Shown piece after piece: positions 1 to 64,000 of a DNA stretch of 64,000 nucleotides (positions are counted from its first letter, which is position 1; each line of letters begins with the position of its first letter). The notes beneath the pieces are model-generated. The model was not told where the DNA came from. It worked only from the letters and a program-made list of their open reading frames with translations, and ran no database searches. This stretch comes from Methanocella arvoryzae MRE50 (GTDB taxonomy: Archaea; Halobacteriota; Methanocellia; Methanocellales; Methanocellaceae), in the NCBI RefSeq assembly GCF_000063445.1, contig NC_009464.1, positions 1,116,001-1,180,000 on the forward strand, in the 5' to 3' direction. A program made the position numbers and the translations under genes.

Positions 1-107
1 TTATGTCATGGACTTGAGTCCTGTTACTAATAGGGGCAAAAGGTGTAAATAAACCTGATCATGTGCGGTGCGCGGCGCGCAAGGCATTATGAAAAAGTCA
101 TAACTAT

Positions 108-266
108 CGCTGCGCTGTGCTATCCATTATTACAAGGATACTCGCAAACAGTTGTCTATGTGCAGGTGAACGTACACAAACGCTGCGCTGTGCTAGCCAC
201 CATTACAAGGATACTCGCAAACAGTTGTCTATGTGCAGGTGAACGTACACAAACGCTGCGCTGTGC
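108..266. repeat. 73-bp tandem repeat, two full units and a partial third
   Basis: Units start at 108, 181 and 254 with the shared word CGCTGCGCTGTGC. Units one and two differ at only a few positions near their starts, and the third stops after the shared word. The spacer between words is itself repeated, so this is not a CRISPR array. Confidence 0.9.
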
Positions 267-516
267 CAATCCTCACAGATTCCACGGATTGTGATTGATT
301 CCACAGATTCCTCTGCTGAATCCACCGATTACTACTCGATATCACAGATGGAATACGATTATACTATTCGATCACCGATAGCAATCATAAGACAATCGAT
401 CAGAATATTTTTTATCTATCTGTGGAATCCATCAGAATCATCAGATTCTGCGTCATCTGTGCTATCCATTAGAAATCTGTGGATTCTGTATCAATCTGTG
501 GCATCTGTGTGGTTTA

Positions 517-650
517 GCACAGCGCAGCGTTCGACTTGCAATCTCACTTCATATAAGCAATCTGTTATGCACAGCACAGCGTTCGACTTGCTATCTCACT
601 TCATATAAGCAATCTGTTATGCATAGCACAGCGTTCGTTATCGCATCGCC
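517..650. repeat. 52-bp tandem repeat carrying the 29-bp signature
   Basis: The word CAGCGTTCG recurs at 525, 577 and 629, exactly 52 bp apart. The first two units carry, on the minus strand, a 29-bp signature (517-545 and 569-597) that begins GAGATNGCAAGTCGAACG. The same signature occurs at 19470, 48239 and 63216. The third unit runs into a different flank (TATCGCATCGCC) that matches the other arm of the same hairpin element. Confidence 0.85.
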
Positions 651-848
651 AGCATTTGACAGCCTGCTTAGCATCCTGGCGCCTTAGCGTTATAAGATCA
701 ACCTCCCGGGCGTAGGATAACACATTATCACTAATGTTGATAGTCCACAGTATCACGAGTGATCCCGTCGGAGAGAACGATACGATCCATAGCAGCCGAT
801 TGTAGAATGGTTTTCGTTCCCATGCACTCAAAGCAATTATTGCGCAAA

Positions 849-858
849 TTTTATATAA
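849..858 (+). promoter_or_regulatory. Archaeal TATA box for the UDP-sugar dehydrogenase gene
   Basis: TTTTATATAA preceded by a purine-rich CGCAAA that could be a BRE. A start site about 25 bp downstream would give a leader of some 20 nt before the ATG at 903. Confidence 0.55.
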
Positions 859-902
859 TACACTTGTATATATTATGCTGATTACATCCCAAGGGGTTGA
901 AC

Positions 903-2378
903 ATGGACGATTTAAAAAAGATCATCGAACGGAAAGGCCCGATCCGCAAGGTCGGCGTTATTGGTATGGGCTACGTAGGGATTCCCGCAGCAGCGCTGTT
1001 TGCCGACTGCAGGCAGTTCGAGCATGTCCTCGGATTCCAGAGGGACTCGCCGTCGTCGGGCTACAAGATCGATATGCTTAACCGCGGGGAGAGCCCGCTG
1101 AAAGGTGAGGAGCCGGGCCTCGAGGACCTGCTGAAGAAGGTGGTTTCCGAGGGTAGGTTTGAGTGTACCCCGGACTTTTCGAGGATCAGGGAGCTCGATG
1201 CGGTCACCCTCGCTATCCAGACGCCCTTTAAGAATCCCAAGGATCTGGTGCCTGATTTCAGCGCGCTGACCGAAGGCCTGCGCATGGCCGGTAAGTACAT
1301 CCGGTACGGCACGCTCGTAGTCATCGAGTCGACGGTCACCCCCGGCACTACGATGGGCATGGCAAAGGAAGTGCTGGAGGAAGAATCAGGCATGAAGGCA
1401 GGGGTAGAGTTCGCCCTCGCCCACGCTCCGGAAAGGGTCATGGTCGGCCGCCTGCTCAAGAACATCCAGGAGCACGATCGCATTGTGGGCGGCATCGACG
1501 AAGTGAGCACGAAGAGGGCGGTGGAGCTATATTCACCGATCCTCACGAAGGGCAAGATCATCCCCATGTCGGCGACAGCAGCAGAGGTCACCAAGACAGC
1601 GGAGAACACCTTCAGGGACCTGCAGATCGCAGCTGCCAACGAACTGGCACTCTACTGCGAAGCAATGGGCATTAATTTCTACGACGTCCGCACTGGCATC
1701 GACAGCCTGAAAGGCGAGGGCATCACCAGAGCCATCCTCTGGCCCGGCGCAGGCGTCGGCGGGCACTGCCTGACCAAGGACACCTACCACCTGGAGCGGG
1801 GAGTAAAGGTCCTGAACGGCCACCTCGACTATCCGGAGGGCAAGGACTCGATGTTCGTGCTGGCCAGGAACATCAACGACTTCATGCCCCGGCACATGTT
1901 TAACCTCACTGTCCAGGGCCTGAAACGGGCGGGCAAGAACAGGAAAGGCGCAAGAGCAGCCATCCTCGGCTGGGCGTTCCTCAGCAACTCCGACGATGCC
2001 AGGAACACGCCATCTGAGACGTTCAGAGACCTGCTCCTCCTCGACGGCTTCGAGGTCAAGGTCCACGACCCCTACGTGGAGAAGTACCCCGGCGTGCCCA
2101 TCCTGCGCAGCATCGAGCACACGGTCGAAGGAGCTGACGTAGTTGCCATTATGACTGGCCACAGCCAGTACAAGGATCTTGATCCGGCAGTGATCAGGGA
2201 ACTGACAGGCAAGGAGCACCCGGTCATCGTCGACGGGCGCAATATCATCGATCCCGACCAGTTCATCGCCCAGGGGTTCGTGTACAAGGGCATCGGCAGG
2301 GGAGACAAGAACGGGCACCGGATCGCAGATCTTGCCCGGAGCAGGAAAATGGCAGAAGAGCCGATCCCGGCCGCATAA
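903..2378 (+). CDS. UDP-N-acetyl-hexosamine 6-dehydrogenase (WecC/WbpA family)
   Basis: Oxidises C6 of a UDP-N-acetylhexosamine to the uronic acid with two NAD+ in the cytoplasm. The 491-residue protein has an N-terminal Rossmann motif (VGVIGMGYVGIP), a central domain containing ESTVTPGTT, and the catalytic cysteine in GGHCLTKD near residue 290. The C-terminal UDP-binding domain ends with VDGRNIIDP. An in-frame TTG lies at 897 directly on the GGGG ribosome binding site, so I chose the ATG at 903, six bases downstream. It stands alone but is the only sugar 6-dehydrogenase in the window. It is therefore the likely first step for the uronate pathway encoded at 36-45 kb. Whether the substrate is UDP-GlcNAc (WbpA) or UDP-ManNAc (WecC) cannot be told from sequence alone. 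Confidence 0.9.
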   Translation: MDDLKKIIERKGPIRKVGVIGMGYVGIPAAALFADCRQFEHVLGFQRDSPSSGYKIDMLNRGESPLKGEEPGLEDLLKKVVSEGRFECTPDFSRIRELDAVTLAIQTPFKNPKDLVPDFSALTEGLRMAGKYIRYGTLVVIESTVTPGTTMGMAKEVLEEESGMKAGVEFALAHAPERVMVGRLLKNIQEHDRIVGGIDEVSTKRAVELYSPILTKGKIIPMSATAAEVTKTAENTFRDLQIAAANELALYCEAMGINFYDVRTGIDSLKGEGITRAILWPGAGVGGHCLTKDTYHLERGVKVLNGHLDYPEGKDSMFVLARNINDFMPRHMFNLTVQGLKRAGKNRKGARAAILGWAFLSNSDDARNTPSETFRDLLLLDGFEVKVHDPYVEKYPGVPILRSIEHTVEGADVVAIMTGHSQYKDLDPAVIRELTGKEHPVIVDGRNIIDPDQFIAQGFVYKGIGRGDKNGHRIADLARSRKMAEEPIPAA

Positions 2379-2396
2379 GCACCATTTTGACAGCCG

Positions 2397-2430
2397 GCCC
2401 CGGAAAAAGCCGGGGCATTTCAACTTTTTT
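2397..2430 (+). terminator. Hairpin plus T-run after the dehydrogenase gene
   Basis: A 7-bp stem GCCCCGG/CCGGGGC (2397-2403 and 2410-2416) with an A-rich loop is followed by six T (2425-2430). It ends just before the convergent gene at 2439. Confidence 0.7.
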
Positions 2431-2438
2431 CAAACGCT

Positions 2439-4079
2439 TTAGAAACCGATATGCTGCAGCCACGTTTTCAGGTGAACGGCTAGCTGCTGCCATAGATTAA
2501 GCCCGGCATGCGGTGAAGTGTTTACAGGTTCAGGGGCGCTGCGAGGGGTTGTACAGGGCTCTGTCGCAGGGGGCGGAATAAGATAATTGTACGATGCCTC
2601 TGCAAGGGGATATTGATCTATGACCCCATTCACAGTATAGCCTGTCTCTCCGATGCCATTCCCGTCCGCATCACGGCCGCTGTAATCGCCATAATGGTTC
2701 CCGAGATAGCCTGTATACGCGTTACCCGTGTAATAGTAGGTTTCTGGCTGTGAGGTATTCCAGTAGTTACCGGGGCTCGCTGAGTAGACCCCGTCGAGAA
2801 AATCGTTCAGGTACAGCCGGTTACTGGTCGATCGCTCCAGCCAGATGCCTTCGCCGTTATCGTAGGCGCTGTTTCTCGTCAGCAGGTTGTAGCTGGAGTT
2901 GGAGAGCCACAGGCTCTGGTATCCCGGAGCGCTGTCGCTCCAGGTGCAGTCCTCGATCGTGTTATACCAGGAGTCCGTCAGGGTTAGGTCATACATGCCC
3001 CCGGACATGGTGTTGTTCCGGAGTGTGCAGTTGTGGGCGTTCAGCAGCCTGATGTTCCGGCCGCTTCTGGAGAGCACGTTATCGGCTATCAGGCAGTCCC
3101 GGGAATTTTCGACGATAACGTTATAGTATTCCCCTGACGCGATATTGCCGGTGACAGTGGCATTTTCGGAGGCGTCGATCCAGACAGCGTAGTGGTCGTC
3201 TATCATCACGTTGTCCTTTACCACGCTGTCCCGGGTATTCTTCAGCTGGACTCCATCGCCGAGGCGGTATACGTGCGCTCCGCCGTCCCTTGCTACAGTC
3301 CCGCCGTTGAGCTGCATAAGGTTATCAGAAACGACATTGCCGTCAGACTGGTAGATGCTGATAGCGTTTTTATTTTCGAACTCAACGCTCGACAGCGCGT
3401 TGAAACTCACGTTATTTCCGGAGATCAGGTTATTATCGGAAGCCTGCTCTATGCTGATCGCGTCGTCGGAGTTATAGCAGACGGCGTTATTCAGGATGGA
3501 GTTCTCCGTCGAAGCGTACAGCTTGATGCCGTGAAAACTGTTGCCATTGACGATATTACTCACGATCACGTTACTGTCCGACCGGTTAAGGTCAATGCCG
3601 ATGTAGTTGCCATAAAGGTCGTTGGAGTCGATGGTGTTTAGCCGGGAACCGGAGACTTCGGTGCCCAGCAGATGTCCGAAGATTTCGCAGTCCCGTATAG
3701 TATTGTTGTCGGAGTATATGCCGATACCTGTGCCTTTGCTATCTGTGCTTGTTATCCTGAGTCCTTCGATCTGCACCCCGTCGGCAAGGATAGAGATAGT
3801 GTTTCCAGCACCGTCCCCGCACACGACAGGAGCGCCGCCACCATCGTCCAGGCCTTTGATGTGGACAGGCTTATCCAGTTCGAGGCTCTCCCGGTACGTT
3901 CCGCTCTTCACCAGGATGGTATCCCCGCCGCCAGCACTTTCTATCGCCTGCTGGATACTCTGATACTCCCCCGTCGGGCCGACCGGGATCGTTCTGGCTT
4001 TTGAGCTGACAATACCCGGGCTCAGGAAGAGCAAGAGCAGGCAAATAAAGAGAGCAGCGTACCGGATTTCTTTTCTAAT
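2439..4079 (-). CDS. Secreted NosD-type parallel beta-helix protein (ATT start proposed)
   Basis: Predicted extracellular beta-helix protein, 546 residues from the proposed start. After a signal peptide comes the NosD opening (PVGPTGEYQSIQQAIESAGGGDTI), then many PbH1-type turns with N and D ladders to about residue 430. Near residue 470 lies a segment YGDYSGRDADGNGIGETGY, shared with the paralogs, that resembles a Ca-binding loop. The first ordinary in-frame start is a TTG at 4034 that would cut the signal peptide in half. The frame is open back to an ATT at 4079, and a GGTGA ends six bases before it. That start gives a full signal peptide (RKEIRYAALFICLLLLFLSP). Its C-terminal end is Pro-rich but lacks the NEW3-like domain of its neighbour. 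A role in binding or processing surface polysaccharide is inference. Confidence 0.82.
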   Translation of the reverse strand: MRKEIRYAALFICLLLLFLSPGIVSSKARTIPVGPTGEYQSIQQAIESAGGGDTILVKSGTYRESLELDKPVHIKGLDDGGGAPVVCGDGAGNTISILADGVQIEGLRITSTDSKGTGIGIYSDNNTIRDCEIFGHLLGTEVSGSRLNTIDSNDLYGNYIGIDLNRSDSNVIVSNIVNGNSFHGIKLYASTENSILNNAVCYNSDDAISIEQASDNNLISGNNVSFNALSSVEFENKNAISIYQSDGNVVSDNLMQLNGGTVARDGGAHVYRLGDGVQLKNTRDSVVKDNVMIDDHYAVWIDASENATVTGNIASGEYYNVIVENSRDCLIADNVLSRSGRNIRLLNAHNCTLRNNTMSGGMYDLTLTDSWYNTIEDCTWSDSAPGYQSLWLSNSSYNLLTRNSAYDNGEGIWLERSTSNRLYLNDFLDGVYSASPGNYWNTSQPETYYYTGNAYTGYLGNHYGDYSGRDADGNGIGETGYTVNGVIDQYPLAEASYNYLIPPPATEPCTTPRSAPEPVNTSPHAGLNLWQQLAVHLKTWLQHIGF

Positions 4080-4200
4080 GTCGAGTCACCGCCGTGCGGC
4101 TAATCTTTTATGTATAGTATGTTAAATATAGATGCTTGCGGATAATATAGTTACTCATCAACAGGTATTGTGCTGCAATTAAAAGTTCTTCAGGTACGAC

Positions 4201-4230
4201 AAAAAGAGTGTGAGGGGGAATCCCCCCACA
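4201..4230 (-). terminator. Hairpin and T-run after the second NosD gene
   Basis: On the minus strand a GGGGG/CCCCC stem with a short loop follows the stop codon at 4231, then CTCTTTTTG. This is a compact terminator-like hairpin. Confidence 0.65.
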
Positions 4231-6153
4231 TTATTTAACGCGCAGTTCGTAGTTGACCGTATCCTGGATCTCCGGGTGGGTGGTGGACTTCACCTGAATA
4301 TTCACGTGGTATGTGCCTCTGGTTGTCGGCGTGATGGTCACATAGCCGTACCGGAAGTCCAGTGGCTGTACCAGAGAATCCTCGTACATAGTCACCTTGT
4401 ACCATGAGGCGGGAATACCGCTAACGTAGATGGCGTACGTGTCCGGTTTCGCCCCGATGTTCTTGTAGTAGATCTCCTGTGTCAGGCTCTTGCCGGGAGC
4501 TACATTGAACTGTTCCATCCGCTTTACTTTACCCTCGTAGCTGGCCATAGTCCGCATGTTATCCACGGAGTAGTCGGGAGTGCCTGGAACAGGCACTGGC
4601 GTAGGAGTGAGGATAGGCGTCGGAGCCGGAGTGGCAGTCGGCGTCACAGTAGGCTTCGGAGTTGCAGTAGGCTTCGGTGTCGGCGTGGGGGTAGGCGCTA
4701 AAGTCGGCTTAGGCGTGACAGTGGGAGTAGAGGTAGGGGCAGGGGTGGGCGTAGGTGTCGCCGATCCAGGTGGCAGGTACCTGTCGTGGGTCTGCATAAG
4801 AGGATATGCGTCGCTTACCCCGTTCTTTGAATAGGACGTGTCGCCTATGCCATTCCGGTTGGCGTCCTGGCCACTGTAGTCCTTGTACTTGTTGCCGACG
4901 GTGCTCGTGTAAGTGACGCCGTTGTACTGGTAGGTCATCGTCCCGGGAGACGTCCAGTAGTTGCCGGAGCCGCCGGAGCTTACTCCGTCGAGGAAGTCGT
5001 TCAGGTAGAGCCGGTTGTTCTTAGACGAATCGATCATCAGTGGGCCGCCAGTGTTAGCAATTCTGTTGCCCTTGAGCGTGTTATAGCTGGAGTTGGTGAG
5101 CCAGAGGGCGTTGTAGACATAGCTGCTGTCGCTGATGACGTTCTCCTCGAGGGTGTTGTACCACGCGTTGGAGAGCGTCACAAGGTATGTCGACCACTCG
5201 GAATTGCCCCCGCCGGAGACTTTGTTGCCCCTCACTGTGTTATAGCTGGCGTAGTCCAGCCATATGCCCCTGCCGCCCTTAGACACGGTGTTGTCTGCGA
5301 TGGTATTGCGGTGGGACTGCTCAACCATGATGTTGTAGTACTCGCCCGAGGCGACGTTGCCGGTGACGGTGCAATTGGTCGACTTATAGATCCAGACCGC
5401 GTAGTGGTCGTCTATCATGACGTTGTTCTTCACCACGTTGTCCCTCGTCTCGTACAGCTGCACCCCGTCGCCAAGCCTGTAGACGCGGTTGCCGGGCTGA
5501 CGAGTAATGGTGCCGCCATTCTGTTTCATGGTGTTGTCGGAGATGACGTTACCATTCGACTGGTAGAGCTTGACGGCGTTTTTATTCTCATACTCCACGC
5601 TGGACTGCGCGTTGTAGCTCACGTCGTTCCCGGAGATGAGGTTGTTGTCGGAGGAGCGCTGGAGAATGATGCCGTCTATCTTGTTGTACCAGATCGAGTT
5701 GCCCAGAATCTTGTTGCCGGACGCCTGGTACAGGGATATACCGTACTCAGAGTTATCCCGGATCGTGTTGCCCTTGATAGTTACACCAGTAGTAGCAACG
5801 CTAATGCCGCTCTTGCCCCTGGTCACCACGAAGTTCTCGATCCAGGCACCGCTGGCCGTGATGCTGACAGCGTCCCTGCCGTTGAGCATGCCGTCGATGA
5901 CAGGCCTGCCCGAGCCGGTGTCCACGCCCCTGAGCGTAATCCGTTTGTTGATATTCACGTTTTCCTTATACGTGCCGCTGTTGACATTGATGACGTCGCC
6001 GGCCGCAGCATTGTTGATCGCTGTCTGAATGCTGGAATACTGCCCGCCGGGGCCGACAGTGATCGTCTGGGCCGTGACATTCATGGAAGTCAGGCTGAGA
6101 GATGCGACGAGAAGCGTGCACACCAGAGCCGCTGTGAGGATAAGTTTTTTAAT
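4231..6153 (-). CDS. Secreted NosD-type beta-helix protein with Thr/Pro linker and NEW3-like domain (ATT start proposed)
   Basis: 640 residues from the proposed start. Order: signal peptide ([20 protein letters not shown]), beta-helix with NosD repeats to about residue 440, a low-complexity TPTP/KPT linker of some 70 residues, and a C-terminal domain of about 115 residues resembling NEW3 ([20 protein letters not shown]). Protein and linker suggest a surface-exposed, glycosylatable stalk with a carbohydrate-associated end domain. The only ordinary start is GTG at 6123, which removes the charged signal-peptide N-terminus; no ATG, GTG or TTG lies between it and the upstream in-frame stop. An ATT at 6153 lies five bases after GGTGGTG. 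The C-terminal domain is close in sequence to that of the protein at 21345. Confidence 0.85.
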
Positions 6154-6270
6154 AACAACACCACCGTTTTTACGCCCGGTAAAAGCTGGCGGGCCGGTTA
6201 ACGGTCAACAGGTCACCCACTTTAACCGTGCGTATTTATCAGCTATTTAGTAAGCACTTTCTGGTTTATT

Positions 6271-6290
6271 TATATCCCATATATACTTTT
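6271..6290 (-). promoter_or_regulatory. TATA element with long leader upstream of a NosD gene
   Basis: On the minus strand AAAAGTATATATGGGATATA. The same core AAAAAGTATATA precedes the NosD gene at 23.8 kb at a similar distance (about 130 bp from the proposed start), so both would have long 5' leaders. Confidence 0.45.
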
Positions 6291-6315
6291 TTCTGCTGGC
6301 GGTGAAGATTTTTTA

Positions 6316-6322
6316 AAAAAAT
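6316..6322 (-). terminator. T-run after the asnB-like gene
   Basis: Seven T on the minus strand about 65 bp past the stop codon of the AsnB-like gene, without a strong stem. Archaeal terminators are often simple T-runs, so this is plausible only. Confidence 0.35.
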
Positions 6323-6384
6323 TACATAAATATGAAGGAGTTATACCACGTTCCCCGGATCGATTCAGCTGTGTAAACGGACAT

Positions 6385-8247
6385 TCACGGGGTGGAAGTG
6401 AAAACCGGTATTGGCCCGGCCCCAGAAATATTCCGGCCTTCGAAGAAGTGTCGCAACCACAGCTCAAGGTTGATCCACTTGAAGATGAGGTCGCCGGCGT
6501 TCCTGCGGCCGGTGATGTGGTCCCGGAAAATTTTCTCCACCTCGGGCCACTTCCAGTACGGCCGGCTCCGGAAGCTGTCGGAGTAGATGATGTTTTCGCA
6601 GAAGGCGATGATCTTCTCGTTCCTGAAAAATTCGTCGGCCGGTGCGGCGAACCCGATCTTGTCTTTACGGTCCCTGATAAGCGGGGGCAGTATATCGTCC
6701 ATGGCCTTGCGGAAGATGACCTTGGTCTTGCCGTCCTGTAGCTTTTCCTCTGCAGGTACGGATGCCATGGCCTCCACCAGATCGACGTCGAGGAACGGCG
6801 GCCTGGTCTCGATGCTCCAGCGCATGGAGTTTTTGTCCTCCCACCGCATCATTTCAGGTATCGCCGTGCTGAAGAGCGAGAGGTTCAGGATGTCGTTCAA
6901 GGGCATCCGGCTCCAGCGGGGATCGTACGTGTCGCCGCAGACCTGCTTCAGGTAAGCGTGGTTGATCCAGGTATTGAGACGGCTTTTCCACAGCCGTACC
7001 TGGATCGCTCTCGGCAGGAGCAGGAACCCGAATAGGGCGCTGCTGTAGGTTTTCCGGGAGTTCCGGGAGTAGAGAAGCATCTCCCGTGCCAGCTTTAGCC
7101 ACCGGAATGAGCGAAACAGCTCGTAGAAATAGTAGCTGTAATAGTAGACGTAGCCGGCGAACAGCTCATCCCCTCCCTGCCCGTCCAGCAGGACTTTGGC
7201 CCCGTGCTCGTGCGCCAGTTTCATCACCCGGTACTGTGCGTACGGGCTCAGCCCCCCTACAGGCTCCTCCTGTGCCGCGACAAAGTCTGCGATCTCTGCC
7301 AGGAAGCTGTCAGGGTCAAGCGCGGTGAAAAGCTGCCGGGCACCAGTGGTCCGGCCGATCTCCCGGATATACTTGCTTTCGTCGATCGGGCTGCCCGGGA
7401 CCACGAAGGAGTACGTGCAAAAATCCCCGTCCAGAAGCTGATCGAGGATGCAGACGATCGCTGACGAGTCGACTCCGCCGCTCAGGCAGCTGCCGATGGG
7501 GACGTCAGCTATCGTCCGCTGCCTGACGCTTTCTGTAAAGAGGGTTTTAATGTCTGGCGCAGCAGCGGTAGCTGTAGTCCGGGGCTTTCGATCGTACCAC
7601 TTCAGATACCTGTGCTCGTGGCTCTTCAGGTCGTAGAGGAGGAGAGAATCGGTGGCCAGGGACTGGATATTTTCGAAGAACGTATCTGTACCGTGGTCTT
7701 CCAGGTTGAAGGCAAGATATTCCATGATTGCCCTGGCGCGGGGAGCCGTCTGAATCTCATGGCAGAGTATGCCGGAGATCATCGATGAGAAGATGATCTT
7801 CCCGGGGCTGAGGTGATAGTACAGGGGCTTGATGCCGAACTGGTCCCGGGATAACAGTAGCGTGCCCCGGTTCTGGTCATATATGCAAAATGCCCACATG
7901 CCCCTGAGCCTGCGTACAAAGTCATGGCCGAACTCTTCATAGGCGTGAATGATCACTTCGGTATCGGTGTCGCTCCTGAACCTGTGGCCCTTCTCCAGCA
8001 ACTCGCGCCTTAGTTCCCGGTAATTGTAGATTTCCCCGTTATAGGTGATCCACACGGTCCCATCCTCGCTGGACATCGGCTGGCGACCCTTCTCGGAGAG
8101 ATCGATGATCGACAGCCGGTTATGGCCCAGCGAGACCATTTCGTCCTGGTAGATACCATGGTCGTCCGGCCCCCTATGTCTGGTTACATCGTTCATCTGG
8201 CTGATCAAGCGCAGGTCTTTCCAGTTGAATCCGTTAATACCACACAT
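6385..8247 (-). CDS. asnB: Asparagine synthase-type glutamine amidotransferase (AsnB family)
   Basis: Glutamine-hydrolysing amidotransferase of 620 residues. The N-terminal class II glutaminase domain begins with the nucleophilic Cys2 (MCGINGF), keeps RHRGPDD and NGEIYNY, and extends to about residue 190. The synthetase domain has the PP-loop SGGVDSS near residue 255 and GQGGDELFAGY. The length is normal for AsnB. Inside a surface-glycan locus such enzymes often amidate the carboxyl group of a uronic acid rather than aspartate (WbpS-type amidotransferases). The uronate pathway nearby makes that the more interesting reading, but sequence alone cannot separate the two. The ATG follows AAGGAA at a good distance. 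Confidence 0.88.
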   Translation of the reverse strand: MCGINGFNWKDLRLISQMNDVTRHRGPDDHGIYQDEMVSLGHNRLSIIDLSEKGRQPMSSEDGTVWITYNGEIYNYRELRRELLEKGHRFRSDTDTEVIIHAYEEFGHDFVRRLRGMWAFCIYDQNRGTLLLSRDQFGIKPLYYHLSPGKIIFSSMISGILCHEIQTAPRARAIMEYLAFNLEDHGTDTFFENIQSLATDSLLLYDLKSHEHRYLKWYDRKPRTTATAAAPDIKTLFTESVRQRTIADVPIGSCLSGGVDSSAIVCILDQLLDGDFCTYSFVVPGSPIDESKYIREIGRTTGARQLFTALDPDSFLAEIADFVAAQEEPVGGLSPYAQYRVMKLAHEHGAKVLLDGQGGDELFAGYVYYYSYYFYELFRSFRWLKLAREMLLYSRNSRKTYSSALFGFLLLPRAIQVRLWKSRLNTWINHAYLKQVCGDTYDPRWSRMPLNDILNLSLFSTAIPEMMRWEDKNSMRWSIETRPPFLDVDLVEAMASVPAEEKLQDGKTKVIFRKAMDDILPPLIRDRKDKIGFAAPADEFFRNEKIIAFCENIIYSDSFRSRPYWKWPEVEKIFRDHITGRRNAGDLIFKWINLELWLRHFFEGRNISGAGPIPVFTSTP

Positions 8248-8440
8248 AGAACATTCCTTTTAAGTCCGGCTTCTTGCCAAAGCATTATATTATACTGTTT
8301 GTATATAATTGTTGCACAAGGACATCCTTACCATCCGCTAAGAGAGCTGGCAATTAGATCGCGTACGATAGTTAATTATTTAAGTTATTAAATAATAAGC
8401 ACTTAGTAATATCGGTTCAGGTCGATGACGAGGCGAACTG

Positions 8441-9685
8441 ATGAATGTCCATGTACCTGCATATTTACGAGAGCTAAGATATCACCTGAACGATCCGCTG
8501 TATAAGAATTCTGTGTTTATCTTCACCACCAGACTCCTGACAGTGGTGGTAGGGTTCGTCTTCTGGATGATCGCAGCGAGGCTTTATTCCGTAGAGGATG
8601 TAGGCCTGGCCGTAGCCCTGATCTCGTCGGCAACCCTGATCAACCTGTTCTCGACACTGGGTATCGAGCATTCCATCATCAGGTTTTTCCCGGCCTACAG
8701 CATGGCCAGGGTCATCAACAGCAGCATAATCATCGTTACCCTTACATCGCTGGCCATAGGCGTAGCGTACAGCATTGCACTAATTCTGCTCTCCTCTGAC
8801 CTCGCGTTCGTGAGTAACCCGGTCTACCTCATAATATTCGTCGCCTTCGGAGTCATCAGCACCATCGCGGTCGTCACTGGAAACATATTCATAGCCATGC
8901 GTAAGACGCTGTACTACCTTGTCCAGAACGTGTTCATCTCTTTCAGGGTCCTGTTTCTCATACCGCTGATCTTCCTGGGAAGCTTCGGCATCGTGGGCTC
9001 GACGATGGCCGCATACATCGTGGCCTTTCTATTCGTGCTCTTCATCCTCAGCAGATTCATCAGGTTCGACTTCAGGGCAGACAGAGACTACATCCGGAAC
9101 TCGTTCAGCTACTCATCCCGGAACTACGTGGCTACCTTGCTGTCCGAAGTGCCATTTCTGCTCATGCCGGTGATCGTTCTCCACGTCCTGGGAGAAGCCG
9201 ACGCTGCCAGGTACTACATCGCGTTCACGATCGGGAGCTTCCTGATGCAGATCACCTACACGATCAGTACCTCGCTGTTCGTGGAGGGAAGCCACGGAGA
9301 GAGCATGAAGAAGAACGTGATCAAGTCGGGGATAGCGATCTATTCGCTGCTCGTGCCTGCCTTCCTGTGCATCTGTCTGTTCGGCGAATATGTCCTCAAC
9401 ATCTATGGCAGTGAGTATGTGGCAGCTCTCGATCTTCTCAAGCTGGTGGCGCTGTCGAGCTTTTTCCAGGCGATCTATTCCCTGTACTGTGCCATCCAGA
9501 AGGTGAATATGGGAATGGACAGCGTCATTAAGCTGAACCTGATCATGTTCTGCCTGTTCCTCGGACTGTCTTACGCGCTGATGGGACTCTTCGGGACTAC
9601 CGGGGTGGGGTATGCGATGGTCGTCACCTTCATCGTGATAGATCTGTTGATAATTGGTATTTGTAAGAAGGAGAAATGGATATGA
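8441..9685 (+). CDS. Polysaccharide flippase, Wzx/MATE-like
   Basis: 414-residue integral membrane protein with about 12 hydrophobic segments, starting TRLLTVVVGFVFWMIAARLYSVEDVGLA, the typical entry helix of oligosaccharide flippases. It would move lipid-linked glycan units across the cell membrane. It ends inside the next gene (10-base overlap) and is closely similar in length and sequence to the protein at 26072, which also precedes a large polytopic protein. The ATG follows GAGGCG. Confidence 0.85.
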   Translation: MNVHVPAYLRELRYHLNDPLYKNSVFIFTTRLLTVVVGFVFWMIAARLYSVEDVGLAVALISSATLINLFSTLGIEHSIIRFFPAYSMARVINSSIIIVTLTSLAIGVAYSIALILLSSDLAFVSNPVYLIIFVAFGVISTIAVVTGNIFIAMRKTLYYLVQNVFISFRVLFLIPLIFLGSFGIVGSTMAAYIVAFLFVLFILSRFIRFDFRADRDYIRNSFSYSSRNYVATLLSEVPFLLMPVIVLHVLGEADAARYYIAFTIGSFLMQITYTISTSLFVEGSHGESMKKNVIKSGIAIYSLLVPAFLCICLFGEYVLNIYGSEYVAALDLLKLVALSSFFQAIYSLYCAIQKVNMGMDSVIKLNLIMFCLFLGLSYALMGLFGTTGVGYAMVVTFIVIDLLIIGICKKEKWI

Positions 9686-11643
9686 ACGGATTGTTTCTGC
9701 TCGCCGCGGGCCTCATCGTCGCAGGATTTCTCCTGGCACTGTACGCGACCAGATTCTTCACTGCGGACAGGCCCTCGTTTTTGTACGACCTGACAGTCGA
9801 TGCCGTGCTATACGCGATCCCCGTGCTGGGCCTGCTTGGCATGGCGGCCCTGCTCGTCCTGCAACAGTGGAACCTGCTGGTCCTGGGCACCTACCTGATC
9901 ATCCCAATAGTCCTCGGCCCCATTCTCTTCCTCGCCTACAGCCGGAGGAAATGCGGAAATGGCCATGTTAACGGACTAACCTTCAGATTCCTGCTGATCG
10001 TCTACCTGATCAACTTTTCCATGTCCCTGATCCTGCTCTACACGTTTGAGACCCGGACGTTCCTGTACTACGCCCTTATCGCGATCATCGCTACGCTGAT
10101 CATGCTCGAGATATTGTTGTTCGATAAGCGGCAGGTCAGCGTACCGGTCATCCTGGCGCAGATCTCGATGCTGGTCCTGAACATCATCTGGAGCATCAAC
10201 CTGAAATACTACTTCTACGTCGGCAGGACCGATGTCCTGCTTCACTCGTGGTACGTCGAGAACATCGTGAAATACGGGTTCGTGAGCAGCGTCTTCGAAG
10301 ACTACCAGACCTTTCCCCTGTGGCACATCCTCAACGCAGCGGCTTACAGGATCACAGGCGTGGACTTCCCCGTGCACGACATCATGTTCATCAACATCGG
10401 CATCATCTACGTCGTCATTGCGATGGGAGTATTTCTGGTGGCGCTGAAGGTCACGGGAAACCAGCGCACTGCGATGCTCTCCTCGCTCTTCGTCGCGGTC
10501 TACCCGTACTTCATCCTGATCGGCTCCGAAGCGCTGGCCAGGAGCGTCGTGTCATGCCTGGGGGTCATTCTGCTCCTGCTTCTGCTCGACAGCAAGGTTA
10601 AATCGCGTTTCTGGCTATCGGTGCTCGTGACCGCCGGGATCATCGTCTTCCACCCGGTAGCCATCCTCTTTATCCTCGTGATCCTGGCTACTATGTACCT
10701 GGCCCAGAAAATCTTTGTCAGGGACCCTGAATTTTCCCTGATCCCGGGGAAGTACTTTGCAGTAGCGATCCCAATGCTGGCGCTCTACTGGCTGCTGTTC
10801 GGGAACAGGATCGTACAGGCTCTACTGTACAGCGTCCGAAATCTCGGGGCCTCGACGCAGGTCATGGCATCCGTCATCGCCAGCCCGGCCAGCGAACTGT
10901 TCAACTACCTGCAGTTCGTGCCGTTCCTCCTCTTCATCATCGTCGGCACAGTGGCCATCCTGCGCTCGAAAGGCCTGGGCCATAATGCCAAGATCATCGC
11001 TCTCACTGCGCTGGTGCTTGTGCCGCTGACCTTCCCCGGCCCTGCGCTCCTCATTAACAAGTTCTTCATGGACGTGGAGATGGAGAGATTTTTCGAGAAC
11101 GGGTTCGTCTTCATGGGCCTCACCGCGGCGATAGGGTTTTCGGCGCTGTTCCTGCGATCCGGCAGGGCGATGAAAGCAGTCCTGACGCTGCTCTTCGTCA
11201 CAATGGTTCTCCTGTCGGTCTCGAACGACTTCGTTGCCACAGACAATCCCCTTGTAAAGCGGCCGTTTTTCACCCATTACATTTCATCAGGGGATGCCGC
11301 TATCATAGAGCATCTCACGACGATGACCACCGGATACATATTATCGGATTACGTACCTCACCGGTACCTGTACGGCTCTCCGGAAAGAGTTAAGACACAC
11401 ATACTGGAGGTAGACTCCCGAAACCTGACGTTCCTGAGAAACAGCGGAGAAGACCTGCTGGTCATCAGGTCCGGGGAGCTTGAGGGCAGGCCATTGTACG
11501 TATCTGCAGTGGATGACGGGAACTTTATCCATACGCCTGGGTGGCGCAATACGGTTTATTACACCGGGGACTCGCCCCTGTGGAACGATCTTGGCAGGTA
11601 CAGCAGGGTCTACGACTCAAACTCAATACAGGGGTATAACTGA
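9676..11643 (+). CDS. Large polytopic membrane protein, possible polymerase or GT-C-type transferase
   Basis: 655 residues with roughly 12-14 hydrophobic helices and a soluble C-terminal portion of about 110 residues. I do not recognise a named enzyme; it resembles uncharacterised archaeal membrane proteins (DUF2206-like). Two paralogs lie at 27313 and 29294. All three share a loop motif GRTDV-x2-H near residue 180, a FEDYQTFPLWHILNA-type segment soon after, and an end of the form LGRYxRVYDSxSIxGY. An acidic/His motif in the first large loop followed by many helices recalls GT-C glycosyltransferases. Pairing with a flippase suggests a Wzy-like polymerase. Both are inference. Translation is probably coupled to the flippase through the overlap. 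Confidence 0.75.
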   Translation: MDMNGLFLLAAGLIVAGFLLALYATRFFTADRPSFLYDLTVDAVLYAIPVLGLLGMAALLVLQQWNLLVLGTYLIIPIVLGPILFLAYSRRKCGNGHVNGLTFRFLLIVYLINFSMSLILLYTFETRTFLYYALIAIIATLIMLEILLFDKRQVSVPVILAQISMLVLNIIWSINLKYYFYVGRTDVLLHSWYVENIVKYGFVSSVFEDYQTFPLWHILNAAAYRITGVDFPVHDIMFINIGIIYVVIAMGVFLVALKVTGNQRTAMLSSLFVAVYPYFILIGSEALARSVVSCLGVILLLLLLDSKVKSRFWLSVLVTAGIIVFHPVAILFILVILATMYLAQKIFVRDPEFSLIPGKYFAVAIPMLALYWLLFGNRIVQALLYSVRNLGASTQVMASVIASPASELFNYLQFVPFLLFIIVGTVAILRSKGLGHNAKIIALTALVLVPLTFPGPALLINKFFMDVEMERFFENGFVFMGLTAAIGFSALFLRSGRAMKAVLTLLFVTMVLLSVSNDFVATDNPLVKRPFFTHYISSGDAAIIEHLTTMTTGYILSDYVPHRYLYGSPERVKTHILEVDSRNLTFLRNSGEDLLVIRSGELEGRPLYVSAVDDGNFIHTPGWRNTVYYTGDSPLWNDLGRYSRVYDSNSIQGYN

Positions 11644-12654
11644 TTTAAGCCCTGCCGTAAAATTTTTTTTCAGAACGTTCTTGTAAGCCCATTCAGCCGC
11701 AGCGCCCAGCGGGTCCTTTTTGCTGGCCACGAAAGTCTGCCTGAGTGCAGGGTTGAACTTGGACTTAAAGAGGCACAGGTGTTTGAGGCCTGCACCTTCC
11801 AGTTCAACTTCCCGGAGGCCCTGCTGCTTCGCCTGCCGGATGAACTCCCACTTCATGAGCTCGTTGCCGGGGATGTCTTTTCTGATATTTATCTCCCCCA
11901 GCCAGAACATCAGGCTCTCCTTGTAAGCGCAGTTCAGTGCCAGAGATACAAGCTCATCCCCGGCATAAGCGAAGTACATCTGCACATTATCGGGAAAAGC
12001 ATCGAGGATATCCCGCAGGTATTGAGGGCTGAGGAGCGGAGAGCCCATGCCCCGGCTGGCAAACCGGTCCCGGGTGATAGCGTAGAACGTCTCGACGTCG
12101 AGGGTCTGATCTATCGAAAGGTGGTATTTGTCGCCTGCCCTGATCTTCTTCTTGCAGTCAGGATCAAAGCCTTCCAGGATTTTTTCCAGCGGCCGGCCCA
12201 GGTCGAGGTAATAGGTATAATTGATCCCGAGGTCGTAGCCGGCCCACATGAAAGGCCTGGCGTCGTCGAAGCCCGGGACTGTGGAAACAGAGATGTAGTT
12301 CGGCACCAGTTTTTTCAGTTCCCCGCTTACTTCCTGGAAAGCGTCGTTCAGGTAGCTTTCCTTCCTCTTCTGCCTGAGATGGTGATACCCCGGGCTGAAA
12401 GCGGGTCCAAGGTAGGGGACACATGTCCCGGGGGGAGGGGAAAAGACCGTCTTCAGCCCTTTAAAGGATCGGAAAAACAGGGGGAATACACAGACCAGCT
12501 CCCTGCCTCTGCGGACCCCCAGCGGAAGCAGCCTGTAACTGGAGTGCTTCTCGATGATCTTCAAAAAGTCCCACCTGTGAAAGAGCATGCTGTCCGGGCT
12601 CGTTTCGACAAACTCGTCCCACTGGCCCCGGTCATCCAGAAGCTCTACTGGCAC
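11623..12654 (-). CDS. FemAB/GNAT-fold acyltransferase-like protein
   Basis: 343 residues, family of peptidoglycan bridge-forming (FemABX-like) proteins with a double GNAT fold. The N-terminal half has the shared LFHRWDFLKIIEKHSSYRLLP and VFPLFFRS segments. The C-terminal half has ALNCAYKESLMFWLGEIN and the end motif LCLFKSKFNP. Bacterial FemAB enzymes transfer amino acids from aminoacyl-tRNA to amine groups of lipid-linked precursors; the archaeal substrate is unknown. Its GTG start follows GGTGA by seven bases right at the stop codon of the upstream paralog, so the two are translated together. Its 3' end overlaps the convergent gene at 11643 by 21 bases. Confidence 0.8.
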   Translation of the reverse strand: MPVELLDDRGQWDEFVETSPDSMLFHRWDFLKIIEKHSSYRLLPLGVRRGRELVCVFPLFFRSFKGLKTVFSPPPGTCVPYLGPAFSPGYHHLRQKRKESYLNDAFQEVSGELKKLVPNYISVSTVPGFDDARPFMWAGYDLGINYTYYLDLGRPLEKILEGFDPDCKKKIRAGDKYHLSIDQTLDVETFYAITRDRFASRGMGSPLLSPQYLRDILDAFPDNVQMYFAYAGDELVSLALNCAYKESLMFWLGEINIRKDIPGNELMKWEFIRQAKQQGLREVELEGAGLKHLCLFKSKFNPALRQTFVASKKDPLGAAAEWAYKNVLKKNFTAGLKSVIPLY

Positions 12655-12657
12655 AGC

Positions 12658-13680
12658 CTACTCACCCTCCGGCAGGCGTCCCGAAACCGTCGCAGACCGG
12701 GCTTTTGCAAGTGCGATGTAAGCCCACCGGGCGCATGTGCCGAAGATATTTTTCCGGCTGACGGAGTAGCACTTTTCCAGCCCTGGGCCGAACTTCGACT
12801 TGAACGGGGTCAGCCGCCTGGTGTGCCCGTCGTAGATCTCGAATCGGCGGAGCCCGGCAGCCTTCGCCCTTTTGATCAGCTCCCAGATCAGGTACTCGTT
12901 ATAGTGGCCATTGGCGCTTCCCAGCCACAGGAGCAGGGTATCCCGGTACTCGCACGTCACCTGGACGCCGGAAATGCCATGGTCACACAGGAAGTGCATT
13001 TTCACGTTCTCCGGGAAGGCTGTCAGGATGTCCCGCAGGTACTCGTGGCTCTGGCTACCGTAGACGGAGCTCTGGCCTTTGAGCCGGAGCCTCTCGTCCA
13101 TAATCTGGTAGAAGGCACGAGTGTCCTCCGATCGCCGGATCTCCGGAGCCGTGTGCTCACAACGCCTGATTCTCTTTTTACAGCTTGCGTCGAAGCCTTC
13201 CCAGATCCTGTCCAGAGGTCTGGCGAGGTCGATGACGTAGGTGTACTTAACGTCTACGTCGTATCCGCTCCACAGGAAAGGCCGGACGTCGTCGAAGCCC
13301 GGGGCGGCGTCTACAGCGACATAGCTTGGGGATAGCCGGGCGATCTCCCGGTTGACCTCCTCGACGGCATCGTTGAGGTAGCTCTCTTTTCTCCGCTGCC
13401 TGAGGCCATAATACCCCTCGCTGAACGCCGGGCCGAGGTAAGGGACGTTGGTCTGCAGGGGCGGAGAGAATACCGCTTTCAGGCCGCCGTATGACCTGTA
13501 AAACAGAGGAAAGATGCAGACCGGCTCTTCACCCCGGAAGACGGCGTAGGGAAGCATCTTAAAGGAGGAGTACTTTTCCATGATCTCCAAAAACTTCCAC
13601 CGGTGAAACAGCGTGCCTCCGGGGCTGTCTGCGGCAAACCTGTCCCACCAGCCCTGATCATATACTATTCTGGCATGCAT
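12658..13680 (-). CDS. FemAB/GNAT-fold acyltransferase-like protein
   Basis: 340 residues, paralog of the protein encoded immediately downstream (same LFHRWKFLEIMEKYSSFKMLP entry segment, same FPLFYRSYGGLKAVFSPP). It keeps the TPFKSKFGPGLEK end motif. The ATG overlaps the end of the deacetylase gene by 23 bases and follows GAGG by seven bases. A tandem pair suggests two successive acyl additions or a heterodimer, as with FemA and FemB; this is inference. Confidence 0.8.
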   Translation of the reverse strand: MHARIVYDQGWWDRFAADSPGGTLFHRWKFLEIMEKYSSFKMLPYAVFRGEEPVCIFPLFYRSYGGLKAVFSPPLQTNVPYLGPAFSEGYYGLRQRRKESYLNDAVEEVNREIARLSPSYVAVDAAPGFDDVRPFLWSGYDVDVKYTYVIDLARPLDRIWEGFDASCKKRIRRCEHTAPEIRRSEDTRAFYQIMDERLRLKGQSSVYGSQSHEYLRDILTAFPENVKMHFLCDHGISGVQVTCEYRDTLLLWLGSANGHYNEYLIWELIKRAKAAGLRRFEIYDGHTRRLTPFKSKFGPGLEKCYSVSRKNIFGTCARWAYIALAKARSATVSGRLPEGE

Positions 13681-14731
13681 AGGCGATCCTCGTCTTAGAG
13701 ATCTCTTCCGCGCTGGTCATCCAGGCGTTTTTGCTGCTGCAGTAGTCCAGTATTTTGCAGTACAGCCGCTTCCACTCTTCCCGGTAGGGAGAGCCAAAGA
13801 CGGTGTTGTGCCAGAGCAGGGTGATGACTCCGTGGTAACGCTCGACGGTGTCTATAAGCAGCTTCGCTTTCTCCCACGCCCGGGCGGGAGTGCCGGCGTA
13901 GCCGAACAGCGTGCGGTCCATGATAGTCAGGGGAATTTCCACGATGTCGACTTCTCTGCCCAGCTTCAGGTTAAACGGCCTGAACGGGTGGCACATGCCG
14001 TTGCGGAAGCCGATCATGTTATTATAGCCCAGCGTCGTGTCGTATTCAAACCCCGCCCGGGCCAGGAGTTCCCACGTGTCGGGGATCTTAAAGCAGAGGT
14101 AGTGGTTCCTGTAGCCGGTCACCTTTTTCCCGAGCACGGTTTCCAGGTTCTTCTTTTCCTCCAGGATTTCGGCGAGGTCATCGTACGCGTAGTAGCCGCC
14201 ATGTAGGCCTATGTCCCAGCCCCGGTCAGAGATGAAGCCCAGCTCATCCTCTATGGAGCGCAGATCATAGAGGCCGGAGCCTTTTTTCCCGGGGCAGGGA
14301 GCCATGAAGTAAAAGGTCGACCTGGCGTCGTAGGCTTCCTCGATCTCCATTATCTCTCTGAAGTTAACGTAGGTACCAGGCCCCTTCACGGTTCTGTTCC
14401 GGAAGAGCTCTTCTTTGAGCCCTCCCAGGTTCAGGCCCTTGAGGAAATGAATGGAGGACAGGGCCTTGTGTGGTAAGGTAGGGTAGATGATGTCTATGTC
14501 ATGCGTCAGGCATACGGCGAACTGTCGGTCCCCGGGATAAGCCACGTCCAGGTTATTTTCGACCAGATACCGGGAGACAGAGGGCTCCAGGATCGAGTCC
14601 CTGTCTGGAGACCTGTAATAAGACTTGTATCCGTTCCGCTGCATCAAAGGGTACTCGTGCCTCAATGTATACAAGTCCCATAGCCCTCTGTTTTGCCTGA
14701 CAATTGACATAGGTATCGCATTCTTTTTCAT
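13658..14731 (-). CDS. Polysaccharide deacetylase-like protein (NodB fold)
   Basis: 357 residues. After an N-terminal WDLYTLRHEY segment it has the LTHDIDIIYP motif (catalytic Asp and metal-binding Asp of carbohydrate esterase family 4), GLHGGYYAYDD (metal His), YRNHYLCF and a late LLWHNTVFGS that supplies the last catalytic His. It should remove N-acetyl groups from a cell-surface or lipid-linked sugar. It sits between a DUF354 gene and two FemAB genes, the same company kept by its paralog at 34159. No ideal ribosome binding site stands before the first ATG, and an in-frame ATG seven codons later is possible. Confidence 0.83.
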   Translation of the reverse strand: MKKNAIPMSIVRQNRGLWDLYTLRHEYPLMQRNGYKSYYRSPDRDSILEPSVSRYLVENNLDVAYPGDRQFAVCLTHDIDIIYPTLPHKALSSIHFLKGLNLGGLKEELFRNRTVKGPGTYVNFREIMEIEEAYDARSTFYFMAPCPGKKGSGLYDLRSIEDELGFISDRGWDIGLHGGYYAYDDLAEILEEKKNLETVLGKKVTGYRNHYLCFKIPDTWELLARAGFEYDTTLGYNNMIGFRNGMCHPFRPFNLKLGREVDIVEIPLTIMDRTLFGYAGTPARAWEKAKLLIDTVERYHGVITLLWHNTVFGSPYREEWKRLYCKILDYCSSKNAWMTSAEEISKTRIAYACQNSI

Positions 14732-14797
14732 TGTAACAACACATTTTCCTGGGCACGTTACCGATGCTTACGGAGCCTTCCGCGGACGATGCTGACA

Positions 14798-15916
14798 TCA
14801 TGGAGTAGTGCCGGCGTCGACTATGGGCTGATAGGAGTGGTGTGTGGCCGGGTGCCAGACTTTCGTAACGCTCTCCGGATAATTCTCGATGAACCAGACC
14901 ATGTAGGAGGTCATGTCGATCTTGTCCTGCAGCATCCTCTCCCTTTTTGCCTTCCACCGCTCTCGCAGATCGGGTTGCTGTATGAGCTCGACGGCTTTTT
15001 CGATCGCTTTCCCTGGCTCGACGTAACTGTAGATCAGCCCGTACTTCTTCTCCAGCTCTATCCAGTTGCCGGCGTCGTTCTTCACGAAGGTCATAGCCCT
15101 GACGGCTGGCGTGCCCAGCATGGCTGCCTCGGTCGTAGTGGTGCCCGTATCCGTGACCACCAGCTTCGCGAAGCTGATGACGTCATGGATCCTGTGCTTG
15201 GGCACTGGCAGAAGGCGGTCTCTGATCTCTTCGGGGACTTCTCCATAAGTGGAAATGAAGACAGGCGCGTACTTCTCCAGTTCTCTGACGAGCCCGATCT
15301 TGTCGGCGCCGCTGAAGCCGGTGATCCCGACATCGTGGATCGCGTCGAAAGCGTTGAACCGCAGCAGTACATAGTCAGATCCTTCGGGCAGGCCCAGGAG
15401 CTGATATACCCCTCTGTCAGGGCTGAAATGGTTCGGGTGCAGATAGGCCAGCTCCTTGTAGCTGGACACCCGGATCTGCTTTTTACCCAGTGCCTGCCGG
15501 AAGGAAGATGGCGTCACCAGAGCGCCAGTAAACCTGCGAAAGAAGTTGAAGGGCACCGCATAGGATGCCGGATAGATCATAGGCTCGTCGTCGCAGAAGG
15601 TGATGTCAGGAACGCGGAGCATACGAGCTGCGCAGGTGCTGTAGATGCCAAAGCCTGCAATGAGATCAAGCCTCTTCTCTTTCAGGTACCGGTAAGCCCT
15701 GAGGATGTCCCACGGGAAAGAAGTGATCCGGGCAGACTTGTCCGGGGTGGAAGAATACGGATAGTACGGGATCTCCAGCTCATCCAGGAGCTCGCAGGTG
15801 ATTCCCTGATTGCGGGCGACGATAGCTACTTCATGGCCATCGGCTTCCAGCTGCCTTACGATGTTCCTGAAGAAGTGAGCCTGCCCGGCCGTGTTGATGA
15901 AAACCCCGATTCTCAT
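14798..15916 (-). CDS. DUF354 protein, GT-B-like glycosyltransferase
   Basis: 372 residues. It begins MRIGVFINTAGQAHFFRNIVRQLEADGHEV, the opening of DUF354 proteins, which share the two-Rossmann GT-B fold with UDP-GlcNAc 2-epimerases and MurG-type transferases. The C-terminal half has TDTGTTTTEAAMLGTPAVR, the usual nucleotide-sugar contact. I start it at 15916 rather than at an earlier in-frame ATG because GGTGA lies five bases upstream and the N-terminus matches its paralog at 38753. The preceding gene ends six bases earlier, so it is in the same operon. Confidence 0.82.
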   Translation of the reverse strand: MRIGVFINTAGQAHFFRNIVRQLEADGHEVAIVARNQGITCELLDELEIPYYPYSSTPDKSARITSFPWDILRAYRYLKEKRLDLIAGFGIYSTCAARMLRVPDITFCDDEPMIYPASYAVPFNFFRRFTGALVTPSSFRQALGKKQIRVSSYKELAYLHPNHFSPDRGVYQLLGLPEGSDYVLLRFNAFDAIHDVGITGFSGADKIGLVRELEKYAPVFISTYGEVPEEIRDRLLPVPKHRIHDVISFAKLVVTDTGTTTTEAAMLGTPAVRAMTFVKNDAGNWIELEKKYGLIYSYVEPGKAIEKAVELIQQPDLRERWKAKRERMLQDKIDMTSYMVWFIENYPESVTKVWHPATHHSYQPIVDAGTTP

Positions 15917-15921
15917 GACGT

Positions 15922-16917
15922 TCACCTTTGCCCCGCAACCTGCCCGGTTTCCCGGGCAGAAGTGGTCAGAAGCGTAAAAACACAAAGGATGCCAAGAATA
16001 ATGCTTAGCATACTGACAGACGTTATGCCTATGAGGAGATTACGAGAGAGATCGTAAGGCTCGATCGCCAGGAAAGAGAAACCGGTCGTGCCCAGCAGCA
16101 GGAGCAACACCCCGCAAAAGCCGCATGTGACAGTGTAGTTCTGCTGAAAGAGTGTTTTCACTATCGAGCCTGCGACGCTGACGCCGTGGACCAGAGGGTT
16201 CAGCGTCGACCCGGAGACATCGTACCGCACGTTGATCTGAACTTCTTTGACCTGCAGGTTAGCCCGGGCTGCTTCGATCAGCATCTCGCTCTCGATCCCC
16301 ATTCCCGTCTGCATAAAGGAGAAACAGTCAAAGGTGTTTCTGGAGAAGGCCCGGAAACCGCTCTGGCTGTCAGTGAACTTATGCCTGGAAACAACATTGG
16401 TCAGCACGTTCAGCACGCCCTGTCCAAAGCGCCGGTATTTCGGCACGTTGTGGCTGTCTTTGACCAGGAACCTGGAGCCGTTCACGATGTCGGCTTCGCC
16501 CGAGATGATCGGCTTGATCAGCAGAGGTATCTCATCCGGGTTGTGCTGCCCGTCGCCATCCATCAGAACGAGGATGTCGGCATCGGCTTTCTTAGCATAA
16601 GCAAACGCATTTTTAATTCCTGCGCCTTTCCCCTTGTTGACTTCATGCCGGATCACATGCGCCCCTGCAAGTTGTGCAACTTCGGCAGTCTTATCGCAGG
16701 ACCCGTCATCGATGACGACTACATCGTCCGTATAGTACTTAGAGCGAAGAACTACGCTGCCGATGTATACTTCTTCGTTGTAGCACGGGACAAATACCAT
16801 GATTTTTAGCTTGCGGGACGGGCGAGCAGAGTTATTTACTATGGCATCGTGCCAGATACTTCTGCCATAATCCGCAACCATTTCACCACTATTCGGTAAA
16901 TATACAGACGATGCCAT
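15922..16917 (-). CDS. Family 2 glycosyltransferase, dolichol/polyprenyl-phosphate type
   Basis: 331 residues. It has a GT-A domain with FVPCYNEEVYIGSV, VVIDDGSCDKT and the metal-binding LMDGDGQHNPDEI, then QSGFRAF. Two C-terminal hydrophobic helices anchor it in the membrane. This layout fits transferases that load a sugar onto polyprenyl phosphate or initiate a lipid-linked chain. The ATG at 16917 is preceded by GGAG at 10 bases (a GTG three bases earlier is also possible). An upstream ATG in frame lacks such a site and overlaps the TATA region. First gene of a five-gene operon down to 11623. Confidence 0.85.
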   Translation of the reverse strand: MASSVYLPNSGEMVADYGRSIWHDAIVNNSARPSRKLKIMVFVPCYNEEVYIGSVVLRSKYYTDDVVVIDDGSCDKTAEVAQLAGAHVIRHEVNKGKGAGIKNAFAYAKKADADILVLMDGDGQHNPDEIPLLIKPIISGEADIVNGSRFLVKDSHNVPKYRRFGQGVLNVLTNVVSRHKFTDSQSGFRAFSRNTFDCFSFMQTGMGIESEMLIEAARANLQVKEVQINVRYDVSGSTLNPLVHGVSVAGSIVKTLFQQNYTVTCGFCGVLLLLLGTTGFSFLAIEPYDLSRNLLIGITSVSMLSIILGILCVFTLLTTSARETGQVAGQR

Positions 16918-16963
16918 CACGACTGATCTCCAGCTAACCGCTTTTTTAGTAAGTATAAATTTT

Positions 16964-16976
16964 ATTTTATATAATA
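16964..16976 (-). promoter_or_regulatory. TATA box of the GT2-DUF354-deacetylase-FemAB operon
   Basis: Minus strand reads TTATTATATAAAATAAA about 50 bases before the start codon, a fitting archaeal TATA element. Confidence 0.5.
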
Positions 16977-17123
16977 ATTGTGATATGCCGCTATCACAGG
17001 CGCGCACCAGATTTGGGCATAGCAGGACATATTAAAGTAAATAATTGGCTCGAAGGGTCACCCGTGACGGAGAGCATCAACCGCCCGGAGTAACCCCCTG
17101 TAAAGCCTTTGCACGGATATACA

Positions 17124-18107
17124 CTAGGGAGTGACGGTAGTCTCGTTACTGACGCTGGCATTAACGGCCGGCTCCGTCACGTTGACCCACAGGTTGCACT
17201 CCCGGTACGGGTCTGCCGGAGAGCCTTCCATGTACAGCAGGAACCTCATGTTCTGCATATTACCCACCCGGTCAGGTGCCAGATAGATGGTCTTCTCCAG
17301 CGTCTCGTTATCTGCGAGTACCATGTGGTCGAGGAAGATGCGGTGAGACTGGTTGCCGTCGGTGAGGGTGACCGCCAGGTCATACTCCTTCGACATGCCC
17401 TCCTTATTCACGATCCCTATGATGAGAGGCTTTTTCTCCCCCAGGGTAAAGTTGGTGGGATAGTTGCTCATCTTTCCTTCCGGGCCGTAGAGGTAAAACT
17501 CAGTATACCTGTCAGCCTGGTAGGGCATGACGACGAGGTAGCCGATGACCGACAGGATCAGCAGGAGGGAGCAGATTAGCAGCCCGGAGATAATCGTGTC
17601 GCTCCGGTCCTTGCTCGCGGGCAGTACCAGCTTTTTCGCCTGCTCCACAGGACCGCGAAAGTCCACCATGAAACGCTTCTCGGCAGGCAGCCACTGCCTG
17701 CGCACGAACGCCACGAGGAGGCAGACCAGCAGGAGGGCTGTGACAGACAGCAGGATGGAGTTCAGCGTAATCCCCCAGATCGTGTAGTTGAGGATGTAGC
17801 CCGTGAACGGGACCAGTATTATGCTGAGCCCCACAGACAGTACTGCCCTCTCCAGGTTACCGAGATCCTCCTTTCCGGGGTACAGCGCCGCTATAAACGC
17901 ATAGCCAGGGAGGAAGAGAACCATGACGAGCCCCAGTGCAAACCTGATCACGTTATGGCTGAGAAACGGGACATAGATAAAGACAAGTAAAATAATTGCC
18001 AGCCCCAGGACGATTAGAAGGTCTTTATAAGTATCGAGCGCTTTTCCTGGAAAGCCGGTTCCGGTAGTCGAATGTTTATTAAATATGCTGTCGCTGTTCT
18101 GCATCAT
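17124..18107 (-). CDS. DUF1616 membrane protein
   Basis: 327 residues. Four N-terminal hydrophobic helices contain LVMVLFLPGYAFIAALYPG, the hallmark of DUF1616. A fifth helix near residue 180 is followed by an extracellular domain of about 130 residues with repeated beta-strand character (PLIIGIVNKEGMSKEYDLAV). Function unknown; members of this family are common in archaeal surface-glycan loci. The ATG follows AGGTGAG. Confidence 0.8.
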   Translation of the reverse strand: MMQNSDSIFNKHSTTGTGFPGKALDTYKDLLIVLGLAIILLVFIYVPFLSHNVIRFALGLVMVLFLPGYAFIAALYPGKEDLGNLERAVLSVGLSIILVPFTGYILNYTIWGITLNSILLSVTALLLVCLLVAFVRRQWLPAEKRFMVDFRGPVEQAKKLVLPASKDRSDTIISGLLICSLLLILSVIGYLVVMPYQADRYTEFYLYGPEGKMSNYPTNFTLGEKKPLIIGIVNKEGMSKEYDLAVTLTDGNQSHRIFLDHMVLADNETLEKTIYLAPDRVGNMQNMRFLLYMEGSPADPYRECNLWVNVTEPAVNASVSNETTVTP

Positions 18108-18466
18108 ATACTCACCTGAGGTGTCAACACATGTTATATGATGATTTTAATATTAATAGTTTATTATAGATAGACTTGTAAAGCAAGAGCATGGCACATA
18201 AACGATACACACCCGTGCCCTCGATACCTATAAGATCCACGTACGCAGGAGCACTGTCAGTATCTGGCAGGTCACTACAGGGCACACTCCTGTTACCCTT
18301 TACCCCAGGCCCCGCATAGCAGGGCAACCCAGGATAACCGGCAAAAATATTATATATTATGCTCTTATAAATATAAACACGATAATTAAATAGTTGCCGT
18401 GCAGGCGAAATCAACTCCTGACACGGCAGTATACGCCCGGCCGTACCACTGGCGGGAGAAAGGTAG
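18108..18466. promoter_or_regulatory. Divergent promoter region
   Basis: This 359-bp gap separates divergent genes. A clear TATA-like stretch TTATAAATATAAAC (18365-18378) serves the plus-strand gene, and an AT-rich stretch near 18145-18165 could serve the minus-strand gene. I see no gene or repeat in it. Confidence 0.5.
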
Positions 18467-19453
18467 TTGAACAAAATGGAGTTCATGCCCATACCTGGAG
18501 AGGACATCGAGATCTATGATACGCTCGTAGACGAGTCTGTGGAAGGGACGCTCTTTCACAAGAGCTGGTGGTTCAAGATCTTCGAGGACAGTGCCGGCAT
18601 CAACGCCAACCGGGCAGAGCTGTTCGGGGCTTACCAGAACGGGGAGATCGTGGCCGGCTTTCCGGTGCCTTACCGGAAAAAGCTGGGCACCAGGTGGATC
18701 ATCAACCCGCGCCTGACCCCTTACTCAGGGTCAGTCTTCAAGCCCGACGGGACGAAGAAAGGCCATACGGAAAACTCGTTCAGGAAGGACGTCAACGCCA
18801 ACTTCGCCCGGATCATCAAGCCCTTCGGAACCTGCCTGTACTACCCGTTCAACGTGAACAGCATGGACCTCCAGCCCTTCCTGTGGTCTGACTACTGTCC
18901 GACACTCCACTATACATACATTCTGAAGCTGGACAACCTGGATACCGTCTGGAATAACATCTCCAGAAAGCGCAGGAACGACATCAAAAGCTCGGCCAGA
19001 AACGGCTTTGAGGTCACCACCGGGGACATCTCAACCTTCGCCCGGCTGAACGACCTCACCATGGCGCGCCAGGACCACGGCCGCATCACCGGCCGGATGT
19101 GGGAAAACATTTACTCCCACTGTAAAAAGAGAGGCTGCGCTGAAGTCTTCACCACATACAGCGGCGGCGAAGCCCTCGCGAGCCTGATGCTTGTCTGGGA
19201 CAACAAAAGATCCTACTACATCGGAGGCGGCATGGACGGCAACTCCCGTGGCGGCATGCCGATGCTCATCTGGGAAGCGATCAAGTTTACGAAAGAGAAG
19301 CTGCATCTGAACGAGTTCGACTTCGAGGGCTCCACAGTGCCCGGCATAGAGTTCTTCTTCCGCAACTTCGGGGGAGAGCTCCGCCCGTTCTTCGGGATCA
19401 AGGACCGGAAAGTGGAGCTGGCGATGAGCATCATCAACATGGTCAAGAGATAG
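18467..19453 (+). CDS. Divergent FemAB/GNAT-fold acyltransferase-like protein
   Basis: 328 residues, fourth and most divergent FemAB-like protein of the window. The entry segment GTLFHKSWWFKIFEDSAGI and the central YTYILKLDNLDTVWNNISRKRRNDIK match the family. The C-terminal half has SLMLVWDNKRSYYIGGG and FDFEGSTVPGIEFFFRNFGGEL. The last segment places it nearer to the general GNAT/FemAB group than the three paralogs, which end in FKSKF. Start is TTG (GGGAG eight bases upstream) or the ATG at 18476. It stands alone. Confidence 0.75.
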   Translation: MNKMEFMPIPGEDIEIYDTLVDESVEGTLFHKSWWFKIFEDSAGINANRAELFGAYQNGEIVAGFPVPYRKKLGTRWIINPRLTPYSGSVFKPDGTKKGHTENSFRKDVNANFARIIKPFGTCLYYPFNVNSMDLQPFLWSDYCPTLHYTYILKLDNLDTVWNNISRKRRNDIKSSARNGFEVTTGDISTFARLNDLTMARQDHGRITGRMWENIYSHCKKRGCAEVFTTYSGGEALASLMLVWDNKRSYYIGGGMDGNSRGGMPMLIWEAIKFTKEKLHLNEFDFEGSTVPGIEFFFRNFGGELRPFFGIKDRKVELAMSIINMVKR

Positions 19454-19469
19454 GGTAAGCATAAAAGGC

Positions 19470-19878
19470 GAGACAGCAATGCGAACGCTGCGCTGTGCCG
19501 GCGCTATAGAATTGATGAAAAACGTTATGAGGTCTGAGAGTTCCCGGGAGGCCGGGGAGGATTTTCAAACTGGGAGGTTGGAGAGGGTTAGAGAGGTCGG
19601 AAAGGAGGACTGGGAGTGTGGAAAGGTCAGAGAGGATTTTTTAAGTTAATTCTTTCTGACCTCCGGGTACCTTACATAACCTCCTCTCTGACATTTATCT
19701 CCTGGCGGGCTTGGCGGTATTTTCGACTCACACAGGGCCAACTTTCAATTTTTCATAGCCTCTGCCCGAATATCTCATTTTTCATAAGGCGAGTGCTTGG
19801 CGCCCTTGCGACCTTGCGCCTTTGCGAACTAAATTTGTGACGCCAGCACAGTGCAGCGATCGTCTTGTTGTCCTCTAA
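19470..19878. repeat. Composite repeat spacer (GAGGTCAGAGAGG, GGCGGGCTTGGCGG and GCGCAAGG word arrays)
   Basis: No gene seen. The spacer begins with the 29-bp signature (19470-19498) and ends with a degenerate inverted copy (about 19851-19880). Between these lie purine-rich words such as GGAGGTTGGAGAGG followed by their complements (CTGACCTCC, CCTCTCTGAC). A 24-bp stretch (19704-19727) is identical to 31445-31468, and weaker similarity continues for about 60 bp more. CTTGCGCC-type words close the region and recur at 63.1-63.5 kb. Confidence 0.75.
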
Positions 19879-21174
19879 TTACAGCGAGAGCAGGCTGCTT
19901 ATTATCCTCCACAGCCACGAGAAGAAGTCCTCGTCTTCTCCGGGCCTCGGGGAGGGCACGGCGCTGGCATCCACGGTGCTCGTAGGAGTAGGACTGACTT
20001 TAGGCTCTTCCCCGTAGTAGTTGGCGCGCCTGTCGTTGTCTCTGACGGTGCTGCCGGTGCCGGAGGGATAGATGTCGTATTCGTTGTCGTGAAGGTAGTT
20101 CTGGATGATCAGGTTATCCGTGGACTTGTAGAGCCTGATGCCGTAGGTGCTGTCGTAGACGTTGTTGTGCCGGATGATGTTGTCCCCGGAGCCGAAGAGG
20201 TAGATGCTGTCTTTTCCGTTGGAGACGAGGTTGTACTCGATGAAGATGTTGCTGCTTTCGCCTGCGACGAGGATGTTGTCGACGCCGTTGCGGACGGTGT
20301 TGTTGCTGATGACCGAGTCGTGGGTGCCGAAGTCGAAACGGATGTTGACGCCGGAATTTTCGACAGTGTTATTGGATACGGTCGTGGTATCGGAGTAGTA
20401 GACTTTGATACCGTAGTAGTGCTTTCCTACGTAGTTGTCCCGGATGGTCACATTCGAGCCGTAGCGCATGCCTATGCCATCGCCGCCGCTGCGGCTGGAC
20501 TCTTCGTTGCCCTCGATCCGGTTATTGCTGATCACGGAGTTCGAGATTTGCTCGAAGTACATATCGATGCCGGTGTTGCCCTCGCAGTGGTTGTCGGAGA
20601 TGACGTTATTCCGCAGGTTGTAGCCCTGTATGCCGAACTCGTTGTTTTTTGCGCGGTTGTCCGTGATGGTGTTGCCGTCCGAATAGTGGATGTAGATACC
20701 GTCGCCGTTGTTGCCAACAAGAGTGTTCCCCCTCACCAGGTTACGATCGCCCTGGTCGAGGCGGATGCCCTCGTTGCACTCGGTAATAGTATTGCCGACG
20801 ATCTCGTTGTCGCTGGATTCCACCAGTATGGCGGACGCGTATTTCTCCGAGTTCTTGACGACGAAGCCTTCGATGCGGACCCCGTCGGCGGTGATGGTGA
20901 TCACGTCGCCGGCGCCGCTACCGTAGATGACGGGCATGCCGCCGCCGTTGTCCACGCCCTTCAAAGTAACCCGCTTATCGACGTGCAGGTCTTCGTTGTA
21001 AGTGCCGCTGTAAACCAGGATAGTGCTCCCCGGGACGGCAGCATCAAGGGCGCTCTGGATGGAGGAGTAGCTACCGCTACCTTCCACGATTACCGATTCT
21101 GCGGCCAGGCAGCATGACTGGCCAAAAAAGCACAGCAGCAGGCATGCCAGCACTGAGATGAATAGACAACGCAT
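19879..21174 (-). CDS. Secreted NosD-type beta-helix protein, short form
   Basis: 431 residues from the ATG. It has a signal peptide (MRCLFISVLACLLLCFFGQS), the NosD opening IVEGSGSYSSIQSALDAAVPGSTIL, then uninterrupted beta-helix turns to about residue 390. A short C-terminal helix is preceded by a Thr/Pro/Ser stretch, and a hydrophobic end (FFSWLWRIISSLLSL) may anchor it. The ATG lies 17 bases after the best ribosome binding site GGAG. An in-frame ATT at 21186 lies five bases after it, as in the other NosD genes, and would add four residues. Confidence 0.83.
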   Translation of the reverse strand: MRCLFISVLACLLLCFFGQSCCLAAESVIVEGSGSYSSIQSALDAAVPGSTILVYSGTYNEDLHVDKRVTLKGVDNGGGMPVIYGSGAGDVITITADGVRIEGFVVKNSEKYASAILVESSDNEIVGNTITECNEGIRLDQGDRNLVRGNTLVGNNGDGIYIHYSDGNTITDNRAKNNEFGIQGYNLRNNVISDNHCEGNTGIDMYFEQISNSVISNNRIEGNEESSRSGGDGIGMRYGSNVTIRDNYVGKHYYGIKVYYSDTTTVSNNTVENSGVNIRFDFGTHDSVISNNTVRNGVDNILVAGESSNIFIEYNLVSNGKDSIYLFGSGDNIIRHNNVYDSTYGIRLYKSTDNLIIQNYLHDNEYDIYPSGTGSTVRDNDRRANYYGEEPKVSPTPTSTVDASAVPSPRPGEDEDFFSWLWRIISSLLSL

Positions 21175-21212
21175 TCCAGGGATAATAGCATCTCCTTAAC
21201 ATTATAATATTA

Positions 21213-21226
21213 TCTTTATAAATAAA
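21213..21226 (-). promoter_or_regulatory. TATA box of a NosD gene
   Basis: Minus strand CTTTATTTATAAAG, about 30-40 bases before the proposed start and some 20 bases before the GGAG site. Confidence 0.5.
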
Positions 21227-21297
21227 GTCTAACAAATAAATAAGTTGCGATTGGAGAGCAAGAGAATGCGGTTGAGAGTACCCTGGAGCCGGGGTTT

Positions 21298-21328
21298 AAA
21301 AAAGAAAGGTGTGAGGTATTACCCTCAC
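21298..21328 (-). terminator. Hairpin and T-run after the 824-residue NosD gene
   Basis: On the minus strand a GTGAGG/CCTCAC stem with a six-base loop is followed by ACCTTTCTTTTTT. Confidence 0.65.
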
Positions 21329-21344
21329 TTCACTTCATTTAACT

Positions 21345-23819
21345 TTACTTCACGTTCAGCACGTAGTTGACCGTGTCCTGGACTCCAGGGTTGGTCGTGG
21401 ACTTCACCTGGATGTTCACCTGGTAGGTGCCTGCCGCTGCAGGGGTGATGGTCACGTAGCCGGAGCGGAAGTCGGACGGGTCGACGGTGCTGGTCTCGTA
21501 CATGTTCACCTTGTACCAGGCGGCCGGGATGCCGGATACTACGACTGTGTAGGTATCGGCTTTTAGCCCGATGTTCTTATAGTAGACGTCCTGGGTCAGG
21601 GTCGTGCCTTTGGTGACGCTGAACTGTTCCATCCGCTTGACGTCGTTGTTGTAGTGCGCCATAGTCCTCATGTTGTCCACAGCGTAGTCGGGGGTGCCCG
21701 GCGATGGAGTGGGTGTGGGAGTGGCGGTCGGCTTCGGAGTCGGCGTCGGAGCAGCAGTCGGCTTCGGAGTCGAGGTCGGAGTCGGAGTCGGAGTCGGGGT
21801 GGCGGTCGGCTTCGGCGTCGGCGTGGGTGTCGGCGCTACGGCCCCGTTGGAGTCGACGGAGACGTATCCGGCGAGGAACTTGCCGGTGGTCGAGCCGGCC
21901 GGCGGGCTGGTCACGACCCAGTGGTTGAAGATCAGGTTACCTGCCTTGGTTGGCACGTTTTTGGTGGAAGTCCAGACGATTTTATCGTCGATAATGAACT
22001 GTACCCGGTCTCCCAGCCAGTTGTACCCGTAAACATGGTATGATGTCGACGGGTCGAAGGGCAGCTCGTACTTGTACTGGTTCTGAGCACCGGCTGCAGT
22101 GGTCGAGAAGTACACGTAGTTCTTGCCGTCAGCCTTCTGGAACTGGACCTTGATCTCGTCGGAGCCGCCAGAGGTCATGAGCGTGGCGTAGGTGCCGGTG
22201 GTCAGGTCGACCCTCAGGCTGGCCTTGTAGTTGCCGTACGAGTAGGCCTTCAGGCTCTTGTACTCTCCGCCCGTGTGCTTTACTGCGTCTGCGTTAATCA
22301 CGAGGCAGTTGCCGACGAACTCGATGTTCTCGGGCAGGTACTTAGTGCCCTCAGGGCCGCTGGCCGAAGAGGTCTTGCTCCACAGGTTCGTCTGGTGGTA
22401 GCCGAAGTCGTCGTGCAGGATGGAGCCCGGCGCAGGCGTCGGGGTAGCGGTCGGAGCAGTGGTCGGCCTCGGGGTGGCGGTCGGAGTCGGTGTTGCCGGC
22501 TTCGGAGTCGTCGTAGGCACCGGGTTGGCTGAGGTCACGTAGTTCGTGTGTTTGGCCATCAGCGGGTACGAGTCGGTGGCGCCGCCGTTAGAGTAGCTGG
22601 TGCCGCCTACGCCGTTCTTGTCGCTGTCAGATCCCGTGTAGCCGGTCCAGTAGTTCCCGAGCCTGCTCGAGTAGCTGGCCCCGTTGTACTTGTAGGAGAC
22701 TGCACTGGGGGAGCTGAAGGTGTTGCCCGAGCCGGATACTGACACGGACTTGAGGTCGTTCAGGTAAACCTGGTTGTTGCTGCCGGAAAGGTAGACGCCG
22801 TAGGTGTTGTCGACGAAGTCGTTTCCGATGATCTTGTTTCCGGAGGTGCTCTGAGCCCTGACGCCGTACGTGTTGCTGTAGGCGGTGTTGCCCTGAATGA
22901 CGTGGTTGTTGCACTTCAGGATGTAGATGGCCTGCCTGTTGTCGAACAGCTTGTTGCCTTCGACAGTGATGTAGCTGGCGCTGCTGTTGATCAGGATGCC
23001 TTCGATACCGTTGCTGACGGTGTTGCCCCGGGCGACACAGTTGGTCGAGTCGAAGTCGAACCGGATATTGCAGCCCGAGTCCTTGACTACGTTGTTGGAG
23101 ACGGTGGTCTTGTTGGAGTAGTAGACCTTTATACCGTAGTAGTGCTTGCCGACGGTGTTGCCGTCGATGAGCATGTTGGTGCCGTATCTCATGCCGATGC
23201 CGTCGCCGCCCTGGTTGTTCGCGCCGGCGTTCGCGCCGACATTGTTGCCCTTGATGGTGCCGTCGGAGACACGCTCCATGTAGATGTCGATCTCGTGGTT
23301 GGTGCTCAGGCTGTTACCGGAGATGGTAGCGCCCTTCGTGTCGAACATCTCGATGCCGAAGTAGTTGGAGTTGAGGGTGTTGCCGCTGACGGTAGCGTAG
23401 TTGGCGCCGGTGAGGCGAATGCCGTCACCGCTGCCGCCGGTAACAGTGTTACCCTTGACTACGACGTTGCTGGCGCCGCTGACCAGGATGCCGTGCTTCG
23501 CTCCCTTGATCGTGAAGCCCTGCACTGTGGCGCCGCTGGCGGTCACAGTGATGCCGTTTTTGCCGCCCGGGCTAAGTACAGGAGAGCCGGACCCCTGGAG
23601 GATGATATTTTTGTTTAATGTGATGCTTTCGGAGTAAGTTCCGCTGTTGACGACGATGGTGTCGCCAGCGCTGGCCGCGTTGATAGCGGACTGGATGCTC
23701 GTGTAGCTGCCGCCCGAGCCGACCGTGATCGTTTTAGCCACGGCGGCGCTGGGCACAAAGCTCAGTAACGACACCAGGACCATTGCGATCAGGGCCGTCG
23801 ATATTATCCGTTTATTAAT
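21345..23819 (-). CDS. Secreted NosD beta-helix protein with GH16-like and NEW3-like domains (ATT start proposed)
   Basis: 824 residues from the proposed start, the largest surface protein here. Order: signal peptide (NKRIISTALIAMVLVSLLSF), beta-helix to about residue 410, a first Thr/Pro linker, a concanavalin-type domain of about 180 residues, a second linker, and a C-terminal NEW3-like domain. The middle domain resembles glycoside hydrolase family 16 (SYGNYKASLRV, then HVYGYNWLGDRVQFIIDDKIV). The place of the catalytic ExDxxE reads DEIKVQF, so the acidic pair is missing and a binding role is likelier. In-frame GTGs at 23831 and 23828 overlap the GGTGGTGA site; the ATT at 23819 lies five bases after it and aligns with the ATT proposed at 6153. 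Confidence 0.85.
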   Translation of the reverse strand: MNKRIISTALIAMVLVSLLSFVPSAAVAKTITVGSGGSYTSIQSAINAASAGDTIVVNSGTYSESITLNKNIILQGSGSPVLSPGGKNGITVTASGATVQGFTIKGAKHGILVSGASNVVVKGNTVTGGSGDGIRLTGANYATVSGNTLNSNYFGIEMFDTKGATISGNSLSTNHEIDIYMERVSDGTIKGNNVGANAGANNQGGDGIGMRYGTNMLIDGNTVGKHYYGIKVYYSNKTTVSNNVVKDSGCNIRFDFDSTNCVARGNTVSNGIEGILINSSASYITVEGNKLFDNRQAIYILKCNNHVIQGNTAYSNTYGVRAQSTSGNKIIGNDFVDNTYGVYLSGSNNQVYLNDLKSVSVSGSGNTFSSPSAVSYKYNGASYSSRLGNYWTGYTGSDSDKNGVGGTSYSNGGATDSYPLMAKHTNYVTSANPVPTTTPKPATPTPTATPRPTTAPTATPTPAPGSILHDDFGYHQTNLWSKTSSASGPEGTKYLPENIEFVGNCLVINADAVKHTGGEYKSLKAYSYGNYKASLRVDLTTGTYATLMTSGGSDEIKVQFQKADGKNYVYFSTTAAGAQNQYKYELPFDPSTSYHVYGYNWLGDRVQFIIDDKIVWTSTKNVPTKAGNLIFNHWVVTSPPAGSTTGKFLAGYVSVDSNGAVAPTPTPTPKPTATPTPTPTPTSTPKPTAAPTPTPKPTATPTPTPSPGTPDYAVDNMRTMAHYNNDVKRMEQFSVTKGTTLTQDVYYKNIGLKADTYTVVVSGIPAAWYKVNMYETSTVDPSDFRSGYVTITPAAAGTYQVNIQVKSTTNPGVQDTVNYVLNVK

Positions 23820-23848
23820 TATTTTCACCACCTGTTTTTACGTTTTTG

Positions 23849-23878
23849 TCACCCGGACGCGAAAAGTGGCAGATACAT
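23849..23878 (-). other. Possible nine-codon leader ORF in the NosD 5' leader
   Basis: Minus strand ATG at 23878 encodes MYLPLFASG and then TGA. It is preceded by AGAGGTGATCAC, a near-perfect complement of the usual 16S rRNA 3' end, nine bases upstream. It lies within a potential stem-loop whose arms are CCGGACGC (23906-23913) and GCGTCCGG (23853-23860). It could be chance. Confidence 0.3.
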
Positions 23879-24068
23879 CTTCCGAGTGATCACCTCTGAT
23901 AACCAGCGTCCGGATGACGGTTTCCTTGTCTGTTGGTTAAAGAGCAATCTTATATATACTTTTTACTTAGGATGGTAAAAATTTTTCACTATATACCTGA
24001 GAAAGTAGAACCAATTCTATAACCTATATAAGCAATAGATAATTTTTCCTGACATTATCCGGAAATTT

Positions 24069-24200
24069 CGCCCGCCAGGACGCCTGCCTTGGCAGGCGTC
24101 TGATGCGGGCGATCCGATGACGAACGCTGCGCTGTGCCAGGGTCACAGATTGCACAGCCCAGCGATCGTGTACGGATCGCCTTCGAGAACGTCCGCCTGA
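24069..24200. repeat. Internally deleted copy of the hairpin element
   Basis: Starts with CGCCCGCCAGGACGCCTGCC and its inverted half, then the ATGACGAACGCTGCGCTGTGC word, one CACAGATT word, and a 24-bp stretch (24168-24191) identical to 48308-48331. The long CACAGATT arms and the loop of the full copies are missing. Confidence 0.8.
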
Positions 24201-24480
24201 CACCCTGACGTTTTATCAGTTTTCGGTTATCGTTCACCATGTCACACCTATGTCCACTGATCCGGCGTTTGTCGGAAATAATTCTACAATTACCATGCTA
24301 TAGGCAGGGTAACAAAAGAGTTAAATATAAATTTTGATATATAAACAATAGTTCAATAATAGCATTCCGGGCATATGGCTGTCTAGATACCGTATAAGGG
24401 ACATATTCGGGGGTCTCTGAGGTGCGGTGGGCATCCGTCAGCCCGGAACAAGAACACCCTATCTTTCCGGAGCAGTATTC

Positions 24481-25890
24481 ATGAATGCCCTAAAGTTGCA
24501 GACGTCCGGTAACAGTGGTACGTTAAGCAAGTATCTGTTTATCTTTACGCACGAAGTCGGAGACATCGAGTTTTATCCCACCTACAGCAGGCTGGTGAAA
24601 TCTCAGTGGAAGCCTTACGAAGAACTAAAGGCAGAACAGGAGAAGCAGCTCAGAAATATCATCTATTACTCGTATTATAATATTCCTTATTACCACCGGC
24701 TTTTCGACAGCCTCGGGCTGAAGCCTGAGTCGATCCGGACGATCGAGGACCTGCAGAAGCTGCCGATCCTGACCAAGAGCGTGATCAGGGAAAACTGGGA
24801 GGACTTCAAGCCCCTGCACCTGAACCGGATGAAGTACCAGGAGGAGACTACCGGAGGCTCCACGGGCACCCCGTTCAAGTACAGGATCACTAGCCATGAC
24901 AGGTTTTTGAGCGGAGCTATACTATACCGGGGCTGGGGTTACGGCGGCTACCAGCTGGGTGACAAGACGATCTTTCTCGCGGGCACCTCTCTGGGCGTAG
25001 GCCCGAAACCGTACCTGGTCAAGCGATTCCACGAGATAGCCCGAAACCTCCGGAAGTTCTCGTCCTTCGACATGGACGATAAAGGCATGCGGCAGTTTGT
25101 CAGCGTCATGAACACGTTCAAGCCGAAGTTCCTCCGGGGCTACGCGTCCTCCATCTACTTCTTCGCGAGATGGCTGGAGGAGAACGACCTCAAAGTACAC
25201 CAGCCCATGAGCGTGTTTACCACCTCTGAAAAGCTCTACCCGCAGATGAGGGAGAAGATAAGCAAAGTATTCGGCTGCGACGTGTACGACGGGTACGGGC
25301 TGAACGACGACGGCGTCACGGCCTTCGAGTGCTCCGAACACAGGGGAATGCACATCTACACGGAGAGGAGCATCGCCGAGGTAGTAGATGAAGATGGAAA
25401 CCAGCTCGACCACGGGGAAGGCCGGATCGTCGGGACCAGCCTCCACAACTATGCCATGCCCTTCCTCAGGTACGATACCGGCGATATCGGCAACCTGTTA
25501 GAAGAGGAGTGCCCCTGCGGCAGAGGATACAAACTGCTGAAGGAGATCTGCGGCAGAAGCGGCGACATTCTGATCACGCCGGAGGGAAAAGCGATTAACT
25601 CGCTGTTCTTCGCCACCATCTTCGACGAGATCATGTCGGTGCGGGAATACCAGATCGTCCAGGAGAAGCTGGACCGGATCGTAGTCAGGATATCGACGGG
25701 CAGAGATTTCGATCAGAAGCAGCTCCAGGACATCGTCCGGCTGATCAAGGCCAGAAGCCAGGGCTGGAACATCGAGTTCGACATCGTCGACCGCATAGAG
25801 AAGACTCGGGCGGGCAAGTACAAGTACGTCATCAACAAGGTGATGAGTGAGCAGTCCCATGGCAAACTTTCCGCCTTCCCCTCCTCGTGA
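24481..25890 (+). CDS. CapK/PaaK-like adenylate-forming enzyme
   Basis: 469 residues, family of phenylacetate-CoA ligase-like proteins (COG1541, CapK). It begins SKYLFIFTHEVGDIEFYPTYSRL and carries the AMP-binding motif TGGSTGTPFKYR near residue 120. Further along are YDGYGLNDDGVTAFEC and LRYDTGDIGNL, and a short C-terminal lid domain follows. Such enzymes activate an acid as adenylate; in capsule loci the acid and acceptor are usually unknown. The paralog at 35244 has the same N-terminus. The ATG at 24481 follows GGAG by eight bases, whereas an earlier GTG has no such site. Confidence 0.82.
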   Translation: MNALKLQTSGNSGTLSKYLFIFTHEVGDIEFYPTYSRLVKSQWKPYEELKAEQEKQLRNIIYYSYYNIPYYHRLFDSLGLKPESIRTIEDLQKLPILTKSVIRENWEDFKPLHLNRMKYQEETTGGSTGTPFKYRITSHDRFLSGAILYRGWGYGGYQLGDKTIFLAGTSLGVGPKPYLVKRFHEIARNLRKFSSFDMDDKGMRQFVSVMNTFKPKFLRGYASSIYFFARWLEENDLKVHQPMSVFTTSEKLYPQMREKISKVFGCDVYDGYGLNDDGVTAFECSEHRGMHIYTERSIAEVVDEDGNQLDHGEGRIVGTSLHNYAMPFLRYDTGDIGNLLEEECPCGRGYKLLKEICGRSGDILITPEGKAINSLFFATIFDEIMSVREYQIVQEKLDRIVVRISTGRDFDQKQLQDIVRLIKARSQGWNIEFDIVDRIEKTRAGKYKYVINKVMSEQSHGKLSAFPSS

Positions 25891-26020
25891 CCCGGGCGCA
25901 GGACACAGGCCGGGAGAGAGAAGCGCGGCAGGATTCCCTGCAACTCGGACTGTAACTTTTTATGCGCAAGGCGTGCCGCAATATCAGTAAAAAGGCTTAC
26001 TCCGGCATGATTTTTACCAT

Positions 26021-26047
26021 GTGCTTACTATGGAAACAATTATATAG
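26021..26047 (+). promoter_or_regulatory. Promoter of the second flippase gene, probably leaderless
   Basis: ATTATATAG (26039-26047) lies about 26-33 bases before the ATG at 26072 and no ribosome binding site stands between them, so transcription would begin at or next to the start codon. The preceding ten bases (26021-26030) are the reverse complement of a ten-base word at 6248-6257. Confidence 0.5.
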
Positions 26048-26071
26048 TAAGCTGATTATAATTTATGTGGT

Positions 26072-27316
26072 ATGGCACTAGCTGACGTGAATTTGGCGGG
26101 GTTTGTCAGGAAAGGCCTGAACATCCAGCTTTATAAAAACTCATTCTTCATCATCACAACCAGATTCCTGACAGTCGTCACCGGGTTCGTCTTCTGGCTG
26201 GTCGCAGCCAGGCTCTACTCCATAGAAAACGTAGGCCTGGCGACAGCCCTGTTCTCGGCCGCCACGCTGATCCTGCAGTTCTCCACTTTCGGCCTGGAAA
26301 ACTCCATCATGCGGTTCTTCGGATCCCACGACAAGAACAAGGTCATCAACACCAGCCTGATCGTGACCACCGTCTCCGCCTTCATCTTCGGGCTCGTCTA
26401 CATTATGATAGCAGGCATCGTATCCCCTGACCTGGGATTCATCCAGGAGCCGCTGTACGGTACTATCTTCCTGTTCTTCGTGATCATCAGCTCAGTCGTG
26501 ATGGTGACAGGCAGCGCGTTCGTAGGCCTGAGAAAGGCCGAGTACGCTCTTTCCCAGAACATCGTGCTCATGTCCAGGATAGTGTTCCTGGTACCCCTGT
26601 TCTTCCTGGGCGCGATCGGCATCCTGTCTGCCATAGGAATTGCCTACGTGCTGGTCTGTATCCTGGTATTTTACCAGATGAGAAAGTTTGTCCGGTTCGC
26701 GTGGGACGTGGACTACGGGTTCCTCCAGAAGTACAAGAGTTTCTTTTCCGGGAACTACATCTCCAACATGCTCTACAACGCCACGTACTCTATAACGCCT
26801 ATCCTGGTCCTGAACATCCTCGGCGAGGTGGCCGCGGCCAAGTACTATATCGCGTTCACCATCGGCTGCTTCTTCTTCCAGATACCCTACTCCGTGGGCA
26901 CGTCTCTGCTCGTGGAGGGCAGCCACGGGGAATCGCTGCGCAAGAATGCGTTCAGGGCGCTTGGAATCATCTACGCAATCCTGATCCCCGCTAACATCTT
27001 CATATACTTCTTCGGAAGCTCGGTACTCGCGCTATTCGGGGCGCAATACGTCGAGTCTACCGATCTGCTGAGGATCATCGCGTTCTCGAGCTTCTTCTTC
27101 GCGATCTACGCGCTGATGATACCCATCCAGAACGTGAGGATGAAAGTGAGAAGCGTGCTGACCCTGAACGTGGTACTGTTCGTACTGTTTGCAGGGCTGT
27201 CCTGCATTTTCCTGATCTACTTCGGTGTCGTAGGAGTCGGCTATGCCATGCTGACCACTTACCTGATCATGGCTTTGATCGTCCTCGGCATCATCAAAAT
27301 GGAAGGTTGGTTATGA
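26072..27316 (+). CDS. Polysaccharide flippase, Wzx/MATE-like
   Basis: 414 residues with about 12 hydrophobic segments, paralog of the protein at 8441 (FFIITTRFLTVVTGFVFWLVAARLYSIENVGLA; both contain KYYIAFTIG or RYYIAFTIG and VEGSHGES). It should flip lipid-linked oligosaccharides to the outer face. Its stop overlaps the ATG of the next gene (ATGA), so the pair is coupled as in the first module. No ribosome binding site precedes its ATG. Confidence 0.85.
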   Translation: MALADVNLAGFVRKGLNIQLYKNSFFIITTRFLTVVTGFVFWLVAARLYSIENVGLATALFSAATLILQFSTFGLENSIMRFFGSHDKNKVINTSLIVTTVSAFIFGLVYIMIAGIVSPDLGFIQEPLYGTIFLFFVIISSVVMVTGSAFVGLRKAEYALSQNIVLMSRIVFLVPLFFLGAIGILSAIGIAYVLVCILVFYQMRKFVRFAWDVDYGFLQKYKSFFSGNYISNMLYNATYSITPILVLNILGEVAAAKYYIAFTIGCFFFQIPYSVGTSLLVEGSHGESLRKNAFRALGIIYAILIPANIFIYFFGSSVLALFGAQYVESTDLLRIIAFSSFFFAIYALMIPIQNVRMKVRSVLTLNVVLFVLFAGLSCIFLIYFGVVGVGYAMLTTYLIMALIVLGIIKMEGWL

Positions 27317-29211
27317 GCTTATTTACCCGGAACTCGGAAAGGACTTTCGGACGAATAGGGACTGCAGCTCTGTATCTGCTCCCTGTTGTCGGTATAGCAG
27401 GGATTATCGCCACGATAGTCATAGGCCAGGTGAACTTTTTAGTCCTGAGCACCTACCTGATATTGCCTTTACTGATAGGCTCGGTGATATTCCGGAGCCT
27501 CGGCAAGCAGGAAAAGGAGTACAAGAGCCTCGACGACAGCGCTTTTAAGCTCTTGCTGGTAGCCTTCCTCCTGTGCTACACGATCTCCGTCATCCTGCTG
27601 ACCATCAGCGAAGTCAGGTCCTTCCTGTACTACCTCACGGTAGTGACCATGACGCTGACAGTGCTCATCGAGATCCTCGGGTTCGCGCCGGTCAGGGAAA
27701 AGATAGCGATCATCCTGGCGCAGATCATGGCGCTGATGCTGAACGTGAACTGGGGGGTGACCATGAAGTACTTCGAGTTCATCGGGCGGACGGACGTCAT
27801 GTTCCACAACCAGTACGTCACAAGCCTGGTGCAGACAGGGCACGTCACAGAGATCTTTTTCGACTACCAGGCCTTCCCCCTGTGGCACATCCTGAACGCG
27901 GCCATATATATCATAGGCGACGGCTACTTCTCGACAAACAAGATCATCGCCATCGCTGGCGGGCTGATCTTCCTCTGCCTCCCGGTGCTGCTATACCTCA
28001 TCACGCTGCGGCTGTTCAAAGACCAGCGCTTCGCCCTGATAGCGGCGCTGCTGGCATTCTTCTTCCCGGACATGACCTACTTCACCATGTCGGGCATATC
28101 CAGGAGCGTAGCCTCCCTCATGCTGATCTTCCTCCTGTACCTGATGATCGATAACAAGAACAAGCACAAGCTGCTCCTGATCGGGCTGGCCACCGCCGCA
28201 GTCATCGTCTACCACTCAATATCGATCATCTTCGTAGTCCTCATACTGGCGCTACTGTACATGCTGCAGAAAGTCCTGCTCAATAAGGAAGAGCGGCTCA
28301 AGAAGCTCAATCTCTGGTACCTCGTGATCACGGCAGTGGCGACGCTCGCCTACTGGGCGGTGTTCGGCAGCATCCTGCTGCATGAACTGTACACTAATAT
28401 CGTAGTGCCTGCGCCCTCAGGCGTTATCACCAAGTCGATTATAACAGCGCCGACCACCGAGGCATTCAATTACCTGCAGTACATGCCGTCGGTACTCTTC
28501 ATAGTGATCGGCATCCTCGCCCTGATGCTCACCCAGAAGTTCGACGCCAGGGCCAGGTTGTTCGCCCTCGCCGCCCTGCTGCTCATGTGGCTGACCTTTC
28601 CGGGGCCGCAGTACCTCGTGAACAAGCTCATGTACAACTTCGGGATAGACCGGTTCGCAGAATACACGTATCCGATACTGATCGTAGTCTGCGCAGCCGG
28701 CATCGGAGCGGTCTTCTACAGATCGAGCAAATTCCTCCGGGCATGCGTGATCGTGCTGTTCGCAGTATGGGTCATGCTGTCCATCTCCAACGACTGGGTC
28801 GCCTCGGATAACCCGCTGGTCGAGCGGCAGTTCTACACCTACTACCTCACACAGGACGAGACCTCGGCTTTCAACCGCATAGCGGAAGGCGCGACAGGGC
28901 TGGTGATGGCCGACTACATTCCGATGAGGTACCTGGACAGCTCCAGGTACGGCGATAAGGTGAACATGCTGGAAGTTACCGGCGATAGCTCCCGGTTCCT
29001 GCTGAACGGGACGAACGACGTCATGCTGGTCAGGCACGGCGAGCTGGAAAAGAGGCCGCTGAAGATATCGAGGATCGAGGAGGATACCTTCAAGCGCATC
29101 CCGAGGTTCGATACCTTCGAGTACGCCGACTCGAACGCAGGTATGTGGAGCACTCTGGGAGGGTACAACAGGGTCTATGACTCCGCGTCCGTAGGAGGCT
29201 ACATTGGATGA
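27313..29211 (+). CDS. Large polytopic membrane protein, paralog of the 9676 protein
   Basis: 632 residues with 12-14 hydrophobic helices and a C-terminal soluble part. It keeps the family marks: GRTDVMFHNQYV, FFDYQAFPLWHILNA and the end LGGYNRVYDSASVGGY. The ATG at 27313 is six bases after GGAAGG; an upstream TTG overlaps that site. The next gene is a same-length tandem duplicate. Candidate Wzy-like polymerase or GT-C transferase by context only. Confidence 0.75.
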   Translation: MSLFTRNSERTFGRIGTAALYLLPVVGIAGIIATIVIGQVNFLVLSTYLILPLLIGSVIFRSLGKQEKEYKSLDDSAFKLLLVAFLLCYTISVILLTISEVRSFLYYLTVVTMTLTVLIEILGFAPVREKIAIILAQIMALMLNVNWGVTMKYFEFIGRTDVMFHNQYVTSLVQTGHVTEIFFDYQAFPLWHILNAAIYIIGDGYFSTNKIIAIAGGLIFLCLPVLLYLITLRLFKDQRFALIAALLAFFFPDMTYFTMSGISRSVASLMLIFLLYLMIDNKNKHKLLLIGLATAAVIVYHSISIIFVVLILALLYMLQKVLLNKEERLKKLNLWYLVITAVATLAYWAVFGSILLHELYTNIVVPAPSGVITKSIITAPTTEAFNYLQYMPSVLFIVIGILALMLTQKFDARARLFALAALLLMWLTFPGPQYLVNKLMYNFGIDRFAEYTYPILIVVCAAGIGAVFYRSSKFLRACVIVLFAVWVMLSISNDWVASDNPLVERQFYTYYLTQDETSAFNRIAEGATGLVMADYIPMRYLDSSRYGDKVNMLEVTGDSSRFLLNGTNDVMLVRHGELEKRPLKISRIEEDTFKRIPRFDTFEYADSNAGMWSTLGGYNRVYDSASVGGYIG

Positions 29212-29215
29212 TCAT

Positions 29216-29242
29216 GCAAAGCCGTCTCCTGGGCGGCTTTGC
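29216..29242. other. Perfect 9-bp stem hairpin between tandem duplicates
   Basis: GCAAAGCCG, nine bases, then CGGCTTTGC. It lies in the 82-bp gap between two paralogous genes. It has no T-run, so it may be a processing or stability element rather than a terminator. Confidence 0.6.
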
Positions 29243-29293
29243 CTGACGTCTTATCGCAGTGACGAGAACTGAGCATCATATAGGGTGTTTGCC

Positions 29294-31192
29294 ATGAGCT
29301 TGTTTAACATTAACTCAGAACAGGCGTACAAGACGATCGGAACAATTGCAATGTACCTGCTCCCGATCATAGGCATCGCAGGAATTGTGCTGACCACGGC
29401 CCTGGGCCAGACAAATTTCCTGATCCTGAGCCTGTATCTCGTCATACCACTCCTCCTGGTCTCCATACTATTCAGAAGCCTGAGCACCAGGGAGGAAAGC
29501 ACTTCGGCGAGCCTGGACGAAGGCACATTCAGGCTGCTACTGGTAGCCTACCTTCTCTGCTATTCACTCTCGGCCATTTTGCTCACCGTCTACGATCTCC
29601 GGCCTCTCGCGTACTTCCTGATCATTACGACGATGACGATCACCGTGCTCATCCAGATCATGAAGTTCAGCCCGACCAGAGAAAGAATTGCCCTGGTCTT
29701 ACTGCAGATCATGGGCCTGGTGGCAAACCTCAACCTCGGGGTGACTCTCAAGTATTTCAGGTTCATCGGCAGGACCGACGTGATGATTCATAACCAGTAC
29801 GTGAACAGCGTGGTCCAGACCGGACATGTCACAGAGGTCTTCTTCGACTACCAGGCTTTTCCCCTGTGGCACATCCTGAATGCGATCATATACATGATAG
29901 GGGACGGGACGTTCCCCACTGACAAAGTCATGGCAATCACAGGCTGCATTATCTTCCTCTGCCTGCCCTTGCTGGCATACCTGGTGGCGATCAGGCTGTT
30001 CAAAGACCAGAAGACTGCGATGATCGCCGCCCTGCTGGCATTCTTCTTCCCCAACATCACCTACTGGAGCATCTCCGGCATCTCCAGCGCGGTAGCCGTC
30101 GTCCTGATAGCGTTTATCCTCTACCTGGCGGTCGATGGCAGGCAAAAGTACTGTCTGCTCCTGATCGCTCTGGCAACCCTGGCCGTGATCGTCTACCACT
30201 CAGTATCGATCATCTTCGCCCTATTCATCCTGGGCTCGCTATACGTGGTCCAGAAAGTCCTCATGAAGAAGGATGAGCGGCTCCGCAGGATCAACTTCAG
30301 GTACCTCGCGCTCACAGTGGGAGCTACGCTGGCCTACTGGTACTTCTTCGGGCCCATCCTGCTTCAGGAGCTGTACAACAACATCGTCCTCCAGGCACCC
30401 TCAGGAATCGTCACGAAATCCGTGGTACTGACGCCGCTCAGCGAAATCTTCAACTACCTGCAGTACTCGCCCGCGGTGCTTTTCATCCTGACAGGAGCGC
30501 TCGTCATCCTGCTCTCCAGTAGGTTCAATGTCCGGGCGAAGCTGTTTGCCGTCGTGGCCTTTATGTTTATCTGGATCACCTTCCCCGGCCCGCTGTACCT
30601 GTTCAACAAGCTGCTGTACAACTTCAGCATCGACCGGTTCGCGGAGTACACCCCCTTCCTCCTGGCCATCGTCAGCAGCGCCGGCATAGCCGCTCTCCTC
30701 ACCCGGTCGAACAAGTACGTCAAAGCCTGCATCATACTCCTGTTCGCCGTATGGGTGATGCTCTCGATCACCAACGACTGGGTCGCGTCAGACAATCCGC
30801 TGGTGAAAAGGCCATTCTACACATACTACCTCACCCAGGATGAGATAGCGGGCTTCGACCGCATAGCCGTCGGCACTACAGCCATGATTCAGGCGGACTT
30901 CATCACGACACGCTACCTGGACAGCACGCCATACGACCCCCAGTTCAACATCCTCGAAGTCGCCGGCGACAAAACCGACTTCTACAAAAGCAGCCCTGAC
31001 GATATCATCCTGATCAGAAACGCCGAGCTGGAAAAAAGGCCCCTCAAGCTCTCCACGAACAACATCGGAGAGTTCAAGCGGTACCCGAGAATAGACACCT
31101 ATGATTACTACTACAAAGACTCGGAAATCTGGGCCAACCTCGGCCGGTACGACCAGGTATACGATTCTGCCAGAGTGAGCGGGTACATCTAA
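29294..31192 (+). CDS. Large polytopic membrane protein, tandem duplicate
   Basis: 632 residues, the same length as the gene upstream once starts are set by GGGTG at six bases. It keeps GRTDVMIHNQYV, FFDYQAFPLWHILNA and the end LGRYDQVYDSARVSGYI. The three paralogs agree best in the first loop and the C-terminal end, which are the likely functional parts. Duplication after one flippase suggests two linkage-specific polymerases or transferases; this is inference. Confidence 0.75.
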   Translation: MSLFNINSEQAYKTIGTIAMYLLPIIGIAGIVLTTALGQTNFLILSLYLVIPLLLVSILFRSLSTREESTSASLDEGTFRLLLVAYLLCYSLSAILLTVYDLRPLAYFLIITTMTITVLIQIMKFSPTRERIALVLLQIMGLVANLNLGVTLKYFRFIGRTDVMIHNQYVNSVVQTGHVTEVFFDYQAFPLWHILNAIIYMIGDGTFPTDKVMAITGCIIFLCLPLLAYLVAIRLFKDQKTAMIAALLAFFFPNITYWSISGISSAVAVVLIAFILYLAVDGRQKYCLLLIALATLAVIVYHSVSIIFALFILGSLYVVQKVLMKKDERLRRINFRYLALTVGATLAYWYFFGPILLQELYNNIVLQAPSGIVTKSVVLTPLSEIFNYLQYSPAVLFILTGALVILLSSRFNVRAKLFAVVAFMFIWITFPGPLYLFNKLLYNFSIDRFAEYTPFLLAIVSSAGIAALLTRSNKYVKACIILLFAVWVMLSITNDWVASDNPLVKRPFYTYYLTQDEIAGFDRIAVGTTAMIQADFITTRYLDSTPYDPQFNILEVAGDKTDFYKSSPDDIILIRNAELEKRPLKLSTNNIGEFKRYPRIDTYDYYYKDSEIWANLGRYDQVYDSARVSGYI

Positions 31193-31696
31193 ACAGCTTT
31201 GCTGAGAGTAACCCCGTCGGCGAGAGCCAGAGATTTATTGCCGGATGGTAACTTGATCCACGGCGACATGGCGGGCTGACGACAAAGAGACAACTACATA
31301 ATAGTCCTATGAATATTTGAGCTACGGTTGCTCTGATCTTGCGTTTGTAAGCCGCCAGGCTCGCCAAGAAGCCAAGCTCGCCAAGGGCTTTTCGATCAGA
31401 ATTTAGACGAATAGGTGTATATAGCTTGGCGAGCTTGGCCCCTTGGCGGGCTTGGCGGTATTTTCGACCAATAGCAGGGCAAACATTAAATTTTTCATAG
31501 CCCTGCTTGAAAATTCCCTTTCATCCACGATTCATTCTTGAAATGTTACATACGAGCGCCCGTACTATTTACTCGAAGTACGCGAAGTACCCGAAGTACT
31601 CAAAGTACGATAAAACGGATGGCTGTAAACTGATCTTATAATGTAACCGTCTCCGTACCGCTGTGGTTCCTGTAACCATCCGGCAGCATGCAGTTT
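31193..31696. repeat. Spacer with CGCCAAG word arrays and a 9-bp tandem repeat
   Basis: No gene seen in 504 bp. From about 31350 the words GCCGCCAGGCTCGCCAAG and AAGCTCGCCAAGG face the complements GCTTGGCGAGCTTGG and CTTGGCGGGCTTGGCGG near 31418-31460, a giant imperfect inverted repeat. 31445-31468 is identical to 19704-19727. At about 31568-31603 four 9-bp units of the form CGAAGTACN stand in tandem. Confidence 0.75.
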
Positions 31697-33178
31697 TCAC
31701 CGGGCGGCGACAGTCTGGAGCGGGGTGCTGTCAATTTTCCCCTCAGGCCTGTATTCCACATAGTTCTGCCAGCCGTCGGCTGGCACGAAGTGACAGTTGT
31801 GGACGTGGTAAACGTCTAAGGGGGTGAGACAGCCTTCGGCGAAGATCCTGATGTCTTCGGGTGCGCCGGTGAAGATGGGGTATTTGCCCGCGTTCATGGC
31901 GTACTTGAAGGTGGGGATCTTCCTGTAGTCGAAGCCCATGACCATGCTGGAGATGAGGTCTACTGCCACCGGGTTGGTGCCGGCGATGAGGACGCCGCAG
32001 GGTTTGGCGGTGTTTCGCATGGGGCCTTCTTTTTCGCCTCCGGTGATGCCGTCCACCAGTATGAACATCCGGCGCTGGGGGGTCTTCTGCATGACGCCGT
32101 TCTTGTCGGCGTAGAAGATGATCCGGTTGAGGTCGGAGATCGTCCTGGGGATGGTATCGTTGCCGTGCCAGCTTCCTCCGGGGCCGTCCGCCCTGAAGGG
32201 GACGAGGTATTTTGAGAAGAACAGGACACCGCAGGCTGCTCTGAGGGGGATCATGGTCAGGACGGTGCTCTGGCTGGGGATCTCGTCCTTGAGCCGTCCC
32301 ATGAGATCCTGGCGGAAGTCGCTGCGCTCGTAGTCGTCGCCGCCTCTTTCGGCTGAGCCTGCCCGGTGGTGGGGCAGCCAGCCTTTGAAGACGTTGATGC
32401 CGACCAGGTTCTTCAGCGCGCAGGTGATCCCTGCTTTCCCGTGGGTCTTTAGTTTGGGGAGGTTGATAATCACGTCTGCCTGGAGGATGCTGCCGGCGAT
32501 CGGGTACTCGTTCCGATCCCGGTTGTGGTGTTTCACCAGCTCGTTCTTGTCGTAGTAGCCCAGCCTGAACCGGTCGCACTGGCCGATGATCTCGGCGTGG
32601 GCGGAGTCGCCTTTCAGGTCGACTGCCGCGTATCCTTTAGGATCGCCGGGCAGGGGCTCTTTTTTCAGCGCCCCGAACCGGACCTGGCCTTTCTCCTGCC
32701 GCAGGTCCAGCAGATCGATGTGCATGCCTGCGACGTCCCGGTAGTAGTCCACGACCTCCTGCAGGCCGGTGAGTCTCACTACCTCCGGGAAGTCGGTGTC
32801 GAAGAAGGGAGCGTCGCCTATGCCGATGCTGCCCTTGCCCTGGAGGGCGATGAAAACGTAGTCGAGGACGGCCCGGATGACGGAGCCCTGGGTGATGATG
32901 GCCTCGACGCTGCCCGCGTTATTCCTGTGGCTGACCATGTTGGGCTTGAGGAACACCCGGTCGCCCGGCCTGATCACTTCGCCCAGGGGGTTCCACTCCG
33001 GGGTGCCGAAGTGCTCTTTGTCCAGGCCGAGCCGGTACAGGACGTCCCTGACCTCTCCATAACAGGGGTTATCAGAGCACAAGTCCCCGAAGGGGTATTC
33101 GGGATACTTTTCCGGCGGGTGGAACGGAGGCTGTTTACAGTAGCCTGCCTGCTCGTTTCTGGTGATGGCGACTTTCAT
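31697..33178 (-). CDS. DUF362 protein
   Basis: 493 residues. It shows the DUF362 features VFLKPNMVSHRNN, VIINLPKLKTHGKAGITCALKNLVGIN and AGTNPVAVDLISSMVMGFD, and no ferredoxin motif. The family includes proteins of unknown function often found in archaeal surface or redox loci. The ATG at 33178 follows GGTG by seven bases and lies four bases after the FemAB stop; longer forms would overlap that gene. It is the last gene of the long minus-strand operon. Confidence 0.82.
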   Translation of the reverse strand: MKVAITRNEQAGYCKQPPFHPPEKYPEYPFGDLCSDNPCYGEVRDVLYRLGLDKEHFGTPEWNPLGEVIRPGDRVFLKPNMVSHRNNAGSVEAIITQGSVIRAVLDYVFIALQGKGSIGIGDAPFFDTDFPEVVRLTGLQEVVDYYRDVAGMHIDLLDLRQEKGQVRFGALKKEPLPGDPKGYAAVDLKGDSAHAEIIGQCDRFRLGYYDKNELVKHHNRDRNEYPIAGSILQADVIINLPKLKTHGKAGITCALKNLVGINVFKGWLPHHRAGSAERGGDDYERSDFRQDLMGRLKDEIPSQSTVLTMIPLRAACGVLFFSKYLVPFRADGPGGSWHGNDTIPRTISDLNRIIFYADKNGVMQKTPQRRMFILVDGITGGEKEGPMRNTAKPCGVLIAGTNPVAVDLISSMVMGFDYRKIPTFKYAMNAGKYPIFTGAPEDIRIFAEGCLTPLDVYHVHNCHFVPADGWQNYVEYRPEGKIDSTPLQTVAAR

Positions 33179-33182
33179 GGTG

Positions 33183-34184
33183 TCACACCCATTTCTTTCT
33201 GACGATGTTCGCGTAGGCGACCTCTGCCAGCTTGCCCAGGTTGTCCTTCTTGTAGATGTAGTGGCACAGCTCCAGGGTAGGGCTGAACTTGGACTTGAAT
33301 TCTGAGAGGCGCTTTTCACCGGCCCCCTGAATTTCGAGCCTCTTGAAGCCCCGCTCTTTGGCGCTCTTGATGAACTGCCACACCAGATAGTCATTGGCTG
33401 CGAAGTCCATGTGCATGTTAGCGTTGCCGAGCCAGAGCGTGACTTTGTCTTTATATTCGATGTTCCCGTTGAGCCCGGCTACTTTGCCCTCGTTGTAGAG
33501 GAAATAGAGCTTGATGTTGTCAGGAAATGCTTCCCGGATGTCTTTCAGGTACTTCGCGCTGATCATGGGCATCTTGATGCCCTGCTCGTTGTACCGGCGG
33601 TTCATGATGTCGTAGAAGGTCTCCACGTCCGTAGTCGGCTCTATGGGTAGGTCCAGCTTCTCCATTTTTTTGATGTTCTTTTTGCAGGTCGAGTCGAAGC
33701 TGGCCATGATGTCCTCGAGGGGCCGCTCCAGGTCTATGATGAAGGTGAAATTCAGGTCTCCCGCGTAGTGGTTCCACTTGAAAGGCCGGACGTCGATGAA
33801 CCCGGGGATGATGTTGGCCGAAATGAAATTGGGGCCAAGCTTGTTGATCTCCGCGTTCACCTCGTCCACCACGGAGGAGAGGTAGTGCTCCTTACGCTTC
33901 TGCTTTAAGCCCGAGTACTCAGTGCACATGGCAAAGCCCATGTATGGCACGCAGGTGTTGGGAGGCGGGGAAAAGATCGCCTTGATGCCGTTGATGTTCC
34001 GGTAAAACACCGGGAAAACCCCTATGATGGCATTGCCTTTGTAGACAGCGTAGGTAAACAGCTTGTACCCGGTGTGCTTTTCGATGATCTTCAGCGCGTC
34101 CCACTTGTGAAACAGCTGGCCCTGGGGGCTCTGATCGATAAAATCATCCCATACTTTTTTATTGTCTATCAGTGCAATGGTCAT
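33183..34184 (-). CDS. FemAB/GNAT-fold acyltransferase-like protein
   Basis: 333 residues, closest in layout to the pair at 11623 and 12658 (GQLFHKWDALKIIEKHTGYKLF, FPVFYRNINGIKAIFSPP, LSEFKSKFSPTLE). The ATG at 34184 has GGAG eight bases upstream within the end of the deacetylase gene, which it overlaps by 26 bases. The same deacetylase-FemAB order in two operons argues for sequential action, with the amine released by one acylated by the other; this is inference. Confidence 0.8.
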   Translation of the reverse strand: MTIALIDNKKVWDDFIDQSPQGQLFHKWDALKIIEKHTGYKLFTYAVYKGNAIIGVFPVFYRNINGIKAIFSPPPNTCVPYMGFAMCTEYSGLKQKRKEHYLSSVVDEVNAEINKLGPNFISANIIPGFIDVRPFKWNHYAGDLNFTFIIDLERPLEDIMASFDSTCKKNIKKMEKLDLPIEPTTDVETFYDIMNRRYNEQGIKMPMISAKYLKDIREAFPDNIKLYFLYNEGKVAGLNGNIEYKDKVTLWLGNANMHMDFAANDYLVWQFIKSAKERGFKRLEIQGAGEKRLSEFKSKFSPTLELCHYIYKKDNLGKLAEVAYANIVRKKWV

Positions 34185-35229
34185 TCCTGCAACTCCATTT
34201 CCAGATCTCTTCACCGCTTGTGATCCAGGCGTTTTTACCACTACTATATTTTAATATATTTATATATATCTTTTTCCACGTCTCCCGGAAGGCGGAGCTG
34301 AAGACGTTGTTGTGCCAGAGGACTGTGACGACTCCGTTATACCGCTCGACATCATCGATGATCCGCTTTGCCAGCTCCCAGGCTTCCGAAAAGGACTCCG
34401 AGGCGCCGAATAGAGTGCCGTCCATGATGATGAGGGGGATCTCCACCAGGTCGATCTCTTTCCCGGTTTTCAGGCTGAAGGGCTTGAATGGGTGGCACAT
34501 GCCATTCCTGCATCCGAGCACGTCGTTGTACCCCAGCGTGGTGTCGTACTTGAAGCCCGCTTCGGCGAGGAGTTCCCAGGTGACGGGCACCCTGAACCGG
34601 AGGTAGTGGTTCCGGTAGCCGACGACCTGTTTGCCGAGCACTTTCTCCAGCCTGGCCTTTTCCTTCTTCATCTCCCCGAGGTCGGCGCAGGTGTAAAAGC
34701 CGCCGTGCAGCCCGACTTCCCAGCCGCTGTCGGATATGTAGCCGAGATCGCTTTCCAGCTCTTCGATGTCGTACCGGTGCCGCTTGATGTCCCTGTCTGC
34801 GGTCATGAAGTAGAACGAGGACTTCGCATCGTATTGCCTCTCGATCTCCATGATCTCCTTAAAATTCCGGTAAGGGCTGGTATGCCTGCCGGAGACCTTC
34901 CACAGCAGTTCCCTCCGGAGCTTGCCCAGCCTCAGGTTCTTCGCGTGGTAAACGGAGGACAGCAGCGTGTGGGATAACGGAGGATAGACGTCGTCGATGT
35001 CGTGGGAGAGCATGACGGCGAACTTTTTGCCGTCAGGGTATTCTGCCTTCAGGCCACTGTGGGCCAGGTAGCTGGAGGCGACAGGGCGGAGTATCTGTTT
35101 CCGGTCCTTCGGCACGTAAATGGAACGGCACACGTCCTCCCGGGGCGGGACGTACTCGTGTTTGAGAGTGTAGAGGTCCCACATCCGGGGGTGCTTGCTT
35201 AAAGTATCTGGTATGTTCAGTGTGGCCAC
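34159..35229 (-). CDS. Polysaccharide deacetylase-like protein (NodB fold)
   Basis: 356 residues if started at the GTG at 35229; the paralog at 13658 has 357. Shared marks: WDLYTLKHEY, LSHDIDDVYP, GLHGGFYTC, YRNHYLRF, LLAEAGFKYDTTLGYND and VLWHNNVFSS. No ATG is suitably placed; a CTG at 35220 has GGGGTG six bases upstream and is an alternative. The long in-frame extension beyond 35244 is antisense-free but lies in another frame of the upstream gene and is not real. It should produce free amino sugars on a lipid-linked or surface glycan. Confidence 0.8.
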   Translation of the reverse strand: MATLNIPDTLSKHPRMWDLYTLKHEYVPPREDVCRSIYVPKDRKQILRPVASSYLAHSGLKAEYPDGKKFAVMLSHDIDDVYPPLSHTLLSSVYHAKNLRLGKLRRELLWKVSGRHTSPYRNFKEIMEIERQYDAKSSFYFMTADRDIKRHRYDIEELESDLGYISDSGWEVGLHGGFYTCADLGEMKKEKARLEKVLGKQVVGYRNHYLRFRVPVTWELLAEAGFKYDTTLGYNDVLGCRNGMCHPFKPFSLKTGKEIDLVEIPLIIMDGTLFGASESFSEAWELAKRIIDDVERYNGVVTVLWHNNVFSSAFRETWKKIYINILKYSSGKNAWITSGEEIWKWSCRNDHCTDRQ

Positions 35230-35243
35230 CCCTGTAAAACGGT

Positions 35244-36587
35244 TCAGGCGGTCAGCTTGTCGTCGATGTGGCTGACGATAAACTTGAACTTCCCGGATGT
35301 CGTCCGCTCGATGTGGTCGACGATCTGGAACTCCACGGTCCAGCCTTCGCTGCGCTGTCTCACGATCTCCCGGATCTCCTCGAGCTGGCGCTCCTTGAAG
35401 GATTTGTCCGGCACCAGCTTGATGACGATTCTGTCGAGGCTTTCCTGGACTACCTGATATTCCTTGATGCCTTTCTGCTCCCAGAAGATGTAGAGGAAGA
35501 ACCACCCGTGGACGTGCTTTCCTTCGGGGGTCAGCAGGATGTCCGTGCTCCTGCCTTTGACCTCTTTCAGCAGCTTGTAGCCCCTGCCACAGCCGCACAT
35601 TTCGTCTGTGAGGTAGCCGTCGTCAGTAGTATCGTACCGGATGAAGGGCATGGCGTAGTTATACAGACTGGTCGCCACGATCCTGCCCTCGCCTTTGGTG
35701 ATCTGTGCGCCTGTGCCGTCAACGACCTCCATGATGCTGCGCTCCGTGTCGATGTGCAGGCCGGAGTGTTCCGGGCACTCGAAGGCAGTAACGCCTCCGT
35801 CGCTCAGGCCGTAGGTGTCGAAGACCTGGCAGTCGAAGACTTCGGCGATCTTCTTCCGCATGGCGGGGTAGAGCTTTTCAGAGGTGGTAAATATCCCCTC
35901 TGGAGGGTTTACTTTGACGTCGTTCAGCTCCAGCCATGTGGCGAACGTGGACAGAGAAGAGGCATACCCCCTCAGGAATTTGGGCTTGAAGGAGTTGATT
36001 ACCCGGGCGTATTCCCGCATCTCTTTGTCGCCCATGTCGAAGGACGAGAGCTTTTTGAGATTGCGGGCAACTTCGTGGGCCCGGGTGACCAGGCCGGGCT
36101 TCAGCCCGACGTCGAGGGAGGAGCCGGCCAGGAAGACCATCCGGTCTCCCAGCTTGTAGCCGCCATACCCCCAGCCCCTGTACAGGATCGCTCCGCTCAG
36201 GAACCGGTCGAAGTTCGACAGCCGGTAGTTGAGCGGCGTGCCGCTAGTGCCGCCGGTGGCCGCCGTCGTGTACTTGATCCGGTTCAGCTGTACGGGCTTG
36301 AAAGCTTCCCAGTTCTCGTTGATCATTTCCTTGGTGATGATGGGGAGCTTTTCCAGGTCTTCCAGGGTCCTGACATCTTCCGGCTTCAGGCCGTGCATGG
36401 AGAACAGCCGGCGATAAAAGGGCACGTTACGGTAAGCGAAGTTAATGATGTTGACCAGTTGCTGCTCCTGCTCTGCCTTGTGCTCTTCGTAGCTTTTCCA
36501 CTGGTTCTTCAGCAGTCGCCTGTAGGTCGGATAGAAATTCATGTCTCCTATCTCATGGGCCAAAGTAAACACGTACTTGTTTAACAT
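35244..36587 (-). CDS. CapK/PaaK-like adenylate-forming enzyme
   Basis: 447 residues, paralog of the protein at 24481 (LNKYVFTLAHEIGDMNFYPTYRRL; AMP-binding TGGTSGTPLNYR; FDTYGLSDGGVTAFEC; IRYDTTDDGYL). The cysteine group MCGCGRGYK matches CPCGRGYK in the paralog. In this operon the enzyme sits between the 2-epimerase and the deacetylase, so an activated acyl donor for the exposed amine is a reasonable guess. Start at 36587 by homology; the ribosome binding site (AAGG) is weak. Confidence 0.82.
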   Translation of the reverse strand: MLNKYVFTLAHEIGDMNFYPTYRRLLKNQWKSYEEHKAEQEQQLVNIINFAYRNVPFYRRLFSMHGLKPEDVRTLEDLEKLPIITKEMINENWEAFKPVQLNRIKYTTAATGGTSGTPLNYRLSNFDRFLSGAILYRGWGYGGYKLGDRMVFLAGSSLDVGLKPGLVTRAHEVARNLKKLSSFDMGDKEMREYARVINSFKPKFLRGYASSLSTFATWLELNDVKVNPPEGIFTTSEKLYPAMRKKIAEVFDCQVFDTYGLSDGGVTAFECPEHSGLHIDTERSIMEVVDGTGAQITKGEGRIVATSLYNYAMPFIRYDTTDDGYLTDEMCGCGRGYKLLKEVKGRSTDILLTPEGKHVHGWFFLYIFWEQKGIKEYQVVQESLDRIVIKLVPDKSFKERQLEEIREIVRQRSEGWTVEFQIVDHIERTTSGKFKFIVSHIDDKLTA

Positions 36588-36609
36588 TCTGTTGCGCCTT
36601 CTATGCCTT

Positions 36610-37674
36610 CTAAGCAGAATACTCCTCGATGATTTCCCTGATCCTCGTCCGGGCGTTGCCATCACCGAAGACGTTTTTCGGGCTTGAGGCCGGGCGGAAG
36701 TCCCGGTACATTCCGACTATCCGGTCTTTGTCGCTGCCCACCAGCACGTTCCACCCGTCTGCGACGGTCTCCACCCACTCTGTGTTTTCCCGCAGGGTGA
36801 TGCAGGGGATGTTCAGGATGTAGGCTTCTTTCTGGACCCCTCCGGAATCGGTCAGGATCATGCGGGCGTTTTTCTCAAGCGTGATCATGTCGAGGTAGCC
36901 TACCGGCCGGATGATTTTCACGTGGTCGGCCAGCTGGTCCCAGAGGTTGAACTTTTTGAGGTACTTCTCCGTGCGGGGGTGCACGGGGAGGACTACGTCG
37001 CCGATCTCCGAGAACGCGTCCACGATGTTGCTGAGGTTCAGGTAGCTGTCGGTGTTTTCCGCCCTGTGAACCGTGGCGAGGCTGTAGCCTTTCTTGCTGA
37101 GGCCGTTATCGGCCAGCACGTCGGTCCGCTTTTCGGCGATCTCCGCCACCGCCTTCATCGCGTCAACGCTGACATCCCCCGTCAGGTGCACTCCTTCAGT
37201 GATACCTTCCGCCGCCAGGTGCCTTACTGCCGCCTGCGTAGGGCAGAACAGTAAGTCGGAGATGTGATCGGTGAGCACCCGGTTGATCTCCTCCGGCATC
37301 CGCCGGTCGAAGCTCCGGAGCCCTGCCTCGATGTGGGCCACGGGCACGTGCATCTTGGCGGCGCCCAGCGCACCTGCGAAAGTGCTGTTCGTATCGCCGT
37401 ATACCAGCACGATGTCCGGCTTTTCGTGAGCGATGATACCGTCGATCTTCTTGAGCATCTCCCCTGTCTGGTAGCCGTGGGAGCCGGAGCCGACGCCGAG
37501 GTGGTATTCGGGGGCAGGGATCTGGAGCTCGTCGAAGAAGATCTTGTCCAGCTCGTAATCGTAGTGCTGGCCGGTATGAACGATGACCTCTGTCATGCTC
37601 TTCTGCAGCTCTCTGGATACCGGGGCCATCTTGATAAAGTTCGGCCGGGCCCCGACTACTGTAAGGACCTTCAT
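36610..37674 (-). CDS. UDP-N-acetylglucosamine 2-epimerase family (WecB/WbpI-like)
   Basis: 354 residues, GT-B-like fold. It begins MKVLTVVGARPNFIKMAPVS and keeps HTGQHYDYEL, VYGDTNST, EAGLRSFDRRMPEEINR and LTDSGGVQKEA, the active-site segments of non-hydrolysing 2-epimerases. In this operon the likely substrate is UDP-GlcNAc3NAc-uronate (as for WbpI), giving the manno form, but UDP-GlcNAc is also possible. The ATG overlaps the stop of the DUF354 gene (ATGA) and follows GGTG by five bases. Confidence 0.88.
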   Translation of the reverse strand: MKVLTVVGARPNFIKMAPVSRELQKSMTEVIVHTGQHYDYELDKIFFDELQIPAPEYHLGVGSGSHGYQTGEMLKKIDGIIAHEKPDIVLVYGDTNSTFAGALGAAKMHVPVAHIEAGLRSFDRRMPEEINRVLTDHISDLLFCPTQAAVRHLAAEGITEGVHLTGDVSVDAMKAVAEIAEKRTDVLADNGLSKKGYSLATVHRAENTDSYLNLSNIVDAFSEIGDVVLPVHPRTEKYLKKFNLWDQLADHVKIIRPVGYLDMITLEKNARMILTDSGGVQKEAYILNIPCITLRENTEWVETVADGWNVLVGSDKDRIVGMYRDFRPASSPKNVFGDGNARTRIREIIEEYSA

Positions 37675-38753
37675 GCCGGCACCTTCTTTTCGACGGCCAG
37701 AGTAGCTTTTTTCAGGCTTGCGGGGTAGCGCTCGATGAAGTCGACCATAAACTGGGTCACGTCGATCTTGTCCGCGAGCAGCACGTCCAGCTTTCGCTTC
37801 CACTCCGCTTTCAGATCAGGCCGGCTGATCAGCTCCACAGCTTTATCGATGCCCTGGCCGGGGTTATCGTAGTTGAAGATGAGGCCGTACTTCTTCTCCA
37901 GCTCGAGGAAGTTGCCCATGTCGTGCTCGCCTACGAAGGTGTTGCACCTGATCGCCGGGGTGCCCAGCAGGGCTGCCTCAGTGGTCATCGTCTGCGAGTC
38001 GCCGATCAGCATCTGCGCATAATACAGGACGCTGTGAATGTTGACGGGCGAGATCTTGATCCGGTACTTTTCCAGCTCGGCCGGCAGGGGCAGCTCTGAG
38101 GTGATGAACACCCGGGCGTGCTTCTCCATCTCCCGTACAGCCCGGATCCTGGCCTCGTCGCTGAAGCCGCCTTTGCCGAAGTCATGGCCGGCTTTCCAGG
38201 CTACGAATCGCATGACCACGTACTTCTCCCCGGGTTTGAGGCCCATCTTTTTGAGAACCTCAGGATCGGGGGTGAAGTACTTCGGGTGCAGGTATGCCAG
38301 CTCAGTGTAACCGTTGTAGCGGACGTGCTTCCTGCCGAAGTCCTTCTTGAAGCAATCCGGGGTCACTATGGCATTAGTGAAGGGAACGTACAGCAGGTGT
38401 TCAATCGGAGACGGCTCGCTGTCGTCGAACGCCACGCATGGCTTGCCGAGGAGGAAGGAGACATGGGCATTGCGGATGGATCCGAAGCCGAAGAAGACGT
38501 CGGGTCTGAAGTCTTTGACTGCCTGCAGCAGCTTGAAGTCCAGGATGAGGATGTTCTTGACCTTGTCCAGTAACGAAATACCATATGTGCCTAGTTTCTT
38601 GTATTCCAGCCCGTACTCGTTCAGGAGCTGGTAGGAAATCTCCTTCTCGCTGGCGGTAATCATGACCTCGTGGCCCCTGTTCTTCATCTCCCGGATGAAA
38701 TGCCTGAAGTAGTGGACGTGGGCCGGGTGGTTGATGTCGACTGCGATCTTCAT
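37671..38753 (-). CDS. DUF354 protein, GT-B-like glycosyltransferase
   Basis: 360 residues, paralog of the 14798 protein: MKIAVDINHPAHVHYFRHFIREMKNRGHEV at the start and GDSQTMTTEAALLGTPAIR in the C-terminal half. A strong GGAGGTG stands seven bases before its ATG, which shares one base with the hisF-like stop (TAATG). In both operons it accompanies a deacetylase and FemAB genes. Confidence 0.82.
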   Translation of the reverse strand: MKIAVDINHPAHVHYFRHFIREMKNRGHEVMITASEKEISYQLLNEYGLEYKKLGTYGISLLDKVKNILILDFKLLQAVKDFRPDVFFGFGSIRNAHVSFLLGKPCVAFDDSEPSPIEHLLYVPFTNAIVTPDCFKKDFGRKHVRYNGYTELAYLHPKYFTPDPEVLKKMGLKPGEKYVVMRFVAWKAGHDFGKGGFSDEARIRAVREMEKHARVFITSELPLPAELEKYRIKISPVNIHSVLYYAQMLIGDSQTMTTEAALLGTPAIRCNTFVGEHDMGNFLELEKKYGLIFNYDNPGQGIDKAVELISRPDLKAEWKRKLDVLLADKIDVTQFMVDFIERYPASLKKATLAVEKKVPA

Positions 38754-39571
38754 TACATCGCACCTCCTGCGCTCGGACTGGGCTCCTGTCCCGCATCCAG
38801 TACGCTGCCCAGCTCAGCTCTCGCCGGGTAATTGATCAGCACAGCCCGGCGCTTGCCATGGAACACGAAGAAGCTCCCGGCCGCGACGGCCGAGGCGCCT
38901 GCCTTAACCGCAGGGGCGAAATCATCTATTTTACCGGCGCCTCCGCAGGCGATGACAGGCACTTTCACCGCCGAGGACACGGACTTGATCAACTCAAGGT
39001 CATAACCGTTCATCATGCCGTCGCGGTCGACGGAGTTGATGAAGATCTCCCCGGCGCCCATTTCTTCCATGCGCCTGGCGTGAGCTGCGGGGTCGAGACC
39101 ACAGGGCTTAGCGCCGCCATGGGTGTACACCTCGTATTTGCCGTCCGGCCGGCGCCTGGCGTCGATGGCCACGACGATACTCTGGCTGCCGAAGATGTCG
39201 GCTGCCCTGCGGACGAACGCCGGGTCTTCGACGGCCTGGGTGTTGATGATCACTTTTTCCACTCCTGTGCCAAGGATGTCCCGCACCTGCTCTACAGTCT
39301 TAATGCCGCCGCCATAAGCGAGGGGCATGAAGCACTCGTCCGAGATTTTGGCGATCAGGTCCACTCTCGGGCCGGTGGCTTTAGGCCCGAAGAGGCTCTT
39401 CTTGCGGGAGGCCATGATGTCGAGAAAGATGAGCTCGTCTACCTCTTTCTTGTTGTAGATGCGCACTGCGTTGATGGGGTCGCCGACGTATTTCGGGTCT
39501 TTGAACTGTACGGTCTTCACCAGGCCGTCGCCCTGGAGCAGCAGGCATGGGATTACTCTGATCTGTAGCAT
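38753..39571 (-). CDS. HisF-like subunit of a sugar amidotransferase (WbuZ/HisF2 type)
   Basis: 272-residue TIM barrel close to imidazole glycerol phosphate synthase HisF. The first catalytic Asp of true HisF (IPCLD) is replaced (VIPCLLLQGDGLVKT), while VVAIDARR keeps the second. Together with the adjacent HisH-like and WbpG-like genes this marks the set that turns a sugar N-acetyl group into an acetamidino group, the HisH/HisF pair supplying ammonia. No other histidine genes are in the window. The ATG at 39571 is preferred over one at 39580, which overlaps the upstream stop codon region. Confidence 0.85.
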   Translation of the reverse strand: MLQIRVIPCLLLQGDGLVKTVQFKDPKYVGDPINAVRIYNKKEVDELIFLDIMASRKKSLFGPKATGPRVDLIAKISDECFMPLAYGGGIKTVEQVRDILGTGVEKVIINTQAVEDPAFVRRAADIFGSQSIVVAIDARRRPDGKYEVYTHGGAKPCGLDPAAHARRMEEMGAGEIFINSVDRDGMMNGYDLELIKSVSSAVKVPVIACGGAGKIDDFAPAVKAGASAVAAGSFFVFHGKRRAVLINYPARAELGSVLDAGQEPSPSAGGAM

Positions 39572-39573
39572 AG

Positions 39574-40182
39574 TTACCATCTCACGAAGTTTTCAAGCAG
39601 CTGGGCGCCATACCTGTGGCTCCGCTCCGGATGGAACTGGACGCCGAGGATATTGTCGCGCTGCACCATCGATGTAAAGTCAATTCCGTAATTCGTGGTT
39701 GCCAGCCTGTCAGCCGGATCGTTGCAGCATACGTGGTACGAGTGGACGAAGTAGAACCGGGAGCCTGTTTCCAGGCCATTCATCGCCTGCCAGTCCCGGT
39801 CTACGGTGATCGAGTTCCAGCCCATGTGGGGCACGCGAAGGCCGCTGCCGTTGAGGCGGAACCTGACGGTCCGGGCGTCGATCCAGCCGAGGCCGGCTAC
39901 GTTGCCCTCCTCGCTGTGCTTCGTGAAGAGCTGCATGCCGAGGCAGATGCCCATGATGGGAGTCTTCTCCCGCAGCACTTTCTTCTCCAGCACAGGGATC
40001 AGGCCCCGCTGGCGGAGGTTCTGCATGGCGGCGTCAAAAGCCCCCACGCCAGGCAGCACCAGCTTATCCGCCCGCTCGATCTCCGCGGGATCGGAGGAGA
40101 TTTTCGCCTCCACCTCCATGCGCTCAAACTTGTTGAGTATGGAGCGGAGGTTGCCCATCCCGTAGTCCACGATGACGATCAT
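39574..40182 (-). CDS. HisH-like glutamine amidotransferase subunit (HisH2 type)
   Basis: 202 residues, class I glutaminase. The catalytic cysteine lies in GICLGMQLF and the His/Glu pair in GVQFHPERS near the end; the N-terminus IVDYGMGNLRSI is typical. It releases ammonia from glutamine for the HisF-like/WbpG-like partners encoded on either side. It starts five bases after the WbpG-like stop codon. Confidence 0.87.
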   Translation of the reverse strand: MIVIVDYGMGNLRSILNKFERMEVEAKISSDPAEIERADKLVLPGVGAFDAAMQNLRQRGLIPVLEKKVLREKTPIMGICLGMQLFTKHSEEGNVAGLGWIDARTVRFRLNGSGLRVPHMGWNSITVDRDWQAMNGLETGSRFYFVHSYHVCCNDPADRLATTNYGIDFTSMVQRDNILGVQFHPERSHRYGAQLLENFVRW

Positions 40183-40186
40183 AGCC

Positions 40187-41320
40187 TTACCCCAGGTACT
40201 TCTGGTAAAAGATCATGGGCAGCAGGTCAAGGTTACAGGCGACCTTGATCGGCATACGCAAAGCTTTGATCAAGGGGTAGTACGTGGCGTAGTCATGGAA
40301 GGTCTTCGGAGGGGTGGACATGATCTCCTCGAACTGTGCCTGGGTCAGGCCGAGCTTGGAGATCGTGTACTTGACGACTTCTTTGTCGTACGGGTAAGGT
40401 TTCTCGAGGTCCTTCAGCGCCGCTTCCCGGTCCATCTGGCCCGAGCGGATGAGGGCAGAGTACTCCACCTTCCTCTTGTCGATCTTGAACTTCTGCGGGA
40501 GGAGGTAAGACTGGAAGAAGTGGGTGTACACGTTCTCATGGTGGTGGCCGCCGTAGTACTGCCAGCCGAGTTCCCGGCTCATGATCTCTCCGGCCTTCTT
40601 CTGGTCGTACTCGATGTACCGGAGGAGGTTGACGAAGGTGATGCGCTTCACCAGGGTGTAGTAGATCAGGTCGGACATGGACATGACCGGGAAGCTCCTG
40701 ATTCTCATGCGGCCGAACTGCTTGTGGACGCTGTGGACGTACCTGCCGTCCATGTATGTCCAGCCCAGCGGCACAATACCCTCGGTCCTGAAAGAGTGGC
40801 CGTTCAGGATGTACCGGGTGCCCGCGTTGGCGGCTTCCCTGTACAGCACGGACAGAATGGCGTAATCGGTGGGGATCTCCGCGTCGGATACGGAAGCTTT
40901 CAGGAAGGACTTCTGCAGGTCCTTGAACTCTTCCCAGTCGGCGACGACGGTATGCAGGTCGACGTTCAGCCTGGTCGTAGCCCGCTTGATGTTGCTGACA
41001 GCAATATCGGAATTCCACCCGTTGTCAAAGTGGACTGCCAGCGGCCTGAGGCCTAGCTTTATGGCGTTGTACAGAACGTAAGTGCTGTCCCTGCCACCGC
41101 TCACTCCCACCACGCAATCGTACTCTTTCTTCCGGCCCTCGTGCTTGATTTTGGCGATGAGCTTCTCGAACCGGCGCTTGTTCTCATCGTTCAGCTGGTG
41201 AGCTTTCTCGAGCTCCTCGTGCATCCTGCAAAAATTACAAACCCCTTCCGCATCGAACTTGATACCAGGTATCGTCGTATCCGAGACACACCTGCTACAT
41301 ACGCTCTGTTGCTTAGCCAT
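40187..41320 (-). CDS. N-acetyl sugar amidotransferase (WbpG/PseA family)
   Basis: 377 residues. An N-terminal zinc site (CSRCVSDTT and CNFC) is followed by a PP-loop ATP-pyrophosphatase motif VGVSGGRDSTY near residue 75. These enzymes activate the N-acetyl oxygen of a UDP-sugar, and ammonia from HisH/HisF completes the acetamidino group. The ATG at 41320 has GGAG eight bases upstream; in-frame starts at 41329 and 41326 lie too close to it. Confidence 0.88.
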   Translation of the reverse strand: MAKQQSVCSRCVSDTTIPGIKFDAEGVCNFCRMHEELEKAHQLNDENKRRFEKLIAKIKHEGRKKEYDCVVGVSGGRDSTYVLYNAIKLGLRPLAVHFDNGWNSDIAVSNIKRATTRLNVDLHTVVADWEEFKDLQKSFLKASVSDAEIPTDYAILSVLYREAANAGTRYILNGHSFRTEGIVPLGWTYMDGRYVHSVHKQFGRMRIRSFPVMSMSDLIYYTLVKRITFVNLLRYIEYDQKKAGEIMSRELGWQYYGGHHHENVYTHFFQSYLLPQKFKIDKRKVEYSALIRSGQMDREAALKDLEKPYPYDKEVVKYTISKLGLTQAQFEEIMSTPPKTFHDYATYYPLIKALRMPIKVACNLDLLPMIFYQKYLG

Positions 41321-41379
41321 ATCCATCACTCCATAGTCGAAATAATAGTGTGAAGACTCCGCCCGGAGCCCTCACCTTT

Positions 41380-42924
41380 TTAATTGTTAATTGACTTCAC
41401 CGACTCCCGGTCGATCTGCGCGTCCATGGCCATTGCAGCCAGCAGACTTTGCAGCCCGGCCAGAGCCAGGATTGTGGCGAACAGCCCCACGGGCGCGAAG
41501 GCCGGGGGATTCAGCCACGGGAGCGCGAGCGACAGGAGTCCCGTCAGGATTCCTGCCGGCAGCAGCGCCATTCCCGCCAGATAAAAAAGAACCAGCGGGT
41601 GGAAATCGAGCACAGTATATTTAACGCGCAGCCTCCAGAGGAAGCCGCGGAACAGCATGGGAGCTACCTTGAAGATGAACCGCCCGTACCGTATCTTGGA
41701 TTTCTCCCTGCCGTACCGGGCAGGGATGGGCACGTCTATCGTTCTGAAGCCGGCCGCGTTTAGCTTGACGAGCAGGTCATTACAGTACCCGTAGTACGTG
41801 TAGATCGAGTCGAGGTCCAGCGTCTCCAGCGCCTCGCGTGAGATGACTGTGTAGCCGTTCTGCGGGTCGCTGATGTGCCAGTAGCCGCTGGCGATCTTGT
41901 TCAGCATCGTGAGCATCGAGTTGCCCAGGAACCTCCAGCTGCTCATGCCTTTTCTCATCTGCCGGCCGAGCAGCCTGTTGCCCTTGGCATAGTCGGCTTT
42001 GCCTTCCATGACAGGCAAAAGCAGCCTTGGCAGTTCCTCCGGGTCCATCTGGTTGTCCCCGGCCATGACCGCCACGTAGTCCATGCGGTCCTGCAGGGCA
42101 AGCTTGTAGCCGTCGATGATCGTGGCTCCGACGCCCTTGTTTACCTCGTGTCTCAGGCCCACCACCCGGGGATCTTCATCCGCGAGCTTCCGGAGGACCT
42201 CCGGAGTCCTGTCAGTGCTGCAGTCATCGATCACGTAGATGCGGCTGACGTACGAGGGCATTCCTCTGACAGTTTCCCCGAGCAAGACCTCTTCGTTATA
42301 CGCCGGCACGACGACGCCGATCCTGGCCATGCCCAGATACGAATAGTCCGGAGCCGGGTCGACGTTACGGACCTTGATGCCGCAGCGCCTGGCATGATCC
42401 TGTATCTGCTGCGACAGGTCGGTTCCCGGCCGGATGCCGATCCCTTCCAGGGCCCGGTGCGACGCAGCGATAAACTGGGACTCAGGCATCGTCCGCTTAT
42501 GATTGTTCAGCAGCCTCGCTGCATCTCTGGAGCCAGACGACTGAAGCGGTGCTCCGGCGACCACGTCGCTGCCACCCGACGCCTGCCTTAACAGGGCAGG
42601 TATCCGGAACGGATCGTGAGACCCGTCACCATACATAGCAACGACTGTGCCCGCCTCAGCCAGCACAGAGCCGAGAATACTGGCACCATCAGGATCTGCG
42701 GGCACGACCCGGGCGCCCAGGGAGCCTGCCAGTTGCTCCAGCCTGGCATCGTGCCGTTCCGGCACCACGATCACTGAGTCGGCACAGCCTCTGGCTACCG
42801 CCACAATTGTGCCGAGAACGAGCGGGTTCAGCCTGCCGTGGATCAGTACCACGCTACCCGACAGGACGCCAGGAGAAGGAACAGCGCTTAGCGCAGTGGT
42901 CCGCTCGTGAAACAGCGTGCTCAT
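41380..42924 (-). CDS. Two-domain family 2 glycosyltransferase, N-terminal half degenerate
   Basis: 514 residues. Residues about 1-200 look like a worn GT2 domain: VVAMYGDGSHDPFRIPALL still mirrors the DxD region, but the nucleotide-binding opening is lost. Residues about 205-430 form an intact domain (VVVPAYNEEVLLGETV, VIDDCSTDRT, VMAGDNQMDPEELP, DPQNGYTVIS). Two or three hydrophobic helices follow to the end. The intact half resembles polyprenyl-phosphate sugar transferases. The ATG at 42924 follows GGTGA by four bases; the longer in-frame form overlaps the upstream gene. Confidence 0.83.
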   Translation of the reverse strand: MSTLFHERTTALSAVPSPGVLSGSVVLIHGRLNPLVLGTIVAVARGCADSVIVVPERHDARLEQLAGSLGARVVPADPDGASILGSVLAEAGTVVAMYGDGSHDPFRIPALLRQASGGSDVVAGAPLQSSGSRDAARLLNNHKRTMPESQFIAASHRALEGIGIRPGTDLSQQIQDHARRCGIKVRNVDPAPDYSYLGMARIGVVVPAYNEEVLLGETVRGMPSYVSRIYVIDDCSTDRTPEVLRKLADEDPRVVGLRHEVNKGVGATIIDGYKLALQDRMDYVAVMAGDNQMDPEELPRLLLPVMEGKADYAKGNRLLGRQMRKGMSSWRFLGNSMLTMLNKIASGYWHISDPQNGYTVISREALETLDLDSIYTYYGYCNDLLVKLNAAGFRTIDVPIPARYGREKSKIRYGRFIFKVAPMLFRGFLWRLRVKYTVLDFHPLVLFYLAGMALLPAGILTGLLSLALPWLNPPAFAPVGLFATILALAGLQSLLAAMAMDAQIDRESVKSINN

Positions 42925-42937
42925 ATTTTCACCATAG

Positions 42938-43921
42938 TTATACGGTTGCCTTCGAAGGCTGGTCTGCTCTCGGGATAGCATACCGGGCCGAGTGGATCTT
43001 CACCATCGAGCGGCTCTTGTATGAGTCGATCGCGGCGATGGCCACGTCCAGGGCATGTATGCCATCCGGGCCGGTGGTCACAGGCTCTTTGTGGTGCTTG
43101 CACGCGTCCAGGAAGCTTTCCAGCTCCAGTGCAAGCGGTTCCCTCTTCTCGATCTTGGCATCCCTCACCCACTCTTTGTCGTGGATGGTGACCCGCTGCT
43201 CTATGTAGTCCCCGTAGGCGACGCCTTCCGTGCCTATGACCGTGAACTTGCGGGTCTTGTGGGGCGTCAGCCAGTTGACTTCCACGACCCCCGCCCGGTC
43301 GCCTTCGTACCTCAGGAACATAGAAGCGTGATCCTCGAGGGAGTGAACTTCCTTGCCCGCGATGGCGTAGACGTCGGTGACCCGGCTGTTGTAGAGGTAG
43401 GAGATGATGTCGATGTCGTGGACGCCGATGTCGAGGATCACGCCGACGTCCCTGATCCTCGGGTTGTAGGGGCCTACCCTGCTGGTGGAGATGGAGACGA
43501 CCTTGCCCAGCTTGCCGCTGTCGATGATCTGCTTCATCTTCACCACGGCAGGGTTGAAGCGCTCGATGTGGCCGACCATGAGGGTCAGGCCCTCGGCGTC
43601 CGCTGCATCAGTGATAGCCTGAGCATTCTCGATCGTGTCCGCGATAGGCTTCTCGACCAGAATGTTGGTACCTGCGTGAATCGCATCTATGGCCACCTTC
43701 CTGTGCAGGGTGGTCGGCACCACGATGCTCACCGCGTCGAGGTTCTGCTTCAGGAGCTCGTTATAGTCAGTGAAACCCATGGTGTTATACTGCTTCGAGA
43801 GGGACTGAATGCGCTGCTGATCCACGTCAGCGATGCCGACAAGCTCCACGTCGTTCATCTGGCTATAGGTGCGGATGTGGTTCTGGCCCATTGCGCCAGC
43901 TCCGATGACGCCGACTCGCAT
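42938..43921 (-). CDS. Gfo/Idh/MocA oxidoreductase (WbpB-like)
   Basis: 327 residues. Rossmann opening VGVIGAGAMGQNHIRTY and the family motif LVEKPIAD near residue 95; a C-terminal alpha/beta domain follows. In the Wbp scheme this enzyme oxidises C3 of UDP-GlcNAc-uronate to the 3-keto sugar, the substrate of the aminotransferase encoded two bases upstream. The gene order acetyltransferase, aminotransferase, oxidoreductase supports this reading. Confidence 0.87.
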   Translation of the reverse strand: MRVGVIGAGAMGQNHIRTYSQMNDVELVGIADVDQQRIQSLSKQYNTMGFTDYNELLKQNLDAVSIVVPTTLHRKVAIDAIHAGTNILVEKPIADTIENAQAITDAADAEGLTLMVGHIERFNPAVVKMKQIIDSGKLGKVVSISTSRVGPYNPRIRDVGVILDIGVHDIDIISYLYNSRVTDVYAIAGKEVHSLEDHASMFLRYEGDRAGVVEVNWLTPHKTRKFTVIGTEGVAYGDYIEQRVTIHDKEWVRDAKIEKREPLALELESFLDACKHHKEPVTTGPDGIHALDVAIAAIDSYKSRSMVKIHSARYAIPRADQPSKATV

Positions 43922-43922
43922 C

Positions 43923-45008
43923 TCAGAGCCTCCGGATAGTGGCGGCGATAAAGTCGATCTCTTCGGGAGTCACGGACGGGTGCACCGGCAGAGAAATGAC
44001 CTGGCCGGAAAGCATCTCCGATACCGGGAAGGAGTCGGTGTAGCCCATCTCCTGGTACAGCTGCTGCCGGTGGACAGGCACAGGATAATAGACTGCGGAG
44101 CCGATGCCGGCGTCGCCGAGCCTCCTGACGACCTCGTCCCTTGACAGGTGGAAGTCTGGCGTAATCCGCAGGGTGTACTGGTGGAAGACGTGCCTGTGAC
44201 CGGGCCGAACTACGGGCGTGACGATGCCTTTGATGCCCTGCAACTGCTGGCTCAGCCGGCTCGCGTTGGCGATCCTCTTCTCGTTGTACTCCTCGATCTT
44301 CCTGAGCTGGGCCAGCCCGATGGCTGCGCTGATGTCAGTCATGCGTAGGTTGAAGCCCAGCATCTCGTGATAGTACCGGACCCGGGAGCCGTGGGACCGG
44401 ATCATGCGTGCCCTGGCGTCGAACTCTCTGTCGTCAGAGGTGATCATGCCGCCTTCGCTGGTGGTCATGTTCTTGGTCGGGTAGAAGCTGAAGCAGCCGA
44501 CATCGAACGAGCCGCATTTCCGGCCGTTCACTGAAGCCCCGTGAGCCTGGCAGGCATCTTCTATGACTGCAAGCCCATGGTCTCTGGCGAGGTCCATGAT
44601 GGTCTCCATGGCCGCCGCCTGCCCGTAAAGGTCCACCGGAATGATGGCTCTGGTACGTTTCGTGATCTTCTCCTTGATCTTCTCCGGGTCGATGTTGAAG
44701 GTCTCGGGGTCCACGTCTGCGAACACAGGCTTTGCTCCTGCGAAGAGCACCGAGTTGGCGGTGGCAATGAACGTGAACGGCGGTACGATAACCTCGTCAT
44801 CCTTGCCGATACCCTTCGCCAGCAGTGCCACGTGTAAGGCGGCTGTGCCTGAGTTTACTGCAATGGCGTGCCTTACGCCGGTATACGAGGCGAAGGCCTC
44901 CTCGAACTCCTTGACCCTGGGACCTTCGGCGAGAGTGCCCGACTGGAGGACACTCACGACTCCGTTGATCTCTTCCTGGCCTATCAATGGTTTTGCAATA
45001 GGAATCAT
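43923..45008 (-). CDS. DegT/DnrJ/EryC1 sugar aminotransferase (WbpE-like)
   Basis: 361 residues, PLP enzyme. It opens IPIAKPLIGQEEINGVVSVL and carries VNSGTAALHVAL, EDACQAHGA and the PLP lysine in FSFYPTKNMTTSEGG near residue 185. It would transaminate the C3 keto group made by the next gene. The ATG lies four bases after the acetyltransferase stop codon. Confidence 0.9.
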   Translation of the reverse strand: MIPIAKPLIGQEEINGVVSVLQSGTLAEGPRVKEFEEAFASYTGVRHAIAVNSGTAALHVALLAKGIGKDDEVIVPPFTFIATANSVLFAGAKPVFADVDPETFNIDPEKIKEKITKRTRAIIPVDLYGQAAAMETIMDLARDHGLAVIEDACQAHGASVNGRKCGSFDVGCFSFYPTKNMTTSEGGMITSDDREFDARARMIRSHGSRVRYYHEMLGFNLRMTDISAAIGLAQLRKIEEYNEKRIANASRLSQQLQGIKGIVTPVVRPGHRHVFHQYTLRITPDFHLSRDEVVRRLGDAGIGSAVYYPVPVHRQQLYQEMGYTDSFPVSEMLSGQVISLPVHPSVTPEEIDFIAATIRRL

Positions 45009-45012
45009 AGCA

Positions 45013-45678
45013 TCAAATCCTGTTTAAGCTCCTGAGCGCTTCTGGCAGTTCGACGATCTTCGCCGGCGCCCCGATGGCAAGCTTCCATGCCGGCACGTCT
45101 TTGGTGACCAGCGCGCCTGCCGCAACCATTGCTCCCTCCCCGATCTCAACTCCGGGCAGGATGGTGGCGTTAGCTCCGACGGATGCCCCTTTGCGCAAGA
45201 CGGGGCCCTTCAGATCGTAGGGTATCCTGATCGGGTACTTGTCGTTAGTCAGGACTGAGCACGGCCCGAGGAACACGTTGTCCTCGATGGTCGTGTTTGT
45301 CGGGATGTACACGTTGCTCTGGATGCTGACGCGGTTCCCTATCCTGCAGTTGCCGTCGATGACGACGTTGGTACCGACGAGCACCCGGTCTCCGATCAGA
45401 GTATTTTCCCTGATCAGGGCGTTGTGCCCGGTTCGCAGGGCATTCCCGATCACTACGTCACAGTAGAGGGTAGATCCTGGCCGGATCACCGCATCGTCGC
45501 CGAGGCGGACCCCGACGTAGGAATAAGTCTCCGGCGTAGCCCCGGCCGCTGCGATCTCGTCCAGAATGCGGCCGCTGGGATAGCCCAGAGTGACGTTCTC
45601 GAGAATGGTGCAGTTCCTGCCGATCGTGTTGATGCCGTACAGCCTGCACGACTCGTGTATACGGCTTTTTGCTATCAC
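45013..45678 (-). CDS. Left-handed beta-helix N-acetyltransferase (WbpD-like)
   Basis: 221 residues built of hexapeptide turns ([55 protein letters not shown]). The end [33 protein letters not shown] is typical of acetyl-CoA-dependent sugar acetyltransferases. It would acetylate the C3 amine. GTG start; the ribosome binding site is weak (GAG). First gene of the 12-to-13-gene operon. Confidence 0.87.
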
Positions 45679-45721
45679 TTGTGTCTCGATGCTTTCAACC
45701 CCATCGTGTTAAATAATGCCA

Positions 45722-45764
45722 CAATTATATTTACTGTTTAATACTTAAACATTTCTATAAAAAT
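45722..45764 (-). promoter_or_regulatory. Promoter region of the glycan operon
   Basis: AT-rich stretch on the minus strand with TTTTTATAG and AAATATAAT, 45-85 bases before the first start codon. The exact TATA box cannot be chosen by eye. Confidence 0.45.
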
Positions 45765-45824
45765 ACCTGTATGCATTATGGGCTGTCAGGCAAATGCAGA
45801 CCCAGGGAGAATAATTCGGCATAC

Positions 45825-46572
45825 GTAGCCGCATGGCCGGCATTCCGGTCAGGCAACTTTTTGGCTGGCCGAGCGCAGCGGCATGGGCGTCACCCGAGAA
45901 GTGCTGCAGGACATGGGAGCCCTGGATCTCGCCCGCCGCAACGGAGTAGACGTTATCGTCCTGGACGATTTGCAGGACATGGGAGACTGGGTACAGCACA
46001 GCGCCAGCCACTGGAAGAGAGGCTACCTGTTCGCCCCATACTTCGCCGACGCCGACCTGACTATCCAGACCTGCTGCCTCAAAGCCCACAGGTTCGGCGG
46101 CCACTTCACCATGTCCCTGAAAAACAGCGTAGGCATGGTCGCCCGGTACGACCCCGGGGATAATTATGACTATATGGACGAGCTCCACTCGTCACCTTAC
46201 CAGCGGGAAATGATCGCCGAGATCAACGCCGCGTACTCCCCCACAGTAGCTATCATGGACGCAATCAAGGGCTTCTCCAGAGGCGGGCCGGAGAAAGGCA
46301 CTTTAATAGAGCCGGGCCTCATGCTCGCCAGCAGCGACCGCATTGCCATAGACGCCTGCGGAGTCGCAATATTAAGATCGTACGGGACGACCCCGGAAGT
46401 GGCAGACGGCGACATATTCAGCCTGCCCCAGATCAGGCGCGCCGCCGAACTCGGGCTGGGGGCCAAAAGGCCGGAGGATATTGAGATTATACCACTCAAC
46501 GACGGCGCCCGGGATGCGGCCAGAGTTATCGAAAGCGAGCTAAAAGGCGCCACAGTTGTCCGGACAACCTAA
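45825..46572 (+). pseudogene. DUF362 protein lacking its N-terminus, probable remnant
   Basis: In one frame the sequence runs from about 45825 to the stop at 46572 and reads as the later part of a DUF362 protein: LAERSGMGVTREVLQDMGALDLA, LTIQTCCLKAHRFGGHFTMSLKNSVGM, MDAIKGFSRGGPEKG and IAIDACGVAILRSYG. The homology continues upstream of the first ATG (45883), then meets a TAG. The usual opening with the KPN motif is absent, and the flank is AT-rich promoter-like DNA shared with the divergent operon. A shorter product from 45883 (229 residues) could still be made. It is not similar enough to the DUF362 gene at 31697 to be a recent copy. Confidence 0.65.
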
Positions 46573-46626
46573 TTTTTACAGCAGAAACACAGAGAAGACA
46601 GTGTAGTGAATTATCACATGTATAAT

Positions 46627-47073
46627 TCAGAGGTGGAGGATATACCCAGTCTTTTCGCCCCGGACGAACCCTGCCCGGTCATAGAAGTTCAGCGTAGCCT
46701 CGTCTTTGTGCCCGGTGAGGAGCATGACTTTGTAGCAGTTGTGTTCCCGGGCGATGTCGACCGCCTTATGCAAGGCCATCGTGCCGTAGCCTCGCTTCCG
46801 GTAATCAGGATGGGTAATCACGTTCTCGATGAGGCCGTATGGCCGGAGACCCCTGGTCAGGTTTTTCACGATAGCCAGCGTGCAGGAGGAGACGATTTTT
46901 CCGTCTGCGACGACTACAGGGTAGAACAAATTTTTGTCAGCAATGATCTCTTCCCACAACTGTGGCAGGCCGGGATTTTCCCGGGCGTCGGGGTCTGTAG
47001 GATGAAGCAGCCGGTAGAGTTCCAGCAGCTGATCGAGCTCTTCCGGACGGATGAGGCGCACTTCTTCGGGCAT
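46627..47073 (-). CDS. GNAT-family N-acetyltransferase
   Basis: 148 residues. The acetyl-CoA site is VITHPDYRKRGYGTMALHKAVDIA; the end KDEATLNFYDRAGFVRGEKTGY is typical. Substrate unknown. It lies downstream of and near the ferredoxin gene (38-bp gap), perhaps one transcript. Confidence 0.85.
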   Translation of the reverse strand: MPEEVRLIRPEELDQLLELYRLLHPTDPDARENPGLPQLWEEIIADKNLFYPVVVADGKIVSSCTLAIVKNLTRGLRPYGLIENVITHPDYRKRGYGTMALHKAVDIAREHNCYKVMLLTGHKDEATLNFYDRAGFVRGEKTGYILHL

Positions 47074-47110
47074 CAGATCACTTTACTATCGGTAGCGAGA
47101 AAAGATTTTC

Positions 47111-47821
47111 CTACCGAATGGTTCTTAGAATCTGGTCAATGAACTCTTGCGAGGGTATCTGTTCCCAGCCGTCATCGTAAACGGGCACCTGCTCCAGGGG
47201 GTAAACTTTCAGCACGCCCTGCCGGCAGGCGATCTCGCACAGGCCGCAGCCTTTGCAGCGATCGGCGTAGATCGACGGGCCGTCCTCGGTGATGTAGACG
47301 GCTTTGAAGTAGCACGCCCGCTCGCAGTCGCCGCAGGAGGTGCATCCATCGTCTGCCCGGGCGATGGCGAGGCCAGTCATGCCGTCGATGTACGCCTGCA
47401 TGCCGTCGCCGGTCCTACGGTTTATGCAGCAGCACGGGCAGCAGGAGCACAGCTCGAGCGCATGGTCAGCGTCGCCTCCAAGCGCTCGCAGTTCCCGGCT
47501 GGTCCAGAGGATCATGTGAACCAGGCCGAGCTCTCTGGCCTGCCGGACTACGTCGAGGCCCTCTTCTACGGTGATCTCCCTCGCGTTGCCTTTAGCCACT
47601 ATACCTCTGGCGCCCTCGCCCAGGTACAGACAGCCGAAGCCGGGGGAGTAGTTCTCGCACTTGCGCTCTGCACGGCAGACACACTGGTCTGCCAGGCTGA
47701 TGAAGGAAGCCTCACGGACGGCCTGCTCGGCCGTCTCAGTGGTCAGGACGACGGGGCGGCTTTTTATGCGCAGGCTTACGGATACGACCTTTCGGTTGCC
47801 GTGGAGAAGCTTGTCAGCCAT
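47111..47821 (-). CDS. Ferredoxin-domain protein with additional cysteine clusters
   Basis: 236 residues. The C-terminal part has two 4Fe-4S motifs (CTSCGDCERAC and CKGCGLCEIAC). Upstream are a cysteine-rich stretch LCSCCPCCCINRR and a CVCRAERKC segment that could hold another cluster. An electron-transfer or sensing role is likely; partner unknown. Such proteins are common in methanogens. Confidence 0.82.
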   Translation of the reverse strand: MADKLLHGNRKVVSVSLRIKSRPVVLTTETAEQAVREASFISLADQCVCRAERKCENYSPGFGCLYLGEGARGIVAKGNAREITVEEGLDVVRQARELGLVHMILWTSRELRALGGDADHALELCSCCPCCCINRRTGDGMQAYIDGMTGLAIARADDGCTSCGDCERACYFKAVYITEDGPSIYADRCKGCGLCEIACRQGVLKVYPLEQVPVYDDGWEQIPSQEFIDQILRTIR

Positions 47822-48578
47822 AGTATCTCCCTGACAATTGGCTCCGGGGATTAAAAACTCTCTGCCTGCCGGCTGTTCACTTCACAGGGAAAGGTCGGGG
47901 GCAAAGGGTCAAAGACGCTATTTAGGGGGAAGAGATCAAAAGCCGCAGAGCCGCAAAGTAATTTCGAAATTTGTTTTTATCATACTATAAGGAACTTATC
48001 CCAATTAGAGAAACCGTAAAATCATATACTGTATGTTCGCCCGCCAGGACGCCTGCCGTGGCAGGCGTCCGATGCGGGCGATGCGATGACGATCGCTGCG
48101 CTGTGCTCGGACACAGATTGTACAGATTATACAGATTGCACAGATGCTCATCGAATCAGGCTTGTGAAGACAGTTATTACCCGTTTATCCATTGTGTTCA
48201 TCTGTGCAATCTGTACAATCTGTTAAATCTGTGTCCCAGCACAGCGCAGCGATCGTGTTGCTGTCTCACCGAACCCGGACAAACAGAGAACGCACAGCAC
48301 AGCGATAGTGTACGGATCGCCTTCGAGAACGCCTGCCATTGGCAGGCGTTCAAAAGGCATACATCCTGGCAAGATCTAATCGTATTTTCGGGTAGCGTAT
48401 TATTAAAACAGGCAATCACCGTGAATTATGAGACCGCCTGAGAGTTCCCTTTGCGGCTTAGCGGCTTTGATCTCTTCACCTCAAGTATAGCGTCTTGGGC
48501 CCTTAGCGTCCAGATACCCGGGGTAGTCCATCGGGACGTTTGCGGAGAAAGTGAAAAAGAAGAGTCTGCCCGCCGGGA
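47822..48578. repeat. Spacer holding a full hairpin element inside a second inverted repeat
   Basis: 757 bp without a gene. 48033-48274 is a full copy (minus orientation) of the 242-bp hairpin element. Outside it, AGACGCTATTTAG and GAAGAGATCAAAAGCCGCAGAGCC-type words (about 47908-47960) face their complements (about 48450-48500), an outer imperfect inverted repeat of some 50 bp per arm. Confidence 0.8.
48033..48274 (-). repeat. 242-bp hairpin element, copy A
   Basis: Read on the minus strand it matches 63210-63451 over its whole length (same 242 bp). Arms carry the 29-bp signature (48239-48267), CACAGATT words, then a GC-rich CGCCCGCC/GGCGGGCG foldback. A near-perfect terminal repeat GAGACCGCCTG lies at about 48430-48440, so the original element may be longer and interrupted by later DNA (48275-48425). 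Confidence 0.85.
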
Positions 48579-48944
48579 TCAGACGAGGTTGTAGTACTTT
48601 AGATAGTCAGTATACTGGCGCAGCAGGCTGATGCCGGTCCGGGCGTCGGCGACGTCGAGCTTGCCGGTCATGACGTCTTCGTCGTACTGCTCCAGGCGGT
48701 TGATCAGCTCCTGGCGCTTTTCCGCGTCTTCCAGCCCGTTCAAGGTCCTGCCGTTGATCACGTCGGATTTGGTCATGTAGTACAGGCTCATAAACCGGTT
48801 GTAGAACTTGTAGAACGCCGCCCGGTAGTCGCCGTCATCGGTGCTGAGGTTTTCGATGAGCCGCTGCTTCAGGACGATCGCTGCATCCACAGCCTCCGCG
48901 AAGGTCTCGGCCGGGGTTATGGGACGAATTTGCTCTTCGGTCAT
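48579..48944 (-). CDS. Small conserved-looking protein of unknown function
   Basis: 121 residues, mostly helical and charged (FAEAVDAAIVLKQRLIENL, AEKRQELINRLEQYDEDVM), no signal peptide or cysteine motif. Not recognised. It is likely real: GGTGA lies six bases before the ATG and a TATA-like AGTATTTAAGG (about 48990-49000) lies upstream. Confidence 0.7.
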   Translation of the reverse strand: MTEEQIRPITPAETFAEAVDAAIVLKQRLIENLSTDDGDYRAAFYKFYNRFMSLYYMTKSDVINGRTLNGLEDAEKRQELINRLEQYDEDVMTGKLDVADARTGISLLRQYTDYLKYYNLV

Positions 48945-49092
48945 GCGATATCACCAGATTGTTCTATCATTAACGAACAGTTACTCGCAGCCTTAAATAC
49001 TTTCCCCGTAATCGATCGCACCTGCGTGCGGAAGCGTACCGGTTACTAAGGGTCGGGCAGTTCGGCGCCACGATTATGCAATAAGCGCTCCA

Positions 49093-49165
49093 AACTAACG
49101 AACGAACGTTAGTTTTATATACTCATAGCGTATCTACAGGGATGACGAACGTTCGTTCGTTAGTT
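49093..49165. promoter_or_regulatory. Operator-flanked TATA box of a TetR gene
   Basis: Two 22-bp sites (49093-49114 and 49144-49165) are inverted copies of each other with about 20 of 22 positions equal. The first has arms AACTAACG and CGTTAGTT around a six-base spacer; the second contains the palindrome ACGAACGTTCGT (49145-49156). They bracket the TATA box TTTTATATA (49112-49120), a classic arrangement for autorepression. Confidence 0.8.
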
Positions 49166-49197
49166 GAGATAAAAAGTCGAATAAGAGGTAGAAAAGT

Positions 49198-49839
49198 ATG
49201 AAGAACACTGGACCCGCCGCCAGCACTAAAGAGCTGATCATGGACGCAGCCATCGATCTCTTCTCAAAGTGGGGCTACGACAAGGTATCCATCCGGGAGA
49301 TCGCCCGGGAGGTCGGCATCAGGGAAAGCTCGATCTACAACCACTACAAGGGCAAAGAGGAGATCATGGACACGATCACCGACTACTTTATTGCCGAGCT
49401 GGCCCGGGCCGCCCCGTTCGACGTGCCTATGGAGGACCTGCTAAAGCAGTACGGTGCCGAGGAGTTCATGAAGATGGGCGCCCGGAGCTACCTGCAGTTG
49501 ATCAACACCCCCCGGATTGCGAAGATCTGGCGGATCATCGCCATCGAGCTCTTCCGGAACGAGAAGGTCAGAAGGTTCTTCAAGGCCAGCATGGTGGAAA
49601 CCCCAGTCGCTTCCTGGCAGCAGACCTTCGACATCATGATGAAGCTCGGCTACATCAAGGAATGTGACACCAGGCTGCTGGCCCAGGAGTTCTTCTACCA
49701 CTGCATCTACCTCTTCTTCGACTACTTCATCATCCGGTTCGACGAGACGACATACGACACGTTTACAGATAGCATGCTGAAGGACCTGGAGCCCCACATC
49801 AGGTTCGTATTCGAGAGCGTCAGGGTAAAGGAGGCGTGA
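49198..49839 (+). CDS. TetR-family transcriptional regulator
   Basis: 213 residues. Helix-turn-helix in residues about 10-55 (KVSIREIAREVGIRESSIYNHYKGKEEIM), then a mainly helical ligand domain. It probably represses its own operon through the flanking sites at 49093-49165. The ATG is preceded by AAGAGGTAG. Its stop codon overlaps a GTGA at the next gene, so it is co-transcribed with the DUF116 and flavodoxin genes. Confidence 0.88.
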   Translation: MKNTGPAASTKELIMDAAIDLFSKWGYDKVSIREIAREVGIRESSIYNHYKGKEEIMDTITDYFIAELARAAPFDVPMEDLLKQYGAEEFMKMGARSYLQLINTPRIAKIWRIIAIELFRNEKVRRFFKASMVETPVASWQQTFDIMMKLGYIKECDTRLLAQEFFYHCIYLFFDYFIIRFDETTYDTFTDSMLKDLEPHIRFVFESVRVKEA

Positions 49840-49841
49840 GG

Positions 49842-51044
49842 ATGGAAGTGGTCACCTACTCCCTCAGGAACGGCCAGTTCAACTCCAACCAGTACTACCA
49901 GGATGCGGCGGCCTTTACTGACGAAGTCCTAAAAGAGGCGAAGGTGCTTCTCCCGATCGTCGGACGCTTCCAGGAGTACGTACAGAACGAGAGCATTGAA
50001 GCAATTCGGTCGGCGGAGGAGTACACTTTCGAGCTTTTGATGCTGGGGACGCTGTGGCGGATATACGCCGACGACGCCCAGGACATTTCGAGCGGCTGGA
50101 CCGGCATCATGGCATACCTGTCGAGGCTGCGCCAGCGGAACCAGACGCTCAAGCCCGTCGCCGACGGCATCAGAGGCGTCCTCGCGACCATTTTCCTGGC
50201 CCCGACAGACAGGGCATGGTCCCCTAAGGCATCCCTGAAGCACCTGGACCAGCTGCTCCAGTGGATGGAGGCGACGGGGGATCACGTGCAGGAGGTCAGG
50301 AGGCTGCACAACTGGAGTGAGTACTGGGAAACTCTCTCTGCGGGACAGGTATCGGGGGATATTGAGGCAGCGATTGCCTTCGCCAGGTGGTTTGAGGAGC
50401 GCAGCCTGAAAAGTCTGGGGAAGTACACCCCGAACGTCGAGCAGTTCCTGCAGGAGAAACACCGGGAGCACAGGTGGAAGGAAGACGTGGTCTTCTCCGC
50501 CCGCCGCAGGGTGGAGTACCACCTCAACATGGTGGGCGCAGAGATCATGAACCGATCGTTCCGGGCGGACTTCCAGCAGACGAAACACAAGGCGGTGATT
50601 CTGCCGGCCTGCATGCGCTACCACTCGAAGCCGAAGTGCCAGGCCCGCTCGAACGGCCTATCGTGCGAGTGCACCGGGTGCGAGCCGAAGTGCCGGGTGA
50701 ACATGCTCATGAAGCTGGGCCAAAAGCACGGCTTCAGCGTCCACCTCGTGCCCCACGAGTCGTCCGTGTTCTCGGGGGACGCAGGAAAGCAGCTTATCGG
50801 TGAAGGCGTAGGCATCGTGGGCATCGCCTGCGTGTCCAACCTCGTCTCCGGCGGGTGGAAGGCGAAAGGGCTCGGCCTGCCGCCCCAGTGCGTCCTGCTG
50901 GACCACTGCGGGTGCAGAAAGCACTGGCACGAGCAGGGCATTCCTACGGACATCAACTTTGGCAGGCTCTACCAGATCATAGGAATTACCGATGAAAAGG
51001 CTGCGGAGAATGCGGAAAAAGCGCAGGGAGCAGCTGCGGCATAG
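49842..51044 (+). CDS. DUF116-type cysteine-rich protein
   Basis: 400 residues. The N-terminal 220 residues are helical; the C-terminal half has LPACMRYHSKPKCQA, CECTGCEPKCRVNML, VGIACVSNLVSGG and LLDHCGCRKHWHEQG, the cysteine pattern of DUF116. Metal or iron-sulfur binding is likely. GGAGG lies seven bases before the ATG. Function unknown. Confidence 0.75.
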   Translation: MEVVTYSLRNGQFNSNQYYQDAAAFTDEVLKEAKVLLPIVGRFQEYVQNESIEAIRSAEEYTFELLMLGTLWRIYADDAQDISSGWTGIMAYLSRLRQRNQTLKPVADGIRGVLATIFLAPTDRAWSPKASLKHLDQLLQWMEATGDHVQEVRRLHNWSEYWETLSAGQVSGDIEAAIAFARWFEERSLKSLGKYTPNVEQFLQEKHREHRWKEDVVFSARRRVEYHLNMVGAEIMNRSFRADFQQTKHKAVILPACMRYHSKPKCQARSNGLSCECTGCEPKCRVNMLMKLGQKHGFSVHLVPHESSVFSGDAGKQLIGEGVGIVGIACVSNLVSGGWKAKGLGLPPQCVLLDHCGCRKHWHEQGIPTDINFGRLYQIIGITDEKAAENAEKAQGAAAA

Positions 51045-51056
51045 GAGGCTAAAAAG

Positions 51057-51368
51057 ATGAAGATCATTGCTATAATGGGCAGCCCGAAAGGCAAGGGCAG
51101 CGGCTACAAGGTAGTCAGGATGGTCGAAGAACGGATGAAGCGGAAGGGCGAGGTCGACTTCGACTACGTCTTCCTGAAGGACGCAAATCTCCAGCTCTGT
51201 AAAGGCTGCTTCGCCTGCGTGACGAAGGGCAAGGAGTACCACTACGAGACCAGGATTAATCCGATCAAAAAGGCGGCAGTCAACTTGGTGGTCAGCCTGG
51301 TCATGAATATGATGAAAGATATGGGGCCAGGCGAGGTGCAGTGGCCCCCGAAACAGAAGGAGGCTTAG
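51057..51368 (+). CDS. NADPH-dependent FMN reductase-like protein with internal deletion
   Basis: 103 residues. Residues 1-60 match the start of the 257-residue protein at 53333 (IIAIMGSPKGKGSGYKVVRMVEE versus ILAIMGSPRKNGNTYRLTRKVEE, then CKGCFAC versus CLGCGAC). The rest (YHYETRINPIKKAAVN) matches that protein's very end (YYYEPRAGLVKKTAAK). About 130 central residues, including the second flavin loop, are absent without a frameshift. It may be a remnant or a small domain protein; translation signals are intact (GGAGG before the ATG). Confidence 0.65.
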   Translation: MKIIAIMGSPKGKGSGYKVVRMVEERMKRKGEVDFDYVFLKDANLQLCKGCFACVTKGKEYHYETRINPIKKAAVNLVVSLVMNMMKDMGPGEVQWPPKQKEA

Positions 51369-51370
51369 AG

Positions 51371-51904
51371 ATGAAAGCGTTAGTAGTATATGGGACCAGA
51401 GGCGGCGCCACCACGGCGATCGCTGAGGAGATCGGTAAAACGCTCTCGGCGGAGGGCTTTGAATCGGTCGTGAAGAACGCGTCGGACCTGAGAGACGTGA
51501 AGGTAGAGGACTACGATCTCTTCGTCGTCGGCAGCTCGGTCTACGCAGGTATGTGGAGCGGCAAGGCGAAGGGCTTCCTGAAGAAGAATCAGAAAATGCT
51601 GGCCTCCAAAAAGGTCGCGCTGTTCTCCTCTGGCCTCGCAGGCAGCGATCCGGCCCAGGCTGACGCCGCTAAGCAGAGCATCGAAAAAACTGCGGCTCAG
51701 TTCCCGGCCATAAAACCGGTAGCGCTGGCCTACTTCGGCGGCGTCGTCAACTTCGACAGCCCGAACATCTTAGCGAAGATAATGGCCAACGCCATGAAGG
51801 CGGACTTCGAGAAGAAGGGTATCGACACCAGCAAGCCTGTCGACCAGAGGGACTGGGAAGCCATCCGCCAGTGGGCGAAGGACGTGGCCGTTAAGGCCAG
51901 ATAA
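51371..51904 (+). CDS. Flavodoxin-domain protein (protoporphyrinogen oxidase-like)
   Basis: 177 residues. Phosphate-binding loop VVYGTRGGATTAIAEEIG and SSVYAGMWSGKAKGFLKKN, as in the HemG-like flavodoxin family. GGAGG lies seven bases before the ATG, within the end of the upstream gene. Likely an electron carrier or flavin oxidoreductase in the TetR operon. Confidence 0.82.
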   Translation: MKALVVYGTRGGATTAIAEEIGKTLSAEGFESVVKNASDLRDVKVEDYDLFVVGSSVYAGMWSGKAKGFLKKNQKMLASKKVALFSSGLAGSDPAQADAAKQSIEKTAAQFPAIKPVALAYFGGVVNFDSPNILAKIMANAMKADFEKKGIDTSKPVDQRDWEAIRQWAKDVAVKAR

Positions 51905-51910
51905 TTTTTT
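51905..51910 (+). terminator. T-run right after the flavodoxin stop codon
   Basis: Six T follow the TAA directly, a plausible archaeal termination signal for the TetR-DUF116-flavodoxin operon. Confidence 0.4.
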
Positions 51911-51941
51911 CTCTATCAATCGCATACCTGAGTATGCGGGA

Positions 51942-52352
51942 GTGATCACGATCATCTGGAAAGAACTTTCAGTACCGACCAGCACCAGGGCGCAGTTCAT
52001 CGACGTAACCAGGCAGGTATCAGCCGAGGTGGCGAAGAGCGGTGTAAAGAACGGCATGTGCTACGTGTACGTGCCCCACACGACCGCGGGCGTCACCATC
52101 AACGAGAACGCCGACCCCGACGTGGTCACCGATCTTTTAGCTACGCTGGAAAAGCTGGTGCCAGTCCACGGGAACTACCGCCACGCTGAGGGCAACTCCG
52201 ACGCACACCTGAAGGCGTCTATGATGGGCTTCTCCCAGATGATACCGGTGGTAGAGGGCCGGCTTGCCCTCGGCACCTGGCAGGGCATCTACTTCTGCGA
52301 GTTCGACGGCCCACGGAGCCGCAAGATGCTTGTGGGTATTACCGGAGAGTAG
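51942..52352 (+). CDS. YjbQ/UPF0047 family protein
   Basis: 136 residues, full length for the family. It has YVPHTTAGVTINENADPDV, HAEGNSDAHLKASMMG and LGTWQGIYFCEFDGPRSRK, the conserved His and Asn residues of UPF0047. Some members act on thiamine phosphates. GTG start; the ribosome binding site is unclear. Confidence 0.88.
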   Translation: MITIIWKELSVPTSTRAQFIDVTRQVSAEVAKSGVKNGMCYVYVPHTTAGVTINENADPDVVTDLLATLEKLVPVHGNYRHAEGNSDAHLKASMMGFSQMIPVVEGRLALGTWQGIYFCEFDGPRSRKMLVGITGE

Positions 52353-52737
52353 AAGTCAGCGCTTATTCTTTTTATAGGACTGCTCGTACGAAACATTTCA
52401 GTAAGGACTATGCACGAAGTATATTTCTTACTGTAACCTTTTGGATATTCGCCATTCAAATCCTCCCTGACCTCCGGCTCCTCACTGTACTCCTCTCTGA
52501 TCTCCTGACCTCCCTGACCTCCCCCTGAGATCGTTCTCTCTGATCTCCGGTACCTCCGAAACCTCCCTGTTGTCCGGCTTGCGCACCTGTACAATGGAAA
52601 TCTGGAAGAAGAGAGAGTGGGCGCAGGCGCTGCTCGCGGGCAACCGGTAAATGTGAATGAGCGTTAACTTTTTATAGCGGATATCCCATATGAATTTATG
52701 TGAGTGAATGTTAACTCACATAACAGGATGAGGCAAG
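52353..52737. repeat. Spacer with CCTGACCTCC words and a regulated promoter
   Basis: 385 bp without a gene. 52440-52580 is pyrimidine-rich with repeated CTCCCTGACCTCC and CTCCTCTCTGATCTCC words, the complement of those at 19.55-19.7 kb. 52650-52737 carries the promoter of the next gene. Confidence 0.65.
52654..52720. promoter_or_regulatory. Two operator-like boxes around a TATA box
   Basis: TGAATGAGCGTTAACTT (52654-52670) and TGAGTGAATGTTAACTC (52701-52717) agree at 13 of 17 positions. The second lies within an inverted repeat with arms TGTGAGT and ACTCACA (52699-52720). The TATA box CTTTTTATAG (about 52668-52676) adjoins the first box. A regulator such as the TetR at 54729 may bind here. 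Confidence 0.6.
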
Positions 52738-53325
52738 ATGGAGAGAATCAGGATGTCCTTACTGACAATAATCATTCTAGTCGCAGTTATTCTTGTACTG
52801 CTGGCAATAATCGCCCTCGTAGCAAGCGGGGGTATCATATGTTCCGGTTTGACGGGCAAGATGGCTACGGGCGCCGAATCGCTGAGCCCTGCGGGACAGA
52901 TCGCCGGAAATGCTCTGGTCGTCTATGATCCGGGCGTCACAGGGGCGGCGAAGAAAGCGGCAGCTGAGATTGCCGGCGACCTGCAATCTAAGGGCTATAA
53001 AGTTGAGCTGGCGGGCGTAAGCAGCACGGCAGCATCCAGTGCCTCCGGATACGATGTAGTCGTAGTCGGCGGACCCATCTACTTCGGGAAGGCCAGCAAC
53101 TCGATCGAGGCGTACCTGAAGGGGCTGGAGCTACAGGAGAATACGAAACTGGGCGTCTTCGGGACCACCGGCTCAAATGACTTTGTTGCAAGCGATCTGA
53201 CTTCGCTGGAGAGCCAGGTGGCCTCTCTTCAAAACCGCAAGGCAGAGGTCATGTTGATCGGGGATCGTGACGAGATAAAAGCTGCCCGGAGTTGCAGAGA
53301 CCTGGTGGCAGTAGTGACACAGTAG
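52738..53325 (+). CDS. Membrane-anchored flavodoxin-like protein
   Basis: 195 residues. One N-terminal hydrophobic helix (LLTIIILVAVILVLLAIIALVAS) is followed by a flavodoxin fold: ALVVYDPGVTGAAKKAA (phosphate loop) and VVVGGPIYFGKASNSIEAYLK. The flavin domain may face either side of the membrane; the topology is not clear from charge. First gene of a second regulated redox group. ATG follows GAGG by four bases; a second ATG at 52753 is possible. Confidence 0.75.
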   Translation: MERIRMSLLTIIILVAVILVLLAIIALVASGGIICSGLTGKMATGAESLSPAGQIAGNALVVYDPGVTGAAKKAAAEIAGDLQSKGYKVELAGVSSTAASSASGYDVVVVGGPIYFGKASNSIEAYLKGLELQENTKLGVFGTTGSNDFVASDLTSLESQVASLQNRKAEVMLIGDRDEIKAARSCRDLVAVVTQ

Positions 53326-53332
53326 GAAGGTA

Positions 53333-54106
53333 ATGTTTGTGAAGATACTGGCAATCATGGGAAGCCCGAGAAAGAACGGTAACACTTACAGGCTGACCAG
53401 AAAAGTCGAGGAGAAGATGAAAAAGCTCGGAGACGTGGACTTCGAATACGTGTATTTAAAAGACCTGGATCTCAGGCCATGCCTCGGCTGCGGGGCCTGC
53501 TTCGTCAAAGGTGAAGACCACTGCCCTCACAAGGACGACCGGGCGATGCTGGAGGAGAAAATGCACAGGGCTGACGGAGTCATCTTTGCCTCCCCAGTTT
53601 ACGTCTTCAACGTCTCCGGCCTGATGAAGAACTTCTTCGACAGGTTTGCCTACGTCTGCCACCGCCCCCGCTTTTTCAAGAGCGCTCTAGTGCTGGCTAC
53701 CGCTGGCTTTGAGCTGGGAACAGGCCAGATGCTCAAATTGTTCTCATTCATGGCAGAGGTCTGGGGCTTCAGTATCGCAGACCGATTCGCCGTAGCTGCC
53801 AGCGAAGTCCCGGAATTCGGCACCCGGGCGGCTAAAGCCGATAAAAAAGTAGAGGTAGCGGCGAAAAAGTTCCACAGCGCAGTGACAGCCGGCAGAGTTA
53901 AGCCTGGCCTGGTTAACATGGCTGTATTCCTGGCAGCCCAGGCGTCCATCAGGAAGCTATCGTCGGAATACTACGATTACGACTACTGGAGAGAGCACGG
54001 GTGGCTGGAAAAAGACACATGGTATTACTACGAGCCCCGGGCGGGCCTGGTAAAGAAAACGGCGGCAAAGCTGCTATCCAGATTCTTTAGCTTAGCCGCA
54101 AGGTAA
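53333..54106 (+). CDS. NADPH-dependent FMN reductase / flavodoxin-like protein
   Basis: 257 residues. Flavin loops AIMGSPRKNGNTYRLTRKVEE and FASPVYVFNVSGLMKNFFDR; between them CLGCGACFVKGEDHCPHKDD, a cysteine motif seen in iron-sulfur flavoproteins. A C-terminal helical tail of 60 residues follows. Start is either this ATG or the GTG at 53339, which has the better spacing from GGAAGG. Full-length relative of the shortened gene at 51057. Confidence 0.83.
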   Translation: MFVKILAIMGSPRKNGNTYRLTRKVEEKMKKLGDVDFEYVYLKDLDLRPCLGCGACFVKGEDHCPHKDDRAMLEEKMHRADGVIFASPVYVFNVSGLMKNFFDRFAYVCHRPRFFKSALVLATAGFELGTGQMLKLFSFMAEVWGFSIADRFAVAASEVPEFGTRAAKADKKVEVAAKKFHSAVTAGRVKPGLVNMAVFLAAQASIRKLSSEYYDYDYWREHGWLEKDTWYYYEPRAGLVKKTAAKLLSRFFSLAAR

Positions 54107-54135
54107 TCGTGGTACGATGCAATCAGGAGCAACAG

Positions 54136-54732
54136 ATGAGCCTGCTTTACGTGTTTAAACCCCTTAAGGACCGGACATTGATGCCGATCAGTTGTGCTCT
54201 TCATAGGGCGGGAGTAACGCCTAATATGGTCACTTCTGCCGGACTGCTGATGTCTGTGATCGGGGGGCTGCTCGCCGCTTCAGGTCAGCTCTACGCGGGC
54301 ATTGCCGTCTTCACATTGGGGGCTATAATGGATGCGGTCGACGGCTCACTGGCCAGAGTGTCGGGTGAGTGTACAGAGTTCGGCAGGTACTACGATAGCG
54401 TCTGCGACCGGCTTTCTGAGCTGTCCTTCGTGGCGGGAGCAATTATAGGAGGTGCCCCGGTCATGGCGCTTGTCGTCATAGCGGGCTCGTGCCTGCTGCT
54501 GACTACCAGAATTTTCAATCATAGAAGAGGACTGAACTCGAACGCCGCCTGCTTCGGCAGGCCCGAGCGGTTGGCCCTCTTAATTGCAGGGCTGCTGGCG
54601 CCGGCGCCGTACGATCTGGCCCTGTTTACGATCGCCGGCCTGCTCTGCCTGATCTCTTCGGGCCAGGCGTTGGCGTCAGGTTTACGTAGCAGCAGAGATC
54701 AAAATGAAAGCACAGGGCCGGTTTTAAGATGA
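54136..54732 (+). CDS. CDP-alcohol phosphatidyltransferase
   Basis: 198 residues with about five or six hydrophobic helices. The family motif is complete: DAVDGSLARVSGECTEFGRYYDSVCDR. It makes a phospholipid from a CDP-activated lipid and an alcohol, or the reverse use of such a headgroup. GGAG lies six bases before this ATG, so an earlier GTG is not used. Its stop overlaps the ATG of the TetR gene by four bases. Confidence 0.88.
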   Translation: MSLLYVFKPLKDRTLMPISCALHRAGVTPNMVTSAGLLMSVIGGLLAASGQLYAGIAVFTLGAIMDAVDGSLARVSGECTEFGRYYDSVCDRLSELSFVAGAIIGGAPVMALVVIAGSCLLLTTRIFNHRRGLNSNAACFGRPERLALLIAGLLAPAPYDLALFTIAGLLCLISSGQALASGLRSSRDQNESTGPVLR

Positions 54733-55403
54733 GGAAAGAGAGCATGGGCGAGAAAAAGCAGGCCGGCAGGACCGGCAGGCCTGCAAGAGTGCCGGGAGAA
54801 AAGCACACGAAGGAGAAGATCTTCGACGCTGCGGTGGACCTGTTCGCCGAGAAAGGATACGACAGGACATCCATCAGAGACATCGCAGGAGCAGTAGGCA
54901 TAGCGGAGAGCGCCGTCTACAGGCACTACCAGTCCAAAGAAGCCATCCTCGATGCGATCTTCGACTACATGGAAAGTCAGATATATGCCCCTCTGCCCCC
55001 GGCGCCGGACGCAGAGAATCGTCAGGAAAGCAGTATTTTCAGGGATATGCTCGCGGGCCTGCCCTGGTTTATCGAGGCCAACCCGATCATGATCAAGATC
55101 GCGCACATCATGTTCACCGAGATGTATCACAACGACCGCATCCGCGACTACGTGCGGAGAGAGTATATCGAAAGGGGAGACGCGACGACCGAAGCCATCT
55201 TCAAGGAGCAGATGGAAGCAGGAAAAATCAGGCCCTGCAACGTGAGGGCGCTCTCCGGGCTCTTCAACGCGTACAGGTTCTCGTGGATCTTCAAGAGCTT
55301 CGTCTTCGATTACGGCAAGCCCCTCGACATGGATGAGATAAAGGCAGATCTGGAAGCCCAGATCGGATTGTTTGAGGACTTGCTGAAGCCGGAGAGTTCG
55401 TGA
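54729..55403 (+). CDS. TetR-family transcriptional regulator
   Basis: 224 residues. A basic N-terminal tail is followed by the helix-turn-helix RTSIRDIAGAVGIAESAVYRHYQSKEAIL at about residues 50-80. It is the last gene of the 52.7-55.4 kb group (flavodoxin, FMN reductase, CDP-alcohol transferase) and probably controls it through the boxes at 52654-52720. Paralog of the regulator at 49198. Confidence 0.88.
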   Translation: MRKESMGEKKQAGRTGRPARVPGEKHTKEKIFDAAVDLFAEKGYDRTSIRDIAGAVGIAESAVYRHYQSKEAILDAIFDYMESQIYAPLPPAPDAENRQESSIFRDMLAGLPWFIEANPIMIKIAHIMFTEMYHNDRIRDYVRREYIERGDATTEAIFKEQMEAGKIRPCNVRALSGLFNAYRFSWIFKSFVFDYGKPLDMDEIKADLEAQIGLFEDLLKPESS

Positions 55404-55532
55404 GCATATGCCCATGTGGCATTAAAACTCTGGCATGCAGATCAGGACAGGTAAGAATTTAGCCTATCGCAACAATATTTTTTACAGTATGCCCGGGCTA
55501 CGCTCACGCCCTGGACTGCTCCGGAGGTCACG

Positions 55533-56168
55533 ATGGATTACAGCAAGAGAGATGGCCGGGTAGACGAGTGCTTTACCCACGACATGGCAGACATGATCGC
55601 CGCAGGCGTGCTCAGGCGCAGCCACGCCATGGCCAGGCCGTTTCAGGTGAGCTATGACCCGCACTGCGGCTTTTGCAGAAAAAACAGGCTCATCGTGCTG
55701 ATCAACGAGGAGTACGAGCACCCGGAGCCCACTTTTATCAGGCGCCTGCCTGTCAGCGTAGCCGCCCTGAGCTACGATCAGACTTTTCCCGGCCGCTCGG
55801 TGGTCATCCTGCGGGACCACGTGACTGACCTGAACGAACTGATGAAGTACAAGCAGATGCTGTTCATGGCATTCATGGAGGACGTGTCGGCCACGGTCGA
55901 TGCATTAAAAGTAGTCTGCAACCCGGACCGCATGAACTACGCCATCTACATGAACCAGAACGAGCACCTGCACGTCCACCTCATCCCCCGGTACAAAAGG
56001 GAGGGAGACGCGTATTACGGCCCTCCGCCGTTCAGGGGAATAAACCAGATGTTCCCGGACTTCGACTACCGCTCGCTGGCGGTGAGAATCCGCAGGAACC
56101 TGAAATTCGAGCAGTCGGAGCTCAGCAAGTACTGCGAACAGCTCATTAATCAAGGGCTTCCACCATAG
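55533..56168 (+). CDS. HIT-family protein with CxxC motif
   Basis: 211 residues. Contains HLHVHLIPRY (the HxHxH nucleotide-hydrolase motif), CGFCRKN near residue 48 and AIYMNQNEH. Members hydrolyse or transfer nucleotide monophosphates. The stretch before the HIT fold is unusual. The ATG follows GGAGG by about seven bases. Confidence 0.8.
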   Translation: MDYSKRDGRVDECFTHDMADMIAAGVLRRSHAMARPFQVSYDPHCGFCRKNRLIVLINEEYEHPEPTFIRRLPVSVAALSYDQTFPGRSVVILRDHVTDLNELMKYKQMLFMAFMEDVSATVDALKVVCNPDRMNYAIYMNQNEHLHVHLIPRYKREGDAYYGPPPFRGINQMFPDFDYRSLAVRIRRNLKFEQSELSKYCEQLINQGLPP

Positions 56169-56214
56169 GTGCCGCTATAGGTAGCCAGAGGCCCGCCACG
56201 GGTACAGGATAAAG

Positions 56215-56493
56215 CTAGCCGTCGTTCTCGTAATACAGCTTCGGCGGAGGGAACAGATCCGGGTAGTCCCGGGCAATGCGGTCGGGGTCTTTGTGAATGT
56301 TGCGTAGCGCCCTCAGCGCCTCGGCACATTCTTTGGGATCCCGAGTTTCTCTCACCCGGTCCACGATGGAGCAGGTGCCTTTTTCGGAGAACGCCCTGCA
56401 GGTCTGGTCGCAGATCTGGTTCTTTTCGAAGAAGCACTTTTTGAATGCGATCTTCTTGCCGCCGCCGAACAATTTCTTCAGGAATCCGAACAC
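56215..56493 (-). CDS. Small cysteine-containing protein of unknown function
   Basis: 92 residues, FGFLKKLFGGGKK start, then four cysteines (KKCFFEKNQICDQTCRAF and GTCSIVD) that could bind a metal or cluster. GTG start with GAGGT six bases upstream, which overlaps the stop codon of the ABC gene. Not recognised, probably real. Confidence 0.6.
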   Translation of the reverse strand: MFGFLKKLFGGGKKIAFKKCFFEKNQICDQTCRAFSEKGTCSIVDRVRETRDPKECAEALRALRNIHKDPDRIARDYPDLFPPPKLYYENDG

Positions 56494-56502
56494 TCTGGTA
56501 CC

Positions 56503-57375
56503 TCAGTTAGTCATGAGCTTGACGTAGATGTCTTCCAGCGCCGACTGGCGGACCGACAGGTCGACCAGCGCCCAGTTGTTGTCGGAGATGTTGTGGAGCA
56601 GGCCGGCGATTTCGCTTATGTCGGCGGTCTTGAACACGTAGTTGCCCTCGTGCTGCTCATAATCGAGGCTCTGATCTGCCTTAAAGATTACCTGGTACTC
56701 CCGGATGCCCAGGCTCCTGCGGATAGCCTCCATATTGTCGCAGACCAGTAGCCTGCCGTCCTTCATGATGGCCACCCGGTCGCAGATGTACTCGATGTGG
56801 AAGAGGTTATGGGCGCTGAGCACGATGGTCTTGCCCTGGCCCCGGAGCTGCTTGAGGTAGTCGATGATGAAGAAAGAGGTCAGCGGGTCGAGGCCCGAGT
56901 TGGGCTCGTCGAGGATCAGGAGGGATGGGTCGTGGAGCAGGCATCTCGCGATGGCTACCTTACGCTTCATGCCCTTTGATAGTTCCCCGGTCAGCTTTTT
57001 CTGGTCCTTCAGCTTCAGCGAGCCGAGCAGCTCGTCTATCCGGGCCTTAGCGGCTTTCTTAGGCATGCCGTACAGCTCGGAGAAAAACAGCAGGTACTCC
57101 TCTACAGTCATGTTCTCGTACAGGGGGCTCTCCTCTGGCAGGTAGCCGATCTGCCGCTTGACGTTTGTGCTGTCCCGGGACATGTCCCTTCCCAGGATCT
57201 CCACTGAGCCGGCCGTGGGAGCCACCAGGCCCACCATCATCTTTAGCGTGGTGCTCTTTCCCGCGCCGTTGTGGCCAATGATGCCAAGAATTTCGCCTTG
57301 CCGGACCTCCAGGTTCAGATCGCTGACCGCGGCAAAATGTTTATATAATTTCGTAACCCCTGTCAGTTTAATCAT
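56503..57375 (-). CDS. ABC transporter ATP-binding protein
   Basis: 290 residues. Walker A GHNGAGKST, signature ELSKGMKRKVAIARCL, Walker B LLILDEPNSGLD and a downstream His switch LSAHNL. It faces two permease genes across a 99-bp divergent gap, so the three form an ABC-2 exporter. The in-frame extension upstream to 57420 lacks a ribosome binding site. Confidence 0.9.
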   Translation of the reverse strand: MIKLTGVTKLYKHFAAVSDLNLEVRQGEILGIIGHNGAGKSTTLKMMVGLVAPTAGSVEILGRDMSRDSTNVKRQIGYLPEESPLYENMTVEEYLLFFSELYGMPKKAAKARIDELLGSLKLKDQKKLTGELSKGMKRKVAIARCLLHDPSLLILDEPNSGLDPLTSFFIIDYLKQLRGQGKTIVLSAHNLFHIEYICDRVAIMKDGRLLVCDNMEAIRRSLGIREYQVIFKADQSLDYEQHEGNYVFKTADISEIAGLLHNISDNNWALVDLSVRQSALEDIYVKLMTN

Positions 57376-57474
57376 TATCTTTCCAATAAATAGAATAATT
57401 GATAATCTTTTCGTGCGCATCGGGGCGGGGGCGAACGAGCGAGTGAGTGAGCGAGCGGGCGTGATGGGGTTCCG
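57376..57474. promoter_or_regulatory. Divergent ABC promoter with GAGY tetranucleotide tract
   Basis: Between divergent genes. It has an AT-rich half (AATAAATAGAATAATTG) and a tract of about seven GAGY-like tetranucleotides at 57433-57461 (ACGAGCGAGTGAGTGAGCGA). Confidence 0.6.
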
Positions 57475-59313
57475 ATGAAGAATATACTGATCATCGCTAC
57501 GAGGGAAGTAAAGCGCTTTAGCACCCGTTTCCGGGGCAACTCCCGGGCCCTGATCCTGGCGATCATCGCCGCCTCGCTGCTCATCTCTTATTTCGTCTCC
57601 CAGGGCGGGCTGACGCTGAGCAAGGGCATGTACACGGTGGGAGTGTCTGCCGATGGGCCGGCCATCGACGACAGCCGCTTCCGTCTGGTTTACACAGACC
57701 CTTCGACGGGGTACAATCTGGTGCGTAACAACTCCATCGATGCCTACGTGAGTGCAGATACGGTAACAGGCAGGAGCGATTCCCGGTCGAGGTATGCGAT
57801 AGGCGCGCTCAAGCAGTACCTGGAAAAGCAGGAGCTCGAAAGGATCACCGAGCAGTATGACATCGACAGGGCTTATCCCCTACGCATCGAGACTCATTAC
57901 TTAAACGTCAATACTACCGCGCAGGCCGCTGGCGGGTCAATCACGGACCTCATCGGGCATATACCAGAGCCGGCCGCATCGGAAGCCCCGGTGCCGACCC
58001 CTACGACGAGCGCTCCAGTAGTAACAGTGACTGCGATTCCTGCTCCGACGCCAACTGGTGGCGGCACCGGCAGCACTGGCAGCACCACAGATGCGGCTGT
58101 GAAAGCACAGCTTGAGCAGGCGATGAACGGCACCCAGCCTAAGTTCAAGGCCCAGTTCGTCTCGGAGAACGAGATCATCGTCCCCTCGCTGATGAACCCG
58201 CCGGTGCCCCTGTCCCAGGTCATCATTGCGTTCCTCTACATCGTGCCTATCTTCTTCATCAGCGTGTTCTTCACGAGCAGCTTCATGGACGAAAAGATCA
58301 ACAGAAAGCTGAACATCCTCATGTCGACGCCCGTCTCTGCCCTCGACGTCATCATGGGCAAGATGCTGCCCTATCTGGCCTTCGCCCTCGTCGTCATCGT
58401 GGGCGTGACGCTGGCGCTGAACGGCAACCTGCTGCTCGCCATCGCCATCTTCACCCCGATCGTCCTCTTTATCTTCGCCGTCTACCTGATGGTGGCGCTG
58501 TTCTACCGCACGTACAAAGACCAGACGTTCTTCTCTATGGCGGCGATCACCTTCATCACCGGGTACCTCGTGTTCCCCGCCCTGTTCACCGGGATCAACA
58601 ACCTGAGCTTCATATCGCCCCTGACGCTGGCGGTCCAGATGTACCGGGGGGAAAGCTTCGGCCTGCTGGAGTACACGTTCTCCACCCTGCCGATGTACCT
58701 TGTGTTCCTGCTGGCGATGTACGTGGGCGTGCGCATCTTCAACGAAGAGTACCTGCTGAGCTACGGGCCGCTATACAGGAAAGTCGGGGACGCGATCTAC
58801 CTGGCCATCAACAAGAATCATGTTTATCTGTCGATCGCCCTGCTGAGCCTGCTCCTGATACCAGCCGTCTTTATGGTCCAGCTCATCATCGTAGCCCTGG
58901 CGACCAACATCCAGCAGATGTTCCTCATGTTCATCGTGCTCCTCGTCTTCAGCGCTCTCGTGGAAGAGATCGCCAAGTCCGCCGGCATCGTGATGCTGCT
59001 GGAGAACGGCATGCTCAAGTCTTACAAAGAGATCGTGGCGCTCTCGTTCCTGTCCGCCCTCGGGTTCCTGATCGGGGAAAAGGCGCTGCTGTACCTGTCG
59101 CTGGGCATCATCTCCGGCAACGTCCTCATGGAGGCTATCAACGACGCGGGACTTTTACTGATACCGCTCGTCGCGCACTTCATCTTCACAACCATCGTAT
59201 GCGTCTCTACGAGGAAGCTGGGCACGAAATGGTATATTGTGGCCGTGCTGGCGGGCACGCTGGTGCACACGACCTATAACATTTACAACTTAAGAGCTGC
59301 GGGGTTATTCTGA
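57475..59313 (+). CDS. ABC-2 permease fused to a PrsW-like intramembrane protease domain
   Basis: 612 residues. Part one (to about 430) is an ABC-2 permease: one N-terminal helix, a large extracellular domain with a Thr/Pro-rich segment, then about six helices (FFTSSFMDEKINRKLNILMSTPVSALDVIMGK). Part two (about 440-612) has PrsW-type marks: VEEIAK (Glu pair near 497), LGFLIGE (Glu near 535), LVAHF (His near 568) and HTTYN (His near 598). PrsW proteins are glutamic intramembrane proteases. ATG with GGGG five bases upstream. Confidence 0.82.
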   Translation: MKNILIIATREVKRFSTRFRGNSRALILAIIAASLLISYFVSQGGLTLSKGMYTVGVSADGPAIDDSRFRLVYTDPSTGYNLVRNNSIDAYVSADTVTGRSDSRSRYAIGALKQYLEKQELERITEQYDIDRAYPLRIETHYLNVNTTAQAAGGSITDLIGHIPEPAASEAPVPTPTTSAPVVTVTAIPAPTPTGGGTGSTGSTTDAAVKAQLEQAMNGTQPKFKAQFVSENEIIVPSLMNPPVPLSQVIIAFLYIVPIFFISVFFTSSFMDEKINRKLNILMSTPVSALDVIMGKMLPYLAFALVVIVGVTLALNGNLLLAIAIFTPIVLFIFAVYLMVALFYRTYKDQTFFSMAAITFITGYLVFPALFTGINNLSFISPLTLAVQMYRGESFGLLEYTFSTLPMYLVFLLAMYVGVRIFNEEYLLSYGPLYRKVGDAIYLAINKNHVYLSIALLSLLLIPAVFMVQLIIVALATNIQQMFLMFIVLLVFSALVEEIAKSAGIVMLLENGMLKSYKEIVALSFLSALGFLIGEKALLYLSLGIISGNVLMEAINDAGLLLIPLVAHFIFTTIVCVSTRKLGTKWYIVAVLAGTLVHTTYNIYNLRAAGLF

Positions 59314-60353
59314 TGGGCGCCTTCTGGACCATATTCAATAAAGAGATCAGGGCGATAGGCAAGGAAAAGACGATCGTGCTGGCCATCGTGATCCAGCTGA
59401 TCATCGCCTCGCTGTCCTCCGTCATCCTGATCGGCCTCATGTCGTTCTACGACCCGGGCACCATCGGCCAGAACACCAACATAAAGCTTAACGTCGGCAT
59501 CATCTGCGCCGAAAACACACAGCTGATCCAGGACCTGCGGCGGGCGCACGTCAACACGACATACTACGACAACCCGGAGATCGCCCAGCAAGCCTTCGCC
59601 GGAGGCAGCCTCGACGCGGTTATCTATGTACCGCAGTATACGGGCGGCCCCATGGATTTGAAGCTGTTCCTGCCCGAATCCGACTCCAGGAGCACCGTCA
59701 TCCTGATGGTGCTGAAAGAGCCGCTCAAGAAGTTCGAAAACCAGCTCCGGACAGCCCAGGGCATAGACATCAAATTCGCGGAAGTCACAGGCCGGTCGAG
59801 CACGACCTACGAGTTCCTGTTCTCCTTCATCGTACCCATGCTCATGCTGTTCCCCGCCTTCATCGCCGGCAGCATTGTGATCGACACCCTCTCCGAAGAG
59901 TTCGAGAGCAAGACAATAGACACCCTGCTCGCCGCCCCCGTAGCTCTCAAAGATATGATCGCCGGCAAGCTCGCCGCATCGATCTTCATCGCCGTAGTCC
60001 AGTGCATCCTCTGGTCGATACTCCTGTCCTTCAACAGGATATACATCCAGAACGTAGTCCTCGTCATCGTCATGGCCGGACTGATAGCCGCTTTCGTAGC
60101 CACCGGCTCAGCCCTGATAGCGCTGTACTTCAAAGACAGGGAAAGATCCCAGTTCATCTACTCCGTCCTCCTCATCACCGTCGCCAGCCTCAGCTACCTC
60201 GTCGAGCCCTCGCCCATCGGCCTCATCACCAGGCTCGCCACCGGAGCGCCGGGCGTCGGGGCGATCAACGTTTTACTGTACGTCATACCGCTCGTCTTGC
60301 TGCTCGCTGCGATAATGTTAAACACTAAGCGGCTTGTTGCGCTGAAAGCTTGA
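59313..60353 (+). CDS. ABC-2 permease subunit
   Basis: 346 residues, about six helices with the extracellular domain between the first two. EEFESKTIDTLLAAPVALKDMIAGKLAAS is the ABC-2 coupling helix segment. One-base overlap with the upstream permease (TGATG). It probably pairs with that protein as a heterodimer. Confidence 0.85.
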   Translation: MGAFWTIFNKEIRAIGKEKTIVLAIVIQLIIASLSSVILIGLMSFYDPGTIGQNTNIKLNVGIICAENTQLIQDLRRAHVNTTYYDNPEIAQQAFAGGSLDAVIYVPQYTGGPMDLKLFLPESDSRSTVILMVLKEPLKKFENQLRTAQGIDIKFAEVTGRSSTTYEFLFSFIVPMLMLFPAFIAGSIVIDTLSEEFESKTIDTLLAAPVALKDMIAGKLAASIFIAVVQCILWSILLSFNRIYIQNVVLVIVMAGLIAAFVATGSALIALYFKDRERSQFIYSVLLITVASLSYLVEPSPIGLITRLATGAPGVGAINVLLYVIPLVLLLAAIMLNTKRLVALKA

Positions 60354-60631
60354 ACAAAAACACCAGTTCAAGGATATTTTCACCACAGAGACACAGAGAA
60401 CGGCTCACCACAGAGACACAGAGAAACACAGAGACGCACAGAGATTTTTAATTGAAGTATGATATACAACAGATAATGAAGTAAGACTCTGTGAACCTCT
60501 GTGCCTCTGTGGTTGACCGTTTCTCTGTGAGTCTCTGTGAACCTCTGTGCCTCTGTGGTAAAACAGTACTCCGTGAACCTCTGTGCCTCTGTAGTCAGAA
60601 AAGCGAGCGATAGATCATCATGGCTAAGGTT
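60354..60631. repeat. Spacer with CACAGAG word arrays, inverted
   Basis: No gene. CACCACAGAGACACAGAG words (60380-60445) are followed, after an AT-rich centre, by CTCTGTGCCTCTGTGG words (60488-60595). The whole is a 200-bp imperfect inverted repeat between convergent genes. Confidence 0.8.
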
Positions 60632-61438
60632 TTAGCCAAAGCTGCTTATGGTGGGCTCGGTGACGGCTTTCCCGGTGTCGAAGCTGAACTGCATGCCATC
60701 GGCGCCGGCGATGGTGCGGACTCTGGACTCCTTTTCGATGCGCCGGGCTACGGCGTCTGGCCTTGCTTTGACCACCTGCATGCCGAAGTGGTTGAGTATT
60801 ACCTGCCTGGGCTTCGCTACTTTCAGGATTCTGATCACGTCTTCGGGCAGCAGGTGCTCGAACCGGGCGTCGTGGGTCATGCGGACCATGTTGACGATGA
60901 GGTAGTCGCAGCCTTTGAAGGCTTCAGGCAGGCCGTTGAAGTATTTTGTGTCGGTGATGTAGCCGAGGGTCTTGCCGTCGAAGGTGAACTTGAGGCCGTA
61001 CGACTCGACATTCGCATGCATCATCCGGACGGCCACTTCGATTCCTACGCCGTCGAGTGAGTACTTGAAGCCGGGCTCGAGGACTTTGATGTTGTTCCGG
61101 ATGTAGGTGCGCACGTACCTCAGGACTACCGGGTCGTCGCCTTCCAGTGCGTCGGAAGGCGCGAGCAGTATGCCCCTCGGCCGGAAGCTGCCGCCGGACA
61201 TGGCCTCGATCATGATGTTGACGTCGTTGCTGTGGTCGATGTGCTTGTGGGATAAAACGATGCAGTCGAGATTGGCCGGCTTCAGCCCCAGCTCCACGCT
61301 TCTCATGAGGCTGCCCGGCCCGGGATCGACGAGGATGTTCTTGCCCGCGAGGCTCAGCCAGAACCCGCCGCTCTTCCGCAGCTGGCTGGTGACCACCATC
61401 CTCCCCCCTGCAGTCCCGAGAAAAGTGACGCCCGACAT
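60632..61438 (-). CDS. Metallo-beta-lactamase fold hydrolase
   Basis: 268 residues. VLSHKHIDHSND is the HxHxDH site; TFLGTAGGRMVV opens the fold and LNHFGM supplies a late His. Substrate unknown; RNase Z-like and phosphodiesterase roles are both possible. The AT-rich stretch at 61440-61465 carries a possible TATA. Confidence 0.83.
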   Translation of the reverse strand: MSGVTFLGTAGGRMVVTSQLRKSGGFWLSLAGKNILVDPGPGSLMRSVELGLKPANLDCIVLSHKHIDHSNDVNIMIEAMSGGSFRPRGILLAPSDALEGDDPVVLRYVRTYIRNNIKVLEPGFKYSLDGVGIEVAVRMMHANVESYGLKFTFDGKTLGYITDTKYFNGLPEAFKGCDYLIVNMVRMTHDARFEHLLPEDVIRILKVAKPRQVILNHFGMQVVKARPDAVARRIEKESRVRTIAGADGMQFSFDTGKAVTEPTISSFG

Positions 61439-61512
61439 ATCGATATATAACTAGTATTATATCGTATAAAACAGCTTGCCCCGGGATGAACTTGAGCAGT
61501 CAGAGATATGAG

Positions 61513-62217
61513 CTACCTCGTTTCCACGAGATACTTCCCCAGCCCCATCACAGCCCCGGTGCCGATCCCCAGGCCTACCAGCATGGCAAGCCCTGGCAGC
61601 CATCCCATGTAGGGGAGATAGTGAGAGTGAATGAGGAAGATGCTCGTATGGTACAGCCCTAAGCCCAGCGCACCTCCCGCCACGAATCCTATCGACCCCA
61701 GTATGACGAAGAGTTGGGACCTTTTCAGCGGCAGCCCGAAGATCAGGCCTACTGCCACAATGCCTGTCGCGAAGAAGAGGCCGCCCGAGAGATGGTGTCC
61801 TTTCATGATCAGCTCAGTCGCGACGACCATGAAAGCGAGGCCAGTGGCGTACCCGGCGGCGCTTAACGCAGCCATTTTGAGCCGGTTTCCGGGCAGGATG
61901 TCGAGACAGTAAGCGCCGGAAAACCCGAAGATCAGGCCGCCGGCGATCCAGAACAGAATGCCTGTGTAAGAGCCGCTGGACATCCAGGACAGAATGTCAG
62001 TAGAGACGCCAGAGAAGCCGGGGAAGAAGACCTGGAGCACGCCCCACAGGAACCCGCCGAGGGCGAAGCCGATGATGCCGGGCAGGCTGTATTCGGCAAT
62101 AAAGCGCAGCTCATCAGCCGGGTTTACGGATTTACGGCGAGAGACCGCCATCCACCGGCCTGTTTCACCCGGGATCAGTTCACTATCGTGCTGTTGTACT
62201 CCAGAATCGAGCGACAT
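61513..62217 (-). CDS. Membrane protein of unknown function
   Basis: 234 residues with about six helices rich in Gly (GIIGFALGGFLWGVLQ, GYATGLAFMVVATELIMKGHH, GGALGLGLYHTSIFLIHSH). GGGAG lies five bases before the ATG at 62217. Not recognised. Confidence 0.7.
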   Translation of the reverse strand: MSLDSGVQQHDSELIPGETGRWMAVSRRKSVNPADELRFIAEYSLPGIIGFALGGFLWGVLQVFFPGFSGVSTDILSWMSSGSYTGILFWIAGGLIFGFSGAYCLDILPGNRLKMAALSAAGYATGLAFMVVATELIMKGHHLSGGLFFATGIVAVGLIFGLPLKRSQLFVILGSIGFVAGGALGLGLYHTSIFLIHSHYLPYMGWLPGLAMLVGLGIGTGAVMGLGKYLVETR

Positions 62218-62254
62218 GTCAACTCCCGCCACAGTCCGCGTACTTGAGAAGGCC

Positions 62255-62566
62255 TTATTTCTCCCGGAGCCAGATCTGGACTTCGTCCTCGCCCGCGACC
62301 TCGAACCGGTCCGCCAGGCTCTTCCGTATCTCCGCAACAAGTTCCTCGGAGCTCAATCCGTGGCCTTCTCCGGCCACGATGGCTATCTGGCGGTCGCCAG
62401 TCGTGATGTCGAGGCCGAAGGTCATGAAGTCAGTATCCTTGTCGAACATCAGCTCTTCTCCGATGGTGATGAAATCGCACTGCTGCAACGGAGCTTTCAC
62501 TTCGATGATCAGTCGCTTCTGGTAGTTGGTGCTCTTGTCCACTACGTTGATGATGATCCGGTCCAT
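62255..62566 (-). CDS. Small protein of unknown function
   Basis: 103 residues, mixed alpha/beta with alternating hydrophobic strands (RIIINVVDKSTNYQKRLIIEVKAP, RQIAIVAGEGHGLSSEELVAEI). No ribosome binding site precedes the ATG; TTTATCTCTCG-like AT-rich DNA lies about 40 bases upstream, so the transcript may be leaderless. Not recognised. Confidence 0.55.
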   Translation of the reverse strand: MDRIIINVVDKSTNYQKRLIIEVKAPLQQCDFITIGEELMFDKDTDFMTFGLDITTGDRQIAIVAGEGHGLSSEELVAEIRKSLADRFEVAGEDEVQIWLREK

Positions 62567-62662
62567 GAAAGAAAGGATGGAGACGATCGGTATTATGTTT
62601 ATCGTATCGAGAGATAAAGATTAATAGCCGGGAATATAAATACTGTGATCAGGAGGAATATA

Positions 62663-63061
62663 ATGGTAAAGCTAACCGATCAGATCAAGGAATCGCTCAC
62701 CGGCACGAAAACTTTGTTCCTGGCCACCGCCTCGAGGGACGGCACCCCCAACGTGGTGCCCATCGGCGCCTTCAAGCTGCTCGACGACGAGACGCTCCTC
62801 ATCTCCGACCAGTATTTCCTGAAGACGCTGGCAAACATGAAGGAGAACCCGAAAGTAGCCCTGTCCTACTGGGGAGAAAAAGGCGGCTACCAGATCAAAG
62901 GCCCCGTCACCCTCCACACCGACGACGACGTCTTCAAGCAGAACGTGGCCTGGATGAAGGAAGTAAGGCCCAACCTCACCCCCAAATCCGCCGTAGTGAT
63001 GAAGATTACGGATGTTTACATCGTCAAGGGCGGCCCGGATGCGGGCAAGAAGATACTGTAA
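62663..63061 (+). CDS. Pyridoxamine 5'-phosphate oxidase-like flavin-binding protein
   Basis: 132 residues, split-barrel fold. LFLATASRDGTPNVVPIGAFKLLDDETLLISDQYF is the family opening. AGGAGG lies six bases before the ATG, one of the best sites in the window. Likely binds FMN or F420. Confidence 0.85.
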   Translation: MVKLTDQIKESLTGTKTLFLATASRDGTPNVVPIGAFKLLDDETLLISDQYFLKTLANMKENPKVALSYWGEKGGYQIKGPVTLHTDDDVFKQNVAWMKEVRPNLTPKSAVVMKITDVYIVKGGPDAGKKIL

Positions 63062-63599
63062 CCAGAAGATGCAGGATACAATCGGCCCCGCTTCGCGAGG
63101 CCTTATTTTTAAATCGCAAAGTCGCAAGGGCGCAAGGACGCAACGAATAATCGGAAAACCTTTGCGTCCTTGCGCCTCTCAGGCTGTCTCATAAGTCATA
63201 CTGTCCAAATTCGGTGAGACATCAATACGAACGCTGCGCTGTGCTTGGACACAGATTTAACAGATTGTACAGATTGCACAGATGAATTTAAAGATAAAAC
63301 AGGTAAGGGCCGTCTTTACCAGCCTGATTCAATGATCATCTGTCTAATCTGTACAATCAGTGCAATCTGTGGCCCTGACACAGCGCAGCGTTCGTCATTG
63401 CATCGCCCGCATCGGACGCCTGCAATTGCAGGCGTCCTGGCGGGCGAACATCGGGGATAAGATCATACGGATTCTCTAAAAAGGATACATGTCTCCTTAT
63501 TGTATAACGAACATGAATTAAGAGACAGCCTGCTCTGCGCCTTTGCGAGCTAAATACAAGGCGGCCTGTCGCCGAAATGGTTCCTGTTAGAATTGTTGA
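63062..63599. repeat. Spacer with CGCAAGG word arrays and an inserted hairpin element
   Basis: 538 bp without a gene. GTCGCAAGGGCGCAAGGACG (63120-63141) faces TTTGCGTCCTTGCGCC (63160-63176). Between 63180 and 63532 lies the element described separately, flanked by a repeated CTCT (63176-63179 and 63533-63536). The final TGCGCCTTTGCGAGCTAAAT continues the host repeat and also occurs near 19.82 kb. Confidence 0.75.
63180..63532 (+). mobile_element. MITE-like hairpin element, copy B
   Basis: Terminal inverted repeats CAGGCTGTCTC (63180-63190) and GAGACAGCCTG (63522-63532) are perfect over 11 bp. The core 63210-63451 matches copy A (48033-48274, minus) over its length. It has long arms: 29-bp signature (63216-63244), CACAGATT words on the left, their complements on the right, then ATTGCATCGCCCGCATCGG and a CGCCTGC foldback. 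No transposase gene is present. Confidence 0.75.
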
Positions 63600-64000
63600 T
63601 CACTGCGCAGGCGTCGTAAGTATTTTTTCCAGCCTTCGCAGCTCTTCTTCCTGGCTCTCCAGCCCTTTTTTGAGGCTCATGAGCATGTTGCGGGAAGCGG
63701 GGCTGGCCTTGAGCTTGTCCTCCGGGTAAAGCTGGGACATCAGTGTCAAAAGTTTTTTGTTGCGCTGGGCCTGGGTGTGTAATTTTTCATACCGGTCCCG
63801 GTAGGCGTTGATGATCTCGGCTGCCACGCCGGATTTGCGGGCCATCTCCAGGGTGCGCTCGATCCTGGTGCGGGCGGTGAAGACTTCTTCGAGGGCCTGC
63901 TTGAGGGTGGCGGCGCTGACCGGCTTCATGATGTAGTTCTCGATGAGGACGGATCGATCCCTGACGTCTTCGAAGGTCAGGGGTTTGGCGGTGACCATGA
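63600..64000 (-). CDS. 3' part of a response-regulator-like gene (runs off the window)
   Basis: The frame stays open to the window edge. Its visible start, MVTAKPLTFEDVRDRSVLIENYIMKPVSAATLKQALEEVF, is the C-terminal third of a receiver domain (the conserved Lys-Pro is in IMKPV). A coiled, charged tail of about 90 residues follows (IERTLEMARKSG to KGLESQEEELRRLEKILT). The true start and the phospho-acceptor Asp lie beyond 64000. Confidence 0.75.
   Translation of the reverse strand, partial: MVTAKPLTFEDVRDRSVLIENYIMKPVSAATLKQALEEVFTARTRIERTLEMARKSGVAAEIINAYRDRYEKLHTQAQRNKKLLTLMSQLYPEDKLKASPASRNMLMSLKKGLESQEEELRRLEKILTTPAQ

What the first reader, a model, noticed from the sequence alone, without database searches (positions are those of the whole stretch)
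57475..59313. ABC-2 exporter permease fused to a PrsW-like intramembrane protease
The C-terminal 170 residues carry the spaced motifs of PrsW (VEEIAK, LGFLIGE, LVAHF, HTTYN) directly after a complete ABC-2 permease. This would couple export to intramembrane proteolysis, for example release of an exported peptide or cleavage of a regulator. The fusion is in frame with no sign of a break, and the partner permease at 59313 lacks it.
Basis: partly seen in the sequence, partly recalled or inferred. Interest (0 to 1): 0.6.

Follow-up and report, generated by a model that had tools for sequence, protein, structure and literature searches.

The report
Archaeal exporter with built-in membrane protease
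In this methanogen, and in about half of the related archaea sampled, one subunit of a membrane export pump carries an intact membrane-embedded protein-cutting enzyme of the PrsW type, so cutting a molecule in the membrane and pumping it out are probably done by one machine whose cargo is still unknown.

Summary
ORF 57475-59313 (612 aa) is one intact frame: a NatB/ABCA-like ABC-2 permease half (elbow helix, TM1, exodomain, TM2-6) followed by a PrsW-type glutamate intramembrane protease domain (about residues 447-608). The domain alone passes Pfam PF13367 (24.8 vs 23.5 bits); whole-protein scans miss it, and NCBIfam has no model for the family. Homologues lie in 146 of 295 Halobacteriota genomes (61 of 107 genera). 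In 61 aligned sequences E497, E498, K501, E535, K536, H568 and H598 never vary, and residue 602 is N or D. AlphaFold places them on the four C-terminal helices. The gene belongs to a three-gene exporter: ATPase 56503-57420(-), the fused permease, and a paralogous permease without the protease (59313-60353). The second permease adjoins the fusion in all 60 loci read; no other neighbour is conserved, so no substrate is visible. Two of 251 Chloroflexota genomes also have it, probably by transfer. Protease activity and coupling to export are inferred. Best reading: a cut-and-export machine, a single-protein counterpart of Eep plus EcsAB. An ABC permease/CPBP fusion is already curated (NF041647), so this is a PrsW-type archaeal variant of a known kind.

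The parts
57475..59313 (+). Fused ABC-2 permease / PrsW-type intramembrane protease, 612 aa
   Evidence: Open frame; homologues in 146/295 Halobacteriota genomes; AF2 model pLDDT 79.4, pTM 0.72
57475..58740 (+). ABC-2 half (residues 1-422): elbow helix 2-18, TM1 22-44, exodomain about 45-135, disordered Pro-rich linker 136-240, TM2 246-275, cytoplasmic helix 278-284 (probable coupling helix), TM3-6 289-421
   Evidence: AF2 secondary structure; ABC2_membrane_3 27.3 bits, sub-threshold; 28/56 homologues match ABC2_membrane_3; paralogous to partner permease, BLASTP E 1e-5
58813..59298 (+). PrsW-type glutamate intramembrane protease domain (residues about 447-608)
   Evidence: PF13367 24.8 bits over cut-off when scanned alone; hhalign to 24 stand-alone archaeal PrsW, probability 96.1; domain model pLDDT 91.9, pTM 0.86
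58963..58977 (+). EExxK motif (E497, E498, K501) on helix 482-510
   Evidence: Invariant in 61 aligned homologues; PrsW motif definition in PMC4602095
59077..59082 (+). E535-K536 of GFLIGEK on helix 517-545; EK instead of the EN of most stand-alone PrsW
   Evidence: Invariant; stand-alone copies show EN
59176..59178 (+). H568, the extra PrsW histidine absent from CAAX proteases
   Evidence: Invariant; definition in PMC4602095
59266..59280 (+). HxxxN motif (H598, N602)
   Evidence: H598 invariant, residue 602 N or D only
56503..57420 (-). ABC ATPase subunit, divergently transcribed; alignment with relatives suggests the true start is the internal Met at about 57375
   Evidence: ABC_tran 125 bits; intact Walker A, LSKGM signature, Walker B and H-loop; adjacent in most loci
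59313..60353 (+). Partner ABC-2 permease without protease domain, 346 aa; ATG overlaps the fusion's stop by one base
   Evidence: ABC2_membrane_3 62.5 bits; adjacent in all 60 homologous loci; junction TGATG

Best explanation
This is one half of a heterodimeric ABC-2 exporter (ATPase, permease 1 with protease, permease 2) whose first permease carries a catalytically competent PrsW-type glutamate intramembrane protease at its C-terminus. Shown by sequence and model: the fusion, the intact active-site signature, the conserved three-gene unit, and mostly single-copy inheritance. Inferred: the protease cuts a membrane-embedded substrate, most likely a hydrophobic peptide or the signal/anchor segment of a membrane-attached precursor, and the ATP-driven permease pair expels the product. 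This is a one-protein counterpart of the Gram-positive pair of intramembrane protease (Eep/RseP) and ABC exporter (EcsAB), which turns lipoprotein signal peptides into exported peptides.
For: Single open frame. PF13367 over cut-off for the domain alone. Profile-profile probability 96.1, E 2.8e-9, motifs collinear with stand-alone PrsW. E497/E498/K501/E535/K536/H568/H598 invariant in 61 sequences, at 22-66% identity to the window protein. Helical-bundle domain model pLDDT 91.9. Module conserved: second permease in 60/60 loci and ATPase adjacent in most, or a 38-47% identical ATPase elsewhere in the genome. Intact ATPase motifs. No broken fusion in the sampled set. Precedent for functional coupling: Eep and EcsAB both needed for linear peptide production in S. 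aureus (PMC7157817); EcsAB regulates RasP in B. subtilis (PMC7478892).
Against: No substrate gene is conserved beside the module. No biochemical evidence exists. The PDB fold searches gave no significant hit: whole protein best E 0.049 to a mycobacterial ABC efflux pump; domain best E 1.3 to gamma-secretase APH-1. The Pfam margin over cut-off is small and only 12 of 44 domains reach E<=0.01. Many conserved intramembrane proteases act in signalling rather than export.
Confidence: 0.45

Rival explanations
1. Regulated proteolysis: the protease cuts a membrane-anchored regulator when the exporter engages its substrate, so the pump acts as a sensor and the cut as the signal, as PrsW does with RsiW in Bacillus.
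For: The founding PrsW is a site-1 protease for an anti-sigma factor (PMC9263693; PMC4602095); a TetR gene lies at 54729 in the window.
Against: No regulator gene is conserved next to the module in 60 loci; sigma/anti-sigma pairs are not an archaeal feature (general knowledge).
Confidence: 0.2
2. Sorting/anchoring: the protease trims C-terminal or N-terminal anchors of surface proteins, as the CPBP protease myxosortase does, and the ABC-2 part moves a lipid or the protein moiety.
For: A glutamate intramembrane protease (MrtX) sorts MYXO-CTERM proteins (PMC11980579); archaeosortase, the known archaeal anchor-processing enzyme, is present throughout the host phylum.
Against: Archaeosortase A is present in 107/107 genera of the same sample while the fusion is in 61/107, so no profile link; no CTERM protein gene was seen conserved beside the module.
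Confidence: 0.15
3. Quality control: the domain degrades misfolded partner subunits or clears stuck membrane peptides without a dedicated substrate.
For: Mostly single copy, widespread, no cognate substrate gene.
Against: Absent from about half of the sampled relatives, so not a general need; would not require fusion.
Confidence: 0.12
4. Pseudo-protease: the domain is a structural or assembly module without activity, like APH-1 in gamma-secretase.
For: The domain's top, non-significant fold match is APH-1.
Against: All expected catalytic residues are invariant in 61 diverse sequences, which a structural relic would not need.
Confidence: 0.07

Closest known systems
NCBIfam NF041647, ABC transporter permease subunit/CPBP intramembrane protease
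   Same: A NatB-like ABC-2 permease with a C-terminal glutamate intramembrane protease; the partner permease here matches its ABC part
   Different: The protease there is CPBP (EExxxR type), here PrsW (EExxK plus extra His); the fused protein here has no match to the model and nothing in this genome nears its 435-bit cut-off
PrsW family (PF13367), B. subtilis PrsW
   Same: EExxK, glutamate on next helix, extra histidine, HxxxN/D; profile match
   Different: The stand-alone PrsW proteins are not attached to a transporter; the fused family always has EK where the archaeal stand-alone copies have EN
Eep/RseP plus EcsAB (PptAB) peptide processing-export pathway of Firmicutes
   Same: Intramembrane protease and ABC exporter acting in series on membrane peptides (PMC7157817)
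   Different: Separate proteins; the protease is an S2P metalloprotease, not a glutamate protease; EcsB homology not tested
NatAB/ABCA-like ABC-2 exporters (PF12698)
   Same: Permease topology with exodomain after TM1, partner and ATPase
   Different: Extra C-terminal protease bundle on one permease only
Myxosortase MrtX and other CPBP/CAAX proteases
   Same: Glutamate intramembrane protease superfamily (PMC11980579)
   Different: EExxxR motif, no extra His, MrtX is a 239-aa protein not fused to an ABC permease

Membership tests
PrsW-type glutamate intramembrane protease (PF13367) | Pfam gathering score 23.5 bits | tested here: met
   24.8 bits for the domain alone; missed when the whole protein is scanned
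PrsW-type glutamate intramembrane protease (PF13367) | EExxK motif | tested here: met
   E497, E498, K501; invariant in 61 sequences
PrsW-type glutamate intramembrane protease (PF13367) | Extra histidine on the next-to-last core helix, absent in CAAX proteases | tested here: met
   H568 invariant; definition from PMC4602095
PrsW-type glutamate intramembrane protease (PF13367) | HxxxN/D motif | tested here: met
   H598 invariant, 602 N or D
PrsW-type glutamate intramembrane protease (PF13367) | Active-site residues brought together in the fold | tested here: inconclusive
PrsW-type glutamate intramembrane protease (PF13367) | Proteolytic activity | not testable with these tools
   Needs an experiment
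CPBP/CAAX protease (PF02517, EExxxR) | EExxxR motif and PF02517 score | tested here: not met
   EExxK instead of EExxxR; no PF02517 match in 44 domains
NF041647 ABC permease/CPBP fusion | Curated cut-off 435 bits | tested here: not met
   No match for the fused protein; best in genome about 39 bits
ABC-2 exporter (PF12698 type) | Permease fold with elbow helix, six TM helices and exodomain | tested here: met
   AF2 layout; the window protein itself is under the Pfam cut-off (27.3 vs 31.6 bits) but 28/56 homologues match the family
ABC-2 exporter (PF12698 type) | Cognate ATPase and second permease | tested here: met
   Adjacent genes with intact motifs, conserved
EcsAB/PptAB exporter | Homology of the permease to EcsB | not tested
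   Only used as a functional analogy

The most novel reading that the evidence does not exclude
A dedicated archaeal cut-and-export machine: the fused protease matures membrane-embedded peptides (signals or toxins) and the same complex secretes them, making it a peptide-secretion system present in about half of the sampled Halobacteriota genomes and not yet described.
Probability: 0.3. Interest if true: 0.78.

Novelty: new variant of a known kind. Interest (0 to 1): 0.55.

Why it matters
Intramembrane proteases and ABC exporters are known to work in series in Gram-positive peptide signalling, but as separate proteins. A single polypeptide that combines them, conserved with an intact active site across methanogens and haloarchaea, makes the coupling directly testable. 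It would give archaea a candidate peptide maturation and secretion route. It is also overlooked: whole-protein scans miss the protease, NCBIfam has no model, and the one RefSeq-annotated copy seen here (Haladaptatus plasmid) is named only 'ABC transporter permease subunit'.

Tried and rejected
Artefact or frameshift fusion: rejected, open frame with conserved full-length homologues. CPBP rather than PrsW: rejected, no PF02517 match and EExxK plus extra His. Link to archaeosortase by phylogenetic profile: uninformative, ArtA is in all genera. Neighbouring substrate gene: none conserved (ORFs under 60 aa were not examined). Anti-phage system: no PADLOC match for either permease; the ATPase hits are generic ATPase similarity. 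PDB sequence searches: nothing relevant. Fold searches: an ABC efflux pump as best match for the whole protein and APH-1 for the domain, both non-significant; the viral library gave nothing meaningful. The first genome-contig scan with the broad alignment failed for lack of conserved stretches. Pei et al. 2011 (PMC3155266) was not readable here, so an earlier mention of such a fusion there cannot be excluded. Adjacent ATPase missing in some loci: a similar ATPase (38-47% identity) lies elsewhere in those genomes.

Full report
Observation. The ORF at 57475-59313 is a single open frame of 612 aa. The C-terminal 190 residues alone reach 24.8 bits for PF13367 PrsW-protease against a curated 23.5. 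A scan of the whole protein misses it, and among 56 full-length homologues only one shows it at E<=0.01, although 12 of 44 isolated domains do. This is why automatic annotation overlooks the domain.

Is it more than chance? The four-motif pattern is absent from 200,000 shuffles and from 1,527 other ORFs of the related loci. Profile-profile alignment with 24 stand-alone PrsW domains of the phylum gives probability 96.1 and E 2.8e-9, with EExxK, GFxxxE, H and HxxxN all collinear. In 61 aligned homologues E497, E498, K501, E535, K536, H568 and H598 never vary and residue 602 is N or D. A second set of 65, from named contigs, keeps E497, E498, E535, K536, H568, H598 and N602 invariant and K501 in at least 90%. 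The published PrsW signature is EExxK, an additional histidine absent from CAAX proteases, and HxxxD (PMC4602095). The domain therefore belongs with PrsW and not with CPBP/Rce1 (EExxxR). An EK pair in place of the EN of the stand-alone archaeal copies marks the fused subfamily.

Anatomy. AlphaFold2 (pLDDT 79.4, pTM 0.72) gives an elbow helix, TM1, an exodomain, a disordered Pro-rich linker (136-240), TM2 to TM6, then a helix 433-444 and the protease bundle with the motifs on helices 482-510, 517-545, 562-582 and 584-608. The domain alone folds with pLDDT 91.9. Fold searches against the PDB gave no significant match. The best for the whole protein was a mycobacterial ABC efflux pump (E 0.049). 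The best for the domain was APH-1 of gamma-secretase (E 1.3), a known distant relative of PrsW (PMC4602095, PMC3482391).

The module. The divergent ATPase at 56503-57420 has intact Walker A, signature, Walker B and H-loop. The partner permease at 59313 overlaps the fusion's stop codon by one base and is a paralogue of the fusion's ABC half (E 1e-5); it has no protease domain. In 60 homologous loci the second permease is always adjacent and the ATPase usually so, divergent in most methanogens and co-directional with overlapping ends in the haloarchaeal set. In the eight genomes where it was not found adjacent, a 38-47% identical ATPase lies elsewhere. In the named-contig set 76 of 80 loci have the ATPase and 77 of 80 the permease nearby (some contigs end close by). 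No other neighbour recurs in more than 9 of 60 loci.

Distribution. 146 of 295 Halobacteriota genomes, 61 of 107 genera. The tree largely groups sequences by host family, with patchy absence. Two of 251 Chloroflexota genomes have it. Two Chloroflexota contigs carry the whole module and branch with the Methanocella family, one of them among ordinary bacterial-looking genes. Transfer is the likeliest reading; mis-binning is not fully excluded.

How it most likely works. Shown: fusion, intact signature, exporter context. Inferred: proteolysis, and coupling of proteolysis to transport. The best analogy is the Gram-positive route in which the intramembrane protease Eep and the ABC exporter EcsAB are both needed to make and release linear peptides from lipoprotein leaders (PMC7157817), and in which EcsAB affects RasP (PMC7478892). 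Other glutamate intramembrane proteases process peptides or anchors (SilX, PMC9298176; myxosortase, PMC11980579). The alternatives are signalling proteolysis, anchor sorting, quality control, or an inactive structural domain; they are weighed in the Rival explanations section.

Novelty. ABC permease/CPBP fusions are curated (NF041647), so the idea of such a fusion is not new. The PrsW-type version has no NCBIfam model, and the nine literature searches made here returned no description of it. The review that lists H. volcanii membrane proteases names only a PrsW-like HVO_0408 (PMC9263693); whether that one is fused was not determined. Verdict: new variant of a known kind, real and conserved, mechanism untested.

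Noticed in passing
window 56215-56493 (-): Small 92-aa cysteine-containing ORF directly downstream of the ATPase with no Pfam family over cut-off; a homologue lies at the same place in one other Methanocella-family genome (L036).
   Followed up: partly
window 61513-62340 (-): Membrane protein of up to 275 aa with no Pfam match over cut-off; its true start codon may lie further in.
   Followed up: no
L095, L096 (Chloroflexota MAG contigs): Complete ATPase/fusion/permease module at about 50% identity to the window, apparently transferred between methanogens and Chloroflexota.
   Followed up: partly
G000:C1:693323-693922 and 2070445-2071029 (L002, L001): Two further PrsW-domain proteins in the same genome: a 511-aa form with an N-terminal extension and a 439-aa form.
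   Followed up: partly
window 57375-57420 (-): The ATPase ORF starts about 15 codons upstream of the position that aligns with relatives; an annotated start here may be too long.
   Followed up: no
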